A stretch of DNA of 64,000 bases from an alpha proteobacterium BAL199 (GTDB lineage: Bacteria > Pseudomonadota > Alphaproteobacteria > Thalassobaculales > Thalassobaculaceae): NCBI GenBank assembly GCA_000171835.1, contig ABHC01000011.1, forward strand, positions 62,001 through 126,000, read 5' to 3'. The notes beneath the pieces were generated by a model. That model had not been told where the DNA came from, did not search any database, and saw only the letters and a program-made list of their open reading frames with translations. Each line of letters opens with the position of its first letter. Position 1 is the first letter of the stretch. Shown piece after piece: positions 1 to 64,000 of the stretch. Made by a program: the position numbers and the translations under genes.

Positions 1-784
1 GTTCGAACAGCATGCCGAACTCGGGTTGCGGGTCGTCGATCCCGGCGAGGCGAAGGCAGTGCCAGGCCATCACCAGGTTGCTGGACAGCAGCGGCTTGCC
101 GGACACCGCCTCGGCGGCCCGGGCGATCGGGGCGACCTGCAGGCTGGTGCAGGAGATGAACACCCCGTCGACGTCGGGGTGGGCGGCAGCCGCGATGGCG
201 GCGTCACGGATCGAGTCGGTGGAGATCCGCGCCGCCTCCCGGTCGTCGGTGCGCAGGAAGGTGCCCATCGCCGTCACCGCCACGCCGCGACCCTCGAAAT
301 AAACCCTCAGGTTGGCGTTGATCGCCTGGCTGTAGGGGGTGAGCAGCGCGATCCGGCGCATGCCCAAGGTCTTGAACGCGGCGAAGGCAGCGGTTACCGG
401 GTTGGTGAACTTGGCCTCCGGGCGGACCTTGCGCAGTTCGGCGAAAACGCCGTCCTCGCCGATCTCCATCGACGCCGAGGTGCAGCCGAACGCCACCACA
501 TCGAGCGGAACGCCTGGCAGGATCAGGTCGGCCGCCGGGGCCAGCCGGGCCTGCATGGCGCGCAGGGTCTGCGGCGTGATGTCGTTGTCGTTCAGGATCC
601 GGCTTTCGTAGAGGGCCACACCCTCATGGCGGAAGATCTGCCGGAACTCGTGCTCGACGGTCTGGTCGGTCGCCAACACCACCAGGCCGATGGCGGCCCG
701 GCTGTAGATGCCCGGGTCCAGGGTCGAGGGCAGGACGCCGAGATCAATGCAATCCGGCTTGGTGGCAACGACGGTGCTGTTCAT
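1..784 (-). CDS. Asp/Glu racemase-family protein (maleate isomerase / arylmalonate decarboxylase-like), 3' end outside window
   Basis: The frame opens at ATG 784 behind a GGAGG-type ribosome site and runs off the left edge, giving at least 261 residues. Two cysteine motifs typical of the Asp/Glu racemase superfamily are visible: FGCTS in the first half and ISCTS in the second. They form the paired catalytic cysteines. The family includes maleate cis-trans isomerase, hydantoin and glutamate racemases and arylmalonate decarboxylase; substrate cannot be told from sequence. It is followed on the same strand by genes for D-amino acid and hydroxyacid oxidation (dadA starts 35 bp upstream in the opposite sense of reading order, same strand), which suggests amino acid or dicarboxylate catabolism. 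Confidence 0.8.
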   Translation of the reverse strand, partial: MNSTVVATKPDCIDLGVLPSTLDPGIYSRAAIGLVVLATDQTVEHEFRQIFRHEGVALYESRILNDNDITPQTLRAMQARLAPAADLILPGVPLDVVAFGCTSASMEIGEDGVFAELRKVRPEAKFTNPVTAAFAAFKTLGMRRIALLTPYSQAINANLRVYFEGRGVAVTAMGTFLRTDDREAARISTDSIRDAAIAAAAHPDVDGVFISCTSLQVAPIARAAEAVSGKPLLSSNLVMAWHCLRLAGIDDPQPEFGMLFE

Positions 785-818
785 CACATTCCTCCGGCAG
801 TTTCCGGCTCGTAGTGCG

Positions 819-2060
819 TTACATCATCATGCCGTCGAGCGGGATCTCGGTCGGCTTGCCGCCGATCAGGTCGGCGGTGACGCGCGCGGCGGCGTGGGAC
901 ATGGTCCAACCCATGTGGCCGTGTCCGCTGTTGAACCACAGATTGCGGTGCTTCTTCCGCCCGAACCGCGGGGTGCCTTCCGGCGTCATCGGGCGCAGGC
1001 CGGCCCAGCCCTCGGCGCGCTCGAAATCGGCGCCGTCGGGGTAGAGGTCGCGCACCACGCCCAGCATGAAGTCGAAGTCCTGCGGCTTGTGGCTGGTGTC
1101 GTAGCCGGCGAATTCGGCGGTGGCGGTGACCCGGACCCGATCGCCGAAGCTGGAGATGGCGACCAGATTGTCCTCGTCGACCGAAGCGACGGTCGGCGGA
1201 GCGGCGTGGTTGCCGACCGGAATGGTCAGCGAGTAGCCCTTGATCGGATAGACTGGCAGCGACACCCCTAGCTGGCGGGCGAATATCGGGGCGTGGTTGC
1301 CGAGTGCCAGGACGTAGGCGTCGGCGGTCAGCCGGCCCTTCGAAGTCTCGACCCCCAGGATGGCGTCGCCATCGGCGTCGATCCGCAGGATCTCCATGCC
1401 CAAATGGAATTCCGCCCCGCGCTTGATGCATTCCGCCGCCAGGGCGCGGGTGAACTTGTTGCAGTCGCCGGTCTCGTCGGTCGGGCAGTAGATGCCGCCG
1501 GCCACCTTGTCGCGGGCGGCGGCGAGCGAGGGTTCGACGCGAATGACGGCGTCGCGGTCCAGCACCTGGGTTTCCTGGCCGTCGTCGGACAGGAGCTGCA
1601 TGTGCTTGACCCCGGCGGCAAGCCGTTCCTCCGAGCGGTAGAAATACAGGATGCCGCGGGTGTTGCGGTCGTAGTCGATCTCGGCGTCGGCCAGGGTCTC
1701 GTGCAGCAGGCGCTGCGAGTACAGGCAGAGCTGGTGCTTGCGCAGGGTGTTGGTGCGCGCCCTCTCGGCGGTGCACTGCGCCAGGAACTTCAGCGACCAG
1801 CTCCACAGCCGCGGGTCGGCGGACGGCCGGAACCGCAGCGCCTGGTCCTTCAGGACCAGCGATTTCAGCAGGATCATCGGCGCGCGCGGCGACGACCACA
1901 CGAAGGAATGGCCGGGCGCGATCATCCCGGCGTTGCCCCAACTGGTCTCCTCGGCGACGCCGGAGCGCCGCTCGATCAGCACGACCTCATGGCCGTCCTT
2001 CAGCAACTGATACGCCGTGGTGACACCGACCACGCCACCGCCCAGGACCATTACCCGCAT
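819..2060 (-). CDS. dadA: D-amino acid dehydrogenase small subunit-like FAD oxidoreductase
   Basis: 413 residues, full family length. The N-terminus carries the FAD-binding Rossmann motif GGGVVGVTTAY followed by the acidic end of beta-2 (IERR), then the DadA signature ETSWGNAGMIAPGH. The C-terminus has the DAO-fold segment GLRPMTPEGTPRFG and NSGHGHMGWTMS. It oxidatively deaminates D-amino acids to 2-oxo acids at the membrane, passing electrons to the respiratory chain. Its start codon directly abuts the stop of the upstream mgtC gene. The flanking racemase-like gene and two hydroxyacid/oxoacid dehydrogenases fit a small catabolic group. Confidence 0.9.
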   Translation of the reverse strand: MRVMVLGGGVVGVTTAYQLLKDGHEVVLIERRSGVAEETSWGNAGMIAPGHSFVWSSPRAPMILLKSLVLKDQALRFRPSADPRLWSWSLKFLAQCTAERARTNTLRKHQLCLYSQRLLHETLADAEIDYDRNTRGILYFYRSEERLAAGVKHMQLLSDDGQETQVLDRDAVIRVEPSLAAARDKVAGGIYCPTDETGDCNKFTRALAAECIKRGAEFHLGMEILRIDADGDAILGVETSKGRLTADAYVLALGNHAPIFARQLGVSLPVYPIKGYSLTIPVGNHAAPPTVASVDEDNLVAISSFGDRVRVTATAEFAGYDTSHKPQDFDFMLGVVRDLYPDGADFERAEGWAGLRPMTPEGTPRFGRKKHRNLWFNSGHGHMGWTMSHAAARVTADLIGGKPTEIPLDGMMM

Positions 2061-2672
2061 TCAGCCCTCCTGTTTGCGGGCAAAGCCTAGTCCGGGTCCG
2101 TCGCGAGTAGAAGGGTTACGTGCTGCTCGAAACCGATCCCACTTGGACCAGGCACCGTCGTCCTGGGTGACGTGATCGGTCAGCCATTTCAGCACGGCGA
2201 GGACGACGATCGCGATCGTCACCAAGGTGACCGCCATCGAATAGTAACCGCAGCCGACCGCTACGCCGATCGCGCCGGCCGTCCACATACCGGCCCCGGT
2301 GGTCAGGCCGTGCACGCTTTCCCGGTTCTGGATGATCGCGCCCGCGCCCAGGAAGGCGATTCCGGCGGTCACCGCCTCGACCGCGCGGATCGGATCGACG
2401 TTGGGCGAGCCGTCCTGGCCCTGGATGTCGTTGTAGATGCCCCACGCGATCATCGTGAACGCGGCGGAGGCGAGCGACATCAGCATGTGGGTCCGCAGTC
2501 CCGCCGATTGCCGCCGGTACTCGCGTTCGGCGCCGATGATCGCTCCGAGGATTGCGGCCAAGCCCAACTTGCCGGCAACCGAGGCGAGGGTCTCGCCCGG
2601 CAGGGGGGCGATCAGGGTCGTGGGGTCGAACGGCATCGGGCGTCGGTCCGGCGGTGGTGTGTCACCCGACAA
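2061..2672 (-). CDS. MgtC/SapB family membrane protein
   Basis: Up to 203 residues; an internal ATG at 2636 is an equally good start. The MgtC core is clear: GAIIGAEREYRRQSAGLRTH, then SLASAAFTM, AGIAFLGAGAII and GLTTGAGMWTAGAIG, spread over four to five predicted transmembrane helices in residues 25-165. MgtC-like proteins modulate ATP synthase and survival under magnesium limitation in pathogens; in free-living bacteria their role is often unknown. The stop codon touches the dadA start codon, so the two are probably co-transcribed. The short polar C-terminal tail replaces the longer ACT-like domain of Salmonella MgtC. Confidence 0.85.
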   Translation of the reverse strand: MSGDTPPPDRRPMPFDPTTLIAPLPGETLASVAGKLGLAAILGAIIGAEREYRRQSAGLRTHMLMSLASAAFTMIAWGIYNDIQGQDGSPNVDPIRAVEAVTAGIAFLGAGAIIQNRESVHGLTTGAGMWTAGAIGVAVGCGYYSMAVTLVTIAIVVLAVLKWLTDHVTQDDGAWSKWDRFRAARNPSTRDGPGLGFARKQEG

Positions 2673-2720
2673 CCCCCGAGGTCGCGACCGGCTCCGTCGA
2701 CGGCGTCGGTCTGCGCTTGG

Positions 2721-3686
2721 TCAGTTCTCCAGTTCGGGCACGATCCACAGCGGGGTTTCGCCGCGGGCGACGCGCTGAACATTGTCGAAGGCGTTGCGCA
2801 CCCGTGCGGTGTTGCTCTCGAAGGTCGGGCCGGCCAGATGCGCGGTCAGGATCACGTTGTCGAGGCTGAACAGCGGGTTGTCGGGACGTGGCGGCTCCTG
2901 GTCGAACACGTCGAGACCGGCGGCAGCGATGGTGCCGTCGCACAGTGCTGCGTGCAGCGCCGTCTCGTCGACCACCGGGCCGCGGGCGGTGTTGACCAGA
3001 ATGGCGGAGGGCTTCATCGCCGCCAGTTCGGCGACGCCGATCAGGTGGCGGGTCGTGTCGTTCAGCGGCGTGTGCAGCGAGACGACATCCGCCTCGCTCA
3101 GCAGTTCCCGCAGCAGGCGGAAGCGGACGTTCAGGAGATCCTCCTGATCCTCCGGCAGGCGGGCGACGTCGTAGTATGTCACGTTCATGCCGAACGCCTG
3201 GGCCAGCCGGGCGGTCTTCTTGCCGATGGTGCCCAGGCCGACAATGCCGAGCGTCTTGCCGCGCAGTTCGTGCACGCGCGGCGTCTGGTTGCCGCGCCAG
3301 TTGCCGGAAGCGACGCTTAGATGCTGCCGCACCAGCTGACGCGAAACCGCCAGCATCAGCAGCACGGCATGCTCTGACACCGCCACCGAGTTGGCGCCAC
3401 CGTTGTTGCAGACCGGGACGCCGGCGGCCCGCGCGGCATCCAGATCCGCGCGGTCGTATCCGGCGCTCAGCAACTGGACCAGCCGCAGCTTCGGGCCGGT
3501 CTGGAAGAGCTCACGGTCGATCAGGCTGTCGACGAAGCCGACCAGAAACTCCGCACCCGCCATGGCCTCGCGATACTCGGCGCTGCGGGCCGGCACGACG
3601 GTCAGTTCGAAGCCGGAAGGCGCCATCGCGCGGGCCGCGTCGGCGGCATCGGGGAAGTCGGTGACGAACACGATTCTGGGGGTCAT
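2721..3686 (-). CDS. D-isomer-specific 2-hydroxyacid dehydrogenase
   Basis: 321 residues. NAD-binding GLGTIGKKTARLAQAFGM lies near residue 150, the catalytic arginine is in NTARGPVVDE (about 235), and the acid/histidine pair is completed by LTAHLAGPT near 285. It reduces 2-oxoacids or oxidises D-2-hydroxyacids with NAD(P). The family spans phosphoglycerate, glyoxylate/hydroxypyruvate and D-lactate dehydrogenases; nothing in the sequence fixes the substrate. It sits between mgtC and an Ldh-family gene on the same strand, in a neighbourhood of amino- and hydroxyacid catabolism. Confidence 0.88.
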   Translation of the reverse strand: MTPRIVFVTDFPDAADAARAMAPSGFELTVVPARSAEYREAMAGAEFLVGFVDSLIDRELFQTGPKLRLVQLLSAGYDRADLDAARAAGVPVCNNGGANSVAVSEHAVLLMLAVSRQLVRQHLSVASGNWRGNQTPRVHELRGKTLGIVGLGTIGKKTARLAQAFGMNVTYYDVARLPEDQEDLLNVRFRLLRELLSEADVVSLHTPLNDTTRHLIGVAELAAMKPSAILVNTARGPVVDETALHAALCDGTIAAAGLDVFDQEPPRPDNPLFSLDNVILTAHLAGPTFESNTARVRNAFDNVQRVARGETPLWIVPELEN

Positions 3687-3722
3687 GGTTTCCGCCCGAG
3701 CGTTGCGGTTGTTTCGATGCGG

Positions 3723-4775
3723 CTACAGCGCCGACGGTGGCGTCACACCGAGCTTGTCGGCCCAGGACTTCAGCCCGTCGACGATGCCGGGATACAGTGC
3801 CACCCCGTCCTTCAGCGCCGCCCGCTTGCGGGCGAGGGCGCCGTCGCCCGGCAGCCGCACCTTCTCGACACCTGGAGCGGGCGGGTTGGTGCGGCAGGCC
3901 TCGGCCAGCCAGTCGGTTTGCCGGGTGAAGGCGTCAACCCCGGCGAAGGCAGTCGGGTCGTAGACCTGCACCAGTACGCCGGCGCCCCAGCCCTCCGCCG
4001 GGTCGGCCCGGCCGTGCCCGGCAAGGCCCTGGGTCAGCGCCTCGACGATCAGCGCCAGGCCGTAGCCCTTGTGGCCGTGGTCGACCCCGCCCACTGGCAG
4101 GATGGTACCCGGCGGGTCGGTGAACAGCACGGCTGGGTCGGTCGACGGATTGCCGGCGGCGTCGATCACCCACTGGTGGTCGAGCTTGCGGCCCTCTTTG
4201 TGCAGCCGCCCGGTCAGGCCGTTGGTGGTGATCGAGGCGGAGATGTCGACCAGGATCGGGTCGCCGCCGGTCGGGATGCCGACCGCGATCGGGTCGGGGG
4301 TGTAGACCGCGCGGGTGCCGCCGAACGGCGCCACGCTGGCGGTTGACGGGTCGGAGCAGGTCAGGGTGACCATCATGCCGTGCCGGGTCGCGCGCTGCAG
4401 GAAGGCGGCGAGACAAGCGATGTGGTGGGCGCGGCGGATCGAGACCGTTCCGGTGCCGTACAGCCGGGCGCGCTCGACCGCGAGGTCGACGGCAGTCGCG
4501 GTCAACCACACACCGGAGAGGCGCCTGCCATCCCAACTGACCACCGGACCGCGGTCGGTCAGAGTCGCAGGCTGGCCGGTGCCCTTCATGCTGCCGTCGG
4601 CCAGTGCCGCGAGGTACGGCGGCGCCAGTTGCAGGCCATGGGTGGTGTGGCCCATCAGGTCGGCCTCGACCATGACCGGCGCCACCACGGCGGCCTTGTC
4701 GGCGTCGAGCCCGGCCGCCGCGAACAGCGCTTCGGTGTAGGCGATCAGGGCGTCGGCGGCGTAGCGGTCGGTCAT
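3723..4775 (-). CDS. Ldh family oxidoreductase (malate/L-lactate dehydrogenase, non-Rossmann type)
   Basis: 350 residues, usual length for the family that includes YbiC, ureidoglycolate dehydrogenase AllD and delta-1-piperideine/pyrroline-2-carboxylate reductases. Signatures are GHTTHGLQLAP near residue 38, the catalytic histidine region RRAHHIACLAAFLQRA near 115, and the nucleotide-binding DHGHKGYGLALIVE near 240. The product reduces a 2-oxo- or cyclic imino acid with NAD(P)H. Since dadA and a racemase-like gene lie next door, a ketimine reductase role in D-amino acid or proline/lysine turnover is plausible but not proven. The next gene is transcribed divergently. Confidence 0.87.
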   Translation of the reverse strand: MTDRYAADALIAYTEALFAAAGLDADKAAVVAPVMVEADLMGHTTHGLQLAPPYLAALADGSMKGTGQPATLTDRGPVVSWDGRRLSGVWLTATAVDLAVERARLYGTGTVSIRRAHHIACLAAFLQRATRHGMMVTLTCSDPSTASVAPFGGTRAVYTPDPIAVGIPTGGDPILVDISASITTNGLTGRLHKEGRKLDHQWVIDAAGNPSTDPAVLFTDPPGTILPVGGVDHGHKGYGLALIVEALTQGLAGHGRADPAEGWGAGVLVQVYDPTAFAGVDAFTRQTDWLAEACRTNPPAPGVEKVRLPGDGALARKRAALKDGVALYPGIVDGLKSWADKLGVTPPSAL

Positions 4776-4878
4776 GCTCGGTTCTCCCGTTCGGTCGTCG
4801 CGTCGGACCTTAGCGGGTCGTGGAAGCGTGGGCCATCGCCTGCTAGACAGAAGTCATATGACCAATGGAGATCGATGG

Positions 4879-5958
4879 ATGAGCGTCCAACCCCGTCTGC
4901 GCGACCTTGGCATCACCATCGGCGCCCTGCCGACCGGACCGGGCAACGCCATCACCGATGTTACCGGTGTTGCGGTCGGTCACGTCACCCTGTCCGATGG
5001 CTCGGCGCAGACCGGGGTGACGGCGATCCGCGCGCATCCAGGCCATCCGTTCCGCGACAAGCTGCCGGCCGCCGCGCACGTGCTGAACGGCTTCGGCAAG
5101 AGCATCGGACTGATGCAGGTGGCCGAGCTCGGCACTCTGGAGACCCCGATCGTGCTGACCAACACCCTGTCCGTCGGGACGGCGGCGACCGCGCTGGTTC
5201 GGCACATGCTTGCCGAGACGCCGGAGATCGGCGCCAGCACCGGCACCGTCAACCCGGTGGTGATGGAGTGCAACGACGGCGCCTGGCTGAACGATATCCG
5301 CGGCCTGCATGTCTCCGAGGACGATGTCCTGCGGGCGCTGCAGTCGGTCGGCCCCTCGGTCGTGGAGGGCAACGTCGGGGCCGGGACCGGGATGAGTTGC
5401 TACGGCCTCGCCGGCGGCATCGGTACCGCGTCCCGGGTCGTCACGCGTGGGCCGCGCCGATACACGACCGGCGCGCTGACCTTGTGCAACATGGGCCGGA
5501 TGGAGGATCTGCGGATCGACGGTCGCCCGGTCGGACGACAGCTGGTCGAAAGGCTGGCGGCGGAGAAGGCGGTGAAGCAGACGGACGGGCGCGAGCAGGG
5601 TTCGATCATCACGGTGGTGGCAACTGACGCACCGCTCGACGCCCGCCAGTTGCGGCGGCTGGCGGTGCGGGCGGGAGCCGGACTGGCGCGCACCGGGACC
5701 CATCTCGGCTCAGGTAGCGGCGACATCATGCTGGCGTTCTCGACCGCCGAGCCGCTGCCCCACGCCATGCCGGACGACCCAGAGTACCCGCGCCGCTCGC
5801 TGCATGAGGACGCGTTGGACGGATTGTTCCGAGGGATCATCGAGGCGACCGAGGAGGCGATCCTCAACGCCCTGCTGGCAGCCCGGCCGATAGTCGGGAA
5901 TAAGAAGCGCCGCCGCCGGTCACTGGCGGAGTTCGCGGATCTGATTGCCGGCGGCTGA
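4879..5958 (+). CDS. P1 family peptidase (DmpA / L-aminopeptidase D-Ala-esterase)
   Basis: 359 residues from ATG 4879, chosen over ATG 4858 because GGAG lies 9 nt upstream of 4879. The family hallmark LPTGPGNAITDV opens the protein and EGNVGAGTGMSCYG lies mid-chain. The autocleavage site is the Gly-Ser pair in REQGSIITVVATD: serine 242 would become the N-terminal nucleophile of the beta subunit, close to Ser250 of Ochrobactrum DmpA. The mature alpha/beta enzyme releases N-terminal residues from small peptides and D-Ala esters or amides. It is divergent from the Ldh-family gene and convergent with the dioxygenase gene, so it is probably monocistronic. Confidence 0.9.
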   Translation: MSVQPRLRDLGITIGALPTGPGNAITDVTGVAVGHVTLSDGSAQTGVTAIRAHPGHPFRDKLPAAAHVLNGFGKSIGLMQVAELGTLETPIVLTNTLSVGTAATALVRHMLAETPEIGASTGTVNPVVMECNDGAWLNDIRGLHVSEDDVLRALQSVGPSVVEGNVGAGTGMSCYGLAGGIGTASRVVTRGPRRYTTGALTLCNMGRMEDLRIDGRPVGRQLVERLAAEKAVKQTDGREQGSIITVVATDAPLDARQLRRLAVRAGAGLARTGTHLGSGSGDIMLAFSTAEPLPHAMPDDPEYPRRSLHEDALDGLFRGIIEATEEAILNALLAARPIVGNKKRRRRSLAEFADLIAGG

Positions 5959-5964
5959 TGGGCG

Positions 5965-7062
5965 CTACCGCACCGCTGAACGCCCTGCGCGGTACAGGCT
6001 CTGCGGGCCGTCATGCTCGATGTAGCAACCCTGCAAGTGGCGCCGGCCGGCAGCGGAGAAGCTCGTGCGACCGTGCGCCAGGCGGTGGTTGTCGAACATG
6101 AGCGTATCGCCGGGCTCGAGCTTCAGGCGAATCTCGAACGCCGGATCGCCCAGCCGGGCGCCGAAGACGGCGCGAGCCCGATAGAACGCGGCCAGCGCCG
6201 CCGGAGGTGCCGGCAGCACGTACTCGACGCGCGGGTTGAAGCGAATGCGCTGGATCTCACCGGCCTCGTCGACCTCGATCATGCGGCCAACGTCCTCGAG
6301 CACCGAGCCGTCGCCATCGTAGCGGTAGCGGATCCCGGTGGTTGTCAGCGCCGCGAAGGCGTCGGGGTCGTCGGACCGGAGCGACTGGGCGACCGCGAGA
6401 CCGTCGACCAGGGTCGACTCCCCGCCCTCGGCGTCGTTGACCAGGCAGCTCAGGAACTGGATTCCGGGGATGGGGCGGCGGTATGGATTGTCGGTGTGGG
6501 CGTACAGCGCCAGCGCGGTGTAGGCGAGGTCGGTAGGAGCCTCGGTCGTCCGGACCTCGAACAGCGCGCCGAAGTTCGTCACCCGGACCGGCCCGAACCG
6601 CTCCGCCACCCGCAGCACCGAGCCGGGTTCGTTGCCGCACTCTCGGATCAGACCGAGCCCGGTGCGCAGAAAGCCGTCGAGGAACATCGTCATGCCGGTC
6701 GGTGTGTCCAGAACCTGGAGCACGGCAACGTTCGGCGCATGGGTGGCGGCGGTCCAGGGGATCTTGGGCGGCAGGGCATCGGCGGGGTCCAGTTCGCCGT
6801 CGAGCCAGTCGAGCAGAAAGCGCACCGCGCGCCCGTCGCTGAACCGCACTTCGGCTGTGGTGTCGTCGAGAGTGTCGACGCCATCGATGCGGATCGCCGT
6901 CTCTATTCGCCAGGGGTCGTACAGTCGCTGCCGGCAGCCGGCGTCGAACTCGTCCGACTCGCGGCTGCGTTCACGTAGCCAGACCGGGTGCAGCGGCAGC
7001 ACGGTGCCGTCGGAACGTCGGAACACCACCGTGCCGTCCTCGACCGCCAACGACCTGGCCAT
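5965..7062 (-). CDS. Gamma-butyrobetaine hydroxylase-like Fe(II)/2-oxoglutarate dioxygenase (DUF971 + TauD)
   Basis: 365 residues from ATG 7062, preferred over upstream starts because GGAGG sits 6 nt before it. Residues 1-85 form the small N-terminal DUF971/GBBH-like domain, which binds zinc in human BBOX1; residues 100-360 form the TauD jelly roll. The iron facial triad is visible as HTD in LYAHTDNPYR and the distal histidine in FDNHRLAHGR, followed by the 2-oxoglutarate-binding arginine region. Likely substrate is gamma-butyrobetaine (final carnitine step) or a related quaternary amine; trimethyllysine is an alternative. Confidence 0.85.
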   Translation of the reverse strand: MARSLAVEDGTVVFRRSDGTVLPLHPVWLRERSRESDEFDAGCRQRLYDPWRIETAIRIDGVDTLDDTTAEVRFSDGRAVRFLLDWLDGELDPADALPPKIPWTAATHAPNVAVLQVLDTPTGMTMFLDGFLRTGLGLIRECGNEPGSVLRVAERFGPVRVTNFGALFEVRTTEAPTDLAYTALALYAHTDNPYRRPIPGIQFLSCLVNDAEGGESTLVDGLAVAQSLRSDDPDAFAALTTTGIRYRYDGDGSVLEDVGRMIEVDEAGEIQRIRFNPRVEYVLPAPPAALAAFYRARAVFGARLGDPAFEIRLKLEPGDTLMFDNHRLAHGRTSFSAAGRRHLQGCYIEHDGPQSLYRAGRSAVR

Positions 7063-7141
7063 TGCCGCCTCCGTGGGCCTCTGCTCCGTCCGATCGTTGC
7101 TCTGTTCGCGGCAAGCCGCAATCGCCAATTACGGTCCCGAC

Positions 7142-8341
7142 TCACTTCAGGGCATACAGCGTCATCGGCTCGGCAATCCCGCGGATCGGGTGCGCACCGA
7201 CCTGGCGCAGGCGCGGGTCGCCGCTGGTCTCGGCGAACGCCTGCGAGGACAGCAGACGGTGGCCGAGCGGACGGCACAGTGCTTCGATCCGCGATGCCGC
7301 GTTGACCGCCGGGCCGATCACCGTGAACGCCTGCCGGCCGCCGGCGCCGACATTCCCGTAGCGCACGGTACCGACGTGCAGGCCTGCCTCCAGGGGCAGC
7401 GCCGGCAGTCCTTCGGTCGCCAGTGTCGAGGCAAGCGCGGCGACCCCGTCGATGGCCTCGGTCGCGGCATCGAGCGCCGCCACGCAGGCGCGCCGGGCGT
7501 CGGCTCCCAACTCGAAGGCTGCCAGGAACCCGTCGCCGAGAAACGCGAGGATCTCGCCGCCATGCGCGGTCATCGGCGGCACCATGGCTTCCAGGTGCCG
7601 GTCAAGCAGGTCGACCAGACGGTCGCCGGGCACCGCGTCGCTGGCGGCGGTGAAACCGGCAAGGTCGACCACCAAGATCACCGCGTCCATCGCCTGGGTT
7701 TCGCCGGTCTGGATGGTGCCCTCCAGCACCTGGGCGCCGGATCGTGCGCCGACGTAGGCCTCCAGCAGATTGCGGGCGATCGAGTGCTCCAGCCCAGGCA
7801 GGATCGCAGCGGCGACGTGTCCACCGATCCGGTCGAGGATCGCCAGATCGGAATCGCGGAACCCGTCGGCGTGGTGGGACATCCATCGAACGATCAGGCC
7901 GTCCCGGCGGGTGGCGTGTGGATCGCCGAAGATGAAAAGGTGGGCGAGATAGTCGGTGGTGCCGGCCGCCGCCATGCTTTCAAACACCGGGTAGTCGGCG
8001 CGCTCCGCCGGATCGGACAGGCGGCGGCGCATCCGCGGCGTCCTGGTATCGATCATGTAGCGCAGCGGGCTGCGCAACCAGTCTTCGCCGCCGGCCTCGG
8101 CGTGCCGGAGCACCCCGATGTCGATGCCGGCCTTGGACGACCACGACACCGCGATGGCGTCAATCGCCGGGTGCAGGGTGCGGGCCCCCAAACGGATCTG
8201 GTTGACCCGAACACCGGCCTCGCACAGCGCACCGGCAACCCGCTCGACGATCGCGTCGACCGGCGCTCGGCGCAACGCCAGCTCGATAAGATCGGACTCC
8301 AGGACGCGAATCGTCTCGGCTGCGTGAGCGGCATCGGGCAT
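7142..8341 (-). CDS. Class III adenylate/guanylate cyclase-domain protein
   Basis: 399 residues from ATG 8341. An N-terminal sensory region (about 1-190) of the kind found in many alphaproteobacterial cyclases precedes a C-terminal CHD cyclase domain. Metal-binding aspartates are in VVDLAGFT and FLGDGFLA, and the transition-state asparagine in GPAVNAASRIE. The residue six before the GDG aspartate region, normally the adenine-selecting lysine (GG-E-V-x-K-x-x-GDG), is alanine here (EILAFLGDG), so nucleotide preference or activity is uncertain. No membrane segment is seen, so it is probably cytosolic. Confidence 0.85.
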   Translation of the reverse strand: MPDAAHAAETIRVLESDLIELALRRAPVDAIVERVAGALCEAGVRVNQIRLGARTLHPAIDAIAVSWSSKAGIDIGVLRHAEAGGEDWLRSPLRYMIDTRTPRMRRRLSDPAERADYPVFESMAAAGTTDYLAHLFIFGDPHATRRDGLIVRWMSHHADGFRDSDLAILDRIGGHVAAAILPGLEHSIARNLLEAYVGARSGAQVLEGTIQTGETQAMDAVILVVDLAGFTAASDAVPGDRLVDLLDRHLEAMVPPMTAHGGEILAFLGDGFLAAFELGADARRACVAALDAATEAIDGVAALASTLATEGLPALPLEAGLHVGTVRYGNVGAGGRQAFTVIGPAVNAASRIEALCRPLGHRLLSSQAFAETSGDPRLRQVGAHPIRGIAEPMTLYALK

Positions 8342-8432
8342 CGGCTGTCGTGCTCCGGATCGGCGGGGTCGACCCAATCTGGGGGTGCGGGGCCGGCTTT
8401 CAAAGCCCGAAGTCCACTGCTACACCGCAAAC

Positions 8433-11189
8433 ATGCGCTCCTCAATCGCCTCTGTCCTCGCCGGGCTGCCGGCCTTGCACGCCACCCCGGTCGGGGCGGC
8501 ATGGCGGCATGGTGACGGAAAGGTCGAACGGGTGGCCCCCGGACGCGCTGCGGTGTGGGCGCACGACGCGCCACCGGTGGTCTGCCACGCGCGCTCGGTC
8601 GCCCGTCGTCTGGGCGTCGATTCGATCGAGGCCCTGGACGTTCTGGAGCTGTTCGCTTTCGTCCGGCCGGCGACGTTCTGCCTGCCGACGCCGCGCGGTC
8701 TGGCCGAGGCGGTCGGCGTGACGCCGCCGAACAATCTGGAAGCGGCGCCCGACACCCTGATCCAGGTGGCCGATGCGCTGCTGGCGGAACTGCCGGAGCG
8801 CGAAGCCCTTGGGCAACGCGACCGCTGGGCGAGGCCGATCGCACGGGCCATGCACGATGGCGGCTGGCCGTGGGGCCGGCTGGTGCTGAGCGTGCTTGGC
8901 GAGCCGGATCCCGGCCCGCCGGCGCCGATCCGGCCCTCCGGCCTGGAGGTCTGGCGCGATCTGGCGGAATGGTCGGAACACGCGCCGCCCCCGCCGGCCG
9001 GGCACGAACCGGTGAGCGAGGACGAGGCGCGTCGCCGCCTGTCGGAGATCCTGGGAACTGGCTCCGAAGCCCGACCGTCCCAGGCCGACTACGCCGCTGC
9101 CGTTGCCGCCGCGTTCCGGCCGCGCGAGCGTGAGGATGAACCGACGGTGGTACTGGCCGAGGCCGGCACCGGTGTCGGCAAGACCATCGGCTACCTGGCG
9201 CCGGCCTCGGTGTGGGCTGAGAAGAACGAGGGAGCGGTGTGGATCTCCACCTACACCCGCAACCTGCAGCACCAGATCGACGGCGAACTCGACCGGCTGT
9301 ACCCGGATCCGGTCGCGAAGGCCCTCAAGGTCGTGGTCCGCAAGGGCCGCGAGAACTACTTGTGCCTGCTGAACCTGGAGGAGGCGAGCCGCACCCTGCC
9401 GATGCAGCCGCAGCACGCCACCGCGCTCGGCCTGATGGCGCGCTGGGCGCGGGAGACCCGCGACGGCGACCTGCAGGGTGGCGATTTCCCGGCCTGGCTG
9501 AGCGACTTGCTGGGGCGTGGCCGGACCCTTGGCTTGGCCGATCGGCGCGGCGAGTGCGTCTACGCCGCCTGCCCGCACTACCACAAATGCTTCATCGAGC
9601 GGTCGGTGCGCCGAGCCCGGCGCGCCCGCGTCGTGGTGGCCAACCACGCGTTGGTGATGATCCAGGCGGCGATGGGCGGCGTCGACGACGGCAATGTGCC
9701 GGCACGCTATGTGTTCGACGAGGGCCATCATGTCTTCGATGCCGCCGACGGGGCGTTCTCCGCCAACCTGTCGGCGCTGGAGACGGTCGAGTTGCGGCGC
9801 TGGCTGCTCGGCGGCGAGGGGCGACGGGCCGGCCGTACCCGCGGTCTGCGCCGACGGGTCGAAGAACTGGTGTTCGATCGCCCGGCGGCGCTGGAGATGG
9901 TCGATGCCATCGAGGAGGCGGCCCGCGCCCTGCCGGGCGACGGCTGGGTGAACCGGCTGGCCGACGAACAGCCGAAGGGGGCGGCGGAGGCGTTCCTGGT
10001 GGTGGTGCGCCGGCAGATCTACGCCCGCGTCAGCGACCCGAAGAGCCCGTACGGCCTGGAGTGCGAGGCCAAGCCGCCGGTCGACGGGTTGATCGAGGTG
10101 GCCGACGCGCTCGACCAGGCCTTGAAGCGGCTGGTCGGGCCGATGCTGACCTTGCGCGGCGAACTGCTGGCCAAGCTCGACGCCGAGGCCGAGGACCTTG
10201 ACACCGGGACCCGGCTGCGGATCGAGGCGGTGGCGCGGTCGCTGACCCGGCGCGGCGAGGCGATGATCGAGGGCTGGCGCGCCATGCTGCGCAGCCTGAG
10301 CGACGCGACACCCGAGGAGTATGTCGACTGGATGGCGATCGACCGGGTCGAGGCGCGCGACCTGGATGTCGGCCTGCACCGCCACTGGATCGACCCGACG
10401 GTGCCGTTCGCCGCCACCGTCGGCAAGGCCGCCCATGGCATGGTGGTCACCTCGGCCACCTTGCGCGACGGCTCCGGCGACGAGGTCGCGGACTGGGCGG
10501 CGGCCGAGAACCGAACGGGGGCCGCCCATCTGCCTCTGCCGGCGATCCGCTCGGCGGTGGCCTCGCCGTTCGACTATCCGGCGCACACCCGCGTGTTCAT
10601 CGTCGGTGACGTGCGCAAGGACGACCTGGACCAGGTGGCGGCGGCATACCGCTCGCTGTTCCTGGCGTCGGGCGGCGGAGCACTCGGCCTGTTCACCGCG
10701 ATCACCCGGCTGCGGGCGGTGCACCAACGCATTGCCGGTGCCCTGGATGCCGCCGGCCTGCCGCTGTACGCCCAGCACGTCGACGGCATGAACCTGACCA
10801 CCCTGGTCGACATCTTCCGGGCCGAGGAGGAGGCCTGCCTGCTCGGCACCGACGCGGTGCGCGACGGGGTCGACGTGCCCGGCCGGTCGCTGCGGCTGAT
10901 CGTGTTCGACCGGGTGCCCTGGCCGCGCCCGGACATCCTGTACCGTGCCCGCCGGGCGGCGTTCGGCGGCAACGTCTACACCGACATGCTGACCCGGTTG
11001 CGCCTGAAGCAGGCGTTCGGCCGGCTGGTGCGCCGGGCCGACGACCAGGGTGTGTTCGTGCTGCTGGACCCGATGATGCCGAGCCGCCTGCTCGGCGCGT
11101 TCCCCGAGGGCGTCGTCGTCAAACGCTGCGGCCTGGCCGAGGCGGTGGACGAGACCCGGAGTTTTCTGAGGACATCGAGCGATGGCTGA
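8433..11189 (+). CDS. DinG/XPD-type ATP-dependent DNA helicase
   Basis: About 918 residues from ATG 8433. Residues 1-200 are an alphaproteobacteria-type N-terminal region. Superfamily 2 motifs follow: Walker A EAGTGVGKTIGYL near 245, motif II as VFDEGHHVFD near 425, and motif VI as QAFGRLVRR near 865. Four cysteines typical of the XPD/DinG iron-sulfur domain are seen in NYLCLLNL and in ECVYAACPHYHKC between motifs I and II. The enzyme unwinds DNA 5'-3' and resolves R-loops or repair intermediates in related systems. The stop overlaps the start of the acetyltransferase gene by 8 nt, indicating translational coupling. Confidence 0.9.
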   Translation: MRSSIASVLAGLPALHATPVGAAWRHGDGKVERVAPGRAAVWAHDAPPVVCHARSVARRLGVDSIEALDVLELFAFVRPATFCLPTPRGLAEAVGVTPPNNLEAAPDTLIQVADALLAELPEREALGQRDRWARPIARAMHDGGWPWGRLVLSVLGEPDPGPPAPIRPSGLEVWRDLAEWSEHAPPPPAGHEPVSEDEARRRLSEILGTGSEARPSQADYAAAVAAAFRPREREDEPTVVLAEAGTGVGKTIGYLAPASVWAEKNEGAVWISTYTRNLQHQIDGELDRLYPDPVAKALKVVVRKGRENYLCLLNLEEASRTLPMQPQHATALGLMARWARETRDGDLQGGDFPAWLSDLLGRGRTLGLADRRGECVYAACPHYHKCFIERSVRRARRARVVVANHALVMIQAAMGGVDDGNVPARYVFDEGHHVFDAADGAFSANLSALETVELRRWLLGGEGRRAGRTRGLRRRVEELVFDRPAALEMVDAIEEAARALPGDGWVNRLADEQPKGAAEAFLVVVRRQIYARVSDPKSPYGLECEAKPPVDGLIEVADALDQALKRLVGPMLTLRGELLAKLDAEAEDLDTGTRLRIEAVARSLTRRGEAMIEGWRAMLRSLSDATPEEYVDWMAIDRVEARDLDVGLHRHWIDPTVPFAATVGKAAHGMVVTSATLRDGSGDEVADWAAAENRTGAAHLPLPAIRSAVASPFDYPAHTRVFIVGDVRKDDLDQVAAAYRSLFLASGGGALGLFTAITRLRAVHQRIAGALDAAGLPLYAQHVDGMNLTTLVDIFRAEEEACLLGTDAVRDGVDVPGRSLRLIVFDRVPWPRPDILYRARRAAFGGNVYTDMLTRLRLKQAFGRLVRRADDQGVFVLLDPMMPSRLLGAFPEGVVVKRCGLAEAVDETRSFLRTSSDG

Positions 11190-11649
11190 GACCCGCATCC
11201 GCCCGGCACGACCCGAGGAGGCCGCGGCGTTGACCGCCCTGGCGGTGCGCTCCAAGGGTCACTGGCCGTATGACGAGACCATGATGGCGGTGTTCCGCCG
11301 CACCATCGTCATCACCGCCGAGGACATCGCCGCCCATTGCGTGCTGGTGCACGAGACCGCCGGGGTGGCGGACGGGGTTGCGGTGCTGATCGCCCACGGC
11401 GAAGAGGCGGAACTCGACCACCTGTGGGTCGATCCGCCGGCCATCGGTCTGGGCGTGGGAAAGCGGCTGTTCCAGGCGGTCGCGGAGCAGGCGAAGCGGG
11501 CCGGGGCGGTCCGCATCGTGCTGAACTCGGATCCCTACGCCGAGGCGTTCTATGGGAAGCTCGGAGCGGTGCGGATCGGCGACCATCCGGTGGCCGAGAT
11601 CCCCGACCGCATCCTACCGCGCATGGCGTTCAGCCTCGGCGGAGGCTGA
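11182..11649 (+). CDS. GNAT family N-acetyltransferase
   Basis: 155 residues. The acetyl-CoA-binding motif A is LDHLWVDPPAIGLGVGKRLF (residues about 75-95), followed by the C-terminal Asn/Asp-Tyr region LNSDPYAEAFYGKLGA, a standard GNAT ending. Its acceptor is unknown. The ATG lies inside the last codons of the helicase gene, so the two are expressed as an operon. The 3' end overlaps the convergent heme A synthase gene by 20 bp. Confidence 0.88.
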   Translation: MAETRIRPARPEEAAALTALAVRSKGHWPYDETMMAVFRRTIVITAEDIAAHCVLVHETAGVADGVAVLIAHGEEAELDHLWVDPPAIGLGVGKRLFQAVAEQAKRAGAVRIVLNSDPYAEAFYGKLGAVRIGDHPVAEIPDRILPRMAFSLGGG

Positions 11650-12685
11650 ACCGCACCCACACCGCGACGGTGAACAGCGCGACGGCTCCGGCCTGGTGCA
11701 GGGCGCCCAGCCAGACCGGCACCACCAGCAGCAGAGTGGCGATGCCCAGGCCGACCTGCACCACGATCGCCACGGTCACCAGGCGCAGCGGCAGGCGGGC
11801 GGCCTGCGGCGCGCGGTGCATCGCCCAATGGGTGAAGGCGAGCGTGACGACCGCCGTGGCCACGGCCAGCCAGCGGTGGTTGAACTGCACCGTCGGCACC
11901 CACTCGAACAGGCTGGCGATGCCCAACTCGGCCGACCAGTAGCCTTCCGGTACCAGGTGGCCGTCCATCAGCGGAAAGGTGTTGTAGGCGTAGCCGGCGT
12001 CGGTTCCGGCCACGAACGCGCCGGCGACGACGGTCAACGCGATCAGCCCCAGCACCAGGGTCGCGCCGCGCCGAACCGCGACGGGTGTCGGATCCGATCG
12101 GCGTTCCAGCAGTTCCAGTGCCGCCCAGACCAGCAGGCCGAGGATCAGGAACGCCATCGACAGGTGCACCGCCAGCCGGTACGGGCTGACCCGCGGCTCG
12201 TCGGCGAGGCCCGAGGTCACCATCCACCAGCCGATGCCGCCCTGGATCGCCCCGAGCACGAACAGCGTGGCCAGCCGCGGCGCCATCGCCCGCTCGATCC
12301 GGCCGGTCGCCAGGAACGCCACGAACGGCAGCGCGAACGCCACGCCGATCAGCCGGCCCCACACCCGGTGCAGGTATTCCCAGAAGAAGATGGTCTTGAA
12401 GTCGGCGAGGCCCATCCACGCGTTGTGCAGCCGGTACTCCGGCGTCAGCTTGTACAGGCCGAACACCCGCTGCCATTCGGCTTCCGACAGGGGCGGGATC
12501 CAGCCCATCATCGGCTGCCACTCGACGATCGACAGGCCGCTCTCGGTCAGCCGGGTGATGCCGCCGATCACCACCATCGCCGCCACCATGGCGGCGGTCG
12601 CCAGCAGCCAGACGGCGACCCATGGCCGGGCGCGGATCGCTTTGTCGGCCATCGGGTCGAGCGAGGGAGAGGGCGCGGTCATCAC
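11630..12685 (-). CDS. ctaA: Heme A synthase (COX15/CtaA family)
   Basis: 351 residues with eight predicted transmembrane helices. The conserved heme-ligand histidines appear in EYLHRVWGRLIG (about residue 85), AVHLSMAFLILG (about 155), VQFNHRWLAVAT (about 270) and LGALHQAGAVALF (about 335); the N-terminal ITRLTESGLSIVEWQP motif is characteristic of the alphaproteobacterial/mitochondrial COX15 type. It converts heme O to heme A in the cytoplasmic membrane for aa3-type cytochrome oxidase. No other cytochrome oxidase gene is adjacent. Confidence 0.93.
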   Translation of the reverse strand: MMTAPSPSLDPMADKAIRARPWVAVWLLATAAMVAAMVVIGGITRLTESGLSIVEWQPMMGWIPPLSEAEWQRVFGLYKLTPEYRLHNAWMGLADFKTIFFWEYLHRVWGRLIGVAFALPFVAFLATGRIERAMAPRLATLFVLGAIQGGIGWWMVTSGLADEPRVSPYRLAVHLSMAFLILGLLVWAALELLERRSDPTPVAVRRGATLVLGLIALTVVAGAFVAGTDAGYAYNTFPLMDGHLVPEGYWSAELGIASLFEWVPTVQFNHRWLAVATAVVTLAFTHWAMHRAPQAARLPLRLVTVAIVVQVGLGIATLLLVVPVWLGALHQAGAVALFTVAVWVRFSLRRG

Positions 12686-12858
12686 GGCGCTACATGGCGC
12701 AGGCGCCCGGGCGGGTCAATCGAGGCGGCGCCGGCAAGGCTGCGGCCGATCGTCCTTCGTCCCAGGCGTCCCCGGCAAACCGCGGTGGCGCGCGCATCGG
12801 CGCTTGCATCGCGATCCGGCTTTGACTAGGTTCCCGGCTCCCTCGACCGGGAGCTTGT

Positions 12859-12983
<125 letters not shown>

Positions 12984-13196
12984 TTCTGAAGTACGCGACA
13001 TTTCCGAGGCTTACGAACCAGTTGCTGGTATATCCCGTCCCGAGAGCACGCAGCCTGGAGCACACTTGCGGCCTGTGCGGCGGCTTTGCTCCGCGCGCCC
13101 TGGAGCCGGTCCAGTTTGCCCTCGGATGCAATTGGTTACCCAACGTGGTGAGGGCCGCATAGAGCGGCCCTCGGTTCGAACGGATGCGGTTCCTGG

Positions 13197-14855
13197 CTAT
13201 CGAAAGTTCAGCACTCTAGCCTGATCGACCCAGTCGGCCGGGAGGTCGACTTGCTTCAGCGATTGCAACGTCATCTGCACCGGCTGGCGACCTTCCAGGA
13301 TGGTCTCGACGATCGTGGGTGACAGGAAGGCGAAGTCGATGTGCTGGGACACGTAGCGCATCGTCACACCCTCGCGCTGGGCAATCTCAGATATCGAGGG
13401 CGCAGTGCCGGTGACGATCTCCTCGAACCATGCCCGCCCGCGGGCGATGGCCTTCACCAGTGTCGGATCGATCATCCGGCCGTCGGTGTGGTCGGCCGCG
13501 ATCACCAACTTCATTTCCACGCCGCGGCGCCGGATCTCCATCGGAACATCGACGATTACCTTGGCGTCGAGATCGCCATGCTGCGGTAGGTCCAGCGCCT
13601 TGCGAAGCTGCGCCGTTCCCATGGACAGGGTCAGCCGGTCCGGATGCAGCGTGACGGTGAGGTCCAAATCCAGCAGCAAGGTCCGATCGATCCGCTCGAC
13701 CAGTGCGGCGGCCAGTGTGATCGCTTGGCGGTTCTCCAGCGCCCCGGTCAACACCAGTTCAGCGGTGAGTCGGCCAGCATCTGTGAGGAAGGATTCGATG
13801 GCGCGTTTGACGGCCCCCTCGATCTCGATAGCGGGGACACGCCAACCCGGCTGCGACGTTCCGTGCTGAACAATGTCGCGCGATACGTAGTAGCGGTAAC
13901 GCCGGCCCTGCTTGTTGGCGTGGCTGGGTGTTAGTGGTGCGCCATCGGCATCGACGATCATGCCAGCCAGCAGGCTCGGATACCGCGCGGTGGGCCGACC
14001 CCTTTGCCGACGGGCTTGCCGGCCTAGCTGCTGCTGCACCCGGTCCCAGCACTCCGCGTCGATGATGGCGTCGTGCTCGCCGTCGTGGATTTCGCCCTTG
14101 TGGGCGATGCGGCCAGCGTAGATCGGGTTGCAGAGCAGCTTGTAGAGATGACCTCGGGTGATCGCGATGCCACCGGTGTGCTTGCCCGATGCCCAGCTAC
14201 GCTGCTTGGTTCGGTAACCGCGCCGATCCGCCTCGGCCTTGACCAGCGCGACCGTACCGAGGTCCTCATACAGTTGGAACAGCGCCCGGACGACGGCGGC
14301 CTCTTCATCGACGACCACCAGCTTACGCTCCCGCACCTCGTAGCCGAGCGGGACGAACCCGCCCATCCACATGCCCTTCTTCTTGGACGCTGCGATCTTG
14401 TCGCGGATGCGCTCGCCGGTGACCTCACGCTCGAACTGCGCGAACGACAGCAGCACGTTCAGCGTCAGACGGCCCATGGACGTGGTCGTGTTGAACTGCT
14501 GGGTCACCGATACGAACGACACGCCCTTGCCGTCGAAGGCCTCCACGATCCTGGCAAAGTCGGTGAGGGTGCGGGTCAGGCGGTCGACCTTGTAGACGAC
14601 CACCACATCGATTTTTCCCAGCGCGATGTCGGCGAGCAGTTGCCGCAGGGCCGGGCGCTCCATGGTGCCGCCGGAGAAGCCACCATCGTCATAGCGACTC
14701 AACAACACCATCCAGCCTTCGTGCTTCTGGCTGGTGACATAGGCCTCACAGGCCTCACGCTGCGCGTCGAGCGAGTTGAACTCCTGCTCAAGGCCTTCTT
14801 CGGAGGATTTGCGGGTGTAGATCGCGCACCGGATGGATCCTGGCTTTACGGCCAT
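13197..14855 (-). CDS. Large serine recombinase (site-specific integrase)
   Basis: 552 residues. An N-terminal resolvase catalytic domain (1-150) contains the nucleophile region YTRKSSEEGLEQEFNSL, the [14 protein letters not shown] loop and YKVDRLTR; a Recombinase domain (about 170-270) and C-terminal DNA-binding part follow. It cuts and rejoins DNA through a 5'-phosphoserine link. ATG 14855 follows GGGAGGGCTGAT; the stop of the DUF2924 gene lies inside that site, so the genes are coupled. It is the last gene of a six-gene minus-strand train and lies next to tRNA-Ser, as expected for the integrase of an inserted element. Confidence 0.92.
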   Translation of the reverse strand: MAVKPGSIRCAIYTRKSSEEGLEQEFNSLDAQREACEAYVTSQKHEGWMVLLSRYDDGGFSGGTMERPALRQLLADIALGKIDVVVVYKVDRLTRTLTDFARIVEAFDGKGVSFVSVTQQFNTTTSMGRLTLNVLLSFAQFEREVTGERIRDKIAASKKKGMWMGGFVPLGYEVRERKLVVVDEEAAVVRALFQLYEDLGTVALVKAEADRRGYRTKQRSWASGKHTGGIAITRGHLYKLLCNPIYAGRIAHKGEIHDGEHDAIIDAECWDRVQQQLGRQARRQRGRPTARYPSLLAGMIVDADGAPLTPSHANKQGRRYRYYVSRDIVQHGTSQPGWRVPAIEIEGAVKRAIESFLTDAGRLTAELVLTGALENRQAITLAAALVERIDRTLLLDLDLTVTLHPDRLTLSMGTAQLRKALDLPQHGDLDAKVIVDVPMEIRRRGVEMKLVIAADHTDGRMIDPTLVKAIARGRAWFEEIVTGTAPSISEIAQREGVTMRYVSQHIDFAFLSPTIVETILEGRQPVQMTLQSLKQVDLPADWVDQARVLNFR

Positions 14856-14856
14856 A

Positions 14857-15312
14857 TCAGCCCTCCCGCAGGCCGAAGAAGCCGGGGCCGTTCCGTCGGG
14901 TGCCGGTGATCTCGCGGGCGATCGCCGACAGCGACGCGTAAGCCCGGCCGTCCCATTGGAAGCGACCGTCCTCGTCGAGGGCGACCTCGATTGACCGACC
15001 GCGCCACTCCCGCACGAACCGGGCCCCAGGCTTGATGGCGGTGCTGCGGGTCAGCGACCGCTGTACCGCCTCCGGCCCGGACTTGGCGGCACTCGCCAGC
15101 TTGCGCAGCGTCGTCCTGGCTTTGGCTGACAACGCACCGAGTGCCTGCTCCTGCCATCGGTAGGCAATGGCCTTCACCAGAAGCTGTTGGCTGATGCGTG
15201 CGGGTGGCAGCCGACCGTAGCAGTCGGTCCAGGCCGCTGTCAGAGCGGCCCGGTCCAGGGAGTCGAGGCGCGCCAAGCGCGCCTCGATCCGTTCGGACTG
15301 TGATGTCGCCAT
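14857..15312 (-). CDS. DUF2924 domain protein
   Basis: 151 residues from ATG 15312 (MATSQSERIEARLARLD). The DUF2924 core is recognisable from LPPARISQQLLVKAIAYRWQ through the end, with RFVREWRGRSIEVALDEDGR and YASLSAIAREITGTRRNGP, a small basic domain that probably binds DNA (the ending resembles the IRSS/SAI-RAIT 'TSL-like' fold used beside integrases). It is stop-start coupled to DUF3489 upstream and the serine recombinase downstream. These three genes recur together in alphaproteobacterial mobile DNA; DUF2924 may be a directionality or accessory factor, which is inference. Confidence 0.82.
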   Translation of the reverse strand: MATSQSERIEARLARLDSLDRAALTAAWTDCYGRLPPARISQQLLVKAIAYRWQEQALGALSAKARTTLRKLASAAKSGPEAVQRSLTRSTAIKPGARFVREWRGRSIEVALDEDGRFQWDGRAYASLSAIAREITGTRRNGPGFFGLREG

Positions 15313-15314
15313 GC

Positions 15315-15689
15315 TCAGGCTCCGCGTTTTGCGATGCGGTAGGCTTTGCGGTCGTCGACATCGGTGATTCGGGCGTCGATGCCGCGCTGACGCAGGCGGC
15401 TGATGGCGGCGCGGATCGTGTGCGGCTGCCACACGGTCAGGGCGGCCAACTCCGCCATCGTCGCTCCGGTGGGCTGGGCGATCGCGTGAGCGATGGCGCC
15501 GAGCTTGCCGCTGATTGGCTGGGTTGCTTCTGTTCGCGTCCGATCGGCCAGGACCGGTTCTACTTGGGGCTGGACCGCGTCCTGAGAGGCCGGCCGTTTC
15601 GGCGTACGGCGTTTGCCGGCAGCCTTGGTGGGGGACTTCTTGGGTTTGTCGGTCGCGGGTTTGTTGGTCTTTGCGGTGGTACGGGCCAT
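15315..15689 (-). CDS. DUF3489 domain protein (winged-helix-like)
   Basis: 124 residues from ATG 15689, which has GGAG 8 nt upstream. Residues 1-45 are a lysine-, threonine- and proline-rich basic tail (several KPxK/TPK repeats). The rest is the compact DUF3489 fold with a helix-turn-helix look: GATMAELAALTVWQPHTIRA followed by ISRLRQRGI and a DVDDRKAYRI wing. A DNA-binding regulator or architectural protein of the element is the best guess. Two nt separate it from DUF2924. Confidence 0.8.
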   Translation of the reverse strand: MARTTAKTNKPATDKPKKSPTKAAGKRRTPKRPASQDAVQPQVEPVLADRTRTEATQPISGKLGAIAHAIAQPTGATMAELAALTVWQPHTIRAAISRLRQRGIDARITDVDDRKAYRIAKRGA

Positions 15690-15845
15690 GTTCGGGTCTC
15701 CGACGCGGTGCCGCGGCGATCGCGGCACTTCCACCGACGCAAGCTCGGAGAACTCCGAGCGGTTGGCGACCGCGGCCGGGCTGGTGTGCGTGAGCCTGAC
15801 CGTGGTTCGACTACCGCTTCGTTCGGTTCACAAGTCGAGTGGCAA

Positions 15846-17294
15846 TCACCACGAGTAGTCGTCTTCGCGGGGAACGCTGAACGGAGCAACGCTTGGTATC
15901 TGGACTCGTGTTGTGACCCAGCCCAGGAACTGCGACACGCTGTCGACCTGATCGTCGTGACGCCCGAACGGGAAGGCCGCCAGTTCGGAGCGCAGGTCGT
16001 CCAACCACGGGGCCGTGGTCGGTAGCTTCACCCGGCCGGCTTCGATATAGGTTGTTTGGGCGCCCATGCGTTCGGCCTTCGAGCCAACCGGGCGAATGGC
16101 GATCGGGCGCACGTCGGTGTCGGAACGCAGCTGCTGGATCAGCGCCTGGCCGGACCCGGCCTCCTCGATCAGGACCGTGTCGGCTTTGAAGCGAGCCTTC
16201 AACTCCACCACGCGACGCTTCATCGTCGGAAAATCAGCGCGCTCACGGTGGACATCGATCAGGTAGTAGTCGGTACCGCGCACGGCCCAGGTCATGCCGA
16301 CCGACCAGTCGGAGCCGTCATGAGCGGTCATCGCGGTATCCCACGACTGCACGATGCTGTCGTCGTAGGCGGTGCCGGTCGGCACCGTGTCGTAGGTTTG
16401 GAACCAGTCCATGTGTATCAGGTTGCCGCGCTCGGGCACCGGCGCCTGCTGATATTGCGCTTCGAAGTGGTAGCTGCCCATATCGGCGCGGACACGGTCC
16501 AACACCTCCAGCGACTCGCGCCGAGGGTCCAAGGGCTCCCCGACCCGCCGTCCGACGATCCGACCGTCGGCGAGTGTGAACGCCTCATCCTCGGTCGCGA
16601 TCGCCGGGAGCGACAGAAGCGTCCACCCCGCCTTTTCCAACAGGTAGCCGGTCAGATCGTCGACGTGGACGCGCTGCATGACCACGATCACGGCCCCGTC
16701 GGTCTTATCATCCAGGCGCGACAGCAGGGTTCCGGTGAACCATTCGATGACGGCTTTGCGCTTGACCGGCGACAAGGCATCAGTCGGCTTGATCGGGTCA
16801 TCGACGATCAGGCACATGCCGCCGCGTCCGGTCAGCGTACCGCCGAGCGATGAGCTCAGCCGATAGCCGCCGGCAGTAGTCTCAAAATCGCCCTCGGCGG
16901 TCTTGAGCGGGTTCATGCGCGTACGCGGGAATGCCTGGCTATACCAGTCGCTGCCCATGATCCGCCGGCAATCGCGGGCGAGCTTCAGCGCCAGATCTGC
17001 ACCGTAACTGGCGCAGATGATTCGGCTCGTGGGGGTATGACCCAACATCCACGCCACGAACGCCACCGACACGGCGGTCGATTTGAGCGACCGCGGCGGC
17101 AGGTTGATGATCAGCCGCTTGGTTCGGCCCTCCCATACGTCCGTCAACCTGTCGGCCAGGAGGTCGATATGCCAGTTCGTGTGATAGTCGATGCCGGGTG
17201 CGACCACACCGAATGACCGGGCAATGAAGCTCGACAGGTCTTCGCGCAAAAAAGCGTTCAGAACCGCTCGGCGCGGACGAAGGTTTGATGCCAT
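15846..17294 (-). CDS. Phage terminase large subunit
   Basis: 482 residues, full length. The ATPase half has a variant Walker A (NLPPRSLKSTAVSVAF, about residue 65) and Walker B CLIVDDPIKP (about 155). The C-terminal RNase H-like nuclease has acidic residues in VQSWDTAMTAHDGSDWSVGM, TVLIEEAGSGQALIQQL and HDDQVDSVSQFLGW. Terminases package phage DNA into heads. Only 6 nt separate it from the DUF5681 gene. No portal, capsid or tail gene is nearby, so either the phage has been lost or the element hijacks other virions. Confidence 0.9.
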   Translation of the reverse strand: MASNLRPRRAVLNAFLREDLSSFIARSFGVVAPGIDYHTNWHIDLLADRLTDVWEGRTKRLIINLPPRSLKSTAVSVAFVAWMLGHTPTSRIICASYGADLALKLARDCRRIMGSDWYSQAFPRTRMNPLKTAEGDFETTAGGYRLSSSLGGTLTGRGGMCLIVDDPIKPTDALSPVKRKAVIEWFTGTLLSRLDDKTDGAVIVVMQRVHVDDLTGYLLEKAGWTLLSLPAIATEDEAFTLADGRIVGRRVGEPLDPRRESLEVLDRVRADMGSYHFEAQYQQAPVPERGNLIHMDWFQTYDTVPTGTAYDDSIVQSWDTAMTAHDGSDWSVGMTWAVRGTDYYLIDVHRERADFPTMKRRVVELKARFKADTVLIEEAGSGQALIQQLRSDTDVRPIAIRPVGSKAERMGAQTTYIEAGRVKLPTTAPWLDDLRSELAAFPFGRHDDQVDSVSQFLGWVTTRVQIPSVAPFSVPREDDYSW

Positions 17295-17300
17295 TGACGC

Positions 17301-17672
17301 CTACTTCGGTCCACGGTTGAGGGCGCGTGCGATGATCTGCACTTCGTCGTTCGTCAGCACATCGTCATTGGTGACGTCGGGGTTCTCCTGGTTGGTACGG
17401 AGCATCTCCAGAACCGCCAGTGCCGCCCGAACGTTCCCCTTCATCGCCTGACCGTTGAGTGCCATCAGAGCCATCAGCCATTTCGGGACTTCACGCTCCT
17501 TGCCACCCTCGCGAACCACTACCCGGCGATTCAATTCCTCCAGAATCGCGGTGCGCAGATTGCGCTTGCCCTTCGGACGGCCCTTGGGGTTGCCGGACTG
17601 ACCCGGCTTGAACCGAGTGTGGTCGGGCGGCTTGCCGTAGCCGATGTCGTAGTCGGACTTCTTCTTGGTCAT
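17301..17672 (-). CDS. DUF5681 domain protein (terminase-associated)
   Basis: 123 residues from ATG 17672, which has GGAG 8 nt upstream. The N-terminal motif TRFKPGQSGNPKGRPKGKRN is the DUF5681 signature, a glycine- and lysine-rich stretch likely to touch nucleic acid; the rest is predicted helical (VPKWLMALMALNGQAMKGN). Such proteins commonly precede terminase large subunits in alphaproteobacterial phages and may serve as the small terminase or DNA-recognition subunit; that role is inferred. Confidence 0.82.
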   Translation of the reverse strand: MTKKKSDYDIGYGKPPDHTRFKPGQSGNPKGRPKGKRNLRTAILEELNRRVVVREGGKEREVPKWLMALMALNGQAMKGNVRAALAVLEMLRTNQENPDVTNDDVLTNDEVQIIARALNRGPK

Positions 17673-17735
17673 TTCTGAGACTCCAATCTGCTGTGGGTTG
17701 GACTGAAGCAATCCGTTCTGTTCGCGTGTGGGCCT

Positions 17736-19070
17736 TCAGCTCCGAGTGCCCGACACCTCGTCGAAGGTCTGACCGGTGTCGGCGAGCCGGGCGTCACCGC
17801 CGGTCGCGCGCTGCCAGCGGCGGATCGACAAGTCGACGTAGCGACCCTCCAGTTCGATCAGACGCGCTTTGCGGCTGCTGCGTTCGGCCGCCAGCATGGT
17901 CGTTCCCGATCCGCCGAACGGATCGAGCACCAGGTCGCCAGCCTTGGTGACGTCGAGGATCGCGTCGGTGACCAGCTCGATCGGTTTCGGGGTCGGGTGG
18001 TCCGCGCTCTGGCGCCGCAGCTCGCCGCCCAGCGATGACGCCCCCGGGTAGCCCCACACGTTGCTCCGGTTGCGGCCGAACCGGCCGAGCTGCACGTTGT
18101 TGCGGTGGCGCGCTTTGCCGGCCCGGAACACACAGATCAACTCGTGCTGCGAGCGGTACAGCGAGCCCATGCCGCCTATGCCCTTGTCCCATACACACAG
18201 GTTCAGCAGGGCGTCGTAGACCGAGGTGCCGACGCTCAAGAGGTCCTGGATGTGCCGCCAGTCCATGCACACGTCGTGGACCGCACCGGCGCGGCTGTAG
18301 CGAGCCGCCAGGCCGAGCGCGTCACTTAGGAATGTCCGGAACGCCTCGGGACTCATCTCACCCGAGGCCATCGCGAACTCGGCGTGACGCCCGGTGCTGG
18401 AGACGTTGCCGGCGATCGCCACGTTGTACGGCGGATCGGCGAACATCATCGCGGCACGCTCATCGCCAAGCAGAGTGTAGTAGGCCGCCGCGTCGCGCGC
18501 GTCGCCGCACATGATCCGGTGTTCGCCGAGCAGCCAGAGGTCACCGGTCTGCGTCACCGCCGCGGCCGGAGGATGATCGGTTGCTGCAATATCCGGCGAC
18601 TGTTCGGTATCGGCCGGACCCAGTAACAACAGGTCCAACTCGGGGTCCTCGAACCCGACCACCGTCAGATCGAAGCGGCTGTCGAGTTCCAGCACCGCAC
18701 CCAGTTCGAGGCGCAGAAGCTCGGGGTCCCACCCGGCCAGTTCAGCGGTCTTGTTGTCCGCGAGCGCGTAGGCCCGACACTGAGCTTCCGTAAGGCCATC
18801 CAGACGCAGGGTCGGGACCGTGCCCAGGCCGAGGGCCTTGGCTGCACGCACCCGGCCGTGGCCGGCTACGATCCGGTCGTCACGGTCGATCAACACCGGC
18901 GTTATGAACCCGAACTGCTCCAGGCTCCGCTTGATTTTACGGATCTGTGCCGGTGAGTGAGTCCTGGCGTTGGTCGGGTTGACCGACACCTCGTCGATCG
19001 GGCGGTGGACCACCGCGGCATCACTCCAGGGGGCGGGTGGTCTCTGTTCAGTGGGGGGCGTGTGGTTCAT
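17736..19070 (-). CDS. ParB-like domain fused to DNA (adenine/cytosine-N4) methyltransferase
   Basis: About 444 residues from ATG 19070 (GAGG upstream; an earlier in-frame start at 19109 is less likely). Residues 15-105 are a ParB/Srx-type domain with NPTNARTHS and RIVAGHGRVRAAKALGL. The methyltransferase follows: motif IV DPPYNV near 215, then motif I DPFGGSGTTMLAAE near 390, an order typical of beta-class amino-methyltransferases. It methylates N6-adenine or N4-cytosine at an unknown site, as in many phages and plasmids that protect against host restriction. First gene of the minus-strand element train. Confidence 0.9.
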   Translation of the reverse strand: MNHTPPTEQRPPAPWSDAAVVHRPIDEVSVNPTNARTHSPAQIRKIKRSLEQFGFITPVLIDRDDRIVAGHGRVRAAKALGLGTVPTLRLDGLTEAQCRAYALADNKTAELAGWDPELLRLELGAVLELDSRFDLTVVGFEDPELDLLLLGPADTEQSPDIAATDHPPAAAVTQTGDLWLLGEHRIMCGDARDAAAYYTLLGDERAAMMFADPPYNVAIAGNVSSTGRHAEFAMASGEMSPEAFRTFLSDALGLAARYSRAGAVHDVCMDWRHIQDLLSVGTSVYDALLNLCVWDKGIGGMGSLYRSQHELICVFRAGKARHRNNVQLGRFGRNRSNVWGYPGASSLGGELRRQSADHPTPKPIELVTDAILDVTKAGDLVLDPFGGSGTTMLAAERSSRKARLIELEGRYVDLSIRRWQRATGGDARLADTGQTFDEVSGTRS

Positions 19071-19135
19071 ATAAGCCTCATTTAGGGTTTTATTTGTGTG
19101 CGATGACAACTGAAATCATGAGTACAAATGGCGAG

Positions 19136-19810
19136 TTAGTTGGGTCCGCGCAGGCGGGGTTCGGCCTCTCCAAGAAACCTCTGAACACGAATCGCCATCA
19201 GCGACAACTCAAGTACAAACGTCGCCGGAAATGACAACGCAGTATTCCGGAGCTCTTGGCCCAGCAAATCTGCGCCGTAGCAAACCTTCGGCGAAAAGAT
19301 CATTAGTTTTCTGGGGTCTTGAGTAGGGTAGATTTCTTTGAGCTCCACACTATTGACGATCAGATACACACCGGTGTCAGCGTATTCGACGCCCTCATAC
19401 TTGTAAGTCGGAGCGTTCGGACGATCCGTAGGCAGGGGCCGTTGGCGGGGAACTGGCGGGCTGTCCTGAATATTGGCCCAGATGTCCTTCAAAAAGTCTC
19501 GGATGTACTGAAGTAGCATCACGACTTCCGCCTGCTTGAACCCGGCGTTGAGCGTGAGCAGTCCGACTCCGAGGCAAAACACGTCGAACTCGGTGAACCG
19601 AACCTCGTGGCCGCGGCCTTCTGGCGCTGTATCCGCAAACGCCATCGCCCGTTCGTTCTTGGTACCCTCCGCCCGGTCGATCTCGAGAAGACGTTTGATG
19701 CGGGTCCGGAACACCGGGGGCGGCATTCGGCCCACATGGTCACGGCTCAGGTAGCGCCAGAGTGCTTCCTCAGCCTGATTGCGTTTGAAGGTCGATCCCG
19801 GCTCCAACAT
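19136..19810 (-). CDS. Hypothetical protein (224 aa)
   Basis: I do not recognise the family. The protein starts with MLEPGSTFKRNQAEEALWRYL, resembling a small winged-helix-like segment, and has hydrophobic stretches (FCLGVGLLTLNAGFKQAEVV near 85-105 and LSFPATFVLELSLMAI near 195-210) but no clear signal peptide. Proline-rich PVPRQRPLPTDRPNAP lies mid-chain. It is on the same strand as the element train and may be its first gene. Codon use is GC-moderate and more mixed than the chromosomal genes. Confidence 0.6.
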   Translation of the reverse strand: MLEPGSTFKRNQAEEALWRYLSRDHVGRMPPPVFRTRIKRLLEIDRAEGTKNERAMAFADTAPEGRGHEVRFTEFDVFCLGVGLLTLNAGFKQAEVVMLLQYIRDFLKDIWANIQDSPPVPRQRPLPTDRPNAPTYKYEGVEYADTGVYLIVNSVELKEIYPTQDPRKLMIFSPKVCYGADLLGQELRNTALSFPATFVLELSLMAIRVQRFLGEAEPRLRGPN

Positions 19811-19934
19811 AAAGCCTTAATAAGGGTTCTATGCGCTCTTAGCAATATTCCTTGTCGGCATCCAGTATGAGGAATGGGGCTCATGTTGCGCAAATGATAT
19901 CCGCGAAGCGCTCTATCTGGGTGTTGGCTGTCCT

Positions 19935-20366
19935 TCAACCAAGATCGCTCATAACCTGCTGGATAGCCTCGACCACGGCGATGTCACGGGTTCGGCCCGT
20001 CAAGGATGTGGTCTGGGCGATGAGCGGTTTGGCGTCCTCGAGGCTGACCCATTGGGTCTGGTTGGTCTCCCATCCGAAGGCGCCCTGCTCGCCGACTGCG
20101 GCCATCAAAAAGAACACCGTGCTCGTGGTATCGCCCTTGAACACGCCCGGAACCAGGCCGGTGATCCTCGCTGTGTAGCCGGTCTCCTCAAGGACCTCGC
20201 GCAAGGCGGCCTGCTGGGGTGTTTCTCCGGGGTCGACGCGTCCTTTGGGAAACGTCCACACATAGCCACCGAAGTGGTTGGCTGGCTCGCGCAACAACAC
20301 CCGCCCGTCCGCGTCGATCAGACAGCCGCCATAGGCGCTTGCGTGCGGAACCTGCATGTCGGTCAT
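19935..20366 (-). CDS. NUDIX hydrolase
   Basis: 143 residues with a complete Nudix box: [20 protein letters not shown] followed by TGY, near residues 43-66. Nudix enzymes hydrolyse nucleoside diphosphates linked to another moiety (ADP-ribose, diadenosine polyphosphates, NADH, sugar nucleotides). The ATG lies only 3 nt after the stop of the upstream phosphatase/ADP-ribosylglycohydrolase gene, so the two were translated together. Partnering with an ADP-ribosylglycohydrolase suggests ADP-ribose or a related nucleotide as substrate (inference). Confidence 0.9.
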
Positions 20367-20739
20367 TGGTCAATCCAGATCAGCTTCAGAAAATGGCTCG
20401 TGGAACTCGGGCATCGCATAGAGCAAGGCTTCGGCGAGTTGGGCCAGGTCGTCCGGCCAGTAGACCATGGGGCGGGGTTGCCCAGCGCTAAGCTGTCGGT
20501 CAGGCCGGCAGGCCAGGACCGGCAGAACCCAGCGCTCTGGTATTCCCGACAGGCCATAGGCGGCGCCGAACAGTGCACCGGCGATCGCTCCGTTGGTGTC
20601 GGTATCGCCACCGCGGCCGACCGTCGCGACAAGTGCGTCTTCAAAGCTTTTCTGGTGCAGCAGGCAGTGGAACGCGTTCTGCAGGGCCGTGATCACCCAG
20701 CCCATGTTGGTGTAGTAGCTCTTTGGCAACTCGCCCTTA

Positions 20740-21693
20740 GAGCCTGATTCGAAATTACTCTGAACTGTTGCAATGTCTTGCGATGCGTCGGGTGAAGAGT
20801 TGGACGGATGCGACGAAGAGCCATGCGCTTGCGGACGCGATGGTTTGCTCGAAGTCCTTGGCGAGGCGTCGGTTGCGGCTGAGCCAGGCCAGCGTTCGTT
20901 CGACGACCCATCGGCGGGGCAGGACCTCGAAGCCCTTGGCAACATCGGATCGCTTGATGATCTCGATGGTCCATTTGCCGATGCAGCGCAACGCCTCGCG
21001 CAGCTTGTCGCCGGCATAGCCACCATCGGCGAAGAGATGGCGCAGCCAGGGGAAGCGGTGGATGATTTCGGCGAGCAACAGCGGTGCCCCATCACGGTCC
21101 TGGATATCGGCCGTGTGGATTATGGCATGGACCAGATTGCCCTCGGTGTCGGTCAGGATATGCCGCTTGCGGCCCTTGATCTTCTTGCCCGCATCATAGC
21201 CGCGCGGACCGCCGCTCTCGGTGGTCTTGACGCTCTGGCTATCGATGACGCCGGCGCTGGGCGAGGCTTCACGGCCATGAATCTCGCGCGTGGCCATCAG
21301 CAGGGAATGGTTCAGCGTTTGCCACAACCCGCTGTCGCGCCACATGTAAAACCAGCGCCTGACGGTCGACACCGGTGGGAAGCAAGGCGGCAGCATCCGC
21401 CACGGCAGGCCACCGCGCAGCAGATACAGGATCGCTTCGACAATCCGCCGCATCGACCATCGGCGAGGACGCCCGACATGCGATGGTGGTGGCAAGAAGG
21501 GGGCGATCACCGCCCATTCGGCGTCGGTCAAATCACTTGGCAACGCCAGGCCCGCGCGGGCATGAAGCGCGCGAGTGGTATCGGTCCACATCGTCGGTCC
21601 TTGGGAAGTTGTCTCAAACCTCCAGAATCAACGATCGGGCCGCGCGTCAAGCCAACCTGCTGATACCAATCAACTTAATTTCGGATCAGGCTC
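20740..21693 (-). mobile_element. IS5-family insertion sequence (954 bp) with TTA target duplication
   Basis: Ends GAGCCTGATTCGAAATTA and its inverse GAGCCTGATCCGAAATTA match at 17 of 18 positions. TTA is repeated at 20737-20739 and 21694-21696. Precise removal of the element plus one TTA restores the reading frame of the ADP-ribosylglycohydrolase gene, so the insertion is recent or at least clean. Confidence 0.93.
20755..21591 (-). CDS. IS5-family transposase
   Basis: 278 residues in a single frame. N-terminal DUF4096-type domain (LTDAEWAVIAPFLPPP), then the DDE catalytic core: Asp in GVIDSQSVKTTE, Asp in HLFADGGYAG and Glu in RRWVVERTLAWLSRNRRL, the standard spacing of IS5-group enzymes. 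It looks intact, so the element may still be active. Confidence 0.93.
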   Translation of the reverse strand: MWTDTTRALHARAGLALPSDLTDAEWAVIAPFLPPPSHVGRPRRWSMRRIVEAILYLLRGGLPWRMLPPCFPPVSTVRRWFYMWRDSGLWQTLNHSLLMATREIHGREASPSAGVIDSQSVKTTESGGPRGYDAGKKIKGRKRHILTDTEGNLVHAIIHTADIQDRDGAPLLLAEIIHRFPWLRHLFADGGYAGDKLREALRCIGKWTIEIIKRSDVAKGFEVLPRRWVVERTLAWLSRNRRLAKDFEQTIASASAWLFVASVQLFTRRIARHCNSSE

Positions 21694-23126
21694 TTAGCGG
21701 CCAGAATGAGTGCGGTTGCCACGGTTTCGGTCTGGGCCGAGTTCTGAGCGGCATTGAGCATCTCCTGCGGATCGCCCGTTCGAACGCCTTGCGCAATCGC
21801 GGCGGCAAACACGCCGCAGGCGTCGACGCAGATGTCATTTGGATGCGAGAGCCTCGAGTCTTCCCGAGCGTGATGGTCTGCCAGCTTGGACCAGCGGCCC
21901 CAGATTCCGATTGGGGACACCCGCATCAGCGAGCCGTTGCTTTGACTGTTGGTGTCGGCGGCACGGTGAGCCGCATCAGCCTTGCCTTTGCCTGCCCGTG
22001 CCGCGGCCCCCAGCGCCTTGGCCGCGGTCCCGCCGATGTCGAAGGGCCGTGAGGCGAACCAATCGCCGAAGGCGGTGGCCACGGCTTCCTGATTGTACTC
22101 CTTGGTCGCGACCAGGGTTCTCGCCAGGGCCAGGGCGAGTTCGCTGTCGTCGGTCGCCTGGCCGGCCAGGATGTTCCAGACCCCTCCATCGAGCAGTTCA
22201 CGGACCCCGAGAGGGTGCTTGGCCGCGATGTCCTTGGCCGAGGAGAACTCCACCAGGGCGCCGAGATTGTCGCCGATCACCTGGCCGAACATGCAACCCT
22301 TTTCGCGGTTCAGGTCTTCTGCCGAGCGATCGCTGTTCCAGCTAAGAACGATGGGCGTTCGAGAAAGGGGCTCTGTGCGGCCTTGGGACCAACGACGCTG
22401 GCTCAGTTCCTTCACCGCCTTCGGCGCGCCACCGAAGCAGTGGATGACGGAGCTTGTGCCATCGGCGCCGTAGCGAACCTCGTGTCCGTCCTGGTCGAGC
22501 AACACGCCACCGGAACCGCGCAGTAAAGCGTGGCCCGCAGCGTAGTCGACGCCGCCGGGGCCGTTCAGGGAAACCGCGGCCACACCGTCACCGGCGGCAA
22601 CGCGCGCCAGCCGGTAGGCGATGCTCGGCATACTGATGAACCTGGCCGGAGCTATGGCCAACCCGTTGGAGACTGGTTTGCGTGACGCATCATGGTTCAG
22701 GAACACGATTGTGCCCGATTCGAGGGATGCAGCGGATAGATCGACAGCTAACGGGGAACCGTTCCGGATCACGCCCGGCAGCCCTTCTGCCCAGGCGATG
22801 AGGTCCCAGCCTCGATCCGGGCTCATTGGCGCGCAGACCACTCCCAAGACCGGAAGTCCGTTGCGCAGCAGCGCAATTGATACCGCCGTACCGCGGTGAC
22901 CCTTCAGGAACGCGCTTGTTCCGTCGTGCGGATCGATCAGCCAGCAGAATGGCGATGCCCTATCGCCGTGGGAACCGGTTTCCTCACCAACGATCCGGGC
23001 TGGCAGCAGCCTCGCGAGTTCACCGACTAGATCCCGCATTCCCCGAGTAGCCGGCTGATTTCGCTGTCTTGAACTCAACATTACCTATACAAATCATGGT
23101 GTTGATGGCTGCGAGGGGCGTATTTC

Positions 23127-24482
23127 ATGGATCACCCAGAGGGTGCGGGATTACAGCGGGCAGATCGGGTGGATTTCGACCCTCGCGTGCGGCTGGAATT
23201 TCGTGGCACGCAGATCAGTTCGGACGGCGGCCTGCTGGTGATGCGCGAGCTTGACGATGCGCTTGGGCTGTCCAATCTGGCATCAGCTTCGCTGCGCGAC
23301 AATCGTATCGGAAGGAACACGGTCCATCGTCTTGACGGGCTGTTCCGGCAATCGGTGTTCGGGCGGCTGGCCGGATATGGGGATGTGAACGATGCTGACC
23401 GTCTCGCGCTCGACCCGGTGATGCGTCAGGTTGTCGGCGGCAGGGCCGTCGATGCGCAAGCAGCTTCAGCATCGCAGATGGGGCGGTTCGAGACCGAGAC
23501 ACTGGCCTTGCCTGAGAACCGGGCGGCGCTGGCCGACCTGAATGGCCGATGGATTGACCGGTTTCATGACCGCAACGGGCTCAAGTATATCGTGCTGGAC
23601 ATGGACAGCTCGGTCAGCCCGACGCATGGCGATCAGGAAGGAGCGGCGTGGAACGGGCATTTCGACTGCAACTGCTATCATCCCAACTTCTTGTTCAACC
23701 AGTTCGGCATGCTGGAACGCTGCGCCCTGCGCAATGGCAACGTCCACAGCGCCGACGGCTGGCGGAACGTCCTTGATCCGGTGATCACCCGCTACGCTGG
23801 TCGCAACCTTGGTGGCCGCTTCTTCCGGGCCGATGCCGCCTATGCGATCCCGGCACTCTATGAGCGACTGGAAGGGGCAGGCTATTTCTACGCCATCCGG
23901 ATGAAGAAGAACGCCGTTCTCGAAGGCTGCATCGCTCATCGGTTAACCCGCCCCGTTGGGCGGCCGTCAAAGACCAAGGTGAAGCGGTTCTACGAGGACT
24001 TCCAGTATCAGGCTCAGAGTTGGGACAAGCCACGCCGCGTGATCGCCAAGATCGAATGGCATCCGGGCGAACTGTTCCCCAAGGTCGGCTTCATCGTCAC
24101 CAACCTGCCGATGGAGCCGGACGAGATCACCCGCTTTTACAATCGCCGCGGCACCGCCGAGCAGCATATCAAGGAAGGCAAGCATGCCTTTCACTGGACG
24201 CGGCTGTCATGCCGGAAGTTCCGCGACAACGAGGTGCGGCTGCAGTTGCACGCACTGGCCTACAACCTGGCCACCTTCCTGCGCTGCATCGAGCTACCCG
24301 AGGCGATGGCCGACTGGTCGCTAACCAGCCTGCAGCTCAAGCTGATCAAGATCGGGGCACGCGTCGTGCGCCACGCCCGCGCCATTACCTTCCAGTTGGC
24401 CGAGGTGGCCGTCACCGGCCCGATGGTGCGCGCCATCCTCGCCGCTATCCGCCGATTGCGAGCGCCACCGCTATGCGCATGA
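23127..24482 (+). CDS. IS1380-family transposase
   Basis: 451 residues, full length. Recognisable parts are FRGTQISSDGGLLVMRELD at the N-terminus, the first catalytic aspartates in YIVLDMDSSVSPTHGDQEG, RADAAYAIPALYERLE and the C-terminal glutamate region TAEQHIKEGKHAFHWTRLSC. It sits between the truncated IMPase 5' end and a carbonic anhydrase gene. I could not find matching terminal inverted repeats: the left end is probably near 23,085-23,095 (CCTATACAAATC), the right end somewhere in 24,500-24,750. Confidence 0.9.
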   Translation: MDHPEGAGLQRADRVDFDPRVRLEFRGTQISSDGGLLVMRELDDALGLSNLASASLRDNRIGRNTVHRLDGLFRQSVFGRLAGYGDVNDADRLALDPVMRQVVGGRAVDAQAASASQMGRFETETLALPENRAALADLNGRWIDRFHDRNGLKYIVLDMDSSVSPTHGDQEGAAWNGHFDCNCYHPNFLFNQFGMLERCALRNGNVHSADGWRNVLDPVITRYAGRNLGGRFFRADAAYAIPALYERLEGAGYFYAIRMKKNAVLEGCIAHRLTRPVGRPSKTKVKRFYEDFQYQAQSWDKPRRVIAKIEWHPGELFPKVGFIVTNLPMEPDEITRFYNRRGTAEQHIKEGKHAFHWTRLSCRKFRDNEVRLQLHALAYNLATFLRCIELPEAMADWSLTSLQLKLIKIGARVVRHARAITFQLAEVAVTGPMVRAILAAIRRLRAPPLCA

Positions 24483-24814
24483 CCGCGATCCGGACCCAAA
24501 CTGAACGAAAGCGGCAGGACAGGTCTATCCACTGCGCTGAAAAACACCGCCCCTGGGCCAGGACACAGCGGCTTCCCGGTCTGATCCGCCCTGTTACAGC
24601 AGCCTGCGCGACCCCTGACGCCGCTTGGGGCAAAAAACGATTGTCCAGAGGTCGGATTCAGGCGATCTTCACGTCAGTCGGCACGCCGCTTGGGGAATGT
24701 TGGTTAATCTTTCATGAACTTGAACTTAATCTACGTTTTCCCTCCTAAGGTTGTGGGACAACCCATTCCTTAAGATTGGGTTGCTGGATAGAGGTCGTTT
24801 GAAGGGAGAAAAGT
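24483..24814. other. Non-coding stretch: IS1380 right-end region and carbonic anhydrase leader
   Basis: No gene seen. The first part is GC-rich and presumably the trailing end of the IS1380 element. GC drops from about 24,700. An imperfect palindrome (AACCCATTC-CTTAA-GATTGGGTT, about 24,763-24,785) lies 30-50 nt before the carbonic anhydrase start and may be an operator or a transposon end. Confidence 0.4.
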
Positions 24815-25525
24815 ATGTGCTTTGTTTGTGATCAGAAGGTTGGGCGAAGAAGGTTTTTGCAGCTTGGTGCTGGAATAGCTGCAGCTTTGGCGGTCGGCGG
24901 ATCGGCTCTTGCGGCAGGTGGGCCTGTAACAAGCCTCACAGGGGACCAAGCTTTGGCAAAGCTGAAGGAAGGCAATCAACGTTACGTCTCTTCCCCGCAA
25001 GCCTGTATTTCCGATCTGGCCAGTGCTCGTGCTGGCGTTACTCAGCATCAAGCTCCTTGGGCGACCATTCTTTCGTGCGCCGACAGCCGCGTCCCGCCGG
25101 AACTGATCTTCGGCGGACAGAACGTCGGTGAACTTTTCATTGCGCGTAATGCGGGCAACATGGCTGACACGGCGACGCTTGGTACGATCGAGTATGGTGC
25201 TGCCGCCCTTGGGGTTCCTCTCATCGTCGTTCTTGGCCATGAGAGTTGCGGTGCTGTGGCGGCTGCCTGCGAAATTGTCGAGAAGAACTCGAATTTCCCA
25301 GGATCGATTGGCACGATGTTGGAGCCGATCATCCCGGCCGCACTGGCAGCCAAGGGCAAGCCGGGCGATTTCGTAGACAACGCGGTTCGTGAGAATGCTA
25401 GGCGCACTGCGGCTCGGATCGTGTCGGCCAGCAATATCGTCGCCGATCTTGTGAAAGACGGGAAAGTGAAGGTCGTCGCGGGCCGTTATGACCTTGATGA
25501 TGGTCGTGTGGAGTTTTTCGGCTGA
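24815..25525 (+). CDS. Beta-class carbonic anhydrase with Tat signal peptide
   Basis: 236 residues from ATG 24815 behind GGGAGAA. The N-terminus is a twin-arginine signal (GRRRFLQLGAGIAAALAVGG, cleavage around residue 36), so the enzyme is exported folded to the periplasm. Zinc ligands are Cys and Asp in LSCADSRVPPE and His-Cys in GHESCGAV, with the N-terminal KLKEGNQRY motif of the family. It interconverts CO2 and bicarbonate. The gene is less GC-rich than region 1 and lies between two IS elements, consistent with horizontal gain. Confidence 0.92.
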   Translation: MCFVCDQKVGRRRFLQLGAGIAAALAVGGSALAAGGPVTSLTGDQALAKLKEGNQRYVSSPQACISDLASARAGVTQHQAPWATILSCADSRVPPELIFGGQNVGELFIARNAGNMADTATLGTIEYGAAALGVPLIVVLGHESCGAVAAACEIVEKNSNFPGSIGTMLEPIIPAALAAKGKPGDFVDNAVRENARRTAARIVSASNIVADLVKDGKVKVVAGRYDLDDGRVEFFG

Positions 25526-25673
25526 TCAACAGCTGGCAGAGCCGGCCGGGAGAATCGGGACAGGGCGTTAACTGGATTTCGCCTGACGGCGGCGAGAATG
25601 CCGCGGCTCAGGAGGGTTGTTATGGCGGAACGTGCCCTGCGGAACCACCGTGGTTCATTCCTTGCCTATCCGG

Positions 25674-26220
25674 TTAACGCAGACACTCCCTAAATGTAGG
25701 GTGCTGCCACTCTCCCGAGTAAAGTTCGCCGAAGGTCGGTGCCCCGACGTTGCCCGAGATACCAAGGAGCAAGCGGAAGGCGTTGAACGGGTAGAACCGC
25801 CTGTTGAAGCGGAATGTGAACTCGTTGAGGTAGGCTTTTACATGCTTGGCGCTCACGCCGTGATGGATGCCGTTGAGCCGAGTCTTCAGGTTGCTGAAGA
25901 CGAGGTGGATCACCGGCATGAACTCTTCGGCTACCTCGGGATCGCCGCATTCGGCAATGGCATGGTGGTCGTAGGCTCGCTTGCGCAGGCTGGCGTAGCC
26001 GCTCCAATCGTCGGAGACAATCAGCGAGCCCGGCATGACGGCGCTTTCGACAAAGCCGCACAGCGATCCGGCGCTGCGGTCGTCTGCGATGGCCAGCCGC
26101 ACGCGACCGGCATAACGGCCGTCTTTCCGTTTGTCCTGGGCGGTGCCCGGCTTCCGGTGGCGGACTTCGACGGCGGCGGCCACCAGCGTCTTGTGGTGGA
26201 TCCCCCTCTTTGTGTCTTTA
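25674..26220 (-). pseudogene. IS1595-family (ISXO2-like) transposase, 5'-truncated
   Basis: The remaining C-terminal 180 residues are the ISXO2-like transposase domain: GIHHKTLVAAAVEVR, IVSDDWSGYASL (catalytic Asp), EFMPVIHLVFSNLKTRLNGIHHGVSAKHVKAYLNEF with the NGIHHGVS signature, and FRFNRRF. The zinc-ribbon N-terminal part is absent: at about 26,220 the sequence changes abruptly to AT-rich DNA. The outer end of the element (about 25,661-25,716) is nearly identical to a lone fragment at 55,959-56,014. Confidence 0.85.
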
Positions 26221-26221
26221 T

Positions 26222-26443
26222 ATAATTATTAGAATTGATGAGCTTAGATATTTCAACAATATTGTGCCTAAATCCTAATATATTATTGATTGTTTTGCAA
26301 TAACCGAATTTTTCAAGTTCAGAAACGATGTCATCGACATCGACTTGAAAGCTTATGAGTCCGATTTGAACCACCGATCCCTTTGATCGGCACCGACGAA
26401 GGTGGTCTATCACATCAGGCAATGCGTCACGTCGGATACCCAT
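26222..26443 (-). pseudogene. N-terminal fragment of an unknown AT-rich gene cut by IS1595
   Basis: An open frame begins at ATG 26443 (MGIRRDALPDVIDHLRRC) and reads through about 70 AT-rich codons (ISFQVDVDDIVSELEKFGY) before running into IS1595 transposase sequence in another frame. Its composition contrasts with both neighbours. The segment resembles the start of a small protein with an alpha/beta element but no family is recognisable. It may be chance reading of an intergenic region. Confidence 0.3.
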
Positions 26444-26601
26444 TCCACTCCCCTCAAGAGACTATCCATCTTGGCCGCTTCGGTATCAGTTCCGAGCGCA
26501 AGCTTATTCCAATCGTCCGTCAGCCATTTATGATCGAAGTACCATCTCGCCTTTCGGCCCACCGTGGGTGTCGCTATCGTGCAAGCAGTATTGCCCGTAT
26601 C

Positions 26602-27396
26602 ATGGACTCTCAAATGACATACTATGTATTTACCGACCGTGAGAACCTGATCAGATGCCTACCCGAGAACGCGGTCGGTGCCGAAGTCGGGGTGTTCGCG
26701 GGTGAGTTTGCGGCCTCAATCCTAGAAGGCGCACGGCCTAGCGAACTGCACTTGATCGATGCGTGGCGGTTCGTCGGCTATAACTGGCGCGATCTTCCCC
26801 CACAGGTGCCAGAAACCCAGCATGCGGCGTTCGTTCGCTACCTGAAAGCAGCCGAGCCGGCTTGGCAATCGCAAGATCCGAGCGACGGCCTTGCGATGCT
26901 CTATGAACGGGTCCAAAGCCGGTTTGCCGAGGATGCGCGGGTCCGCATCGTACGAGGTCTTTCGTCCACCATTTTGGCGGGCTATCCAGACGGATTTTTC
27001 GACTTTCTCTACGTCGACGCAGATCACGATTATCACTCGGTGCTGTCGGATCTCTGGGCGGCGCGACGTACGCTCAGACCAGGCGGGCTGATCTTGGGAC
27101 ATGATTTCGACATGGATAGGCGGCACCAATGGTCCAACCACAACGTGATCGAGGCGGTGATGAGTTTCTGCAAGAACAGCGGCTTTCGGCTCATAGCGCT
27201 CACCGGCGATCTCGGGAGCACGTTCGTGCTGGGCGAGTATCCTGACTCGGATTCGAGTGCTGCATTCTTGACACGACTGATTGCCCTGCGAGCCCCGATC
27301 GTCGATATTCCTCAAGAGATTGCGTGGAACTACCGTCGTCAGTTAGTGCGCGGCGAAAACGGTCGAGCAATCGCAATCCCGTCCTTCCGGTCGTGA
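26602..27396 (+). CDS. Class I SAM-dependent methyltransferase (Methyltransf_24-like)
   Basis: About 264 residues from ATG 26602 (ATG 26614 also possible). SAM motif I is GAEVGVFAGEFAASIL, the acidic end of beta-2 is ELHLIDAWRF, and motif IV/post-I is FLYVDADHDYHSVLSDLWAA followed by LRPGGLILGHDF. This type is common in O-antigen, capsule and cephalosporin-hydroxylase-like clusters and methylates sugar or amino-sugar hydroxyls. The next three genes on the same strand are sugar-modifying, so it probably belonged to a surface polysaccharide cluster. Confidence 0.85.
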   Translation: MDSQMTYYVFTDRENLIRCLPENAVGAEVGVFAGEFAASILEGARPSELHLIDAWRFVGYNWRDLPPQVPETQHAAFVRYLKAAEPAWQSQDPSDGLAMLYERVQSRFAEDARVRIVRGLSSTILAGYPDGFFDFLYVDADHDYHSVLSDLWAARRTLRPGGLILGHDFDMDRRHQWSNHNVIEAVMSFCKNSGFRLIALTGDLGSTFVLGEYPDSDSSAAFLTRLIALRAPIVDIPQEIAWNYRRQLVRGENGRAIAIPSFRS

Positions 27397-27405
27397 CACG
27401 CATCG

Positions 27406-28270
27406 ATGACGGCGTTCACACTCTGTGCAGTCGGGTTCAGGGGAGCAGCCACGGTTGAAGCGCTCGTTGCGTCCAATGTAATCCCGGCGCGACTCATCTC
27501 CTATCCTCAGAAGGGCGACCCGTCGCGTGCTTTCGAGCAGATCAAATTGATCGGACTCCGATACGTATTCCGTTCGTGCGTGCAGCAACTCCGGCTTTCG
27601 CTGACGATGAGTGGGTGATGCTCGTCGCTGGCAGTACCGAGTCGAACCGGTGACCGACCGCACCATCGTGTTCCATGACTCTCTGCTACCACGCTATCGG
27701 GGCTTCGCGCCGACCGCGACCGCCCTGATCAACGGCGACTGCGAGATCGGTATAACGGCAATCCGCCCTGTGGAGGCAGTGGACGCTGGACCGATCCTTG
27801 GTCAGCGGAGGTGGATGGTTGAATATCCGATCAGGGCGCGCGCCGCACTTGAGCGACAGGCCGTGGCAACCGCCGATCTGGCCGGCAACCTCCTGCACGA
27901 AATCGTAAATGGAACCCTGATGACCACCGAACAAGATCCCATGGCGGCGACTTACTCGCTGTGGCGCGACGAACAGGACTATTTCATCGATTGGACGCGG
28001 TCAGCTGAGACCATCTGCCGGACCATTGACGCTCTCAGTTACCCGTTCATGGGGGCCCGGACCCGGATTGATGGACGGGAGGTAATCGTTGATGAGGCGC
28101 GGATCGTTGACGATCTGGTCTTCGAGCGTCGCGACATTGGGAAAATCTGGTCGCTCGATCCGGATGGACCAATTGTTGTTTGCGGCAGAGGATGCTTGCG
28201 TGTCACTGCTGCCCACTCGACGAAAGGGGAGCCGTTCATATTCAAGCGCTTGCGTAGCCGATTGACGTGA
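27406..28270 (+). pseudogene. Sugar N-formyltransferase (methionyl-tRNA formyltransferase fold) with two frameshifts
   Basis: Protein similarity passes through all three forward frames. MTAFTLCAVGFRGAATVEALV… reads in one frame to about 27,555; IPFVRAATPAFADDEWVMLVAG continues in a second frame to about 27,630; WQYRVEPVTDRTIVFHDSLL then runs to 28,270 in the third. The catalytic FMT motif is HDSLLPRYRGFAPT with the downstream NGDCEIGITAIRPVEAVDAG. The fold transfers formyl from N10-formyl-THF to an amino sugar, e.g. dTDP-4-amino-4,6-dideoxyhexose. The WecE-like aminotransferase next door would make such a substrate. The frameshifts look real but assembly errors should be excluded. Confidence 0.78.
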
Positions 28271-28344
28271 CCGATTCGCCGTTCTAGGGAGCCGTAGGCA
28301 CGCTCGGCAAGACGCTCAGCGCAACCGCATAGAGAGGTGACTCT

Positions 28345-29499
28345 GTGTCCGACTATAGTATCCCGTTCAACCGGCCAATAACCGTCGGCCGGGAATACGA
28401 GAACATTGCCGAGGCTGTACGAGGTGGCGTTCTCTCGGCGGGAGGACCATTTAGTGCGCGCTGCGAGCGGTTGCTGGAGGCGATGGTAGGGTCACCTCGG
28501 GCGATCTTGACGCACACGTGCACTGACGCGCTCGAGATGGCGGTATTGCTCGCAGGAATCGGCCCCGGCGACGAGGTGATCATGCCATCCTTCACCTTCG
28601 TGTCGGCTGCGACGGCAGTTGTCCTGCGCGGTGGTGTGCCGGTGTTCGTCGATATCAACCCGGTTAGCCTCAACCTCGACCCCGCCGCGGTGGAAGGTGC
28701 GATCACCGATGCAACGAAGGCGATAATCACCGTTCACTATGCCAGCGTTGGAACTGGCATCGATCGGCTCGTGACACTCTGCCAGCGACACGGTCTGATC
28801 CTGATTGAAGACGCCGCCCACGCGGTCGGTGCGACCTTCGAAGGCCAGCCATTGGGTAGTTTTGGACAGATGGCGACTCTGAGTTTTCACGAGACCAAGA
28901 ACGTGATCTCCGGCGAAGGTGGGGCGTTGTTGATCAACGATCCGGAACTGATCGCTCGAGCTGAGGTGATTTCTGACAAGGGCACGGACCGCGCCCGCTT
29001 CGAACGCGGCGAGACCCAAAAGTATGTCTGGCAGGACGTGGGATCGTCATTTCGTGCAAGCGAATTGACGTCGGCCTTCCTGTTAGCGCAACTGGAGGAG
29101 CAGGACGCTATTGTCGCCCGACGACGAGAACTCTGGGCACGTTACCACATCGCGCTCGAGAGCCATGAGATTCGGGGCGGTTTGTTGCGGCCGAACATCT
29201 CGCAGTCATGCGGTACGAACGGCCACATCTACTATGTTCTTCTATCAGACGAAGATAAACGGCGGACACTGATTGACGGCCTGAAGGCGCAAGGCATCCA
29301 CGCGGTCTTCCACTATGTGCCATTGCATGACAGCCCAGCCGGTCGTCGCTATAGCCGGACCGCGGGATCTATGGCTCACACCGTGTCGATCGCGTCGAGG
29401 ATTCTGCGCTTGCCTATGCACCTCGGTCTGACCAATGTTGCTGTCGACCGCGTCGTCACCGCCCTGGGCGAGACGCTCGGCAAACCGTCAGATGGTTGA
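28345..29499 (+). CDS. wecE: DegT/DnrJ/EryC1/StrS aminotransferase, WecE/RffA-like
   Basis: 384 residues from GTG 28345, with GAGAGGTG upstream. It follows E. coli WecE closely: PGDEVIMPSFTFVSAATAVV, the PLP-binding lysine in FHETKNVISGEGGALLIND, and AVFHYVPLHDSPAGRRYS near the C-terminus. It transfers the amino group of glutamate to dTDP-4-keto-6-deoxyglucose, giving a 4-amino-4,6-dideoxyhexose for surface glycans. With the adjacent formyltransferase it would yield a formamido sugar. dTDP-sugar synthesis genes (rmlAB) are not in the window. Stop lies 3 nt before the GT61 gene. Confidence 0.87.
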   Translation: MSDYSIPFNRPITVGREYENIAEAVRGGVLSAGGPFSARCERLLEAMVGSPRAILTHTCTDALEMAVLLAGIGPGDEVIMPSFTFVSAATAVVLRGGVPVFVDINPVSLNLDPAAVEGAITDATKAIITVHYASVGTGIDRLVTLCQRHGLILIEDAAHAVGATFEGQPLGSFGQMATLSFHETKNVISGEGGALLINDPELIARAEVISDKGTDRARFERGETQKYVWQDVGSSFRASELTSAFLLAQLEEQDAIVARRRELWARYHIALESHEIRGGLLRPNISQSCGTNGHIYYVLLSDEDKRRTLIDGLKAQGIHAVFHYVPLHDSPAGRRYSRTAGSMAHTVSIASRILRLPMHLGLTNVAVDRVVTALGETLGKPSDG

Positions 29500-29502
29500 T
29501 CG

Positions 29503-31446
29503 ATGACAGGCGTCGGTGGCTTTGACGTCTTTTTACCGGGACGCCGCGTCCATTTCGACGATGCCGCCCATAGTGCGTCTCAGCCTACAGCGCGTCATGG
29601 ATTGAAGGCAGCTCTCGACGCGGTCCTGCACGAGGCCTGCATCCGATCAAGCCATCGCGATATTCTGCGCACGATGGCGTCTATCGCCGGAGCAAACTCC
29701 CTCTTTCGGCACTATGCGGCGACGCGGCTGATGGTGGGGCTGTTTTCCCAAGATTCTCGGGGCTTAAGAACAAGTCGATTAGCTATTTTAGTTGTTTCTA
29801 TTGGGCTGATGGATGCTCAGAATTATAAACATTCAATAATTCTTAGATTTATCCTTTGTTTATCGGGGGTTTGTATAAAAAATAGTGATATATCCAATGT
29901 TCCTGAATTACTTGAAGCTATATCACTGCAGTTGATCAGCAATCGTCAATTGACTAAAAGCATCAATCCGACAATAATGGGTGTAATCGCGACGTTTTGC
30001 AGGTTGGCCTCACCAAGTATTGATCTCAATCCTCGTCTTGTTGATATGTGTACGCTGGCGCACGGGGACCGCAATGATATCTCTTGGCCACTTGCCCTGA
30101 GATTCGGATTGTTCCTTTCGCGGACTTCTGACCGGTGTTCGCTCACCAAGGCCGACCTCTGGCGCGCCATCGTTGCAACCGGCCTTGCCGCCGGCCTTCG
30201 CGATCGAAATCACCGGCAGAATGAATTGTTGGAGAGGGCACAGGCAGCCTCACCGCAGATGTTCGCAATCGCCCTCCAAGTTGAACTTGAGGATGATCCT
30301 ACCGGCTTTCGTGAACAGTCTGCCAACTCTCAGTATCACTGTCGGCGTGTGTCTCCGCCAGCACCAACCGATGTCGTACTAGCAAGTGATGGGACTGAAG
30401 TGATCGGCTATCGACGGTGTTCAACTACTGGAGAAGTGACCGCGGTTGAGCGTGATCGGTTAACGGCGCCGCTACGAGGTTCGCGAAGCGAGCACAGATG
30501 GAACAACGAACCGGTTCATCGAATGCGCCTCGTTGATGGCGTCGTAAGTCCGAATGGGCTCTTGCTCTTCGGTAGCGAAAAAACTCTCGATGTTGAGTTC
30601 GCCAACGTGCCGAACAGATCTGGCTCCCCGTTCGATCGTTATCTCCTTGGCAGTTATCCGGAACTCTGTGCCTCAACGGACCGTTCCGTGATCATGACGA
30701 AATTTGAATGCTCGGCTGTGGACGATGGTGTTCTGCTCTCCGGCTTGCCGAACATGGGGAATTTCGGCCACTTCATACTCAATGGGATCTCCAAGGTTCC
30801 AGTGATCCGTCAGCAGCTTGACGTCGGCTGGTCGGCCATCGTGCCAACGAGGCGGATGCCATTCCATGATGCGGTGATCGCCTACTGCGGCCTAGACCCT
30901 GCGAAGTTCGTGTTCACCGGCGGCGTGCGTGGTGTGCGAGCAAAGCGTCTCGATGTCATTGCCGAGGCGCCGATGGGCATGTGGCCCTACAATCTTTTGG
31001 CAGCTCTGCGCGCTGAACTGCCAAGGCCGAAACAATCGAATGGAGCTCCGCGAATCTATCTAGCCCGGCCGGACGGCGCCCGGCGCAGCCTTGTAAACGA
31101 GGACGCGTTGCTTGAGATGCTGTCATCCTTCGATTTCGAGATCGTGCGACCAGAATTGCTGCCGTTCACCGCACAGGTGGAAGCTCTGGAAGCCGCAGAT
31201 GTGGTCGTCGCGCCGCATGGTAGCGCTCTGGTGCCGCTTGTGTTCTGCCATGGGTCCAAGCGGATCGTGGAAATCGAGACCAAGACCAGCTATCGGATGG
31301 CGCTGTACAATTTTCTCAGCCACGAAGCGGTTCGGGTGCCTTCCAGGCGACCAGCAGTGCCGCAGGGCACCAGGGTGGATAGCTTAGCTTACGCGGTCGA
31401 TCTTGATGACGCTCGGCAGGCGGTCGCCTGGGCGATCGGCCGGTAA
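29503..31446 (+). CDS. Glycosyltransferase 61 family protein with long N-terminal extension
   Basis: 647 residues, well above the 350-450 usual for GT61. The C-terminal half (about 370-640) is a GT61/DUF563 domain: GNFGHFILNG, IYLARPDGARRSLVNEDAL, then FTAQVEALEAADVVVAPHGS and FCHGSKRIVEIE. The first half is not recognisable and its middle (29,760-30,000) is strikingly AT-rich with hydrophobic codons (LAILVVSIGLMDAQNYKHS), suggesting a patchwork origin. It is coupled to the aminotransferase gene and presumably transfers the modified sugar in glycan assembly. Confidence 0.78.
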   Translation: MTGVGGFDVFLPGRRVHFDDAAHSASQPTARHGLKAALDAVLHEACIRSSHRDILRTMASIAGANSLFRHYAATRLMVGLFSQDSRGLRTSRLAILVVSIGLMDAQNYKHSIILRFILCLSGVCIKNSDISNVPELLEAISLQLISNRQLTKSINPTIMGVIATFCRLASPSIDLNPRLVDMCTLAHGDRNDISWPLALRFGLFLSRTSDRCSLTKADLWRAIVATGLAAGLRDRNHRQNELLERAQAASPQMFAIALQVELEDDPTGFREQSANSQYHCRRVSPPAPTDVVLASDGTEVIGYRRCSTTGEVTAVERDRLTAPLRGSRSEHRWNNEPVHRMRLVDGVVSPNGLLLFGSEKTLDVEFANVPNRSGSPFDRYLLGSYPELCASTDRSVIMTKFECSAVDDGVLLSGLPNMGNFGHFILNGISKVPVIRQQLDVGWSAIVPTRRMPFHDAVIAYCGLDPAKFVFTGGVRGVRAKRLDVIAEAPMGMWPYNLLAALRAELPRPKQSNGAPRIYLARPDGARRSLVNEDALLEMLSSFDFEIVRPELLPFTAQVEALEAADVVVAPHGSALVPLVFCHGSKRIVEIETKTSYRMALYNFLSHEAVRVPSRRPAVPQGTRVDSLAYAVDLDDARQAVAWAIGR

Positions 31447-31880
31447 TCGTTCGTAAGAGTCTTCTCTGATTGGGGCTTCTCGGGTCAAGCTGTATCCTCG
31501 TATTCGTGACCGTTCCCATGGATCACTCGCTTCTCTCCGCGGTCAGCGCCTGGCTGCCGCATGATGGGGTCAGGAGAGCGAGATGCCTCAAGCCGTTTCG
31601 CGATCTTCAGGTGGCCCGCATCCGTCATGGCGATTCTATAGCCGACAGAGCGGCGACAGGGAATCCCGCGTAGCGCTCAAAGCGCTGTCTGTGGATCGGC
31701 GTGGAATAAGGCCCCCGTTGATGGGGTGATCGGCGTCCAATCGGGGCTCTGACTCAATTTTGATGAAATTCGGGGGTGCACTGGCGTGACCATGTCGGCT
31801 CATACAACGCCGAGCGGACATCAGTCCGACAGGCTGCTAGGATCGCAATATCGCGATGCTTCATGGGGGTGGGGGACGGC
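31447..31880. other. Intergenic stretch, possible IS21-type end remnant
   Basis: No gene is supported. GATCGGCGT occurs twice (about 31,695 and 31,728) around AATAAGGCCCCCGTTGATGGGG, which resembles the repeated terminal sequences of IS21 elements; no transposase remains. GGGGTGGGGGA directly before 31,881 is the ribosome site of the amidase. Confidence 0.35.
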
Positions 31881-33286
31881 ATGCTTGACGAGGATCTCTG
31901 TTTCACGCCGGCGACGACCTTGCGGGAACTCATCAGGGCGAAGCAGCTTTCGCCGACCGAGCTAGTGGACTCCGTGATCGCCCGCGCCGAGGCTCTCAAT
32001 CCGCGATTGAACGCGATCTGCACTCCGACGTTCGACGCCGCGCGCGATGCGGCGAAGCGTTCGGAAGGCCGGATCGCCGGCGGTGAGCACCTCCGGCCGC
32101 TCGAGGGAATACCGGTCACCATCAAGGACCTGGTGATGACCAAGGGCATCCGGTCGATGGCCGGCTCGTACATCTTCGAGCACCGGGTTCCCGAGTCCGA
32201 CGCGCCGATCGTCGAGCGCGTGCGGGAGGCCGGTGCCGTCGTGATCGGCAAAACCACGACGCCGGAGCTCGGCTGGAAGGGCTGCGGCGACAGCCCGCTG
32301 ACCGGCATCTCGCACAACCCGTGGAAGCACGGCTACAACGCCGGCGGCTCGAGCACCGGCGCCGCGATCTGCGCCGCCGCCGGCATCGGCCCCCTGCACC
32401 AGGGCTCGGACGGTGCCGGCTCGATCCGCATGCCGGCGTCGTTCTGCGGGATCTACGCATCAAGCCGACCTTCGGACGGATCCCGTATGCGCCGGCGCCG
32501 AACAACGACAGTGTCTCGCATATCGGCCCGATGACCCGCACCGTCGGCGACGCTGCGCTGATGCTGGATGTGCTGGCCGGGCCGGACGACCGTGACATGG
32601 CAAGCCTGACCGACGAGCCGCCGAGTTATCTGGACAACCTCGAGGCCGATATCAACGGCCTGCGGGTCGCCTGGAGCCCGGACCTCGGCTACCTGAAGGT
32701 CGATCCCGAGGTCGCCGAACCGGTCCGCAAGGCGGTCGACGCGTTCACCGAGCTCGGCTGCCACGTCGAGGAGGTCGACCAGCTCTGGGACGACCCGACC
32801 GAGATGCACCGCTGCTTCTGGGTTTCCAACTTCGCCGGCAATCTCGGCCTGCTGCTGGACGAGTGGCAGGACCGCATGGATCCGGGGCTGGTTGCCTGCG
32901 TGCGCGACGGCCTGTCCGTCTCGGCGGCGGAGTACGTTCGGGCGAAACAGCAGCGCCTGAACTTCTACGCCAAGGTCCAGGACCTGTTCACCCGCTACGA
33001 CCTGCTGGTGACGCCGACCATGTCGGTTGCCGCGTTCCCGGCCGGTCGGCTGATGCCCGAGCATTGGGAGCAGCATGCCTGGGACTGGATCCGCTGGGCC
33101 GGGTTCTCCTACCCCTTCAACCTGACCTGGGTTCCTGCCGCGACCTGCCCCTGCGGCTTCACGCCCGACGGCCGACCGGTCGGCATCCAGATCGTCGCGG
33201 GCCGGTCCCAGGACCTCCGCGTCCTCCAGACCAGCCGCGCCTTCGAGCGCGCCCGCCCCTGGGCCGATCGACGGCCCGCGCTATAA
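31881..33286 (+). pseudogene. Amidase (amidase signature family) with one frameshift
   Basis: From ATG 31881 the frame covers MLDEDLCFTP to SFCGIYA, then similarity shifts frame at about 32,455 and continues with IKPTFGRIPYAPAPNNDSV to 33,286 (about 468 residues in all). One base is missing at the junction. The full Ser-cisSer-Lys triad is present before the break: Lys in PVTIKDLV, cis-Ser in NAGGSSTGAA and nucleophile Ser in DGAGSIRMPASFCG. The enzyme would hydrolyse amides. It has high GC like the chromosomal genes. A real mutation or an assembly error are both possible; apart from this base it looks functional. Confidence 0.85.
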
Positions 33287-33354
33287 GGTTCCGCCAGTGA
33301 TCGCCCTGATCTTCAAGCGCCTGGTCGCGACGGCCTTCGTGATGGCGTTCGTCG

Positions 33355-34170
33355 GGTGTTGTCACGTTAACGTGCCTGAGGTTGCGGGTTCAATGATCCG
33401 GGCGTAGGCGGTGTCGATGCAAACAGAGAAAATCAGCTACAAGCGCCACCGCTTTCCGCCTCAGATCATTTCTCATGTTGTCTGGCTCTACGCCCGGTTC
33501 AACTTGAGCCTGCGCGAGGTCGAGGAGCTTATGCTGGAACGTGGTGTGGACGTTTCGTATGAGACGATCCGGCGCTGGACCGTCAAGTTCGGTCCCCGGA
33601 TCGCCCACGTTCTGCGGCGACGGCAGCCTCGCCCTGGTGATGTTTGGCATCTGGACGAAGTCGTCGTGAAGATCGCGGGCCGGTCATACTGGCTGTGGCG
33701 CGCCGTCGACCAACACGGTGTCGTTCTTGAGGAAATCTTACAATCGAAGCGAGACAAGCGCGCTGCAAAGCGGCTTTTGATCAAGCTGATGAAACGTTGG
33801 GGCTTCGTGCCCAAAAGGATCATTACGGACAAACTGCGCTCATATGGGGCCGCCAAGCGCGAGGTCGCGCCTGGCCTTGATCATTGGTCACACAAGGGGC
33901 TCAATAACCGCGCCGAGAACAGCCACTTGCCCTTCCGAAAACGAGAGCGGGTGATGCAAGGCTTCCGATCACCGGGTGGATTACAACGCTTCGTGTCTAT
34001 GCAATCCGCAACCCGCAATCGTTACTCTGTCCCAGCCCGCCGTCGTTCCGCCCTCACCATTCGCTACCATCGGCTCGAAGCGTTCGAAGCTTGGAAATCC
34101 GCGGCACATGCCGCTTGATCAACGACCGGCATGCCAACTTGCTAACTCGACGAGTTAACGTGACAACACC
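33355..34170 (+). mobile_element. IS6-family insertion sequence, copy 1
   Basis: The ends GGTGTTGTCACGTTAAC are perfect inverted repeats (33355-33371 and 34154-34170). No 8-bp target duplication is visible, which is common for IS6 elements after replicative deletion. On the left it cuts a short open frame that starts at GTG 33298; on the right it forms the last codons of the DUF1365 gene. Confidence 0.88.
33411..34118 (+). CDS. IS6-family transposase
   Basis: 235 residues (GTG 33411 or ATG 33417). IS6 features: SLREVEELMLERGVDVSYET, catalytic Asp in WHLDEVVVKI, Asp in RIITDKLRSYGAAKRE and Glu in NNRAENSHLPFRKRERVM. It appears complete. It is related to, but clearly different from, the second IS6 enzyme at 41,716-42,411. 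Confidence 0.94.
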   Translation: MSMQTEKISYKRHRFPPQIISHVVWLYARFNLSLREVEELMLERGVDVSYETIRRWTVKFGPRIAHVLRRRQPRPGDVWHLDEVVVKIAGRSYWLWRAVDQHGVVLEEILQSKRDKRAAKRLLIKLMKRWGFVPKRIITDKLRSYGAAKREVAPGLDHWSHKGLNNRAENSHLPFRKRERVMQGFRSPGGLQRFVSMQSATRNRYSVPARRRSALTIRYHRLEAFEAWKSAAHAA

Positions 34171-35011
34171 GGTTTGTCGGCTCCGGGCGCACGCTGCGTC
34201 CGAGCGAAACGGGATTTGCCGGCGGTTCCGGCCGCCTGTGGAACAGCGCGCCCTTCCACCAGAGGCGGGCCGCCTCCCAATGAATCGCCGCCATCACTTT
34301 GACCGTGATCCAGGAATGGGTGAACAGGCTGGCCAGCAGACGCAGATCGGTCAACGGCCGACGCTCGCCTGCCTGGGTGGCGATCAGCCGGTCGTTATCG
34401 TCCGGGCCAATCAACCGGATCAGGACCCGCAGGCGTTCGCCGGGTTCATCGAGCCGGAAGCGGTAGCTCCCTTCGATCGGCAGGAACGGCGAGACGTGGA
34501 ACCGCTTGTCTACCGTCTGGATCAACGGCGCGCCTGGACGGTGTCCGTCGTCCACGGGCACGAGATAGCAGTGCTGGTCCCCGAAGGTGTTCTTGACCTC
34601 ATAGAGCACACCGGCCAACGCGCCATCCGCCCGATAGCCCCAGTAGATGGTAATCGGGTTGAATACGTAACCGAGCACCCGCGGGAAGCAGAGAAGCAGA
34701 ACCCGCCCACCATCGATCGGCCGTCCGGCGCGGGCAAACGCACCCTCGATCCAGGAGCGGAGATCCGAGCCGTCGCGCGCGCCGTGGTCCCGGAAGCGGA
34801 AGCTGAACAGATTGGCGCGCTCGACCGAGAACAACCGCAGGTCCCGATCGATCGCCGTCAGTTCGTCGAGGTCCAGGAGAACGGATGCCACACGGTACCG
34901 GAACCGGTGGCGAACGACTCCCACCCGGGTGTGCATCACGCTGCCCGTGTACAGCGCCGACCGGCGCTCCGGGGCCGAGGCGGGCGACGTCACGGCTTCA
35001 GTCCGCTGCAT
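34142..35011 (-). CDS. DUF1365 domain protein
   Basis: 289 residues. It begins MQRTEAVTSPASAPERRSAL and shows the DUF1365 landmarks YTGSVMHTRVGVVRHRFRY, LLCFPRVLGYVFNPITIYWG, YEVKNTFGDQHCYLVPV and KRFHVSPFLPIEGSYRF. The last ten or so residues are read from the IS6 end, so the C-terminus is slightly altered, though the domain is complete. The start overlaps the FAD oxidoreductase gene by 14 nt. In other Proteobacteria this pair sits with cyclopropane/furan fatty-acid synthase genes and a light or singlet-oxygen response; those partners are missing here. Confidence 0.87.
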   Translation of the reverse strand: MQRTEAVTSPASAPERRSALYTGSVMHTRVGVVRHRFRYRVASVLLDLDELTAIDRDLRLFSVERANLFSFRFRDHGARDGSDLRSWIEGAFARAGRPIDGGRVLLLCFPRVLGYVFNPITIYWGYRADGALAGVLYEVKNTFGDQHCYLVPVDDGHRPGAPLIQTVDKRFHVSPFLPIEGSYRFRLDEPGERLRVLIRLIGPDDNDRLIATQAGERRPLTDLRLLASLFTHSWITVKVMAAIHWEAARLWWKGALFHRRPEPPANPVSLGRSVRPEPTNRCCHVNSSS

Positions 35012-36326
35012 CGGCGAGCACGTCGGCCGGTCCAGCCACGCAATACCGTCGATCCGCAGATGGCACTCCGCACGGCCAGGGCGGCTCCGCTCCCAACGAC
35101 CGTCCGACGGCGATAGCCGCTTTCAGACCATCTTCGTGAAAACCCCAGCCGCAGTAGCTGCCGCAGAACCACAGACCGCGCCTGCCCTGGATCGACGGCA
35201 GGCCATCCTGGGCCGACACCGCCGCCGCATCGAATACCGGGTGCTCATAGGAGAACCGCGCAAACACCAGCCCCGGGCCTGGTTCTCGCAGGGGGTTCAT
35301 GCTCACGAACAATGGGCGTGCCGGATCCAGGTTCTGCAGCCGGTTCATCCAGTACGTCAATGCCACCCGGCGATCGCTGCGCTCGGACCGGTCGGCCTGA
35401 TAGTTCCACGCCGCCCAGGCTGCCCGGCGGCGCGGCATCATCGACGGATCGCGATGCAGTACAGCCGTGTTCGCCTGATAGCGAAACGCGCCCAGGATTC
35501 GGCTTTCACCGTCCGTCGGATCGGCAATCAGCCGCAGGGCCTGATCGCCATGCGTGCCGAACACAACCTGATCGAAAACCTCGGCGCTTCCGTCGGCGGT
35601 CTCGACCGTCACCCCGGACGGCCCCGGCGTCACCCGACACACCGGCGCCGTCAGTCGAATCCGACCGGACAGTGCCGAGGCCAATCGTTCCACATACCGC
35701 CGGGAACCACCGCTGACGGTTCGCCACTGCGGACGGTCGACCAGATTGAGAAGCTGGTGGTTGTCAAAGAACCGAATGAACGACTTCGCCGGAAACGCCA
35801 GCATGGTCTGCACCGGGCACGACCAGATCGCCGCTCCCATCGGCAGCAGATGGTCATAAATGAAGCCGTCGCCATACCTTTCCCGGGTCAGCCACTCCCC
35901 AAGCGTCGGTCCCTCGCCCGGCTGCTTCAACAAGCGCGCCGCACCCGAGAAGAACCGCATGATGTCCGCCATCATGCGCCAGTATCGCCGGTCCATCAGA
36001 TTGCCGGGCTGGGCCAGCATGCCGCGAAGCGAACCTTCGTACTCAAGGCGACCGTCATCGGCCGAGACGCTGAAGGTCATCTGGCTCGCTTCGGTAGCGA
36101 CACCGAGATGCTCAAACAGATGCACGAGGTTGGGATAGTTCCGCTCGTTGTAGACGATGAAGCCGGTGTCGACTGAAACCGGGACGCCGTCATAGTCGAT
36201 CGCGACCGTATTGGCGTGGCCGCCCAGCCGAGCGTCCTGCTCGAAGACCGTTACATCGTGGACCGCGCGCATCAGCCATGCAGCACTGAGGCCGGCCACG
36301 CCGGATCCGATGACGGCAATGCGCAT
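34998..36326 (-). CDS. FAD-dependent amine-oxidase-like oxidoreductase (DUF1365 partner)
   Basis: About 442 residues from ATG 36326. The FAD Rossmann motif is AVIGSGVAGLSAAWLM with the second-strand glutamate in VTVFEQDARLGGHANTV; the C-terminal FAD segment is WFCGSYCGWGFHEDGLKAA. VDTGFIVYNERNYPNLVHLF and WSCPVQTMLAFPAKSFIRFF are typical of the cyclopropane-fatty-acid-cluster dehydrogenases. Its exact reaction is unknown; modification of membrane lipid acyl chains is the leading idea. Coupled to DUF1365 downstream. Confidence 0.86.
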   Translation of the reverse strand: MRIAVIGSGVAGLSAAWLMRAVHDVTVFEQDARLGGHANTVAIDYDGVPVSVDTGFIVYNERNYPNLVHLFEHLGVATEASQMTFSVSADDGRLEYEGSLRGMLAQPGNLMDRRYWRMMADIMRFFSGAARLLKQPGEGPTLGEWLTRERYGDGFIYDHLLPMGAAIWSCPVQTMLAFPAKSFIRFFDNHQLLNLVDRPQWRTVSGGSRRYVERLASALSGRIRLTAPVCRVTPGPSGVTVETADGSAEVFDQVVFGTHGDQALRLIADPTDGESRILGAFRYQANTAVLHRDPSMMPRRRAAWAAWNYQADRSERSDRRVALTYWMNRLQNLDPARPLFVSMNPLREPGPGLVFARFSYEHPVFDAAAVSAQDGLPSIQGRRGLWFCGSYCGWGFHEDGLKAAIAVGRSLGAEPPWPCGVPSADRRYCVAGPADVLADAAD

Positions 36327-36490
36327 AAGGTCGTCGCTCCCTGGGTTGCAGCGATCTCTACGCATCCCGACACCGATTGGATCAGATTACACGCGGAGGA
36401 TCACTGCGGTTCAGGCAAGCGTACCCGATCGTCGATGACAACTGGGGTGCTCCGGCGTATTGCCGAGGCGGTGAGGCGAACCCCGCCGGG

Positions 36491-36961
36491 TCAGTCGACG
36501 ACAATGGCGTTGCATTCGATCTCGACACCCGCGCCAAGCGGCAAGGCGGGAACGATCACTGTCGATCGCGCTGGTGGATTCTTCGGAAAGTATTCCCGAT
36601 ACGCCTCGTTCATCTTCGGAAAATCCTCGATACTGGCGAGCAGAACCATACACTTGACCGTGTTCTCAAATGAGCCGCCCGCAAGCTCCACATACTCCTT
36701 GATGTATGCGAGCGATTGACGGGCCTCCGCGCCCACACCGCCAGGCACCAACTCTGCCTTGCCGGGAACATGGCCGAGGACACCGGAGACATAGATCGTG
36801 TTGCCCGCGCGCACGACGGCTGAGTATGGCAGGCCGGGCAAGTTGTGATCCGGGTAGGCCGTTATCGCGTCTGCGTGCCCGACATTCGGCATCCCCGCAG
36901 CCGACACGAGGAGGGCCAGCGCGGATAGCGTCAGCGGTCTGGAGACGTTCGGTACTTTCAT
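36491..36961 (-). CDS. Exported RidA-family enamine/imine deaminase
   Basis: 156 residues with an N-terminal signal peptide (hydrophobic SALALLVSAA, AxA-type cleavage near HADA at residue 31), unusual because RidA proteins are normally cytosolic. The mature part has the RidA fold with NTIYVSGVLG, AEARQSLAYIKEYVE and the catalytic arginine in NPPARSTVIVPALP. RidA hydrolyses reactive enamines and imines released by amino acid metabolism. It lies 33 nt downstream of lodB and on the same strand, so it is the third gene of the lodA-lodB-ridA operon and could hydrolyse imines formed outside the cytoplasm by the oxidase. Confidence 0.85.
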   Translation of the reverse strand: MKVPNVSRPLTLSALALLVSAAGMPNVGHADAITAYPDHNLPGLPYSAVVRAGNTIYVSGVLGHVPGKAELVPGGVGAEARQSLAYIKEYVELAGGSFENTVKCMVLLASIEDFPKMNEAYREYFPKNPPARSTVIVPALPLGAGVEIECNAIVVD

Positions 36962-36994
36962 TGTTCGGCTTTTCCTTCGTGGGGTTGCGTTCGA

Positions 36995-38182
36995 TCAGGC
37001 GACCGAGCGGTCTTCGTCCACGCTCGACGCCCCAGGCTTGGCCTTCAGATTGGGCACGACGCGACGGCTCCAGAATGTGTTCTTCCTGAAGCGGACCTCT
37101 CGGCCATAGATTCCGATCTGATCCGCCAGGAAGCGCTCGACACCCGCCGTCACGCGCGCGGAATAGGCGTCGAGCGCCGCGGTCTCTCCATCCCGCGCTC
37201 GCTTTATCGCTTTAGCAGCCTCGATCCCGGTCCAAAGGGCCGTGGTCATGCCGTGTGCGGACAGCGGGTCGAACGCTGCCGCCGCATCGCCGACGGCAAT
37301 CCAGCCCGGACCGGCGGCCCGCTCCAGCCAGGTCGATCCGGCGCTGGCCAGATGCGGCGCTTGCGCTACGCCGAAGCCGCCGGTCGCGATCCACCTCGAG
37401 ATGTAGCGGCTCTCAGCGATCAGCCGTTTCCAAGCCTCGACATCCCGGGTGAGGCCGCGCGCCAGAAGATCGGGGTCCGTGTAGTAGTTGACCGCCAGGG
37501 AACCATTAGCCAGGAGGCTTGCGTACCACCAGCCATCCTGGACCGCCTCCATCACCGTGGCCGGGGTGGGGTCCACGTCCGTCTCGACCTGTTGCAGGAA
37601 CGCGACTGCGGCCACCAGCCGGTCCCGCCGATGCATCGTGGTCATTCGGCGGCCGACGAACGCGGAGCGCCCGGTCGCGTCAACCAGGACCCCGGCATCG
37701 AGTTCCTGCCCGTCGCCGGTTCGCAGTACCCACCCGCTCTGCGATCTGGCGAAATCGGCAAGCTCGGCACAGACAACCCTGCAGCCTGCCTCAGCCGCCA
37801 GATCTCTGAGATCCGCTTCGAACGCGCTTCGGTCGATTGCAGTGCCCAGGCCGCCGCGCGACGCGATTGCACTGCGCTCCAACAGTGCATCGGAGCCCCA
37901 GCTCGAGAAACTGGTTTCCATCCGGCGATGGGCCGGCTTGTCGAGGATGCCGGCCGCCCCGAGGCTCTCGAGCAGCGGCCCCGCCGCAGCCGCCAGGCTC
38001 TCGCCTGGCTTCCGCGGCGTAGCCGGCTCCGGTGCCAGCCATACGACGCTCAGGCCCTGGCGAGCCAGGGTGACGCACGCCGCCGCACCAGAGATTCCCG
38101 CGCCAGCCACGACGACCGGCTTCGCCGAAAGCCGGCTCGGGTTGGCTGCAGTCACGGCAACTGCCCCATTCGCGGCTGCCAT
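36995..38182 (-). CDS. lodB: LodB-like FAD monooxygenase (quinocofactor maturase)
   Basis: Up to 395 residues; a GTG at 38155 overlapping the lodA stop would give about 386 and is equally likely. FAD motif PVVVAGAGISGAAACVTLAR opens the protein; GESLAAAAGPLLESLG, LVDATGRSAFVGRR and IAVGDAAAAFDPLSAHGM follow the LodB/halogenase-like pattern. LodB is required for building the cysteine tryptophylquinone (CTQ) cofactor of the partner oxidase LodA in the cytoplasm before export. Overlap with lodA supports co-translation. Confidence 0.85.
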   Translation of the reverse strand: MAAANGAVAVTAANPSRLSAKPVVVAGAGISGAAACVTLARQGLSVVWLAPEPATPRKPGESLAAAAGPLLESLGAAGILDKPAHRRMETSFSSWGSDALLERSAIASRGGLGTAIDRSAFEADLRDLAAEAGCRVVCAELADFARSQSGWVLRTGDGQELDAGVLVDATGRSAFVGRRMTTMHRRDRLVAAVAFLQQVETDVDPTPATVMEAVQDGWWYASLLANGSLAVNYYTDPDLLARGLTRDVEAWKRLIAESRYISRWIATGGFGVAQAPHLASAGSTWLERAAGPGWIAVGDAAAAFDPLSAHGMTTALWTGIEAAKAIKRARDGETAALDAYSARVTAGVERFLADQIGIYGREVRFRKNTFWSRRVVPNLKAKPGASSVDEDRSVA

Positions 38183-40185
38183 TTCGTCCGGATCTCCACG
38201 TTGCCCCGGTCGACCTCGACATAGACCTCACGGGGAATGCCTTGAGGTCGTGCACCGTCCGGTGGCCCCGGCCGCTTCACCACGAAGCCCATTTCCTGCC
38301 AGATGGTGATCATGTTGGTGATGCCGTCCCAGTAGCTCGCGTTGGCGTGATACCCGATGCCGGGCACGCCCCGAGCCCACCACACCCGGTTCTCGAAGAA
38401 CTTCACGCGGGCCTCGTCAGAGAGATCGTCCCGCATCAGCTGCCTGTAGAACTCCTCAGGCAGCACATCGACCGGCAGAAGGGCGGGCCACCAGACCGGA
38501 ATCGGGAATGCGTCCTGCATCGCCACATGCTGGCAGCTGAAGGCATCCGGTTGCCATGGCAGCCCCATCCATCGCGTCAGGTCACCCGGCATCTGCGGAC
38601 CGATCGGGACGGTGTTGTCGCCCGACGGCTGGGTGGCGGCCGTGTAGTCCAGGATACGACCGACATCCTGGAGCAGCGACGTACGATCGCCACGGGCCAT
38701 CCGGAAAGGCTCAGCCGTCGGATCGGCGGACCGGCGGTAGAGCGGCGGTAGCCGCAGGTAGTAGGAAAGCTCGACACCCGGGTGGAATGCACCTCCCGAA
38801 CACGGCTCAAGCGCCGCCTCGGTCAGCGCTGCCGGCTGCATTGCCACCGGCAACTGTTCGAGCGCCTCGACACCGTCCAACGCGGCGTCGGCGAGATCGT
38901 TCACGAAATCGCCCGCCGCCCAGCGCTTCAGGAACTCGTACTGCAGCTTGGGGAACTGGAACCATTGCAGCGCGCTGCCGTCGTGATTGATCCCGTCTCC
39001 GGTCATGAGCGGGATTTTCAGATGCTCTTCCTTGTAGGCCTCGTCGCCGAGGTTATCGGGGTTCCGGAACTTGGCGAACACCGCCTGCCGAAGGGCGGCA
39101 TTCTCCGCGCTCGGATCGGCGAGCCGGGCAATGTAGTCCTCGCTCGCGAAGTTCCCGGTATCGAGCCAGGCCTCCTGCAGGTGGGCGGCCGCCGATACCC
39201 ACTCCATGAGCGCCGTTCGCCTGAATGTCGGATAGACATGCTTCCGAAAGGAGATCGGGCCGTCGGGTATCGACTGCCATCCCTGTTCCCAATGCATGCT
39301 CGCAATGACGTCGTACAACGTGCTTATCGGGGGAATCTCCGGTGCGAAGTTGGGGCCCACGCAGGCAACCCAGGCACCGTCCGCCTTCAACACCCGCCCA
39401 TCCGTCAAGGTGACGGTCGCATCGACCGGACCGTCGCACCAGTCGTCATACCAGCCGTCATTGTCCGCGAAGCTGGTGATGGGGGCGTTCTGCGGCGAAC
39501 CTGATTTGCCGTCTGATGGTACGACGATGAGACGACCGCTATCGTCAGTGCGCAACTGGCCCAGCCCGACGTCCGTGCTGTCCCAGAACCGGCCGACCAT
39601 GGCGTAGTTGCCTTGGTCGCCATCCCAATTGACCTTGCTGCCGCTGATCTCGACCGGACCTGGATCGATCACCAGCATCCGCTCCCGGTCGGCGGGGCTC
39701 GTGAAGTACCGGTTGCGCTGCTGTCCCGGCAGGCCTGGCGCCACCGCTCCATTATCCAGAGGATTGTTGAAGCCGTACCAAGCCGCCTTCGTATTGGCGA
39801 CATGCACGCGCCAGGACACCGTCGCCTCTTTCGAGGTCAGCTCGCCCACAACGCGATCCTGATCGTCGTACGCATAGATCCGGAAGCGTTGCGCTTGCTT
39901 CTTGATCCGGTCGGTTCCGTCCTTGAACCCGCCTTCCGGCTTGGGCGGCACCCCTGGCAGTTCCGGAGCGAGGAACCATTTCGGACTCCCGCCGACCCGG
40001 CAGATTCCGACCGCTGGATAGATGGCCACCCGCGCGATCTTGGCGCCCGGCGGAGCCGGCATCGCCGACGAGAAGGAAGCGATCGCCGCTTTTGCAGGCA
40101 ACGGGAACCCCAACCCCGCCAATCCGGCACCCAGGCCCAGACCTGCGAGAAAGTCGCGGCGGCGGATGTCTCTCTTGTCGTCCAT
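38152..40185 (-). CDS. lodA: LodA/GoxA-like CTQ-dependent amino acid oxidase, Tat-exported
   Basis: 677 residues; AGGAGG lies 6 nt before the ATG. A twin-arginine signal (DIRRRDFLAGLGLGAGLAGL) shows export of the folded protein. Family landmarks are IARVAIYPAVGICRVGGS near the mature N-terminus and GLPWQPDAFSCQH, where Cys551 and the aspartate four residues before it match the CTQ cysteine and catalytic aspartate of LodA. The cross-linked tryptophan is probably in RVWWARG (602-603) or VWWPALLP (565-566). Known members oxidise lysine (epsilon) or glycine with release of H2O2 and ammonia and act as antimicrobials. Substrate here is unknown. First gene of lodA-lodB-ridA. Confidence 0.88.
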   Translation of the reverse strand: MDDKRDIRRRDFLAGLGLGAGLAGLGFPLPAKAAIASFSSAMPAPPGAKIARVAIYPAVGICRVGGSPKWFLAPELPGVPPKPEGGFKDGTDRIKKQAQRFRIYAYDDQDRVVGELTSKEATVSWRVHVANTKAAWYGFNNPLDNGAVAPGLPGQQRNRYFTSPADRERMLVIDPGPVEISGSKVNWDGDQGNYAMVGRFWDSTDVGLGQLRTDDSGRLIVVPSDGKSGSPQNAPITSFADNDGWYDDWCDGPVDATVTLTDGRVLKADGAWVACVGPNFAPEIPPISTLYDVIASMHWEQGWQSIPDGPISFRKHVYPTFRRTALMEWVSAAAHLQEAWLDTGNFASEDYIARLADPSAENAALRQAVFAKFRNPDNLGDEAYKEEHLKIPLMTGDGINHDGSALQWFQFPKLQYEFLKRWAAGDFVNDLADAALDGVEALEQLPVAMQPAALTEAALEPCSGGAFHPGVELSYYLRLPPLYRRSADPTAEPFRMARGDRTSLLQDVGRILDYTAATQPSGDNTVPIGPQMPGDLTRWMGLPWQPDAFSCQHVAMQDAFPIPVWWPALLPVDVLPEEFYRQLMRDDLSDEARVKFFENRVWWARGVPGIGYHANASYWDGITNMITIWQEMGFVVKRPGPPDGARPQGIPREVYVEVDRGNVEIRTKWQPRMGQLP

Positions 40186-40870
40186 GCTGGTCCTCCTAGC
40201 TTCCGTTCACTGCTGCACGCTGGCCGATCGGAACCTGGTGCCCTGCACTGAAGCCATACCGGCCGCGAATGCGTGTCCGACCCCTCCTCCACCAGCGGCG
40301 TGCGTGGCAGTGCTGTGCAAGTTTACAGATGACGCGATTCCGTCGAGAACCCGCTGACGAGTACCAACACAGCGGGTCAACCTCTCCCCGAAGGGGGCAG
40401 CCGCCGATGCCCCGGCGCCACGCTTCAGGTCGACCGAGACGGTCGCCGACCACCGCCGACGCCACCGCTCGATGCACCCGTGAACTCGGGCATCAAGGGT
40501 CCATCCCATCTCCCCCTCCCCATGTCCGCAACCGGACGCACCGGCCTCCGAGTGTTCATTGTGAAAGAGCAAGTCGAACCCTGCCTGCCGAACGTCTGGA
40601 AAACCAGTACCGTTCGTCCAGAAATTCGGACGCTATCCTTGTGTTAAACGATTTCAGGTTGGAGACCTGGAGCGTCTTTGGCTCCAATGCGTGGAATGGT
40701 TCTATGGGATTGCAAACATTGGAGAAGTTGATACCAGCAGATGACAATCCTGATACCATCGAGGTTCACCAGAAGTGAAACGTGGCGAACACTGCCGAGA
40801 CCTGCTGCCGTAGCGGCTATGAACGGATGATCAAGCGTCGTTCAGAAGAGTGGCGGGACAGTAGGGAGCG
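40186..40870. other. Divergent intergenic region between lodA operon and AraC gene
   Basis: 685 bp with no supported gene. It must hold the lodA operon promoter (AGGAGG Shine-Dalgarno at 40,192-40,197) and that of the AraC-type gene on the other strand. GC falls in 40,590-40,780, where a small frame ends GLQTLEKLIPADDNPDTIEV; I do not regard it as a gene. Confidence 0.45.
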
Positions 40871-41660
40871 ATGACGAAACACCACGGTGCCGCAATCCCA
40901 ACGCCAAAGGACGATCCGGTTCCCCATGCCGTTTTCCGGGTCGACGGCGTGCCGACGCACGAACGCTTCGACCTGTGGCGCGAGAGCATCGCGTGTGTTT
41001 TCGAGGTCGAAGCGAACAAGACCGTACGAAGCAACGGTTTCCAAGCGGAAATCGACGCGAACATGTTCGGTTCGGTCATGCTGGCGCGCACGCAAACGCT
41101 GGAACAGCGCTGGGAGCGGTCTCCGCGGCTGATGGCCAAGGACGGGATGGATCACTACATGATCCAGCTCTACGAAAAAGGCGACATGTTGTGGGAGACC
41201 GACAGTGGGCCAATGAGTTTTCCCAAGGATGGCCTGGTGGTCTTTGACCTTGCGCAGCCGATGGTGTCGAAGACCAATAATTTTGCAAACATCTCGCTGT
41301 TCATCCCACGTCTCATGCTTGAGGATCAGCTGAAATCCGCCGGCGACCAGCATCTGCGCGTCCTCACGGGGCGCGAGCCGATGGTGCAATTGCTGCGCGA
41401 CCACATGATTTCGCTCAAGAAGCTATCGAGCCGGATAACGGCGCGCCAAGCGGTCGAGATCGCCCCGGCGACCGTGGGCTTGGCGGCAGCCTGCCTGAAC
41501 GCCGCGATCTCGCCGGACAGTCCGCATCAGGCGTCCGGGATCGTGTTCGCGCAGATCACCAAGGCACGTCGGTTTGTCGAGGCGAACATCACCAATCCCA
41601 ACCTGTCGGTCGAGGCGATCTGCATCGAGGTTGGCGTGTCCCGCTCGAAGCTCTACGAAC
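40871..41660 (+). pseudogene. AraC-family regulator truncated by IS6
   Basis: About 263 host residues remain. They contain the AraC-binding-like N-terminal domain (FRVDGVPTHERFDLWRESI, YMIQLYEKGDM) and the first helix-turn-helix of the AraC domain (NPNLSVEAICIEVGVSRSKL). The IS6 end at 41,661 removes the second helix-turn-helix and the frame runs 28 codons into the element. It is divergent from lodA and so is the probable original regulator of the oxidase operon; loss of half the DNA-binding domain likely inactivates it. Confidence 0.83.
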
Positions 41661-42466
41661 GGCACTGTCACATCTTCGTCGTCCGGGCGCACGAAGCCCA
41701 GGTTCTGATCTGGGATCACGCCGCCTCGGCAGCGGCTTGCCATTGAGCGAATGCTTCGCCGCGCAGGGTCCGAAGGGTGCTGCGAGAGATCAGATGGCGC
41801 TGGACATTGAAGGTGTTGTAGACGGCGGCGTGAGCAGAGAGGAAGCGCTGAGTTGATCCCGGTCTCTTGAAGCCGATCCACGATCGTTCCCGTCGGCGGG
41901 TAGGCTGGTGTGAATTCTCAGCGCGATTGTTCAGCCGGCCGCCGGTAGCGTGCCGATCGGCCATGCCAATCTCTCGAAGCGCGGCTCCATAGGACCGGAG
42001 CTTGTCAGTCACGATCGAGGTCGGCGCGAAGCCCTGTTTCCGCAGGAGGCTGCGCATCAGCTTCAGGGCGGCCCGCTTGTCACGTCTCGGCTGCACCAGG
42101 ACATCGAGGACCTCGCCCTCGGCATCGACAGCGCGCCATAGGTACATCGTTCGGCCGCCGATCGAGACGAACATCTCGTCCAAGTGCCAGGAGTTGCAGG
42201 GTCGCGGTCGCATCGCGCGGAGCCGCCGGGCGTAGGCCGGCCCGAAGCGCGCGACCCAGCGCCGGACCGTTTCGTAGCTGATATCGAGGCCTCGCTCCGC
42301 CAGCAGGTCCTCCACGTCCCGCAGGCTGAGGTTGAAACGCAGGTACAGCCAGACGGCGTGCTGGACGATCGATGATGGATAGTGCAATCGGGCGTATGAG
42401 ATCGGCTTCATGAGGCGACGTTACCGGCCGCGACCGGCGTCAGCCATGAGTTCGTGTGACAGCGCC
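41661..42466 (-). mobile_element. IS6-family insertion sequence, copy 2
   Basis: Ends GGCACTGTCACA (41661) and, inverted, GGCGCTGTCACA (42466) resemble the IS26-type terminus. No matching 8-bp duplications flank it. It truncates the AraC gene. Its ends and transposase differ from copy 1, so the two do not form a simple composite transposon. Confidence 0.86.
41716..42411 (-). CDS. IS6-family transposase
   Basis: 231 residues, complete. SLRDVEDLLAERGLDISYETV, catalytic Asp in WHLDEMFVSIGGR, Asp in SIVTDKLRSYGAALRE and Glu in NNRAENSHQPTRRRERSW give a full DDE set. Confidence 0.95.
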   Translation of the reverse strand: MKPISYARLHYPSSIVQHAVWLYLRFNLSLRDVEDLLAERGLDISYETVRRWVARFGPAYARRLRAMRPRPCNSWHLDEMFVSIGGRTMYLWRAVDAEGEVLDVLVQPRRDKRAALKLMRSLLRKQGFAPTSIVTDKLRSYGAALREIGMADRHATGGRLNNRAENSHQPTRRRERSWIGFKRPGSTQRFLSAHAAVYNTFNVQRHLISRSTLRTLRGEAFAQWQAAAEAA

Positions 42467-42597
42467 GTCGCTGGTCCAATTGTGACTCGAAGCCGAACCG
42501 GAACCCCGGCCCAACGCAGCTCTAGTTTACTGATATCTTGGTAACAATACGTAAATCAAAGGATTCCGGATCGGCACCGACTTACACCCTGCCGAAC

Positions 42598-45015
42598 CTA
42601 CAGCCACCCCCGATCCCTGAACGCCGTCAGATCAACGCCGGGCGGCGCATACCAGCCGGCGTCGCCGTACCGGGCGCCGAGTTCGCGGGCGACCTCCTTG
42701 TTCCCGTAGGGAATCCGCAGCGGCGTGCTCCCGACAGCCGCTAGAGGGGATGCGCGCGACGCGGGTTCCGCGGTGGCGGCGGTGCTCCGCCGCCGCCTGG
42801 GCCTCGCGGCCTGATTCGCCTCCAACCCGGCAGTGCGCTGACCACCGGCTTTTCGCCGCGGCGTCACCGACTTACGGATGCCGTGCCGGCCGCGCTGGGT
42901 CGGTTGCTCGGTGGGATCCGCGGTCGCACCGGCCGGTGTTCCTCCGCCATTGACGGCCTCGTTGGTCGCCAGGACTGCCAGCGCTGGACCGGGGTGGTGC
43001 GCGTCGGTGGGGGAAACATTAGCCTGCCTGGGGGCATGCTGCTCGAGGAAGACGCGGCAGGTCGCGCTGGACGTGGCATAGCCCGCCGGTGGCGCGATCC
43101 GCTTGCGGCGGGCGATGCTCTCGGCGAAGCGCTTCATCGCAGCTGTTGGCGGTCGGTCGGTGCGTGGTCCTACGGATCGACCGCCGAGCAGGGCAGCGCT
43201 TACTATCGGGGTGCCGCTGGTCAGGTTGCCAATGATGCGCTGCGCCACGCCGCACACCGCGTCGATCGCGTCGATCATCGCCTGCTTGCCGACTACGACA
43301 TCGTCGAGCAGGCATTCGAGCTGCGCCGTGACACCTGGGTCGACCAGCGCCGGATCCGCCTGCCTCAGCACATCGAACAGCGCGAGCCCGGTGTCGGTCG
43401 GAACGATGGCCTTGCCCTGGGCGACCAGGAATTGCTGCCGTTTCAGGCCGGCGATGATCTCTGCCCGCGTCGCCGGGGTGCCGATGCCCTTGGCCTCCCT
43501 CAGTCGGTTCCGCAGCGCCTCGTCTTCGACGAACCTCCAGGCGTTCTGCATCGCCTCGATCAACGTGCCTTCGTTGTAGCGCGGCGGTGGGCGCGTCTCC
43601 TTGTCCTCGATCGCCGCGTCGCGCAGCCGGGCGGTCTCGCCGTCGAGTATCGGCGGAAGCAGCTGGGCGTCGCCGCTCTTCTCGTCCGCGGGCTGCCATT
43701 CGGGGAACGCCGCCCTCCAGCCGAGATCGATCGGCTGACGGCCGGACGCCTTGAACGGAACCCCCCGGACATCCAACGTGGCGGTCGTCTGTCGATAGCG
43801 AAAATCCGGCATCATCGCGGCTAGGTAAGCGCGCGCCACCACGTCGAACAGCTTCTTCTCGTCGAGCGAAAGGCGTGGCCAGACCTCGCGCAGGCCGGCC
43901 ACCGTGTTGACGTTGGGGATGACCGCATGATGGCTGGCTCCCTCAAGTCCCTTATCGTGGAACGCACCGTGTGCGCCCTTGCGGATGACCGGCGGCGTCG
44001 GCACCGCAATGGTGGCGCACGACTTGCCGACTTGCAGTCCGGCGACGATCTTCGGCACGTCCGGGATCAGGCTCTCGGGCAGATAGCGGACTTCGGCGCG
44101 CGGGTAGGTGATGATCTTCTTGTTCTGGCCGTCGTAAAGCTCCTGGGCAATCTCCAGTGTCCGGGCCGCCGACCACCCGAAACGAGACGCGCAGAGCTTC
44201 TGGAGAGACGGCAGGTCATGCAGTTTGGGCGGACCCTGCCGCTTGTCCTCGACCCGGACTGCCAGTGGCCCCTCGAAGTCCCGCGCCGCGTTCAGGATGC
44301 TCTCGGCGTCGGCGCGCCTGAGGATCCGCTTCTCCGGTGCGTGTCGCATCGTGAAATCGCCGGCGGCGACCGTGGCGGTGGCGGTTATTTCGAAATAGGC
44401 GACCGGAACGAATTGGCGGATCTCCAGTTCGCGCCGGCACACGATCGCCAGCGTCGGCGTCTTCACGCGACCGACGCCGACGACGCTTCGGGCGCCCTTG
44501 CCGAGGGTCACCGTCGCCGTGCGGGTGAGGGAAAGGTTGTAGATCTGGTCTGCCTGGCGGCGGGCCACGGCGGCAGCGTACAGCCCGGCATAGTCAGCGT
44601 TCGGTCGGGCTCGGTCGAACGAATCGCGGATGGTCTGAGTATCCTGGGCGGTGAACATCACCCGCAGGACCTCTCCGCGGAAGCCGCAATGCTCGAGGAT
44701 CTCCTGACCGATCAGTTGGCCTTCGCGGTCGCAGTCGGTGGCCAGCCAGACCCGCCGGGCCGTGTGCAACGCCTCGCGGATAGCCTTGAGCTTGGCCGCC
44801 TTGTTGCCGCCGACCGCCGGCCGGGTCCCGTACAGCCCTTCAGGGCGCAGCAGGACTGACGACCAGCGTTTCCATTCGGGAACCACGTCTTCCGGCTCCT
44901 GAAGATCGAGCAGATGTCCCTCGGCCGCCAAGATGGTGCCGTATCTGCCCCCAACTGCGGCGCGCACGTCCTTGGCTTGGCTGGTCTTCTCCGTGATGAC
45001 AATTTGTTCGGCCAT
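42598..45015 (-). CDS. topB: DNA topoisomerase III (mobile-element type) with DUF5710 tail
   Basis: 805 residues. The Toprim domain shows VITEKTSQAKDV and TDCDREGQLIGQEI; the active-site tyrosine is in KKIITYPRAEVRYLPES near residue 320. Central type IA features include SVVGVGRVKTPTLAIVCRRE and GIGTPATRAEIIAGL. Residues 620-760 are a low-complexity basic linker, and the last 40 residues (RIPYGNKEVARELGARYG … GWYAPPGVDL) are a DUF5710-type domain seen on plasmid and ICE primases and relaxase-associated proteins. It relaxes and decatenates DNA by single-strand passage. Such copies are typical of conjugative elements, supporting an island origin. Confidence 0.92.
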   Translation of the reverse strand: MAEQIVITEKTSQAKDVRAAVGGRYGTILAAEGHLLDLQEPEDVVPEWKRWSSVLLRPEGLYGTRPAVGGNKAAKLKAIREALHTARRVWLATDCDREGQLIGQEILEHCGFRGEVLRVMFTAQDTQTIRDSFDRARPNADYAGLYAAAVARRQADQIYNLSLTRTATVTLGKGARSVVGVGRVKTPTLAIVCRRELEIRQFVPVAYFEITATATVAAGDFTMRHAPEKRILRRADAESILNAARDFEGPLAVRVEDKRQGPPKLHDLPSLQKLCASRFGWSAARTLEIAQELYDGQNKKIITYPRAEVRYLPESLIPDVPKIVAGLQVGKSCATIAVPTPPVIRKGAHGAFHDKGLEGASHHAVIPNVNTVAGLREVWPRLSLDEKKLFDVVARAYLAAMMPDFRYRQTTATLDVRGVPFKASGRQPIDLGWRAAFPEWQPADEKSGDAQLLPPILDGETARLRDAAIEDKETRPPPRYNEGTLIEAMQNAWRFVEDEALRNRLREAKGIGTPATRAEIIAGLKRQQFLVAQGKAIVPTDTGLALFDVLRQADPALVDPGVTAQLECLLDDVVVGKQAMIDAIDAVCGVAQRIIGNLTSGTPIVSAALLGGRSVGPRTDRPPTAAMKRFAESIARRKRIAPPAGYATSSATCRVFLEQHAPRQANVSPTDAHHPGPALAVLATNEAVNGGGTPAGATADPTEQPTQRGRHGIRKSVTPRRKAGGQRTAGLEANQAARPRRRRSTAATAEPASRASPLAAVGSTPLRIPYGNKEVARELGARYGDAGWYAPPGVDLTAFRDRGWL

Positions 45016-45257
45016 TCAGGGACTGTTCCGCAGGGGGGACACGGCATCGTGTGATTAAGAACATATAGTGAACATTCTCCATCCCCAAGGCAAGTCGAGA
45101 GTGAACGCGATCGTCACTCGCTGCGTCCGGTGCGCGACTGTGTATCGGCGTGACCGGCGGACCTCTTGTAACTGATAGATATCAATCATTTGCCGCGCCG
45201 ATCGGCGCCAGGACCCCATGCCGAATAACAAACATGGCGCTATCGTAGCGGATCCGA

Positions 45258-45455
45258 GGTCCCTGATACGTCATCGGTATTCCCTGATTCCGCGTCGAAC
45301 TTTCCCTGTTCGAAAAATTCAATTCCCTGTTCCTGCGCCTAGGGAATTCCCCGATAGTACCTTGAAAGTTCGCGTGTTTTTTAGGTTCGATCATCGCTTT
45401 GTGCGCCAGATTCAGCGAAATTCCCTGTTTTTTCCCTGTAAACAGGGAAATCCAC
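45258..45455. repeat. Dispersed TTCCCTG(T) repeat block
   Basis: TTCCCTG occurs at about 45,280, 45,302, 45,323, 45,421 and 45,432, with inverted copies CAGGGAA at 45,443 and AGGGAATTCC at 45,341; GTCCCTG at 45,260 is a variant. ATTCCCTGTTTTTTCCCTGTAAACAGGG folds into a hairpin. Spacing is irregular and intervening sequence not repeated, so it is not CRISPR. Similar TTCCCTGT runs are, from memory, scattered in other alphaproteobacterial genomes. Confidence 0.75.
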
Positions 45456-45482
45456 TCGGAGCAGGGTTCGCAGCAGACTGGT

Positions 45483-45496
45483 CTCTCCGCCAATCT
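45483..45496. other. Candidate distal attachment site: 14-bp repeat of tRNA-Ser 3' end
   Basis: CTCTCCGCCAATCT at 45,483-45,496 is identical to 12,939-12,952, which spans the acceptor 3' strand, CCA and 4 bp beyond the tRNA. A GGGTTCG resembling the T-loop core lies about 20 nt upstream in both places. If this is attR, the integrated unit would be about 32.5 kb, with the serine recombinase at its left edge. Confidence 0.5.
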
Positions 45497-45800
45497 CCTG
45501 TCGCGAACCACCGCAACCGCTCCCGAGACGCCAGATTTCTCCCAAGTTTCAAAGGGGTTTGCGAGGGTCGAGCGAACTCCAGAGACTTGAGTAACCCCGC
45601 TTTTCGGTCTCTGAACGGCGTTCGTCTCATTCCGACCGAACCTCGTCCGTTCTGGTTCGGTCGAATTTCATCCCACGTTTCCAGCGTTTGCAGATTGGCG
45701 GTGCTTGGCAGTTTCGGGCGATCCGCTCGCCTGTCGATGCGGCGAACGAAATCCCGGTGGGCATACCGAAGCGCGCTGTGGCGAGGGACTGCGAGGGCGG

Positions 45801-46451
45801 TCAGTGACGGGTGACGCCCGGCGGACCCGTCTCCCGCATCGCCGCGCGGCGGGCTCGGGTACAGTCCAGCAGGACGGCGTTCATCTCCTGTTCGATGGTT
45901 CGGCTCAGTTGCTGAACATATTTCAGCGTCTTCTCGAGCTCGGCGCTCGGCGCCGGTTTGCTCTCGTCGGTGGCCAGGACATGCACTCCGTCCATCATCG
46001 CCCTGATCTCACCGAGGACGTTCAGGGCCTCGTTCGACTTGTCCGGCAAATCGATCTCGCCCTGACCGGCAAACAGCCCCTCGACGAAGCCGTCGACTTC
46101 CTGGCGCCGAGTGAGGGCCAACTGCGCGATTCCCTCGCGGGTCGCTGGAACAACAAGGCGGATGACGCGGAACGGCTCGGTCCGCTTCTGATGCCGAGTG
46201 AGCCCGTTCCAGAGACCGTTGACGAGGATGCCGATGAGTTCGTTGGCTGCCTCGAGGCTTTCGAACTCCGGCAACTCGCCGCCCCAGAGGTTCTGAACCA
46301 CGACGACCGGCGACGCCCCGATGACCGGCGTCGCAATACTCCCGAGAAAGCGGGCTCGCACTTCGTGATACGGGACCGGGCATGCATACCGGTCCAGGAT
46401 CTGGCGGACGGCTCTCTCGTCGATTCGCGCTCCTTCTGCTGGTCGCGGCAT
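45801..46451 (-). CDS. Hypothetical protein (216 aa), partner of GTPase pseudogene
   Basis: Unrecognised family. It starts MPRPAEGARIDERAVRQIL; residues 45-75 contain a hydrophobic VIGASPVVVVQNLWGGELPEF segment, and the C-terminal third (SAELEKTLKYVQQLSRTIEQEM) is a likely coiled coil. No signal peptide or transmembrane helix. The GC-rich codon pattern looks genuine. It follows the GTPase relic on the same strand with a gap of about 96 bp, so they may have been an operon. Confidence 0.62.
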   Translation of the reverse strand: MPRPAEGARIDERAVRQILDRYACPVPYHEVRARFLGSIATPVIGASPVVVVQNLWGGELPEFESLEAANELIGILVNGLWNGLTRHQKRTEPFRVIRLVVPATREGIAQLALTRRQEVDGFVEGLFAGQGEIDLPDKSNEALNVLGEIRAMMDGVHVLATDESKPAPSAELEKTLKYVQQLSRTIEQEMNAVLLDCTRARRAAMRETGPPGVTRH

Positions 46452-46547
46452 CTTTAAACCTCAGGGACCTGAAATCACGATGATCGAGCTATGACGGTTG
46501 GCTCTTGCCGAACGTACGATGAATGCCTGCAGCAGACTGACCTGGCG

Positions 46548-47227
46548 TCAACCCGTCGCCTTACCTACCAACCGCCAGATCTGAGCGACCACCTCCCCGA
46601 TCGAAGAGCCTTCGCGTGTCTCGATCAACCTGTCGAGGCGTCGCAGCTGCGAAGCCTCGATCCGCGCCGCGATATGGCCCCAGACGAGATGCTGGTTCCA
46701 TGCCTCGCCTCCCTCGGGCAAGGCAACGGGGACAACATGCTCCGACGGCACGCGGAAGACCTCGGCAACAGCAGTCACCGCGTCGCGAATCGAGCGTTCC
46801 TTCTGCGTGTAGGGGTTCACCGGGTCGTATGGCGGGGCCCATTCGGCAGCCGGACGCAGTTGGTCCACATGAGTGAGCGCAATGAAGACAGGCGCCTCAC
46901 GCCGTGTCGCTTCGGAGTCCTGGCGGGCGCGAAAGGTGGCGAAGGCTGCGAGGTCTGACTGGCGCGCGGGCTGGGTGGCGGAGACGACCCAAATTGCGGC
47001 GTCGGCGCTTTCGATCTCGTCCAGCGCCGCTTTGGCCGTGGCGGGGTCGGCGGTCCGGCCGGGTGTGTCCACCAGGCGGACCACGGGCTGGTCCTCGGCG
47101 CGGAGTTCGTAGGTGGTGGCGTTGGACGTTGTTGGGATGGCGCGCACTTCGGCCAACACGCTGCCGGCGAGAGCGTTGAGTAGGCTCGACTTGCCTGCCT
47201 TCACTTGCCGACCAGCACGATGCGGAC
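46548..47227 (-). pseudogene. Ras-like/Era-type GTPase, 5' end lost to IS3 and frameshifted
   Basis: The G domain is clear: P-loop VKAGKSSLLNALAG, G3 LVDTPGRTADP and G4 ALTHVDQLRP, followed by a helical C-terminal part. Just upstream, VRIVLVG is in another frame; inserting one base would give the expected VRIVLVGQVKAGKSS, so there is a one-base deletion in the P-loop region. Everything further upstream is replaced by the IS3 end at 47,228. YcjX/YeeP-like or dynamin-like membrane GTPases are the nearest recognisable types. Confidence 0.8.
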
Positions 47228-47268
47228 TGAACCGCGCCGGGTTTGCCGGAGGCTGTTTGGTGTGAGTG

Positions 47269-48503
<1,235 letters not shown>

Positions 48504-48553
48504 CGCTCCATCCTCTCAACTGATGAAGCCTCCGGCAAACCCGGCGCGGTTCA

Positions 48554-48710
48554 GCGGGTGGTCCCGACGCACCCGAGACTCAAGGTCGATGTAGCTGAAC
48601 AACTCACCCGGTTGACGGTCACCGCCACGCATCGATCCACCTCGACCACCTCACCAATCGAGTGAATCACGTCGCCAGCGGACCCTCCACCGACTTCTTC
48701 AACAGCCTGC
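48554..48710 (-). pseudogene. Remnant of an IS5/IS1182-type transposase 5' end
   Basis: From ATG 48632 the minus strand encodes GELFSYIDLESRVRRDHPL, the characteristic start of IS5/IS1182-like transposases, and is cut by the IS3 end. The bases 48,690-48,710 (GACTTCTTCAACAGCCTGCT) look like that element's terminus. An IS630 element has inserted into the TA next to it. Confidence 0.65.
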
Positions 48711-48853
48711 TAGAGCACTTTCTCAGCTGATTGAATCGTAGGGGATTGAACGAACCCGCTGTCGCGGGAAGTAGGGGGCGGTGACCCGTGGAGGTCCCCT
48801 GTCTGGAATGATGGCGGTTGCAAGCAGCCTCATCACCAGACAGGAGCACCCCG

Positions 48854-49714
48854 ATGGCCGAGTTGAGCCCTCTACGCCGTCGCATGATCGAGGACATGAC
48901 GGTCCGTAATCTGTCGCCGGCGACGCAACGATCCTATGTCCTTGCAGTATCGAAGTTCAGCCGGTATTTCGACCGATCGCCGGACCGTCTGGGTCTGGAG
49001 GATGTGCGTGCCTTCCAGGTCCACCTGGTGTCGACCGGGATCTCGTGGGCAGCGCTGAACCAGACGGTCTGTGCGTTGCGGTTCTTCTACGGCGTGACGC
49101 TCGGGCACGGGGAGATCCCGGAGCGCATTCCCTACGCACGCGAACCGCGCAATCTGCCGGTGGTGCTGAGCGCCGACGAGGTGGTGCGGTTCCTGGAGGC
49201 GGTTGCGAGCCTGAAGAGCCGGGCGGCGCTGACGACGGCCTACGCGGCTGGGTTGCGGGTGTCGGAAGTGGTCGCTCTGCGGGTCGGCGACGTCGACAGC
49301 GGGCGGATGGTGATCCGGGTCGAGCACGGCAAGGGTGGCAAGGACCGCTACGTCATGTTGTCGGCGCAGTTGCTCGGCATTCTGCGAACCTATTGGCGGC
49401 TGGCGCGTCCCGAGCACTGGCTGTTCCCCGGTCGCGAGGCGAGCAAGCCGATCGACGTCCAGGTGCTGCACGCCGCCTGCCGATCGGCTCGTGCTGCTGC
49501 GGGGTTGGACAAGCGGGTGACGGTGCACACCCTGCGGCACAGCTTCGCCACCCACCTGCTGGAGAGCGGCACCGACATCCGCATCATCCAGGTCCTGCTC
49601 GGGCACGCCAACCTGTCGACCACGGCACGCTACACGCAGGTCTCGAACGGGCTGATCCGGCGGACCGAGAGCCCGCTCGACCGGCTGGCGCTGGAGGTGG
49701 TGCCTCCCGCCTGA
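48854..49714 (+). CDS. Tyrosine recombinase of IS91-type element
   Basis: 286 residues from ATG 48854 (MAELSPLRRRMIEDM), behind AGGAGC. SAM-like N-terminal domain (LSPATQRSYVLAVSKFSRYF), then the catalytic domain with Arg in GLRVSEVVALRVGDVD, HxxR in HTLRHSFATHLLESG, His in LLGHANLSTTARYTQVS and Tyr in the last motif. Such integrases regularly precede IS91 transposases in Proteobacteria. Ten nt separate it from the transposase gene. Confidence 0.92.
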   Translation: MAELSPLRRRMIEDMTVRNLSPATQRSYVLAVSKFSRYFDRSPDRLGLEDVRAFQVHLVSTGISWAALNQTVCALRFFYGVTLGHGEIPERIPYAREPRNLPVVLSADEVVRFLEAVASLKSRAALTTAYAAGLRVSEVVALRVGDVDSGRMVIRVEHGKGGKDRYVMLSAQLLGILRTYWRLARPEHWLFPGREASKPIDVQVLHAACRSARAAAGLDKRVTVHTLRHSFATHLLESGTDIRIIQVLLGHANLSTTARYTQVSNGLIRRTESPLDRLALEVVPPA

Positions 49715-49723
49715 CCGGGCGTC

Positions 49724-50911
49724 ATGCCTCCGGGTCTGGAGTTGGCGGACGTGTTCCGCCGGCACGGCGATGCCTATCGCCGCGCGCATGACGGTCACCT
49801 GGGCCGGGTCGAGCGGCGGGTGATGAGCGCCGTCGAGCTGTGCCGCACCGCGGCACTCGGCGGCCATGTCGAGCAGTGTCGGGACTGCGGCACCGTCCGT
49901 CACGCCTACAACTCCTGCCGCAACCGGCACTGCCCGAAGTGCCAGGGCCAGGCGCGTGCCGAGTGGCTCGCCGCCCGTCAGGCCGAGCTGCTGCCGGTGG
50001 GATATTTCCACGTCGTCTTCACCATGCCGCCGGCAGCCGCGGAGATCGCCTTCCAGAACAAGGCGGCTGTCTACGCCATCCTGTTCCGGGCGGCGGCCGA
50101 GACGTTGCGCGTGGTCGCTGCCGATCCCCGCCACCTCGGCGCCGAGCTCGGCGTCGTCGCGGTGCTGCACACCTGGGGCCAGACCCTCCACCATCACCCG
50201 CACGTCCATTGCGTCGTGCCGGGCGGCGGCCCGTCGCTCGACGGCACGCGTTGGGTGGCGTGCCGGCCCGGGTTCTTCCTGCCGGTGCGGGTGCTGTCCC
50301 GGGTGTTCCGGCGGCTGTTCCTGGCCGAGTTGCAGGCCGCCTTCGAGGCCGGCGGACTGGGCTTCTTCGGCGACCTCGCCGGGCTCGCCGAGCCCGCCGC
50401 CTTCACCCGCCGGCTGCGTGAGCTGCGGGGCGTAGAGTGGGTGGTCTACGCCAAGCCGCCGTTCGGCGGCCCCGCCCAGGTCCTGGCCTATCTCGGTCGC
50501 TACACCCACCGGGTCGCGATCGCCAACTCGCGGCTGCTCGACGTCACCGACCGCCAGGTCGCCTTCCGTTGGCGCGACTACCGCCATCACGGCAAGGCAA
50601 AGGTCATGACCCTCGACGCCGACGAGTTCATCCGCCGCTTCCTGCTGCACACCCTGCCCGACGGCTTCCACCGCATCCGCCACTACGGCTTCCTCGCCAA
50701 CGGTCATCGCGCCGACAAGCTGGCGCTCTGCCGCACGCTGCTCGCCGCACCGGCGCCCAAACCGGATCCATCGCCGACCGAAGACGCGGCTGTCACAGAT
50801 CGCAACCACTGCTGCCCGTGCTGCGGCAGCACCGCGATAAGCCGCGCCATCCTGCCGGGGTCGTGGCGATCACCGCCTGCGCGGCCGTCCTTCTGGAACG
50901 ACACATCATGA
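49724..50911 (+). CDS. IS91-family Y2-HUH transposase
   Basis: 395 residues. An N-terminal zinc-binding region (EQCRDCGTVRHAYNSCRNRH … CPKC) is followed by the metal-binding HUH motif HHHPHVHCVVPGGG and the catalytic tyrosine region AYLGRYTHRVAIANSRL. Cysteines near the C-terminus (CCPCCGS) form another knuckle. It nicks one strand and drives rolling-circle transposition. Confidence 0.94.
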   Translation: MPPGLELADVFRRHGDAYRRAHDGHLGRVERRVMSAVELCRTAALGGHVEQCRDCGTVRHAYNSCRNRHCPKCQGQARAEWLAARQAELLPVGYFHVVFTMPPAAAEIAFQNKAAVYAILFRAAAETLRVVAADPRHLGAELGVVAVLHTWGQTLHHHPHVHCVVPGGGPSLDGTRWVACRPGFFLPVRVLSRVFRRLFLAELQAAFEAGGLGFFGDLAGLAEPAAFTRRLRELRGVEWVVYAKPPFGGPAQVLAYLGRYTHRVAIANSRLLDVTDRQVAFRWRDYRHHGKAKVMTLDADEFIRRFLLHTLPDGFHRIRHYGFLANGHRADKLALCRTLLAAPAPKPDPSPTEDAAVTDRNHCCPCCGSTAISRAILPGSWRSPPARPSFWNDTS

Positions 50912-51318
50912 CCGGCCCGTCACGCCACCTCATACGACCCGATGCTGCTCCGGGCGCTCCATGCGCCTGCATGGACGCTGCGTCCTGCTGCAACGGCGAG
51001 CGGTCCGGGCAAGGTCGTCATCGGCGGCGCAGCGTCCACGACCACGACGTCCCACCGCAAATCACCGCCGTCATCGTCCGGCGCGACCGTCCAACCCGCA
51101 ATCCCATCGCGCGCCTCGGCCTCCCGGGCCAGGCGCTGGCAACACAATCCCCATAGCCCGTTCCGCCATCCCGCGGGTTCGCTCAATCCGGCTTCAATGA
51201 GGTCGCGCACCGAGCCCGACGGCTGCCTCCCGGTCGCGCGACCTCACAGAACCCTCCAGATTCCCGGACGGCTCGATTTCTGATTCAAGATACAGGCTGG
51301 TGAAGGAGGCCAGCCTGT
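50912..51318. other. Non-coding: IS91 right end and interior of IS630
   Basis: No gene. Bases up to about 51,189 are the IS91 terminal region. The remainder is IS630 sequence; GGTGAAGGAGG just before 51,319 is the IS630 transposase ribosome site. Confidence 0.5.
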
Positions 51319-52267
51319 ATGACGCGACCTCTTTCGATGGATATCCGCACCCGGCTGATTTCGGCGGTTGTGGGCGGTATGACCCGGCGATCGGCGGCGA
51401 AGCGGTTCGGGGTAGCTCCCTCGACGGCGGTCAAATGGGTCGATCAGTGGGAGCGGACGGGCGGCGTTGAGCCGCGCCCACAGGGTGGCGATCACCGCTC
51501 TCACCACATCGAGGCTCACGCTGACGAGATCCTGGGCCTGATCGAGGTCCGGCACGACATCACCCTGGCGGAGATCGTCGAGCACCTGGATCGTGAGCAC
51601 GGGCTGACGGTGGCGCAGAGCACCGTGTGGCGTCTGCTCGACCGTCACGGCATGACCTTCAAAAAAAACCGCGCACGCCAGCGAGCAGCAGCGTCCTGAC
51701 GTTCTGCGGTGCCGGCGTTCCTGGTTTGCGCTCCAGCCGGAGTTGGACCCTGATCGCCTGGTGTTCATCGACGAGACCGGGGCGTCGACCAAGATGGCCC
51801 GCCGTTGCGGCCGCTCCCGGCGAGGCGAACGCTGCCGGGCACCGGTGCCGCACGGACATTGGAAGACGACCACCTTCGTCGGCGCCCTGCGGACCAGCGG
51901 CATGACGGCACCCATGGTGCTCGACGGCGCCATGCACGGCCGTGCCTTCCTGGCCTATGTCGAGCAGGTCCTGCTGCCGACGCTCAGGCCCGGCGACATC
52001 GTCGTCATGGACAACCTGCCGGCCCACAAACCCACCGCCGTGCGCCAGGCCATCGAGCGGGCCGGAGCCGAGCTGCGCTTCCTGCCGGCCTACAGCCCCG
52101 ACTTCAACCCGATCGAGATGGCATTTGCCAAACTCAAGGCCTTCCTCAAGAAGCATGCACCCAGAACCGTCGACGACCTCTGGAACGCCATCGCCCGAGG
52201 CATCGACACCTTCACCCCGATCGAGTGCCTCAACTACTTCGCTGCTGCTGGTTATGATCGAGAATGA
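51319..52267 (+). CDS. IS630-family transposase, two frames joined by A8 slippage
   Basis: Frame one (51,319-51,699) encodes the helix-turn-helix half ([20 protein letters not shown]). At 51,660-51,668 a run of eight A follows TTC; slipping there joins frame two, which continues through [20 protein letters not shown] (catalytic Asp), [13 protein letters not shown] (Asp) and [16 protein letters not shown] (Glu), ending at 52,267. Programmed frameshifting on an A-run is usual for this family. The whole protein is about 316 residues and looks functional. Confidence 0.9.
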
Positions 52268-52358
52268 TCGGAAAATGCTCTAGCCACACACTGCGGAAGT
52301 TGAGCTTGACATCGCAGCAAGATTCTGAGTAGCGTTTCTGAGCGCGGAGGACGACAGA

Positions 52359-52748
52359 ATGCGAAGCTTATTCAGTATGGTAGTTATCGCTCTGGTTCTT
52401 GGTGGCTGCCAGTCGCATACGCTAGGAGGTGCCGCCCTCGGTGGGCTGGGAGGCGCCTATGGAGGCTCCAAGATCGGTCAGGGGCAGGGAAACCTCGTCG
52501 CTACAGCCGTAGGCGCGCTTCTTGGAGCTGGTTCCGGTGGCTATCTAGGATCGTTCTTCGACCAATCAACTCAAAATGCGGCGTCGATTCAACAGATGCA
52601 GCAGCAGAATAACGTAGGACAGCAACCGACGTACTACCCGGCAGCTCCGGTCATGTATCGTGCGCCTGAGCCATATGGGTATCATGGACAATCAGTTCCT
52701 ATAACCTGTAACGTGCAACAGAATTATGTCGTCTGTAATACGAAATAG
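52359..52748 (+). CDS. Small glycine-zipper lipoprotein
   Basis: 129 residues; GGAGGACGACAG precedes ATG 52359. A lipoprotein signal ends in LVLGGC (lipobox, Cys 17). Residues 22-65 are a glycine-zipper 2TM-like stretch (GGAALGGLGGAYGGSKIGQG, AVGALLGAGSGGYLGSFF), as in the N-terminal part of rickettsial 17-kDa antigens. The tail is Gln/Pro/Tyr-rich. Outer-membrane attachment is likely. It starts the AT-rich three-gene set and lies 14 nt before the next gene. Confidence 0.8.
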   Translation: MRSLFSMVVIALVLGGCQSHTLGGAALGGLGGAYGGSKIGQGQGNLVATAVGALLGAGSGGYLGSFFDQSTQNAASIQQMQQQNNVGQQPTYYPAAPVMYRAPEPYGYHGQSVPITCNVQQNYVVCNTK

Positions 52749-52761
52749 AAGGTATGCATTT

Positions 52762-53199
52762 ATGAATCACATTAAGAAAATCGGTCTCGCAGCAGTGGTT
52801 GGATTGAGCTTTTCTTTCCATCAGACCGATAAAGTTCATGCATTTATTGATAAAATTCCGGGTATCTTTGGAGCGGCTAACTCGGGAAACTCGGCTCAGA
52901 TATTTGGAGCATTTATGGCAATATTGGACAAGCTTTCTGAGGAAGCAAAGAAAGAGCGCGAGACGGCGGTTGATAAGGCTTCAAAAGCCAAAATTGGGGA
53001 AGCAATCCGTTGGGAAGAACCAAGTCAAACGCAAACAGTCGAAAAAAGTAGTGGATCAATTACTCGAGTTTCTGAAATTTCTACAATGGATGGGAAGCAG
53101 TGCGCTGAGTTCGAAGAAACTGTTTCAATTGGAGGACAAAAAGAACAAGTTACTTCTACTCGTTGCCTGGAAAATGGTAGCTGGGAAGTGCAGGCGTAG
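52762..53199 (+). CDS. Exported protein with 17-kDa-antigen-like C-terminal domain
   Basis: 145 residues from ATG 52762. A signal peptide (KKIGLAAVVGLSFSFHQTDK VHA-type cleavage) is followed by a helical middle (ILDKLSEEAKKERETAVDKA) and a C-terminal domain with AIRWEEPSQTQTV, KQCAEFEETVSIGGQKEQVT and CLENGSWEV. That pattern (AIRW … C-FxxxVxVGG … C-DGxW) is the conserved domain of Rickettsia 17-kDa-like surface antigens, normally fused behind a glycine zipper. Here zipper and domain are separate adjacent genes. Confidence 0.75.
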   Translation: MNHIKKIGLAAVVGLSFSFHQTDKVHAFIDKIPGIFGAANSGNSAQIFGAFMAILDKLSEEAKKERETAVDKASKAKIGEAIRWEEPSQTQTVEKSSGSITRVSEISTMDGKQCAEFEETVSIGGQKEQVTSTRCLENGSWEVQA

Positions 53200-53260
53200 T
53201 TTGGTGCAGGCGTAATATAAACAACGGATACCTATTATTTGTGCTACTGGGGTAGAATAG

Positions 53261-55921
53261 ATGAAAATTAGGAGTAAATTGGCAATTTTTATTGTTCGAT
53301 GCAAAGTGATAGTCATATGTGTGACCGCCGTTGCATCAATTTCCTTACCTGAAAAAGCAAACGGATCAAGCTTTACATATAAGGGGCAATACGGTTGCGT
53401 AAGAACAGATGATGGTAAAGCGGTATGTCGATCTGAAGCGAGTGGCAAATTAGGATTTGTTAGTGAAAGCTTTTTTAAAGACTTTTCAGTGGCTCTTGAA
53501 CAATCGAAGGTAAAAAATGAGATCCCAGCGGCTCTTGAAAAACCGGAGGTAAAAATTGAGATCCGAGTATCCTCGACGCAGGGATATTCGAAACAAGTTT
53601 TAAATGTAAGATCCTCACCGTCGGCAGAAGCTTCGCGCCTAGGGACATTGGCAAAAGGCGACCAAGTTTCGATCAGCGGTGAAGTATACGAAGGTGATAA
53701 ATTAACAGATTGGATCCGGATAAATTTCCGCGACAGCTTTGGCTTCGTTCACCGTGGTTACATTTCTGATAAGCCGACTGTAGTGGCAAAAGTTTATGAC
53801 GTCGAAAAGTTTGACCAAAATTTATGGGATATAGCAGTGGAGCTTGAAGTTCGATCCGAGCCTAAAAACGAATTTAAAGTTGAGTGTGGTATAAAAGACA
53901 GCGTTATCGTTGTTGGTCGGGTGATGGAGAAGCAGAAGTCTTCTGGGTGGCTTCAAATAGAGATGAGCTGCGGCGATATATTGCATCCAGAAGATGGTGG
54001 GACAGGTCTCGGATATGTAAAAGAGTTAGCATTTGAAAATGCAAAGGTTGCTATTAACCTTACACAAGAACAAGCTTCCGACTTTTTGAAAGACGTTCAG
54101 GATTTCGTTACATTAAACCAAGGCGTGCTAAACCCTGTGCGCCTGGCTATTCTATTTCAGTCAGCTAGCAATGAACTAAATGATGGCGGTAACGGCTACA
54201 AGGCGGCTAGTTCAAAGTTTGTGGAGTTGTATACTTACGCTAATGCCGAACCAAAATTTGCAGAATTCCATAGTGATAGAGTTTTGTTTCGTGTAGAAGA
54301 AAAAGCCGTCGCTGCGGTTTTGCTTCAGAAAAAGATGCAGAATCTTCTGACCTCGGCTCAAAGTGCGGTCGCTAAAGACCCCCTTTCGACACAGGCGAAA
54401 GGCCTAGCCCAAATTTTATTAGAATATGAATCACGTAGTGTGCCAAATGACCTTGAAGAGCTTCAATCAGAAATTCGTTCGCTTCGAAACAAGTTTGCTG
54501 CGCTGGGCTTTGATGGAGTTAGTACTGACGCTCGTCCGTCCACTGACAAGAATAATGGAGAGACAGCGAAACGTCGCTATTTTGAAGATATTGGCGACAA
54601 TGATGTCATCCTCGTCGTTAATATCTTTGATGGTCCGCCTCATGCCTTTCAGAATCTGCGGGGCGATGTGTCATTTGATAATAATTCCGCGAGACTTTGC
54701 GCGCCTGAAATTGACGGATATCAGCCGTCATATAAGAAGTATATAATCCAAAACTTTTCCACACGCTTCCAAAACGTGAACATTGATACTGTAAACGGCT
54801 GTAGTGATGGGCTTCAGGGCATAGATGGATTGCTTGTGCGTGGGGTTGATCTTGTACGATCAAAGTATATTCCAGACTTAAGGTATTTAACGGAAGGCCT
54901 TGACCAGAAGAGACTTGTAAAAGTCGTTTTAGCTGAAAAAGCAAGATTCGATCAAAAAATAACTGAACTTCGCGCTACATCTAAAGCAATCACTGATCAT
55001 GTGTCAAACAGCGATAAGTCAGGGTATGGCTTTATCCGTGTAGAAAATAGTTCTTTGAACTTATGTGTCTACGTGAAGGGAGACCAAGCCGTTCATGCAG
55101 CAATCATTAAAAAATATGTTGGGTCGGAGGCTTTTCTCAATCAGCCAAATGTTGACCTAGTAAGTACGTCGACATTAGATGAGGCATTTCGGAAAATCCA
55201 GCGTTCCGAGTGTCGAATAATTTACGCCGACCAAGCCGATCTAAAAATAATGCATGAAGCGACGCAGCGTTTAGGTCTCGTTACAGAATTCGTTCCTGCT
55301 TGGGTCGATGTTCAGATATTTTTAGAAGCTAAAGAGAAAATCGAAAAGCAAGAACGTCAACTTGCAGCTATGCGTTCGGTTGCAGCATCGCAGAACCAAA
55401 CTAAGGTGTTAGAGGAAGCAAATCGCCAGGCTGCATTGCGAGAACAATTGTCTGTTAAAAGAGCGGAGCTTCGAGCGCGATACGGAGATCGAGCAAAATC
55501 ATTGGTTTCTGAGATCAACGTAGCAGTCCTTGGAAGCTTCAATGAAATTTATGCGATCACGGGGAAAAAGGGATCTCCTGACTTTTCAGGCAATAAGTTT
55601 TCATTTTATAATAATTTGAATCGCTGGTTCTACGATCAAGCGTTGAAGGGATGGGTGCTAGATTCGGTTATACCCGCTATTCACGAGTTTGGTGTTGTTA
55701 CTTGGAAGGGTAGAAATATAGAAGCCGTTCTTGCAAAGATAGAGGTGAATATCAAGAACCGTTCGGCTGGCACGTACGGACAAAACTGTTGGTACGTAGG
55801 CTATGTCAATGATCAAGAATTTGCGGTTATGAGAGAGCCGCTCAGTATCGAGTGCGATGACGCTAATGCATATCAATCTTGGATCGATAAGCTACAGTTT
55901 TCATCCCAATGGAATCCGTAA
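53261..55921 (+). CDS. Large exported protein with two SH3b-like domains, otherwise unknown
   Basis: 886 residues, markedly AT-rich. An N-terminal signal or anchor (1-34) is followed by two SH3b-like domains: residues about 113-172 (LNVRSSPSAEASRLGTLAKG, GFVHRGYI) and 190-263 (LEVRSEPKNEF, GYVKELAF). The rest, 270-886, is unrecognised; a segment near 630-690 (NLCVYVKGDQAVHAAIIKKY, RIIYADQADLKIMHE) is reminiscent of a periplasmic solute-binding fold with two cysteines, and residues 690-745 form a charged coiled coil. C-terminal cysteines (NCWYVGY, IECDD) suggest a disulfide. SH3b domains usually bind cell wall or peptides. It follows the two small surface proteins. Confidence 0.75.
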   Translation: MKIRSKLAIFIVRCKVIVICVTAVASISLPEKANGSSFTYKGQYGCVRTDDGKAVCRSEASGKLGFVSESFFKDFSVALEQSKVKNEIPAALEKPEVKIEIRVSSTQGYSKQVLNVRSSPSAEASRLGTLAKGDQVSISGEVYEGDKLTDWIRINFRDSFGFVHRGYISDKPTVVAKVYDVEKFDQNLWDIAVELEVRSEPKNEFKVECGIKDSVIVVGRVMEKQKSSGWLQIEMSCGDILHPEDGGTGLGYVKELAFENAKVAINLTQEQASDFLKDVQDFVTLNQGVLNPVRLAILFQSASNELNDGGNGYKAASSKFVELYTYANAEPKFAEFHSDRVLFRVEEKAVAAVLLQKKMQNLLTSAQSAVAKDPLSTQAKGLAQILLEYESRSVPNDLEELQSEIRSLRNKFAALGFDGVSTDARPSTDKNNGETAKRRYFEDIGDNDVILVVNIFDGPPHAFQNLRGDVSFDNNSARLCAPEIDGYQPSYKKYIIQNFSTRFQNVNIDTVNGCSDGLQGIDGLLVRGVDLVRSKYIPDLRYLTEGLDQKRLVKVVLAEKARFDQKITELRATSKAITDHVSNSDKSGYGFIRVENSSLNLCVYVKGDQAVHAAIIKKYVGSEAFLNQPNVDLVSTSTLDEAFRKIQRSECRIIYADQADLKIMHEATQRLGLVTEFVPAWVDVQIFLEAKEKIEKQERQLAAMRSVAASQNQTKVLEEANRQAALREQLSVKRAELRARYGDRAKSLVSEINVAVLGSFNEIYAITGKKGSPDFSGNKFSFYNNLNRWFYDQALKGWVLDSVIPAIHEFGVVTWKGRNIEAVLAKIEVNIKNRSAGTYGQNCWYVGYVNDQEFAVMREPLSIECDDANAYQSWIDKLQFSSQWNP

Positions 55922-55958
55922 ACTCGGGGCTTATGGTGTCATCAAGCTACAAATGAAA

Positions 55959-56014
55959 CTTGCCTATCTGGTTAACGCAGACACCCCCAATATGTAGGGT
56001 GCTGCCACTCTCCC
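55959..56014 (-). mobile_element. Solo end fragment of an IS1595-family element
   Basis: Fifty-six bp match 25,661-25,716 at all but about four positions, including the last codons of the transposase (GEWQHPT). Nothing else of the element remains; an IS21-type end follows directly. Confidence 0.8.
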
Positions 56015-56164
56015 TGCGGATTCCGACGATGCTGGTCACCTATTCCGATTTGAAGGCGGCCACCTATTCCGATCCGATGCCGGCCGGCGTTCCGATTTGA
56101 TGCCGGCCACCTGAGGCACGCTCCTCCGGGTCGTGGGGGATGATGTTCGGGCGGTGTCGGACGG
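56015..56164 (-). repeat. IS21-type terminal repeats
   Basis: CACCTATTCCGAT occurs at about 56,037 and 56,061 and GATGCCGGCC at 56,078 and 56,100, the multiple short repeats expected at the end of an IS21 element whose istB gene starts its 3' end at 56,165. Confidence 0.6.
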
Positions 56165-56705
56165 TCAAGTCGCGGCGGCCGCGGCGACCTCCGGGGGCCG
56201 CTTCTTTCGCAGGCTGTCACCCCTGAGCTCGATGCGGTGGGCGTTGTGGACCAGGCGGTCGAGGATGGCGTCGGCGATGGTGGGATTGCCGATGACCTCG
56301 TACCAGCGGTCGACCGGCAGTTGGCTGGTGACGATGACCGAGCGGGCCTCGTAGCGGTCCTCGACGATCTCCAGGAGGTCGCGGCGCTGCTCGGCGTCGA
56401 GCGGCTCCGGCCCCCAGTCGTCGAGGATCAGCAGGTCGAGCCGGGCGAGCGAGCGCAGCATGCGGGCGTAGCGGCCGTCAGCCCTGGCAGTGGCGAGGGC
56501 GGCGAACAGCCGCGGCATGCGGTGATAGGCGACGGCGAGGTCCTCCCGGCAGGCCTTGTGGCCGAGGGCACAGGCAAGCCAGCTCTTTCCGGCACCACAG
56601 GGCCCGGTGAGGAGCAGATTATGACGGGCGCGGATCCATTCGCAGGAGGCGAGCCTGAGGAACAGGCCGCGATCGAGGCCGCGTGCAGCGTAAGCGGTGT
56701 TCTGC

Positions 56706-58262
56706 TCACACGTCGGCGTTGGCGCGGTAGGCCCACGGCATGAGGTCGTCGATCCGGCTCTGCTGATGGCCGGCAACGAGACGTTCGAGGACGTCGGTCA
56801 GGTAGGTGTGCGGGTTGAGGTCGTTGAGCTTGCAGGTCTCGACCAAGGAGGCGATGACGGCCCAGTGCTCGCCGCCACCGTCGGAACCGGCGAACAGGGC
56901 GTTCTTGCGGTTCAGCGCGATCGGGCGGATGGCGCGCTCGACGGTGTTGGTGTCGAGCTCGATGCGGCCGTCGTCGAGGAAGCGGGAGAGCCCGTCCCAG
57001 AGCTTGAGGGTGTAGCGGATCGCCTCGGCGAGGCGGGACTTGCCGGACAGCCGACTGAGCTGGGCCTCGAGCCAGGGACGAAGGTCCTCGACCAGCGGCC
57101 GCGAGCGGGCCTGGCGCTCGGCGTGGCGGGTCTGTGGATCACTGCCGCGGATCTCCGCCTCGACGGCGTAGAGGGCGGCGATCCGGCGCAGCGCCTCCTC
57201 GGCGACCGGCGCGTGGCCGGCCTCGGCGATCTCGTAGAACTTGCGCCGGGCATGCGACCAGCAGAACGCCAGGGTCGGGCCGGCCAGGCGCCGGTAGGCG
57301 GCATAGCCGTCGACCTGCAGGATGCCCTTGAACCCGTCGAGATGAACTTCGGCGTGCTCGGCACCTCGTCCCGGAGCGTAGCGATATGCGACCGCCGGCG
57401 GATCGGCACCGCCCCAGGGCCGCGGATCGCGCGCCAGCGCCCACAGCCAGCCCTCCTTGGTCCGGCCGCGCCCAGGATCGAGCACCGGAGCCCGGGTCTC
57501 GTCGGCGAACAGGACCGCCGAGGCCTTCAGGATCTCGATCAGCCGGGCATGGACCGGCCGCAGCTCGCGCGCCGCGTGGCCGACCCAGTCGGCCAGCGTC
57601 GAGCGGTCGAGGGCGATCCCCTGGCGGGCGTAGATCTGCGCCTGGCGATAGAGCGGCGTGTGGTCGGCATACTTCGCGACCAGCACATGGGCGACCATGG
57701 CCTCGGTCGGCAGCCCGCCGGCGATCAGCCGCTCCGGTGCGGCCGCCTGGACCACGCCCTCGGCACAGCCGCGGCAGGCATATTTCGGTCGGCGGGTGAC
57801 GATCACCCGGAACTGCGCCGGGATGACGTCGAGCCGCTCGCTGACGTCCTCGCCGATGGCCTGCAGCGCCTCGCCGCAGCACCCACAGGTCCGGCTATCC
57901 GGCTCGACCACCACCTCGACCCGCGGCAGATGCCTGGGCAGCGACCCGCGGTTGGCGCGGCGCCGACGCGCGCGTTCGGTCTTGAGCGCCGGATCGCCGG
58001 CGTCGGCCTCGGCACGCTGCTCGCCGAACTCCTGCTCGACGTCCTCCAGCGCCAAGTCCAATTGCTCGGGGTCGTACTTCTCCGAGCGCCGGCCGAACAG
58101 CGCCCGCTTGAACGCCGCCACGATCGCGGACAGCCGCACCACCTCCGCGCCCAACTCTGCCCGCAGGCTACGCTCGGTGATCAGCAGCGCCTTCAACGCC
58201 GCCGGGTCGTCCGGCAGTTCGCAAGCCTCCAGGACTGCGGTGGCGTCGGTCATGGCCGCCAT
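56706..58262 (-). CDS. tnpC: IS66 transposase TnpC
   Basis: 518 residues, full length. Coiled-coil N-terminus (FKRALFGRRSEKYDPEQLDL), zinc finger SRTCGCCGEALQAIGEDVSE, then the DDE domain: Asp in VLFADETRAPVLDPGRGRTK, Asp in ILQVDGYAAYRRLAG and Glu in ELDTNTVERAIRPIALNRKN, followed by LFAGSDGGGEHWAVIASL. Confidence 0.95.
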   Translation of the reverse strand: MAAMTDATAVLEACELPDDPAALKALLITERSLRAELGAEVVRLSAIVAAFKRALFGRRSEKYDPEQLDLALEDVEQEFGEQRAEADAGDPALKTERARRRRANRGSLPRHLPRVEVVVEPDSRTCGCCGEALQAIGEDVSERLDVIPAQFRVIVTRRPKYACRGCAEGVVQAAAPERLIAGGLPTEAMVAHVLVAKYADHTPLYRQAQIYARQGIALDRSTLADWVGHAARELRPVHARLIEILKASAVLFADETRAPVLDPGRGRTKEGWLWALARDPRPWGGADPPAVAYRYAPGRGAEHAEVHLDGFKGILQVDGYAAYRRLAGPTLAFCWSHARRKFYEIAEAGHAPVAEEALRRIAALYAVEAEIRGSDPQTRHAERQARSRPLVEDLRPWLEAQLSRLSGKSRLAEAIRYTLKLWDGLSRFLDDGRIELDTNTVERAIRPIALNRKNALFAGSDGGGEHWAVIASLVETCKLNDLNPHTYLTDVLERLVAGHQQSRIDDLMPWAYRANADV

Positions 58263-58325
58263 TGAATCATGCCCTGAGGCACTCGGGGACCTGCGATCAG
58301 TCGCCCCGAGTCACTTCGCCGCAGC

Positions 58326-58679
58326 TTATCCGGCCGCCGTCGGCCGCACGGTGCGCGCTGTGTACACCCGCCGCCAGTCGAGCCCCTCGAACAGCGCCGC
58401 CAGCTGCGCCGACGACAGCCGCATCACCCCGTCGCGAACGCCCGGCCAGGCGAACTTGCCCTGCTCCAGCCGCTTGGCGATCAGCACAAGGCCGCTGCCG
58501 TCCCACACCAGGATCTTCACCCGGTCCGCCCGCTTGGCCCGGAACACCAGCACCACCCCGGAGAACGCATCCAGCCGCAGTTCGGCCGCAGCCAGGGCCG
58601 CCAGCCCGTCCATCCCCTTGCGGAAGTCCACCGGCCGCGTCGCCACATAGACCCGCAGCGGCCCGCCCGGCAGGATCAT
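58326..58679 (-). CDS. tnpB: IS66 accessory protein TnpB
   Basis: 117 residues from ATG 58679, overlapping the tnpA stop. Signature RVYVATRPVDFRKGMDGLAA, RADRVKILVWDGSGLVLIAK and LFEGLDWRRV. Required with TnpA for IS66 transposition; its biochemical role is unknown. Confidence 0.94.
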   Translation of the reverse strand: MILPGGPLRVYVATRPVDFRKGMDGLAALAAAELRLDAFSGVVLVFRAKRADRVKILVWDGSGLVLIAKRLEQGKFAWPGVRDGVMRLSSAQLAALFEGLDWRRVYTARTVRPTAAG

Positions 58680-59110
58680 CGCCCAACCGCCAGAGCCGCC
58701 CGCAGCGCCGACACCAGTGCCGCCGCCCGGTCTGCCGCCACGCCCGACCCCAGCCGCAACCGCAAATCGCCAAGCTCGATCACGATGTCCGCGGATCCTA
58801 CCGCCGCTGCCCCTGCCCAATTGCCGGCGACAGCGTCCGCGACCACCTCGGCGAACAACGGCACGGCATCCCTCGCCACACCATTGCGTCGCGCCAGCCG
58901 GCGCCAGGCAAACAGCTGCTGCGGCAACAGACCATGACGCCGAGCCACCCCGCACACCGTCTCCCCGGGACGGCAGCTCTCCGCGACGATCAGCGCCTTC
59001 ACCTCGTCAGGCCAGCGCCGCCGACGGCCGCTGCCGGTGAACACCTCGAAGCGCTGCACCGGCTCCGACATAGCAATAAGCTCAGGCTTCGACATGGATC
59101 TTGCCTCCAT
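58676..59110 (-). CDS. tnpA: IS66 accessory protein TnpA
   Basis: 144 residues (a start at 59,095 is also possible). The helix-turn-helix RRRRWPDEVKALIVAESC, GETVCGVARRHGLLPQQLFA and ending IVIELGDLRLRL … AALVSALRAAL are typical. Confidence 0.93.
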   Translation of the reverse strand: MEARSMSKPELIAMSEPVQRFEVFTGSGRRRRWPDEVKALIVAESCRPGETVCGVARRHGLLPQQLFAWRRLARRNGVARDAVPLFAEVVADAVAGNWAGAAAVGSADIVIELGDLRLRLGSGVAADRAAALVSALRAALAVGR

Positions 59111-59399
59111 GTCGGCAGACTCCGCCGGATCAGCGATCAGCGGTAGGTGGGGTCAGAACGCCGCTTACCGTGCAGCACGGTAGTCGACGTCCTCGACGCT
59201 GGCGTCGTGCCGCAGCCTGGCGGCCCGCGCCCGGCTCTCGAAGCGCTTCTGACGCCGCAGGGTGGCCTCTTGCTCGAGCAGCAGGGCGAGCCATTCGGCA
59301 TGCTCGAGGGTAAGCGGTGCCCAGACCCCATTGAATTGCTGATTGCTGCCGCCCGCGGTCCTGTCCACGCTGTCGCCCGGACGTGAGCGGGAGCGTGTG

Positions 59400-59876
59400 A
59401 TGTCGGACGCGGTGGGCGTCGGGAATGAGGTTGAGGCTGGGTCGGCCGGTTTTGGCGGCCGCCTGGAAGTCCTGGATGGCCCGTCGGGTCGCCGGCGTTG
59501 GCCTGATGCTCTTAAGGGGCGGATGGTCGCGGAGAGCTTTGCCCCGGGCGTGCGGGTATGCGACGTGGCCCGGCGGTATCGGGTGTCGGGTCAGCAGCTG
59601 ACGACGTGGCGGCGGGCGGCCCGGGAGGGGTTGCTGGCGCTGCCAGGGGACGCTGTCGGCGCGGAGGATCTGGGCCTGGTGTCGGTGGAGGTCGAGACCC
59701 CGGTGTACGCGGAAGCCGCCTCGCCAGATCGCGGTGCTCGAGGCACGGTACGACCCAATGCTGGCCTGGACGATCGGATCGAAATCGTGGTGGAAGGCGT
59801 GATGGTGCGGCTGCCGGCAGCGACGCCGGTCGCGCGAGTGGTGGAGATCGCGGTGGCGCTCGGAGCGCGAGTGTGA
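59400..59876 (+). CDS. tnpA: IS66 accessory protein TnpA (second copy)
   Basis: 158 residues from ATG 59400: GRRRWPDALKGRMVAESF, GVRVCDVARRYRVSGQQLTT and RIEIVVEGVMVRLPAATPV. Clearly diverged from the other TnpA in the window. Confidence 0.92.
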   Translation: MSDAVGVGNEVEAGSAGFGGRLEVLDGPSGRRRWPDALKGRMVAESFAPGVRVCDVARRYRVSGQQLTTWRRAAREGLLALPGDAVGAEDLGLVSVEVETPVYAEAASPDRGARGTVRPNAGLDDRIEIVVEGVMVRLPAATPVARVVEIAVALGARV

Positions 59877-60226
59877 TCGTGCCGGGCCAGCACACGCCGA
59901 TCGTGATGGCGACGCGGCCGGTCGACTTCCGGCGCGGCCACGATGGCCTGGCGGCAACGGTGCAGAAGGAGCTGGGCCTTGACCCGCACTCCGGGCTGAC
60001 GGTGGTGTTTCGGTCGCGCCGTGGCGACAGGGTGAAGATTCTGGTGTGGGACGGCACCGGCCTGGTGCTGACCTACAAGCGCCTGGAGGTTGGGAAGTTC
60101 GTGTGGCCGCAGGTGCGCGACGGGGTAATGCGGCTGTCACCGGCGCAGTACCAAGCGCTCTTCGAAGGATTGGACTGGCGCCGGATGACGGCGCGCCGGG
60201 TGCGGGAACCGGCTGTGGCGAATTGA
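59873..60226 (+). CDS. tnpB: IS66 accessory protein TnpB (second copy)
   Basis: 117 residues from GTG 59873, overlapping the tnpA stop by 4 nt: IVMATRPVDFRRGHDGLAAT, RGDRVKILVWDGTGLVLTYK, LFEGLDWRRM. Confidence 0.92.
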   Translation: MIVPGQHTPIVMATRPVDFRRGHDGLAATVQKELGLDPHSGLTVVFRSRRGDRVKILVWDGTGLVLTYKRLEVGKFVWPQVRDGVMRLSPAQYQALFEGLDWRRMTARRVREPAVAN

Positions 60227-60290
60227 ATCATCCCGCTCCCTGAGGGTGGTCGCGCTGTCGGCGGATACCGTTCTCGGGTATACTGTGGGC

Positions 60291-61293
60291 ATGCATCAAG
60301 CCGTTGATCTTGCACGTCTCGCTGAGCTTCCGCCGGATCTCCGGCGAGCCTTTGAGATGCAGAGCGAGGCGCTTGAGATGGAGCGCGCGGCGCTCGAGAT
60401 GGAGCGCGCGGCGCGCCGGCATGTAGAGGCCGAACTCGCCGATCAGAAGGCGCTGGTGGCCCAGCTCGAGCGGTTGGTGCAGGAGTTCAGGCAAGACGTC
60501 TTATCACGTCGCTCCGATCGTCGATCGCATGTCCGAGGTGCTGAAGCGCTCCAGCAAGCTGTTCATGGACGAGACGAGGGCGCCGGTCCTGGATCCCGGC
60601 CGCGGCAAGACCAAGACCGGGTATCTGTGGGCGCTGGCGCGTGACGATCGATCCTGGGGTGGGGCCGATCCACCGGGCGTGGTGTTCCACTATGCGCCCG
60701 GTCGTGGCGGCATCCACGCGGAGCAGATCCTGGACGGGTTCGACGGGATCCTGCAGGTCGACGGTTATGCCGGCTATCGTCGGCTGACCGTGCCGGATCG
60801 CCGCGGCGGCTCGCCGCTGGTGCTGGCGCACTGCTGGGCCCACGCCCGGCGCGAGGTCATCAAGGCGACGCCGCAGACCGGCTCGCCGGTGGCCGACGAA
60901 GTGCTGCGGCGGATCGCCGAGCTGTACAAGATCGAGAAGGAAATCCGTGGCCAGCCGGCCGCCGAGCGGCTGGCAGCGCGCCAGCAGCGATCCCGACCGC
61001 TGGTCGAGCAACTTGAGGTGTGGATCCATGCCCAGCGTGAGCGGCTGTCGCGGAAGTCGGTGATGGGCGTCGCGCTCGGCTACCTGGTGAACCACTGGGA
61101 CGGACTGAGGGTGTTCCTCGACGACGGCCGGGTCGAGATGGACTCCAACCCGGTCGAGAACCTGATCAGGCCGCTGGCCCTCACCAGAAAGAACGCTTTG
61201 TTCGCCGGGCATGACGAGGGTGCCCGGAGCTGGGCTCGGCTGGCATCGCTGATCGGGACCTGCAAGCTGAACGGGGTAGAGCCCTTCGCCTAG
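60291..61293 (+). pseudogene. tnpC: IS66 transposase TnpC, internally deleted and 3'-truncated
   Basis: The N-terminal coiled coil (MERAALEMERAARRHVEAEL) runs to about 60,495, then the sequence jumps to the middle of the DDE domain in another frame (YHVAPIVDRMSEVLKRSSKL, LFMDETRAPVLDPGRGKTK). About 200 residues, including the zinc finger, are missing. The frame ends at GTCKLNGVEPFA, short of the normal C-terminus. Confidence 0.88.
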
Positions 61294-61637
61294 CCGCCCA
61301 TCCACATGCCGCGCTTGCGCGAGGCCGCGACCTTGTCGCGGATGCGTTCCCCGATCACCTCGCGCTCGAACTGAGCGAAGCTGAGCAGGATGTTCAGCGT
61401 CAGGCGGCCCATCGACGTCGTGGTGTTGAACGACTGCGTGACCGACACGAACGTCACCTGATTGCGGTCGAAGATTTCGACCAGCCTGGCGAAATCCATC
61501 AGCGAGCGCGACAGCCGGTCGATCTTGTAGACCACGATCACGTCGATCAGCCCGGCTTCGACGTCCTGGATGAGGCGCTTCAGGCCGGGTCGCTCCAGCG
61601 TGCCGCCGGAGAAGCCACCGTCGTCGTAGGGCTCGCG
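61290..61637 (-). pseudogene. Internal fragment of a serine recombinase
   Basis: About 115 residues from the catalytic domain: [60 protein letters not shown] and [20 protein letters not shown], ending MWMGG. The nucleophile-bearing N-terminus and DNA-binding C-terminus are absent. Related to, not identical with, the recombinase at 13,197-14,855. It is fused in frame to the DUF262 fragment. Confidence 0.88.
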
Positions 61638-62227
61638 GATGTCCTGGTCGCGGCTGAGCGCGATGTCCACGACCACCAGCTTGGCGAGGCCGCGACAGAC
61701 CGGGGCGAGGTCGCCCTTCTGCTCGGCGAGCAGCTCAGTGAACAGGTCGAAATTCTGCGTCACGCGCAGCGACGGCTCGTTGGGCTGCTCCGTGTTCTTG
61801 ATGACTGCCTTGAGCGACACGTTGTCGGTCTGCGAGAGTAGCAGCTTGAAGTAGCGGTCGCCGCTTTCGAGCGGGTTGCTCAGGTAGTAATGGCGCAGCT
61901 TCGCGGATGAGAAGCCATCGACAGGCTCGCCGTCGCCCAGCGCGCGGGCCAGCGCCTCGATCAGCAGCGACACGGTGGTCAGACGCTGTTGGCCGTCGAT
62001 CAGAGCAAGGGCGCCTGGTGCGTGACCTGCGACAGCCCCTGCTCGACGTAGACGATCGAACCGATGAAATGCACGGCGATGGTGTCGCTGGAGCCCGCGC
62101 GCAGGATGTCGTCCCACAACTGGCGGCACTGCTTGTCGGTCCACGAGTAGGTGCGCTGGTAGATCGGGATCACGAACTGCGGCGACTTCTGCAGGAAGCT
62201 CAGCAGCTTGGCTTCGGTAGCTTTCAT
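61637..62227 (-). pseudogene. DUF262 (GmrS-type) N-terminal fragment with frameshift
   Basis: From ATG 62227 the frame has the DUF262 start [40 protein letters not shown]; after a one-base shift at about 62,030 it continues [20 protein letters not shown] with the DGQQR nucleotide/nuclease motif, then [20 protein letters not shown]262 is the ParB-like domain of GmrSD/type IV restriction enzymes that attack modified phage DNA. The nuclease part (DUF1524) is missing: a recombinase fragment replaces it. So this is a dead defence gene. Confidence 0.83.
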
Positions 62228-62263
62228 CGCACGCTGCCCTTCAGAAACCTCTTGGCCTTCTTA

Positions 62264-63693
62264 GGGTATGTCCCGGTCGATGTTGAAATAGGGGAGCAGG
62301 CGTTGCCCGCCTTGAGCCATTAGGCTCGGGGTGTCGAATCCGCGAAGGAGAGCAACGCCATGAAGAAAGCTACCAGATCTGCCGGCGTGGTGCCGGCGGC
62401 AATCGTCGATGAGGCTTGGCAGGAAGTCGGAGCCAGCTTCGATCGTTTCTGCCTGACGGCGGGCCTGGCGACTTTGGCGACGATGATGGATGAGGAGGCG
62501 GCCGAGCTGTGCGGCCCGCGCTACGGCCGGGCTGCTGGGCGAGACGGGTATCGCTGGGGCAAGACCAAGGGGAAGGTCGGCTTCCACGGCGGCAAGGTCG
62601 AGATCGATCGTCCTCGCGTTCGTGCTCGCGACGGCGGCGAGCTGGCGCTGCCGAGCTGGGAGGCGGCGCAGTCGGAAGACCTGCTCGGCAAGTGGGCGCT
62701 GAACCTGATGCTGATCAACGTCTCGACCCGCAAGTTCGGCCGCGCCGTCCGCCTGCCGGGCGGCGACATCCCGGCGGCCCCCGGGTCGGGAGTGTCGAAG
62801 TCGGCGGTGTCGCGGCGGTTCGTGGCGCTGTCGGCGGAACGCATGAAGGAATGGATGGCCGCCGACTTGTCCGCCCTGGACCTGCTGGCGATCCAGATCG
62901 ACGGCATCCACATCGAGGAAGACCTGATGCTGCTGGCCGCCGTCGGCATCGACGGCATCGGCGACAAGCATCCGCTCGGCGTGATCGAGGGGGCCAGCGA
63001 GAACGCCGCCGTGGCCCAGGCGCTGCTCGACAACCTGGTCGGCCGCGGCCTCGATCCCGCGGTCTGCCGACTGTTCATCATCGACGGCGCCAAGGCGCTG
63101 TCGAAGGCGATTCGCAACACCTTCGGCCGCGACACCCCGATCCAGCGCTGCCAGGTCCACAAGGCCCGCAACATCGCAGAGCGCCTGCCCAAGTCCTTGC
63201 AGGCCGGCGTCCGCAAGGCGCTGCGTCAGGCCTGGGAACTGGACGACGCCGACAAGGCCGAGAAGCTGATCCGCAACCTCGCCCGTCGCCTGGAGCGCGA
63301 CGCCCCGGGCGTGTCGGCCAGCATCCTGGAGGGCCTCGACGAGATCCTCACCGTCACCCGCCTCGGTCTGCCAGTCGAACTACGCCGGTCGCTCGCCTGC
63401 ACCAACATCATCGAGAACATGAACGGAACCGTCCGCCGGGTCTGCCGCAACGTCAAACGCTGGCAGGACGCGGCCATGGCGCTGCGCTGGACCGCCGCTG
63501 CCATGCTCGAGGCCGCCAAGGGTTTCCGCCGCCTCAAGGCCCACAAGCAACTCCCGAGCCTGCGCCGAGCCCTGGCGGCCCACCAGGACAGGAACGCGAT
63601 CAACCACGACCTTGAACAGCAGGCGGTCGCCGCATAGCATCGTCAACCAACAGCGCCTGCCGAGCAAATTTCAACACGGCGAGGGACATCCCC
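62264..63693 (+). mobile_element. IS256-family insertion sequence
   Basis: Left end GGGTATGTCCCGGTCGATGT and inverse right end GGGGATGTCCCTCGCCGTGT, both continuing TGAAAT, bracket a complete transposase. No clear 8-9 bp target duplication. Confidence 0.85.
62360..63637 (+). CDS. IS256-family transposase
   Basis: 425 residues; GGAGAGCAACGCC precedes the ATG. Catalytic Asp in LLAIQIDGIHIEEDLML, Asp in CRLFIIDGAKALSKAIR and Glu in LACTNIIENMNGTVRRVC. CRNVKRWQDAAMALRW near the C-terminus is a family signature. Complete. Confidence 0.95.
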   Translation: MKKATRSAGVVPAAIVDEAWQEVGASFDRFCLTAGLATLATMMDEEAAELCGPRYGRAAGRDGYRWGKTKGKVGFHGGKVEIDRPRVRARDGGELALPSWEAAQSEDLLGKWALNLMLINVSTRKFGRAVRLPGGDIPAAPGSGVSKSAVSRRFVALSAERMKEWMAADLSALDLLAIQIDGIHIEEDLMLLAAVGIDGIGDKHPLGVIEGASENAAVAQALLDNLVGRGLDPAVCRLFIIDGAKALSKAIRNTFGRDTPIQRCQVHKARNIAERLPKSLQAGVRKALRQAWELDDADKAEKLIRNLARRLERDAPGVSASILEGLDEILTVTRLGLPVELRRSLACTNIIENMNGTVRRVCRNVKRWQDAAMALRWTAAAMLEAAKGFRRLKAHKQLPSLRRALAAHQDRNAINHDLEQQAVAA

Positions 63694-63795
63694 CCTCTAC
63701 GCTATCCGTCGCAGATGACCCAGATGGGGGAAATGGCGAACTTTCGCCAACCCAATTTCAAGAATTCGCTAAATCGTGCTTTATTGCATTGGGAG

Positions 63796-63999
63796 TCAAA
63801 GTAATCCCCAGTTTTTATGACAAGGTAGCGCCAGCCGTTTGCCTAAGAATTGAACCGACAAGTCAATGTCGGCAAGTTGTAGCTCTGGCAAGGCTTCAGG
63901 AACAAAATGGATATTCTCAAAGCCCGCCGTCTTGTCGCGATAATTCACGCGGCCAGAAAGCACCGAGTCCACATGGGCGTTCTTGCGGTGAACATCGTC
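63796..63999 (-). pseudogene. fni: N-terminal fragment of type 2 isopentenyl-diphosphate isomerase
   Basis: The minus strand reads RKNAHVDSVLSGRVNYRDKT, then GFENIHFVPEALPELQLADI and DLSVQFLGKRLALP, matching the start of FMN-dependent IDI-2 (…RKxxH…, FxxIxFVHxALPEL, DLSxxFLGKxLxxP). After that it departs from the family and stops at 63,796, next to the IS256 end, so the 3' part is lost. The start codon lies beyond the window's right edge. The intact enzyme converts IPP to DMAPP. Confidence 0.6.
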
Positions 64000-64000
64000 A

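Follow-up and report, generated by a model that had tools for sequence, protein, structure and literature searches.

The locus

Three consecutive genes in the order goxA-goxB-ridA were found at positions 40185-36491 on the minus strand of the window, i.e. the whole stretch of 64,000 nucleotides that was analysed. Genes for an oxidase, a maturase and a RidA, consecutive on one strand, had been described in an earlier note and are present as described; the range given there (36491-40870) also includes the region upstream of goxA, up to a divergent AraC-type gene. The features are the following.

36491..36961, minus strand: ridA, Rid-family protein of 156 aa with a predicted N-terminal signal peptide (PF01042, PDB relatives, gene order in relatives)
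36872..36961, minus strand: predicted signal peptide at RidA residues 1-30, probably cut after GHA (leaders and ribosome sites of relatives, codon-position pattern)
36995..38182, minus strand: goxB, flavoprotein maturase of 395 aa (NCBIfam GoxB)
38152..40185, minus strand: goxA, predicted cysteine-tryptophylquinone glycine oxidase with twin-arginine leader, 677 aa (LodA_N, LodA_C, NCBIfam GoxA)
40081..40185, minus strand: Tat leader of GoxA, covering roughly residues 1-35 (sequence IRRRDFLAG)
40186..40870, no strand: divergent intergenic region, presumed from position only to hold the operon promoter and the regulator site
40871..41746, plus strand: divergent regulator of AraC/FeaR type, cut short at an IS6 element with loss of its C-terminal DNA-binding part (FeaR-like, 50.4 bits, below the cut-off)
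41716..42411, minus strand: IS6-family transposase, which overlaps the regulator gene at its broken end (NCBIfam transpos_IS6, 227.8 bits)

The start of goxB overlaps goxA by 31 nt, 33 nt separate goxB from ridA, and a ribosome site (taggagg) lies ahead of the goxA ATG. The regulator homologue of T. litoreum is intact (357 aa, with HTH_18) and divergent from goxA; homology of the window regulator to this copy stops at about residue 263. The window operon lies within an IS-rich stretch past a tRNA-Ser gene (judged largely by eye). The two IS6-family regions are not one pair, because they are only 71% alike over 99 nt, and a composite transposon was thus ruled out.

Identity of the oxidase and its maturase

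The oxidase passed the NCBIfam model for GoxA (NF038173; 1228.9 bits, cut-off 750) and failed that for the lysine epsilon-oxidase LodA (NF038172; 180.9 bits, cut-off 600), which ruled out its identity as LodA, and showed the domains LodA_N (254.1 bits) and LodA_C (103.1 bits). Of the Tat-exported LodA-like quinoprotein oxidase proposed earlier, the twin-arginine leader therefore stands and the name gives way to GoxA. The flavoprotein, previously called a LodB maturase, is likewise GoxB by its model (NF038174; 499.9, cut-off 400).

The GoxA N-terminus MDDKRDIRRRDFLAG is a twin-arginine motif, in which R9 R10 D11 F12 L13 A14 G15 are invariant across 7/7 aligned GoxA proteins. A Tat leader in GoxA has already been published (PMC3948610, PMC4417212). 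Of 21 family members aligned, all keep Cys551 and 19 keep Trp603. We infer that these residues form the CTQ cofactor; the assignment of Trp603 is tentative because the spacing of 52 between the two is unlike that in LodA (C516-W581).

Recurrence of the gene trio and origins of its Rid proteins

The earlier note asked whether ridA recurs beside lodA homologues; a recurrence was found beside goxA homologues. In a survey of GoxA-like loci (154 found, 80 of these examined, 78 testable), a leader-bearing Rid gene was located directly 3' of goxB in 19/78 (hereafter linked Rids), with goxB-to-rid gaps of -4 to 97 nt, and the trio also occurs on two near-identical, mobilizable Martelella plasmids. The remaining 59 of the 78 loci have no intact adjacent Rid, so GoxA works without one. 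Five such genomes were searched for Rids encoded elsewhere, where 40 of 42 Rid matches were examined and 39 yielded a Rid; one of these 39 was positive by our leader rule (see below) and was judged false, leaving no convincingly exported Rid among those read. The idea that GoxA generally requires an exported Rid was therefore ruled out. Among LodA-family loci outside the GoxA group, a downstream Rid was found in 0/15 examined, 13 of which had room for it.

The linked Rids form two groups, each tied to a separate GoxA clade, and group 2 Rids share only 20-27% identity with the window copy. Representatives of the group 2 clade passed the NCBIfam GoxA model (871.1 and 880.2, cut-off 750), and their GoxB partners in L095 and L102 scored 256 and 259 against NF038174, under the cut-off of 400. 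The same GoxA clade includes six loci without an adjacent Rid (L099, L103, L104, L108, L111, L117) and one, L101, with a broken rid remnant.

A single clade of linked Rids was rejected (AU test, p-AU 2.6e-5), and one common origin of both groups was thereby ruled out; where exactly each group belongs is uncertain, because the Rid tree is built on few columns (124) and has several long branches. The nearest relative of group 2, L155, bears a leader with no gox alongside, so the group 2 signal peptide may be older than its link to goxAB. Among 29 loci examined in Alphaproteobacteria, 10 (one of them judged by eye) had a leader-bearing Rid standing alone.

Judged from these sequences, two unrelated Rid versions appear to have entered goxAB operons on separate occasions. 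This suggests that the partnership is real and lies outside the cytoplasm, and the convergence of two Rid lineages is the strongest evidence for a functional link. Alternatively, ridA might stand beside goxAB by descent in a mobile block and have no role in glycine oxidation, as would fit the IS-rich surroundings of the window copy past the tRNA-Ser gene (largely by eye) and a group 1 block that occurs on mobilizable plasmids and spans Alpha- and Gammaproteobacteria. We consider such hitchhiking very unlikely, given that two unrelated leader-bearing lineages, not of one origin, occupy the same operon position and that ridA overlaps goxB by 4 nt in 7/14 group 2 loci.

Family and active site of the window RidA

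The window RidA belongs to the Rid superfamily (PF01042, 96.1 bits over residues 44-154, gathering cut-off 27.3) and has relatives in the PDB (best E 6.5e-26). Against TIGR00004 it scored 95.7, under the cut-off of 106.25, and we therefore call it RidA-like, not a strict member of that family; other linked Rids scored 98.8 (L043), 99.9 (L042) and 52.7 (L095) against the same cut-off. Arg132, equivalent to Arg105/107, is kept in 20/20 aligned linked Rids; this substrate-carboxylate-binding Arg has been proposed to predict imine deaminase activity (PMC4433059, PMC5619798). The active-site Tyr is replaced by Trp in group 2, and Ser59 is present only in the window and T. litoreum copies, with Gly in all other linked Rids. 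Cys104 and Cys150 are kept in group 1 (7/7) and in exported orphan Rids (10/10). A disulfide as a mark of export was nevertheless dropped, since the Cys pair is absent from group 2 (0/14) and both counterparts were found in 7/34 other Rids.

The N-terminus of RidA

Residues 1-30 of RidA (MKVPNVSRPLTLSALALLVSAAGMPNVGHA) extend the protein by a stretch that has a charged, a hydrophobic and an AXA-like part, and the features of a Sec signal peptide (positive n-region, hydrophobic core, AXA-type site) were present by a crude rule and by the sequence itself. The rule was applied to Rids at every possible start; its crudeness is evident from its passing 248/943 predicted genes and 130/943 scrambled N-termini (14%). 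All 19 linked Rids were positive, as were the window and Martelella copies. The window's genome has 11 Rid matches, ten loci of which were covered, the window's own included, and no signal-peptide-like extension was found in the nine paralogues read (0/9 leader-positive).

The start codon was examined because Met24 offers an alternative, cytosolic start. If translation began at Met24, the N-terminus would be no signal peptide and RidA would be cytosolic; the Met24 counterpart in T. litoreum and the 14% of scrambled N-termini that satisfy the rule would agree with this. The ribosome sites speak for the longer form. In the window AAGGAA ends 10 nt ahead of ATG1, and by eye no site was seen at a suitable distance upstream of Met24. 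In T. litoreum AGGAGG lies immediately ahead of the signal-peptide ATG, and a purine-rich, ribosome-site-like stretch precedes the leader start in 17/19 linked genes (by eye), those in L044 and L105 being weak. Over the 30-codon leader, the window and T. litoreum show 10/5/23 differences at codon positions 1/2/3, and the leader therefore evolves as coding sequence. Together with the leader-positive N-terminus of 19/19 linked copies, ribosome-site position and leader conservation led us to rule out the Met24 start, and a cytosolic RidA begun there is extremely improbable. The signal peptide claimed for this RidA homologue is thus borne out as far as predictions go, the N-terminus appearing to behave as one across linked copies.

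Proposed function of the operon

Rid proteins have mainly been studied as cytosolic guards against reactive imines and enamines. The apparent twofold entry of a leader-bearing Rid into goxAB operons argues for a need to control imine chemistry outside the cytoplasm as well. With a probability of about 0.5, we propose that the operon serves glycine oxidation by an exported enzyme and supplies it with its own exported Rid, which would hydrolyse the imine of GoxA. Gene identity and order, leader-like N-termini, recurrence and the two separate Rid origins were computed; we infer the location, the substrate, and the imine step with its benefit. GoxB would probably act in the cytoplasm, building the tryptophylquinone cofactor of GoxA; folded GoxA would exit by the Tat route and RidA via its own Sec-type signal peptide. 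Beyond the inner membrane, GoxA would convert glycine to glyoxylate, ammonia and hydrogen peroxide. Because the enzyme is GoxA, the imine would be that of glyoxylate, and RidA might act on this short-lived iminoacetate, or on another alpha-imino acid from GoxA, before it could react with nearby amines and proteins or slow turnover.

Two-step chemistry outside the cytoplasm is plausible, because the substrate-binding Arg is kept in 20/20 linked Rids, and it is in tension with the usual quinoprotein mechanism. In tryptophylquinone amine oxidation the carbonyl product leaves, the nitrogen stays on the cofactor and a free imine is not expected; lysine epsilon-oxidation would give no alpha-imino acid. 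The operon hence bears on the question of whether a tryptophylquinone oxidase releases free imine. That GoxA of these clades leaks or releases iminoacetate, and that exported Rids came to serve as its second enzyme in at least two independent recruitments, is a tentative reading with the odds against it. If true, extracytoplasmic glycine oxidation would take two enzymes, and exported Rids would form a recognisable class that functions in the envelope.

The expected lack of a free imine would also fit a true partner that acts on a secondary imine and not on a direct GoxA product. This could be a Schiff base between glyoxylate and protein lysines or free amines, or an imine made by an exported flavin oxidase encoded nearby. 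About 50 bp past ridA, T. litoreum has a multicopper oxidase gene and next to it one for a flavin amine oxidase (PF01593) that bears an RR-type leader, and PF01593 genes with no evident leader lie downstream of the window ridA and upstream of goxA in L044. No leader-bearing flavin oxidase was seen in the other group 1 neighbourhoods (by eye, with Pfam on selected genes), the substrates on which Rids have been tested are amino acid imines and enamines (PMC5619798), and we regard a secondary imine as unlikely.

Since peroxide is a product of GoxA, the exported Rid could instead be an oxidant-responsive holdase, or a GoxA subunit, that shields GoxA or envelope proteins against hydrogen peroxide or chlorine species derived from it, with a deaminase site that is incidental; RidA acts as a chaperone under reactive chlorine. 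A RidA subunit has also been described for a periplasmic oxidase of Chlamydomonas (cited in PMC5053998). A pure chaperone would not need the catalytic Arg kept in 20/20 linked Rids, and an adjacent Rid is missing at most peroxide-making LodA-family loci examined, which makes this explanation quite unlikely compared with the proposed imine-hydrolysing partner.

Comparison with known systems

The statements that follow on published systems hold for the parts of each paper available to us. As in the window, goxAB of Marinomonas mediterranea encodes a GoxA with Tat leader and a flavoprotein directly downstream, and the glycine oxidase was found in the culture supernatant; unlike in the window, its operon has two genes, flanking genes in opposite orientation and no reported Rid gene (PMC3948610, PMC4417212). 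Extracellular oxidases are a source of peroxide, and LodA-like enzymes have a part in biofilm dispersal (PMC4417212).

The lao-cccA-ridA cluster of Gluconacetobacter diazotrophicus also joins a Tat-exported amino acid oxidase and a RidA gene in one operon, and joint action of the two was proposed. It differs in encoding a flavin L-amino acid oxidase and a cytochrome c, with no quinoprotein; export of its RidA is not mentioned, although the position of the published forward primer points to an extension of about 25 residues there too (PMC5053998). That a RidA may partner an amino acid oxidase which is exported is therefore a known idea, discussed for a flavin oxidase (PMC5053998). The periplasmic L-amino acid oxidase of Chlamydomonas (M-alpha / M-beta RidA subunits; cited in PMC5053998) resembles our proposal in an oxidase-bound RidA outside the cytoplasm and differs in being eukaryotic.

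A cytosolic precedent is dadA-dadX-dadY of Pseudomonas aeruginosa, where DadA releases an imine and DadY (Rid2), encoded in the same operon, hydrolyses it, as demonstrated in vitro and by fitness tests; loss of DadY caused a 128-fold drop in competitive fitness (PMC9714295). This system differs in its flavin dehydrogenase, its Rid2 subfamily and the absence of reported DadY export (PMC9714295).

A Rid protein, Rhp-PSP, was purified from Rhodopseudomonas palustris culture supernatant (PMC4632080); it was ruled out as proof of secretion, its two published peptides being absent from the group 2 linked Rids examined. PDB 3LME, from the same species, is near-identical over 128 residues to the mature part of group 2 linked Rids. 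It was deposited as a possible translation initiation inhibitor, its construct starts a few residues past the predicted leader, and no link to goxAB was found in the one passage that mentions it (PMC6742747). The linked Rids suggest a role for 3LME, a solved structure without assigned function.

Gene identities and genomic context

Three consecutive genes on the minus strand (36491-40185) encode an oxidase, a maturase and a Rid protein, as the earlier note had claimed:

38152-40185, minus strand: goxA, LodA-family quinoprotein matching the GoxA model
36995-38182, minus strand: goxB, matching the GoxB maturase model
36491-36961, minus strand: ridA, PF01042 Rid protein

The LodA/LodB identity proposed for the first two was not borne out, with the oxidase reaching 1228.9 bits under the curated GoxA model (cut-off 750) and no more than 180.9 bits under the LodA model (cut-off 600), and the second gene passing the GoxB maturase model (499.9 versus a cut-off of 400). 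The third gene product matched PF01042 with 96.1 bits and missed the TIGR00004 cut-off (95.7 versus 106.25). By these model scores the gene order is therefore goxA-goxB-ridA. The first two genes overlap by 31 nt, and 33 nt separate goxB from ridA.

The operon sits in an IS-rich region on the far side of a tRNA-Ser gene, where most genes were identified by eye:

12859-12948: tRNA-Ser, at the start side of the IS-rich stretch
13000-63600: IS-rich stretch with several transposase-like genes, only two IS6 genes being identified other than by eye
13197-14855: recombinase-like gene (by eye)
34142-36365: flavin amine oxidase-like gene and DUF1365 gene, same strand as ridA and directly downstream
40871-41746: AraC/FeaR-type regulator, divergent from the gox operon, helix-turn-helix end lost
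41716-42411: IS6-family element at the broken end of this regulator

Loss of the regulator's DNA-binding end coincides with the IS6-type element; the related T. litoreum keeps an intact 357-aa version. With its divergent regulator lacking this end, gox regulation in the window strain may therefore be altered. An amidase-like gene (31776-33286, by eye) appears to be split over two overlapping frames and is probably frameshifted. Roseibium hamelinense (L044) has a comparable flavin gene upstream of goxA, together with a cyclopropane fatty acid synthase-like gene. S8 serine peptidases occur near gox-rid in Roseibium (L119:10552-14043, an autotransporter) and Martelella (L187:1711-5223). The two loci also share a similar small protein near gox-rid that looks by eye like a lipoprotein.

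A predicted leader on RidA

A Tat leader on GoxA proteins has been published previously (PMC3948610, PMC4417212), and the unusual part of the window operon is the leader on RidA rather than that of GoxA. The window genome contains 11 Rid matches, and among the ten loci examined only the window Rid passed our crude leader rule while nine paralogues failed. This rule is loose, being passed by 248/943 predicted genes and 130/943 scrambled N-termini, with Rids tried at every possible start, so the case for putative RidA export stands on position, conservation and ribosome sites and not on the rule alone. The T. litoreum ridA has a perfect AGGAGG upstream of the leader start, and a purine-rich site (by eye) precedes this start in 17 of 19 linked copies. 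Leader codons of the window and T. litoreum differ mostly at third positions (10, 5 and 23 differences at positions 1, 2 and 3), with identical residues at 17/30 leader and 115/126 mature positions. The ribosome-site-like stretches and third-position changes fit the predicted leader, in agreement with the signal peptide claimed earlier.

As controls we used genomes with GoxA and without an adjacent Rid (G017, G028, G029, G030, G193), from which 40 of 42 matches were fetched (two of G193 left out) and 39 yielded a Rid. In this set the N-terminal extension also had to span 18 residues or more, a length that the 19 linked copies compared exceed. The leader rule was passed by one of the 39, L228, which was judged false as an exported Rid because translation probably begins 3' of the part that passes. 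A Fisher test of leaders in linked (21/21) versus unlinked (1/48) Rids gave 8e-17, a value that is illustrative only as the sequences are related.

Leader-bearing Rids are not exclusive to gox operons. With window RidA as query, 36 of the 385 class genomes, counting that of the window, had matches at E <= 1e-16. Besides the window there were 41 matches, and of the 29 examined as loci the leader rule is passed by nine, with one more (L130) looking exported by eye. Neither goxA nor goxB was found within the 1.5 kb flanks of these 29, and wider neighbourhoods of ten leader-bearing orphans, read by eye, contained no gox and no common neighbour except in pairs of close relatives. Scattered leader-bearing Rids without gox neighbours (L126, L128-L131, L133-L135, L144, L151) all have Cys at both window Cys104 and Cys150 positions.

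Recurrence of the gene order

The window family comprises 16 LodA-family loci across 11 of 36 genomes, with an adjacent Rid only in the window and T. litoreum (L042, the same locus as L031) when the flanks of the 15 other loci were included. From genome contigs scanned with an alignment of seven GoxA sequences, 154 relatives were confirmed, and the best 80 loci were kept. A Rid gene was present in 20 of these best 80, in 19 cases directly 3' of goxB, on the same strand and leader-bearing; the remaining one (L106) is far from gox, on the opposite strand and without a leader. Since L091 and L118 end too early to judge, the frequency is 19 of 78 testable loci, the other 59 having no intact adjacent Rid and including one (L101) with a broken Rid remnant behind goxB. 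The survey of LodA/GoxA homologues proposed earlier thus found ridA recurring, on plasmids also: the trio is carried by two near-identical mobilizable Martelella plasmids, one annotating goxA in two pieces, and a copy of the second Rid group described below by an unannotated Methylobacterium bullatum plasmid. Rid was looked for on these three plasmids; the other 18 plasmid records each have <40% identity to GoxA. A rival explanation for the linkage is ridA hitchhiking on mobile DNA.

An even draw of 385 class genomes contained 13 with 15 LodA-family loci, two of which (L161, L168) break off before this could be judged; ridA followed goxB in the window only, and at L165 a Rid without a leader lies about 1.1 kb off on the other strand. 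Fifteen of the LodA-family loci examined fall outside the GoxA group (L027-L030, L156-L162, L165-L168; separated by <=311 bits to window GoxA); no downstream Rid was found at any of them, and 13 have room for one.

Two groups of linked Rids

The Rids of group 1 (window, T. litoreum, Lamprobacter, two Roseibium, Devosia, Martelella) look archetypal, and five compared copies are 49-85% identical to that of the window. Group 2 (14 loci from Rhodopseudomonas, Afipia, Bradyrhizobium and Methylobacterium) is 20-27% identical to window RidA, with a 4-nt ridA/goxB overlap in 7/14 loci. A GoxA tree built by a quick method, with support from SH-aLRT only, placed group 1 in one seven-row clade (support 100) and group 2 far away, with many Rid-less lineages between; the GoxA clade of group 2 included six rows without a Rid plus the L101 remnant. 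L188 was labelled Rid-less though a Rid is present, which makes the label-change count slightly too high. The groups did not join in the Rid tree either, where exact positions are unsure because of 124 columns and long branches. A tree forced to unite both was rejected (AU p = 2.6e-5), at a cost of 89 log units.

L155, sister to group 2, bears a leader, and the neighbours read there include no gox gene, so export may predate the gox link in this lineage; three other relatives (L152-L154) lack a visible leader. At L155/L172 the leader-bearing relative of group 2 adjoins a long metallopeptidase-like gene (family by eye), not gox.

Active site and possible function

Chain position 106 of goat UK114 presumably corresponds to human Arg107, and window Arg132 aligned to this position (1nq3). 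All 20 linked Rids in the alignment carry this Arg, as does the Martelella copy. According to PMC4433059 and PMC5619798, it is required for imine deaminase activity and a suggested predictor of it. Group 1 retains Tyr46, in whose place 14/14 group 2 copies have Trp; among the linked Rids aligned, Ser59 is shared by the window and T. litoreum alone. A protein with a crystal structure and no function assigned on deposition, 3LME, is near-identical to mature group 2 Rids, and its construct starts a few residues past the predicted leader.

The most likely reading is that a dedicated exported Rid would clear the glyoxylate imine that GoxA would produce. Its main difficulty is chemical: tryptophylquinone enzymes usually release the carbonyl product while the nitrogen stays on the cofactor. 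No paper settling GoxA product release was found in the open-access literature searched. Alternatively, the Rid substrate might be secondary Schiff bases or the imine of a neighbouring flavin oxidase; in T. litoreum the genes next to gox-rid encode a multicopper oxidase and a flavin amine oxidase whose leader is of the RR type. An exported Rid might also serve as protection against oxidants, a rival to imine clearing.

Relation to known systems

We found no description of a goxA/lodA-goxB/lodB-ridA trio in the open-access literature searched, which does not prove absence. Among the papers listed, the only two containing both GoxA/LodB and Rid terms (PMC9769709, PMC6116504) are unrelated by title, and the main text of PMC4417212 does not contain L-PSP, YjgF, endoribonuclease or RidA. 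The gox-rid gene arrangement is confirmed and recurrent, with unusual evidence for apparent convergent recruitment and a putative chemistry. Exported amino acid oxidases with RidA are already known, whereas the window trio is built on a quinoprotein, and it is this quinoprotein version that is new here.
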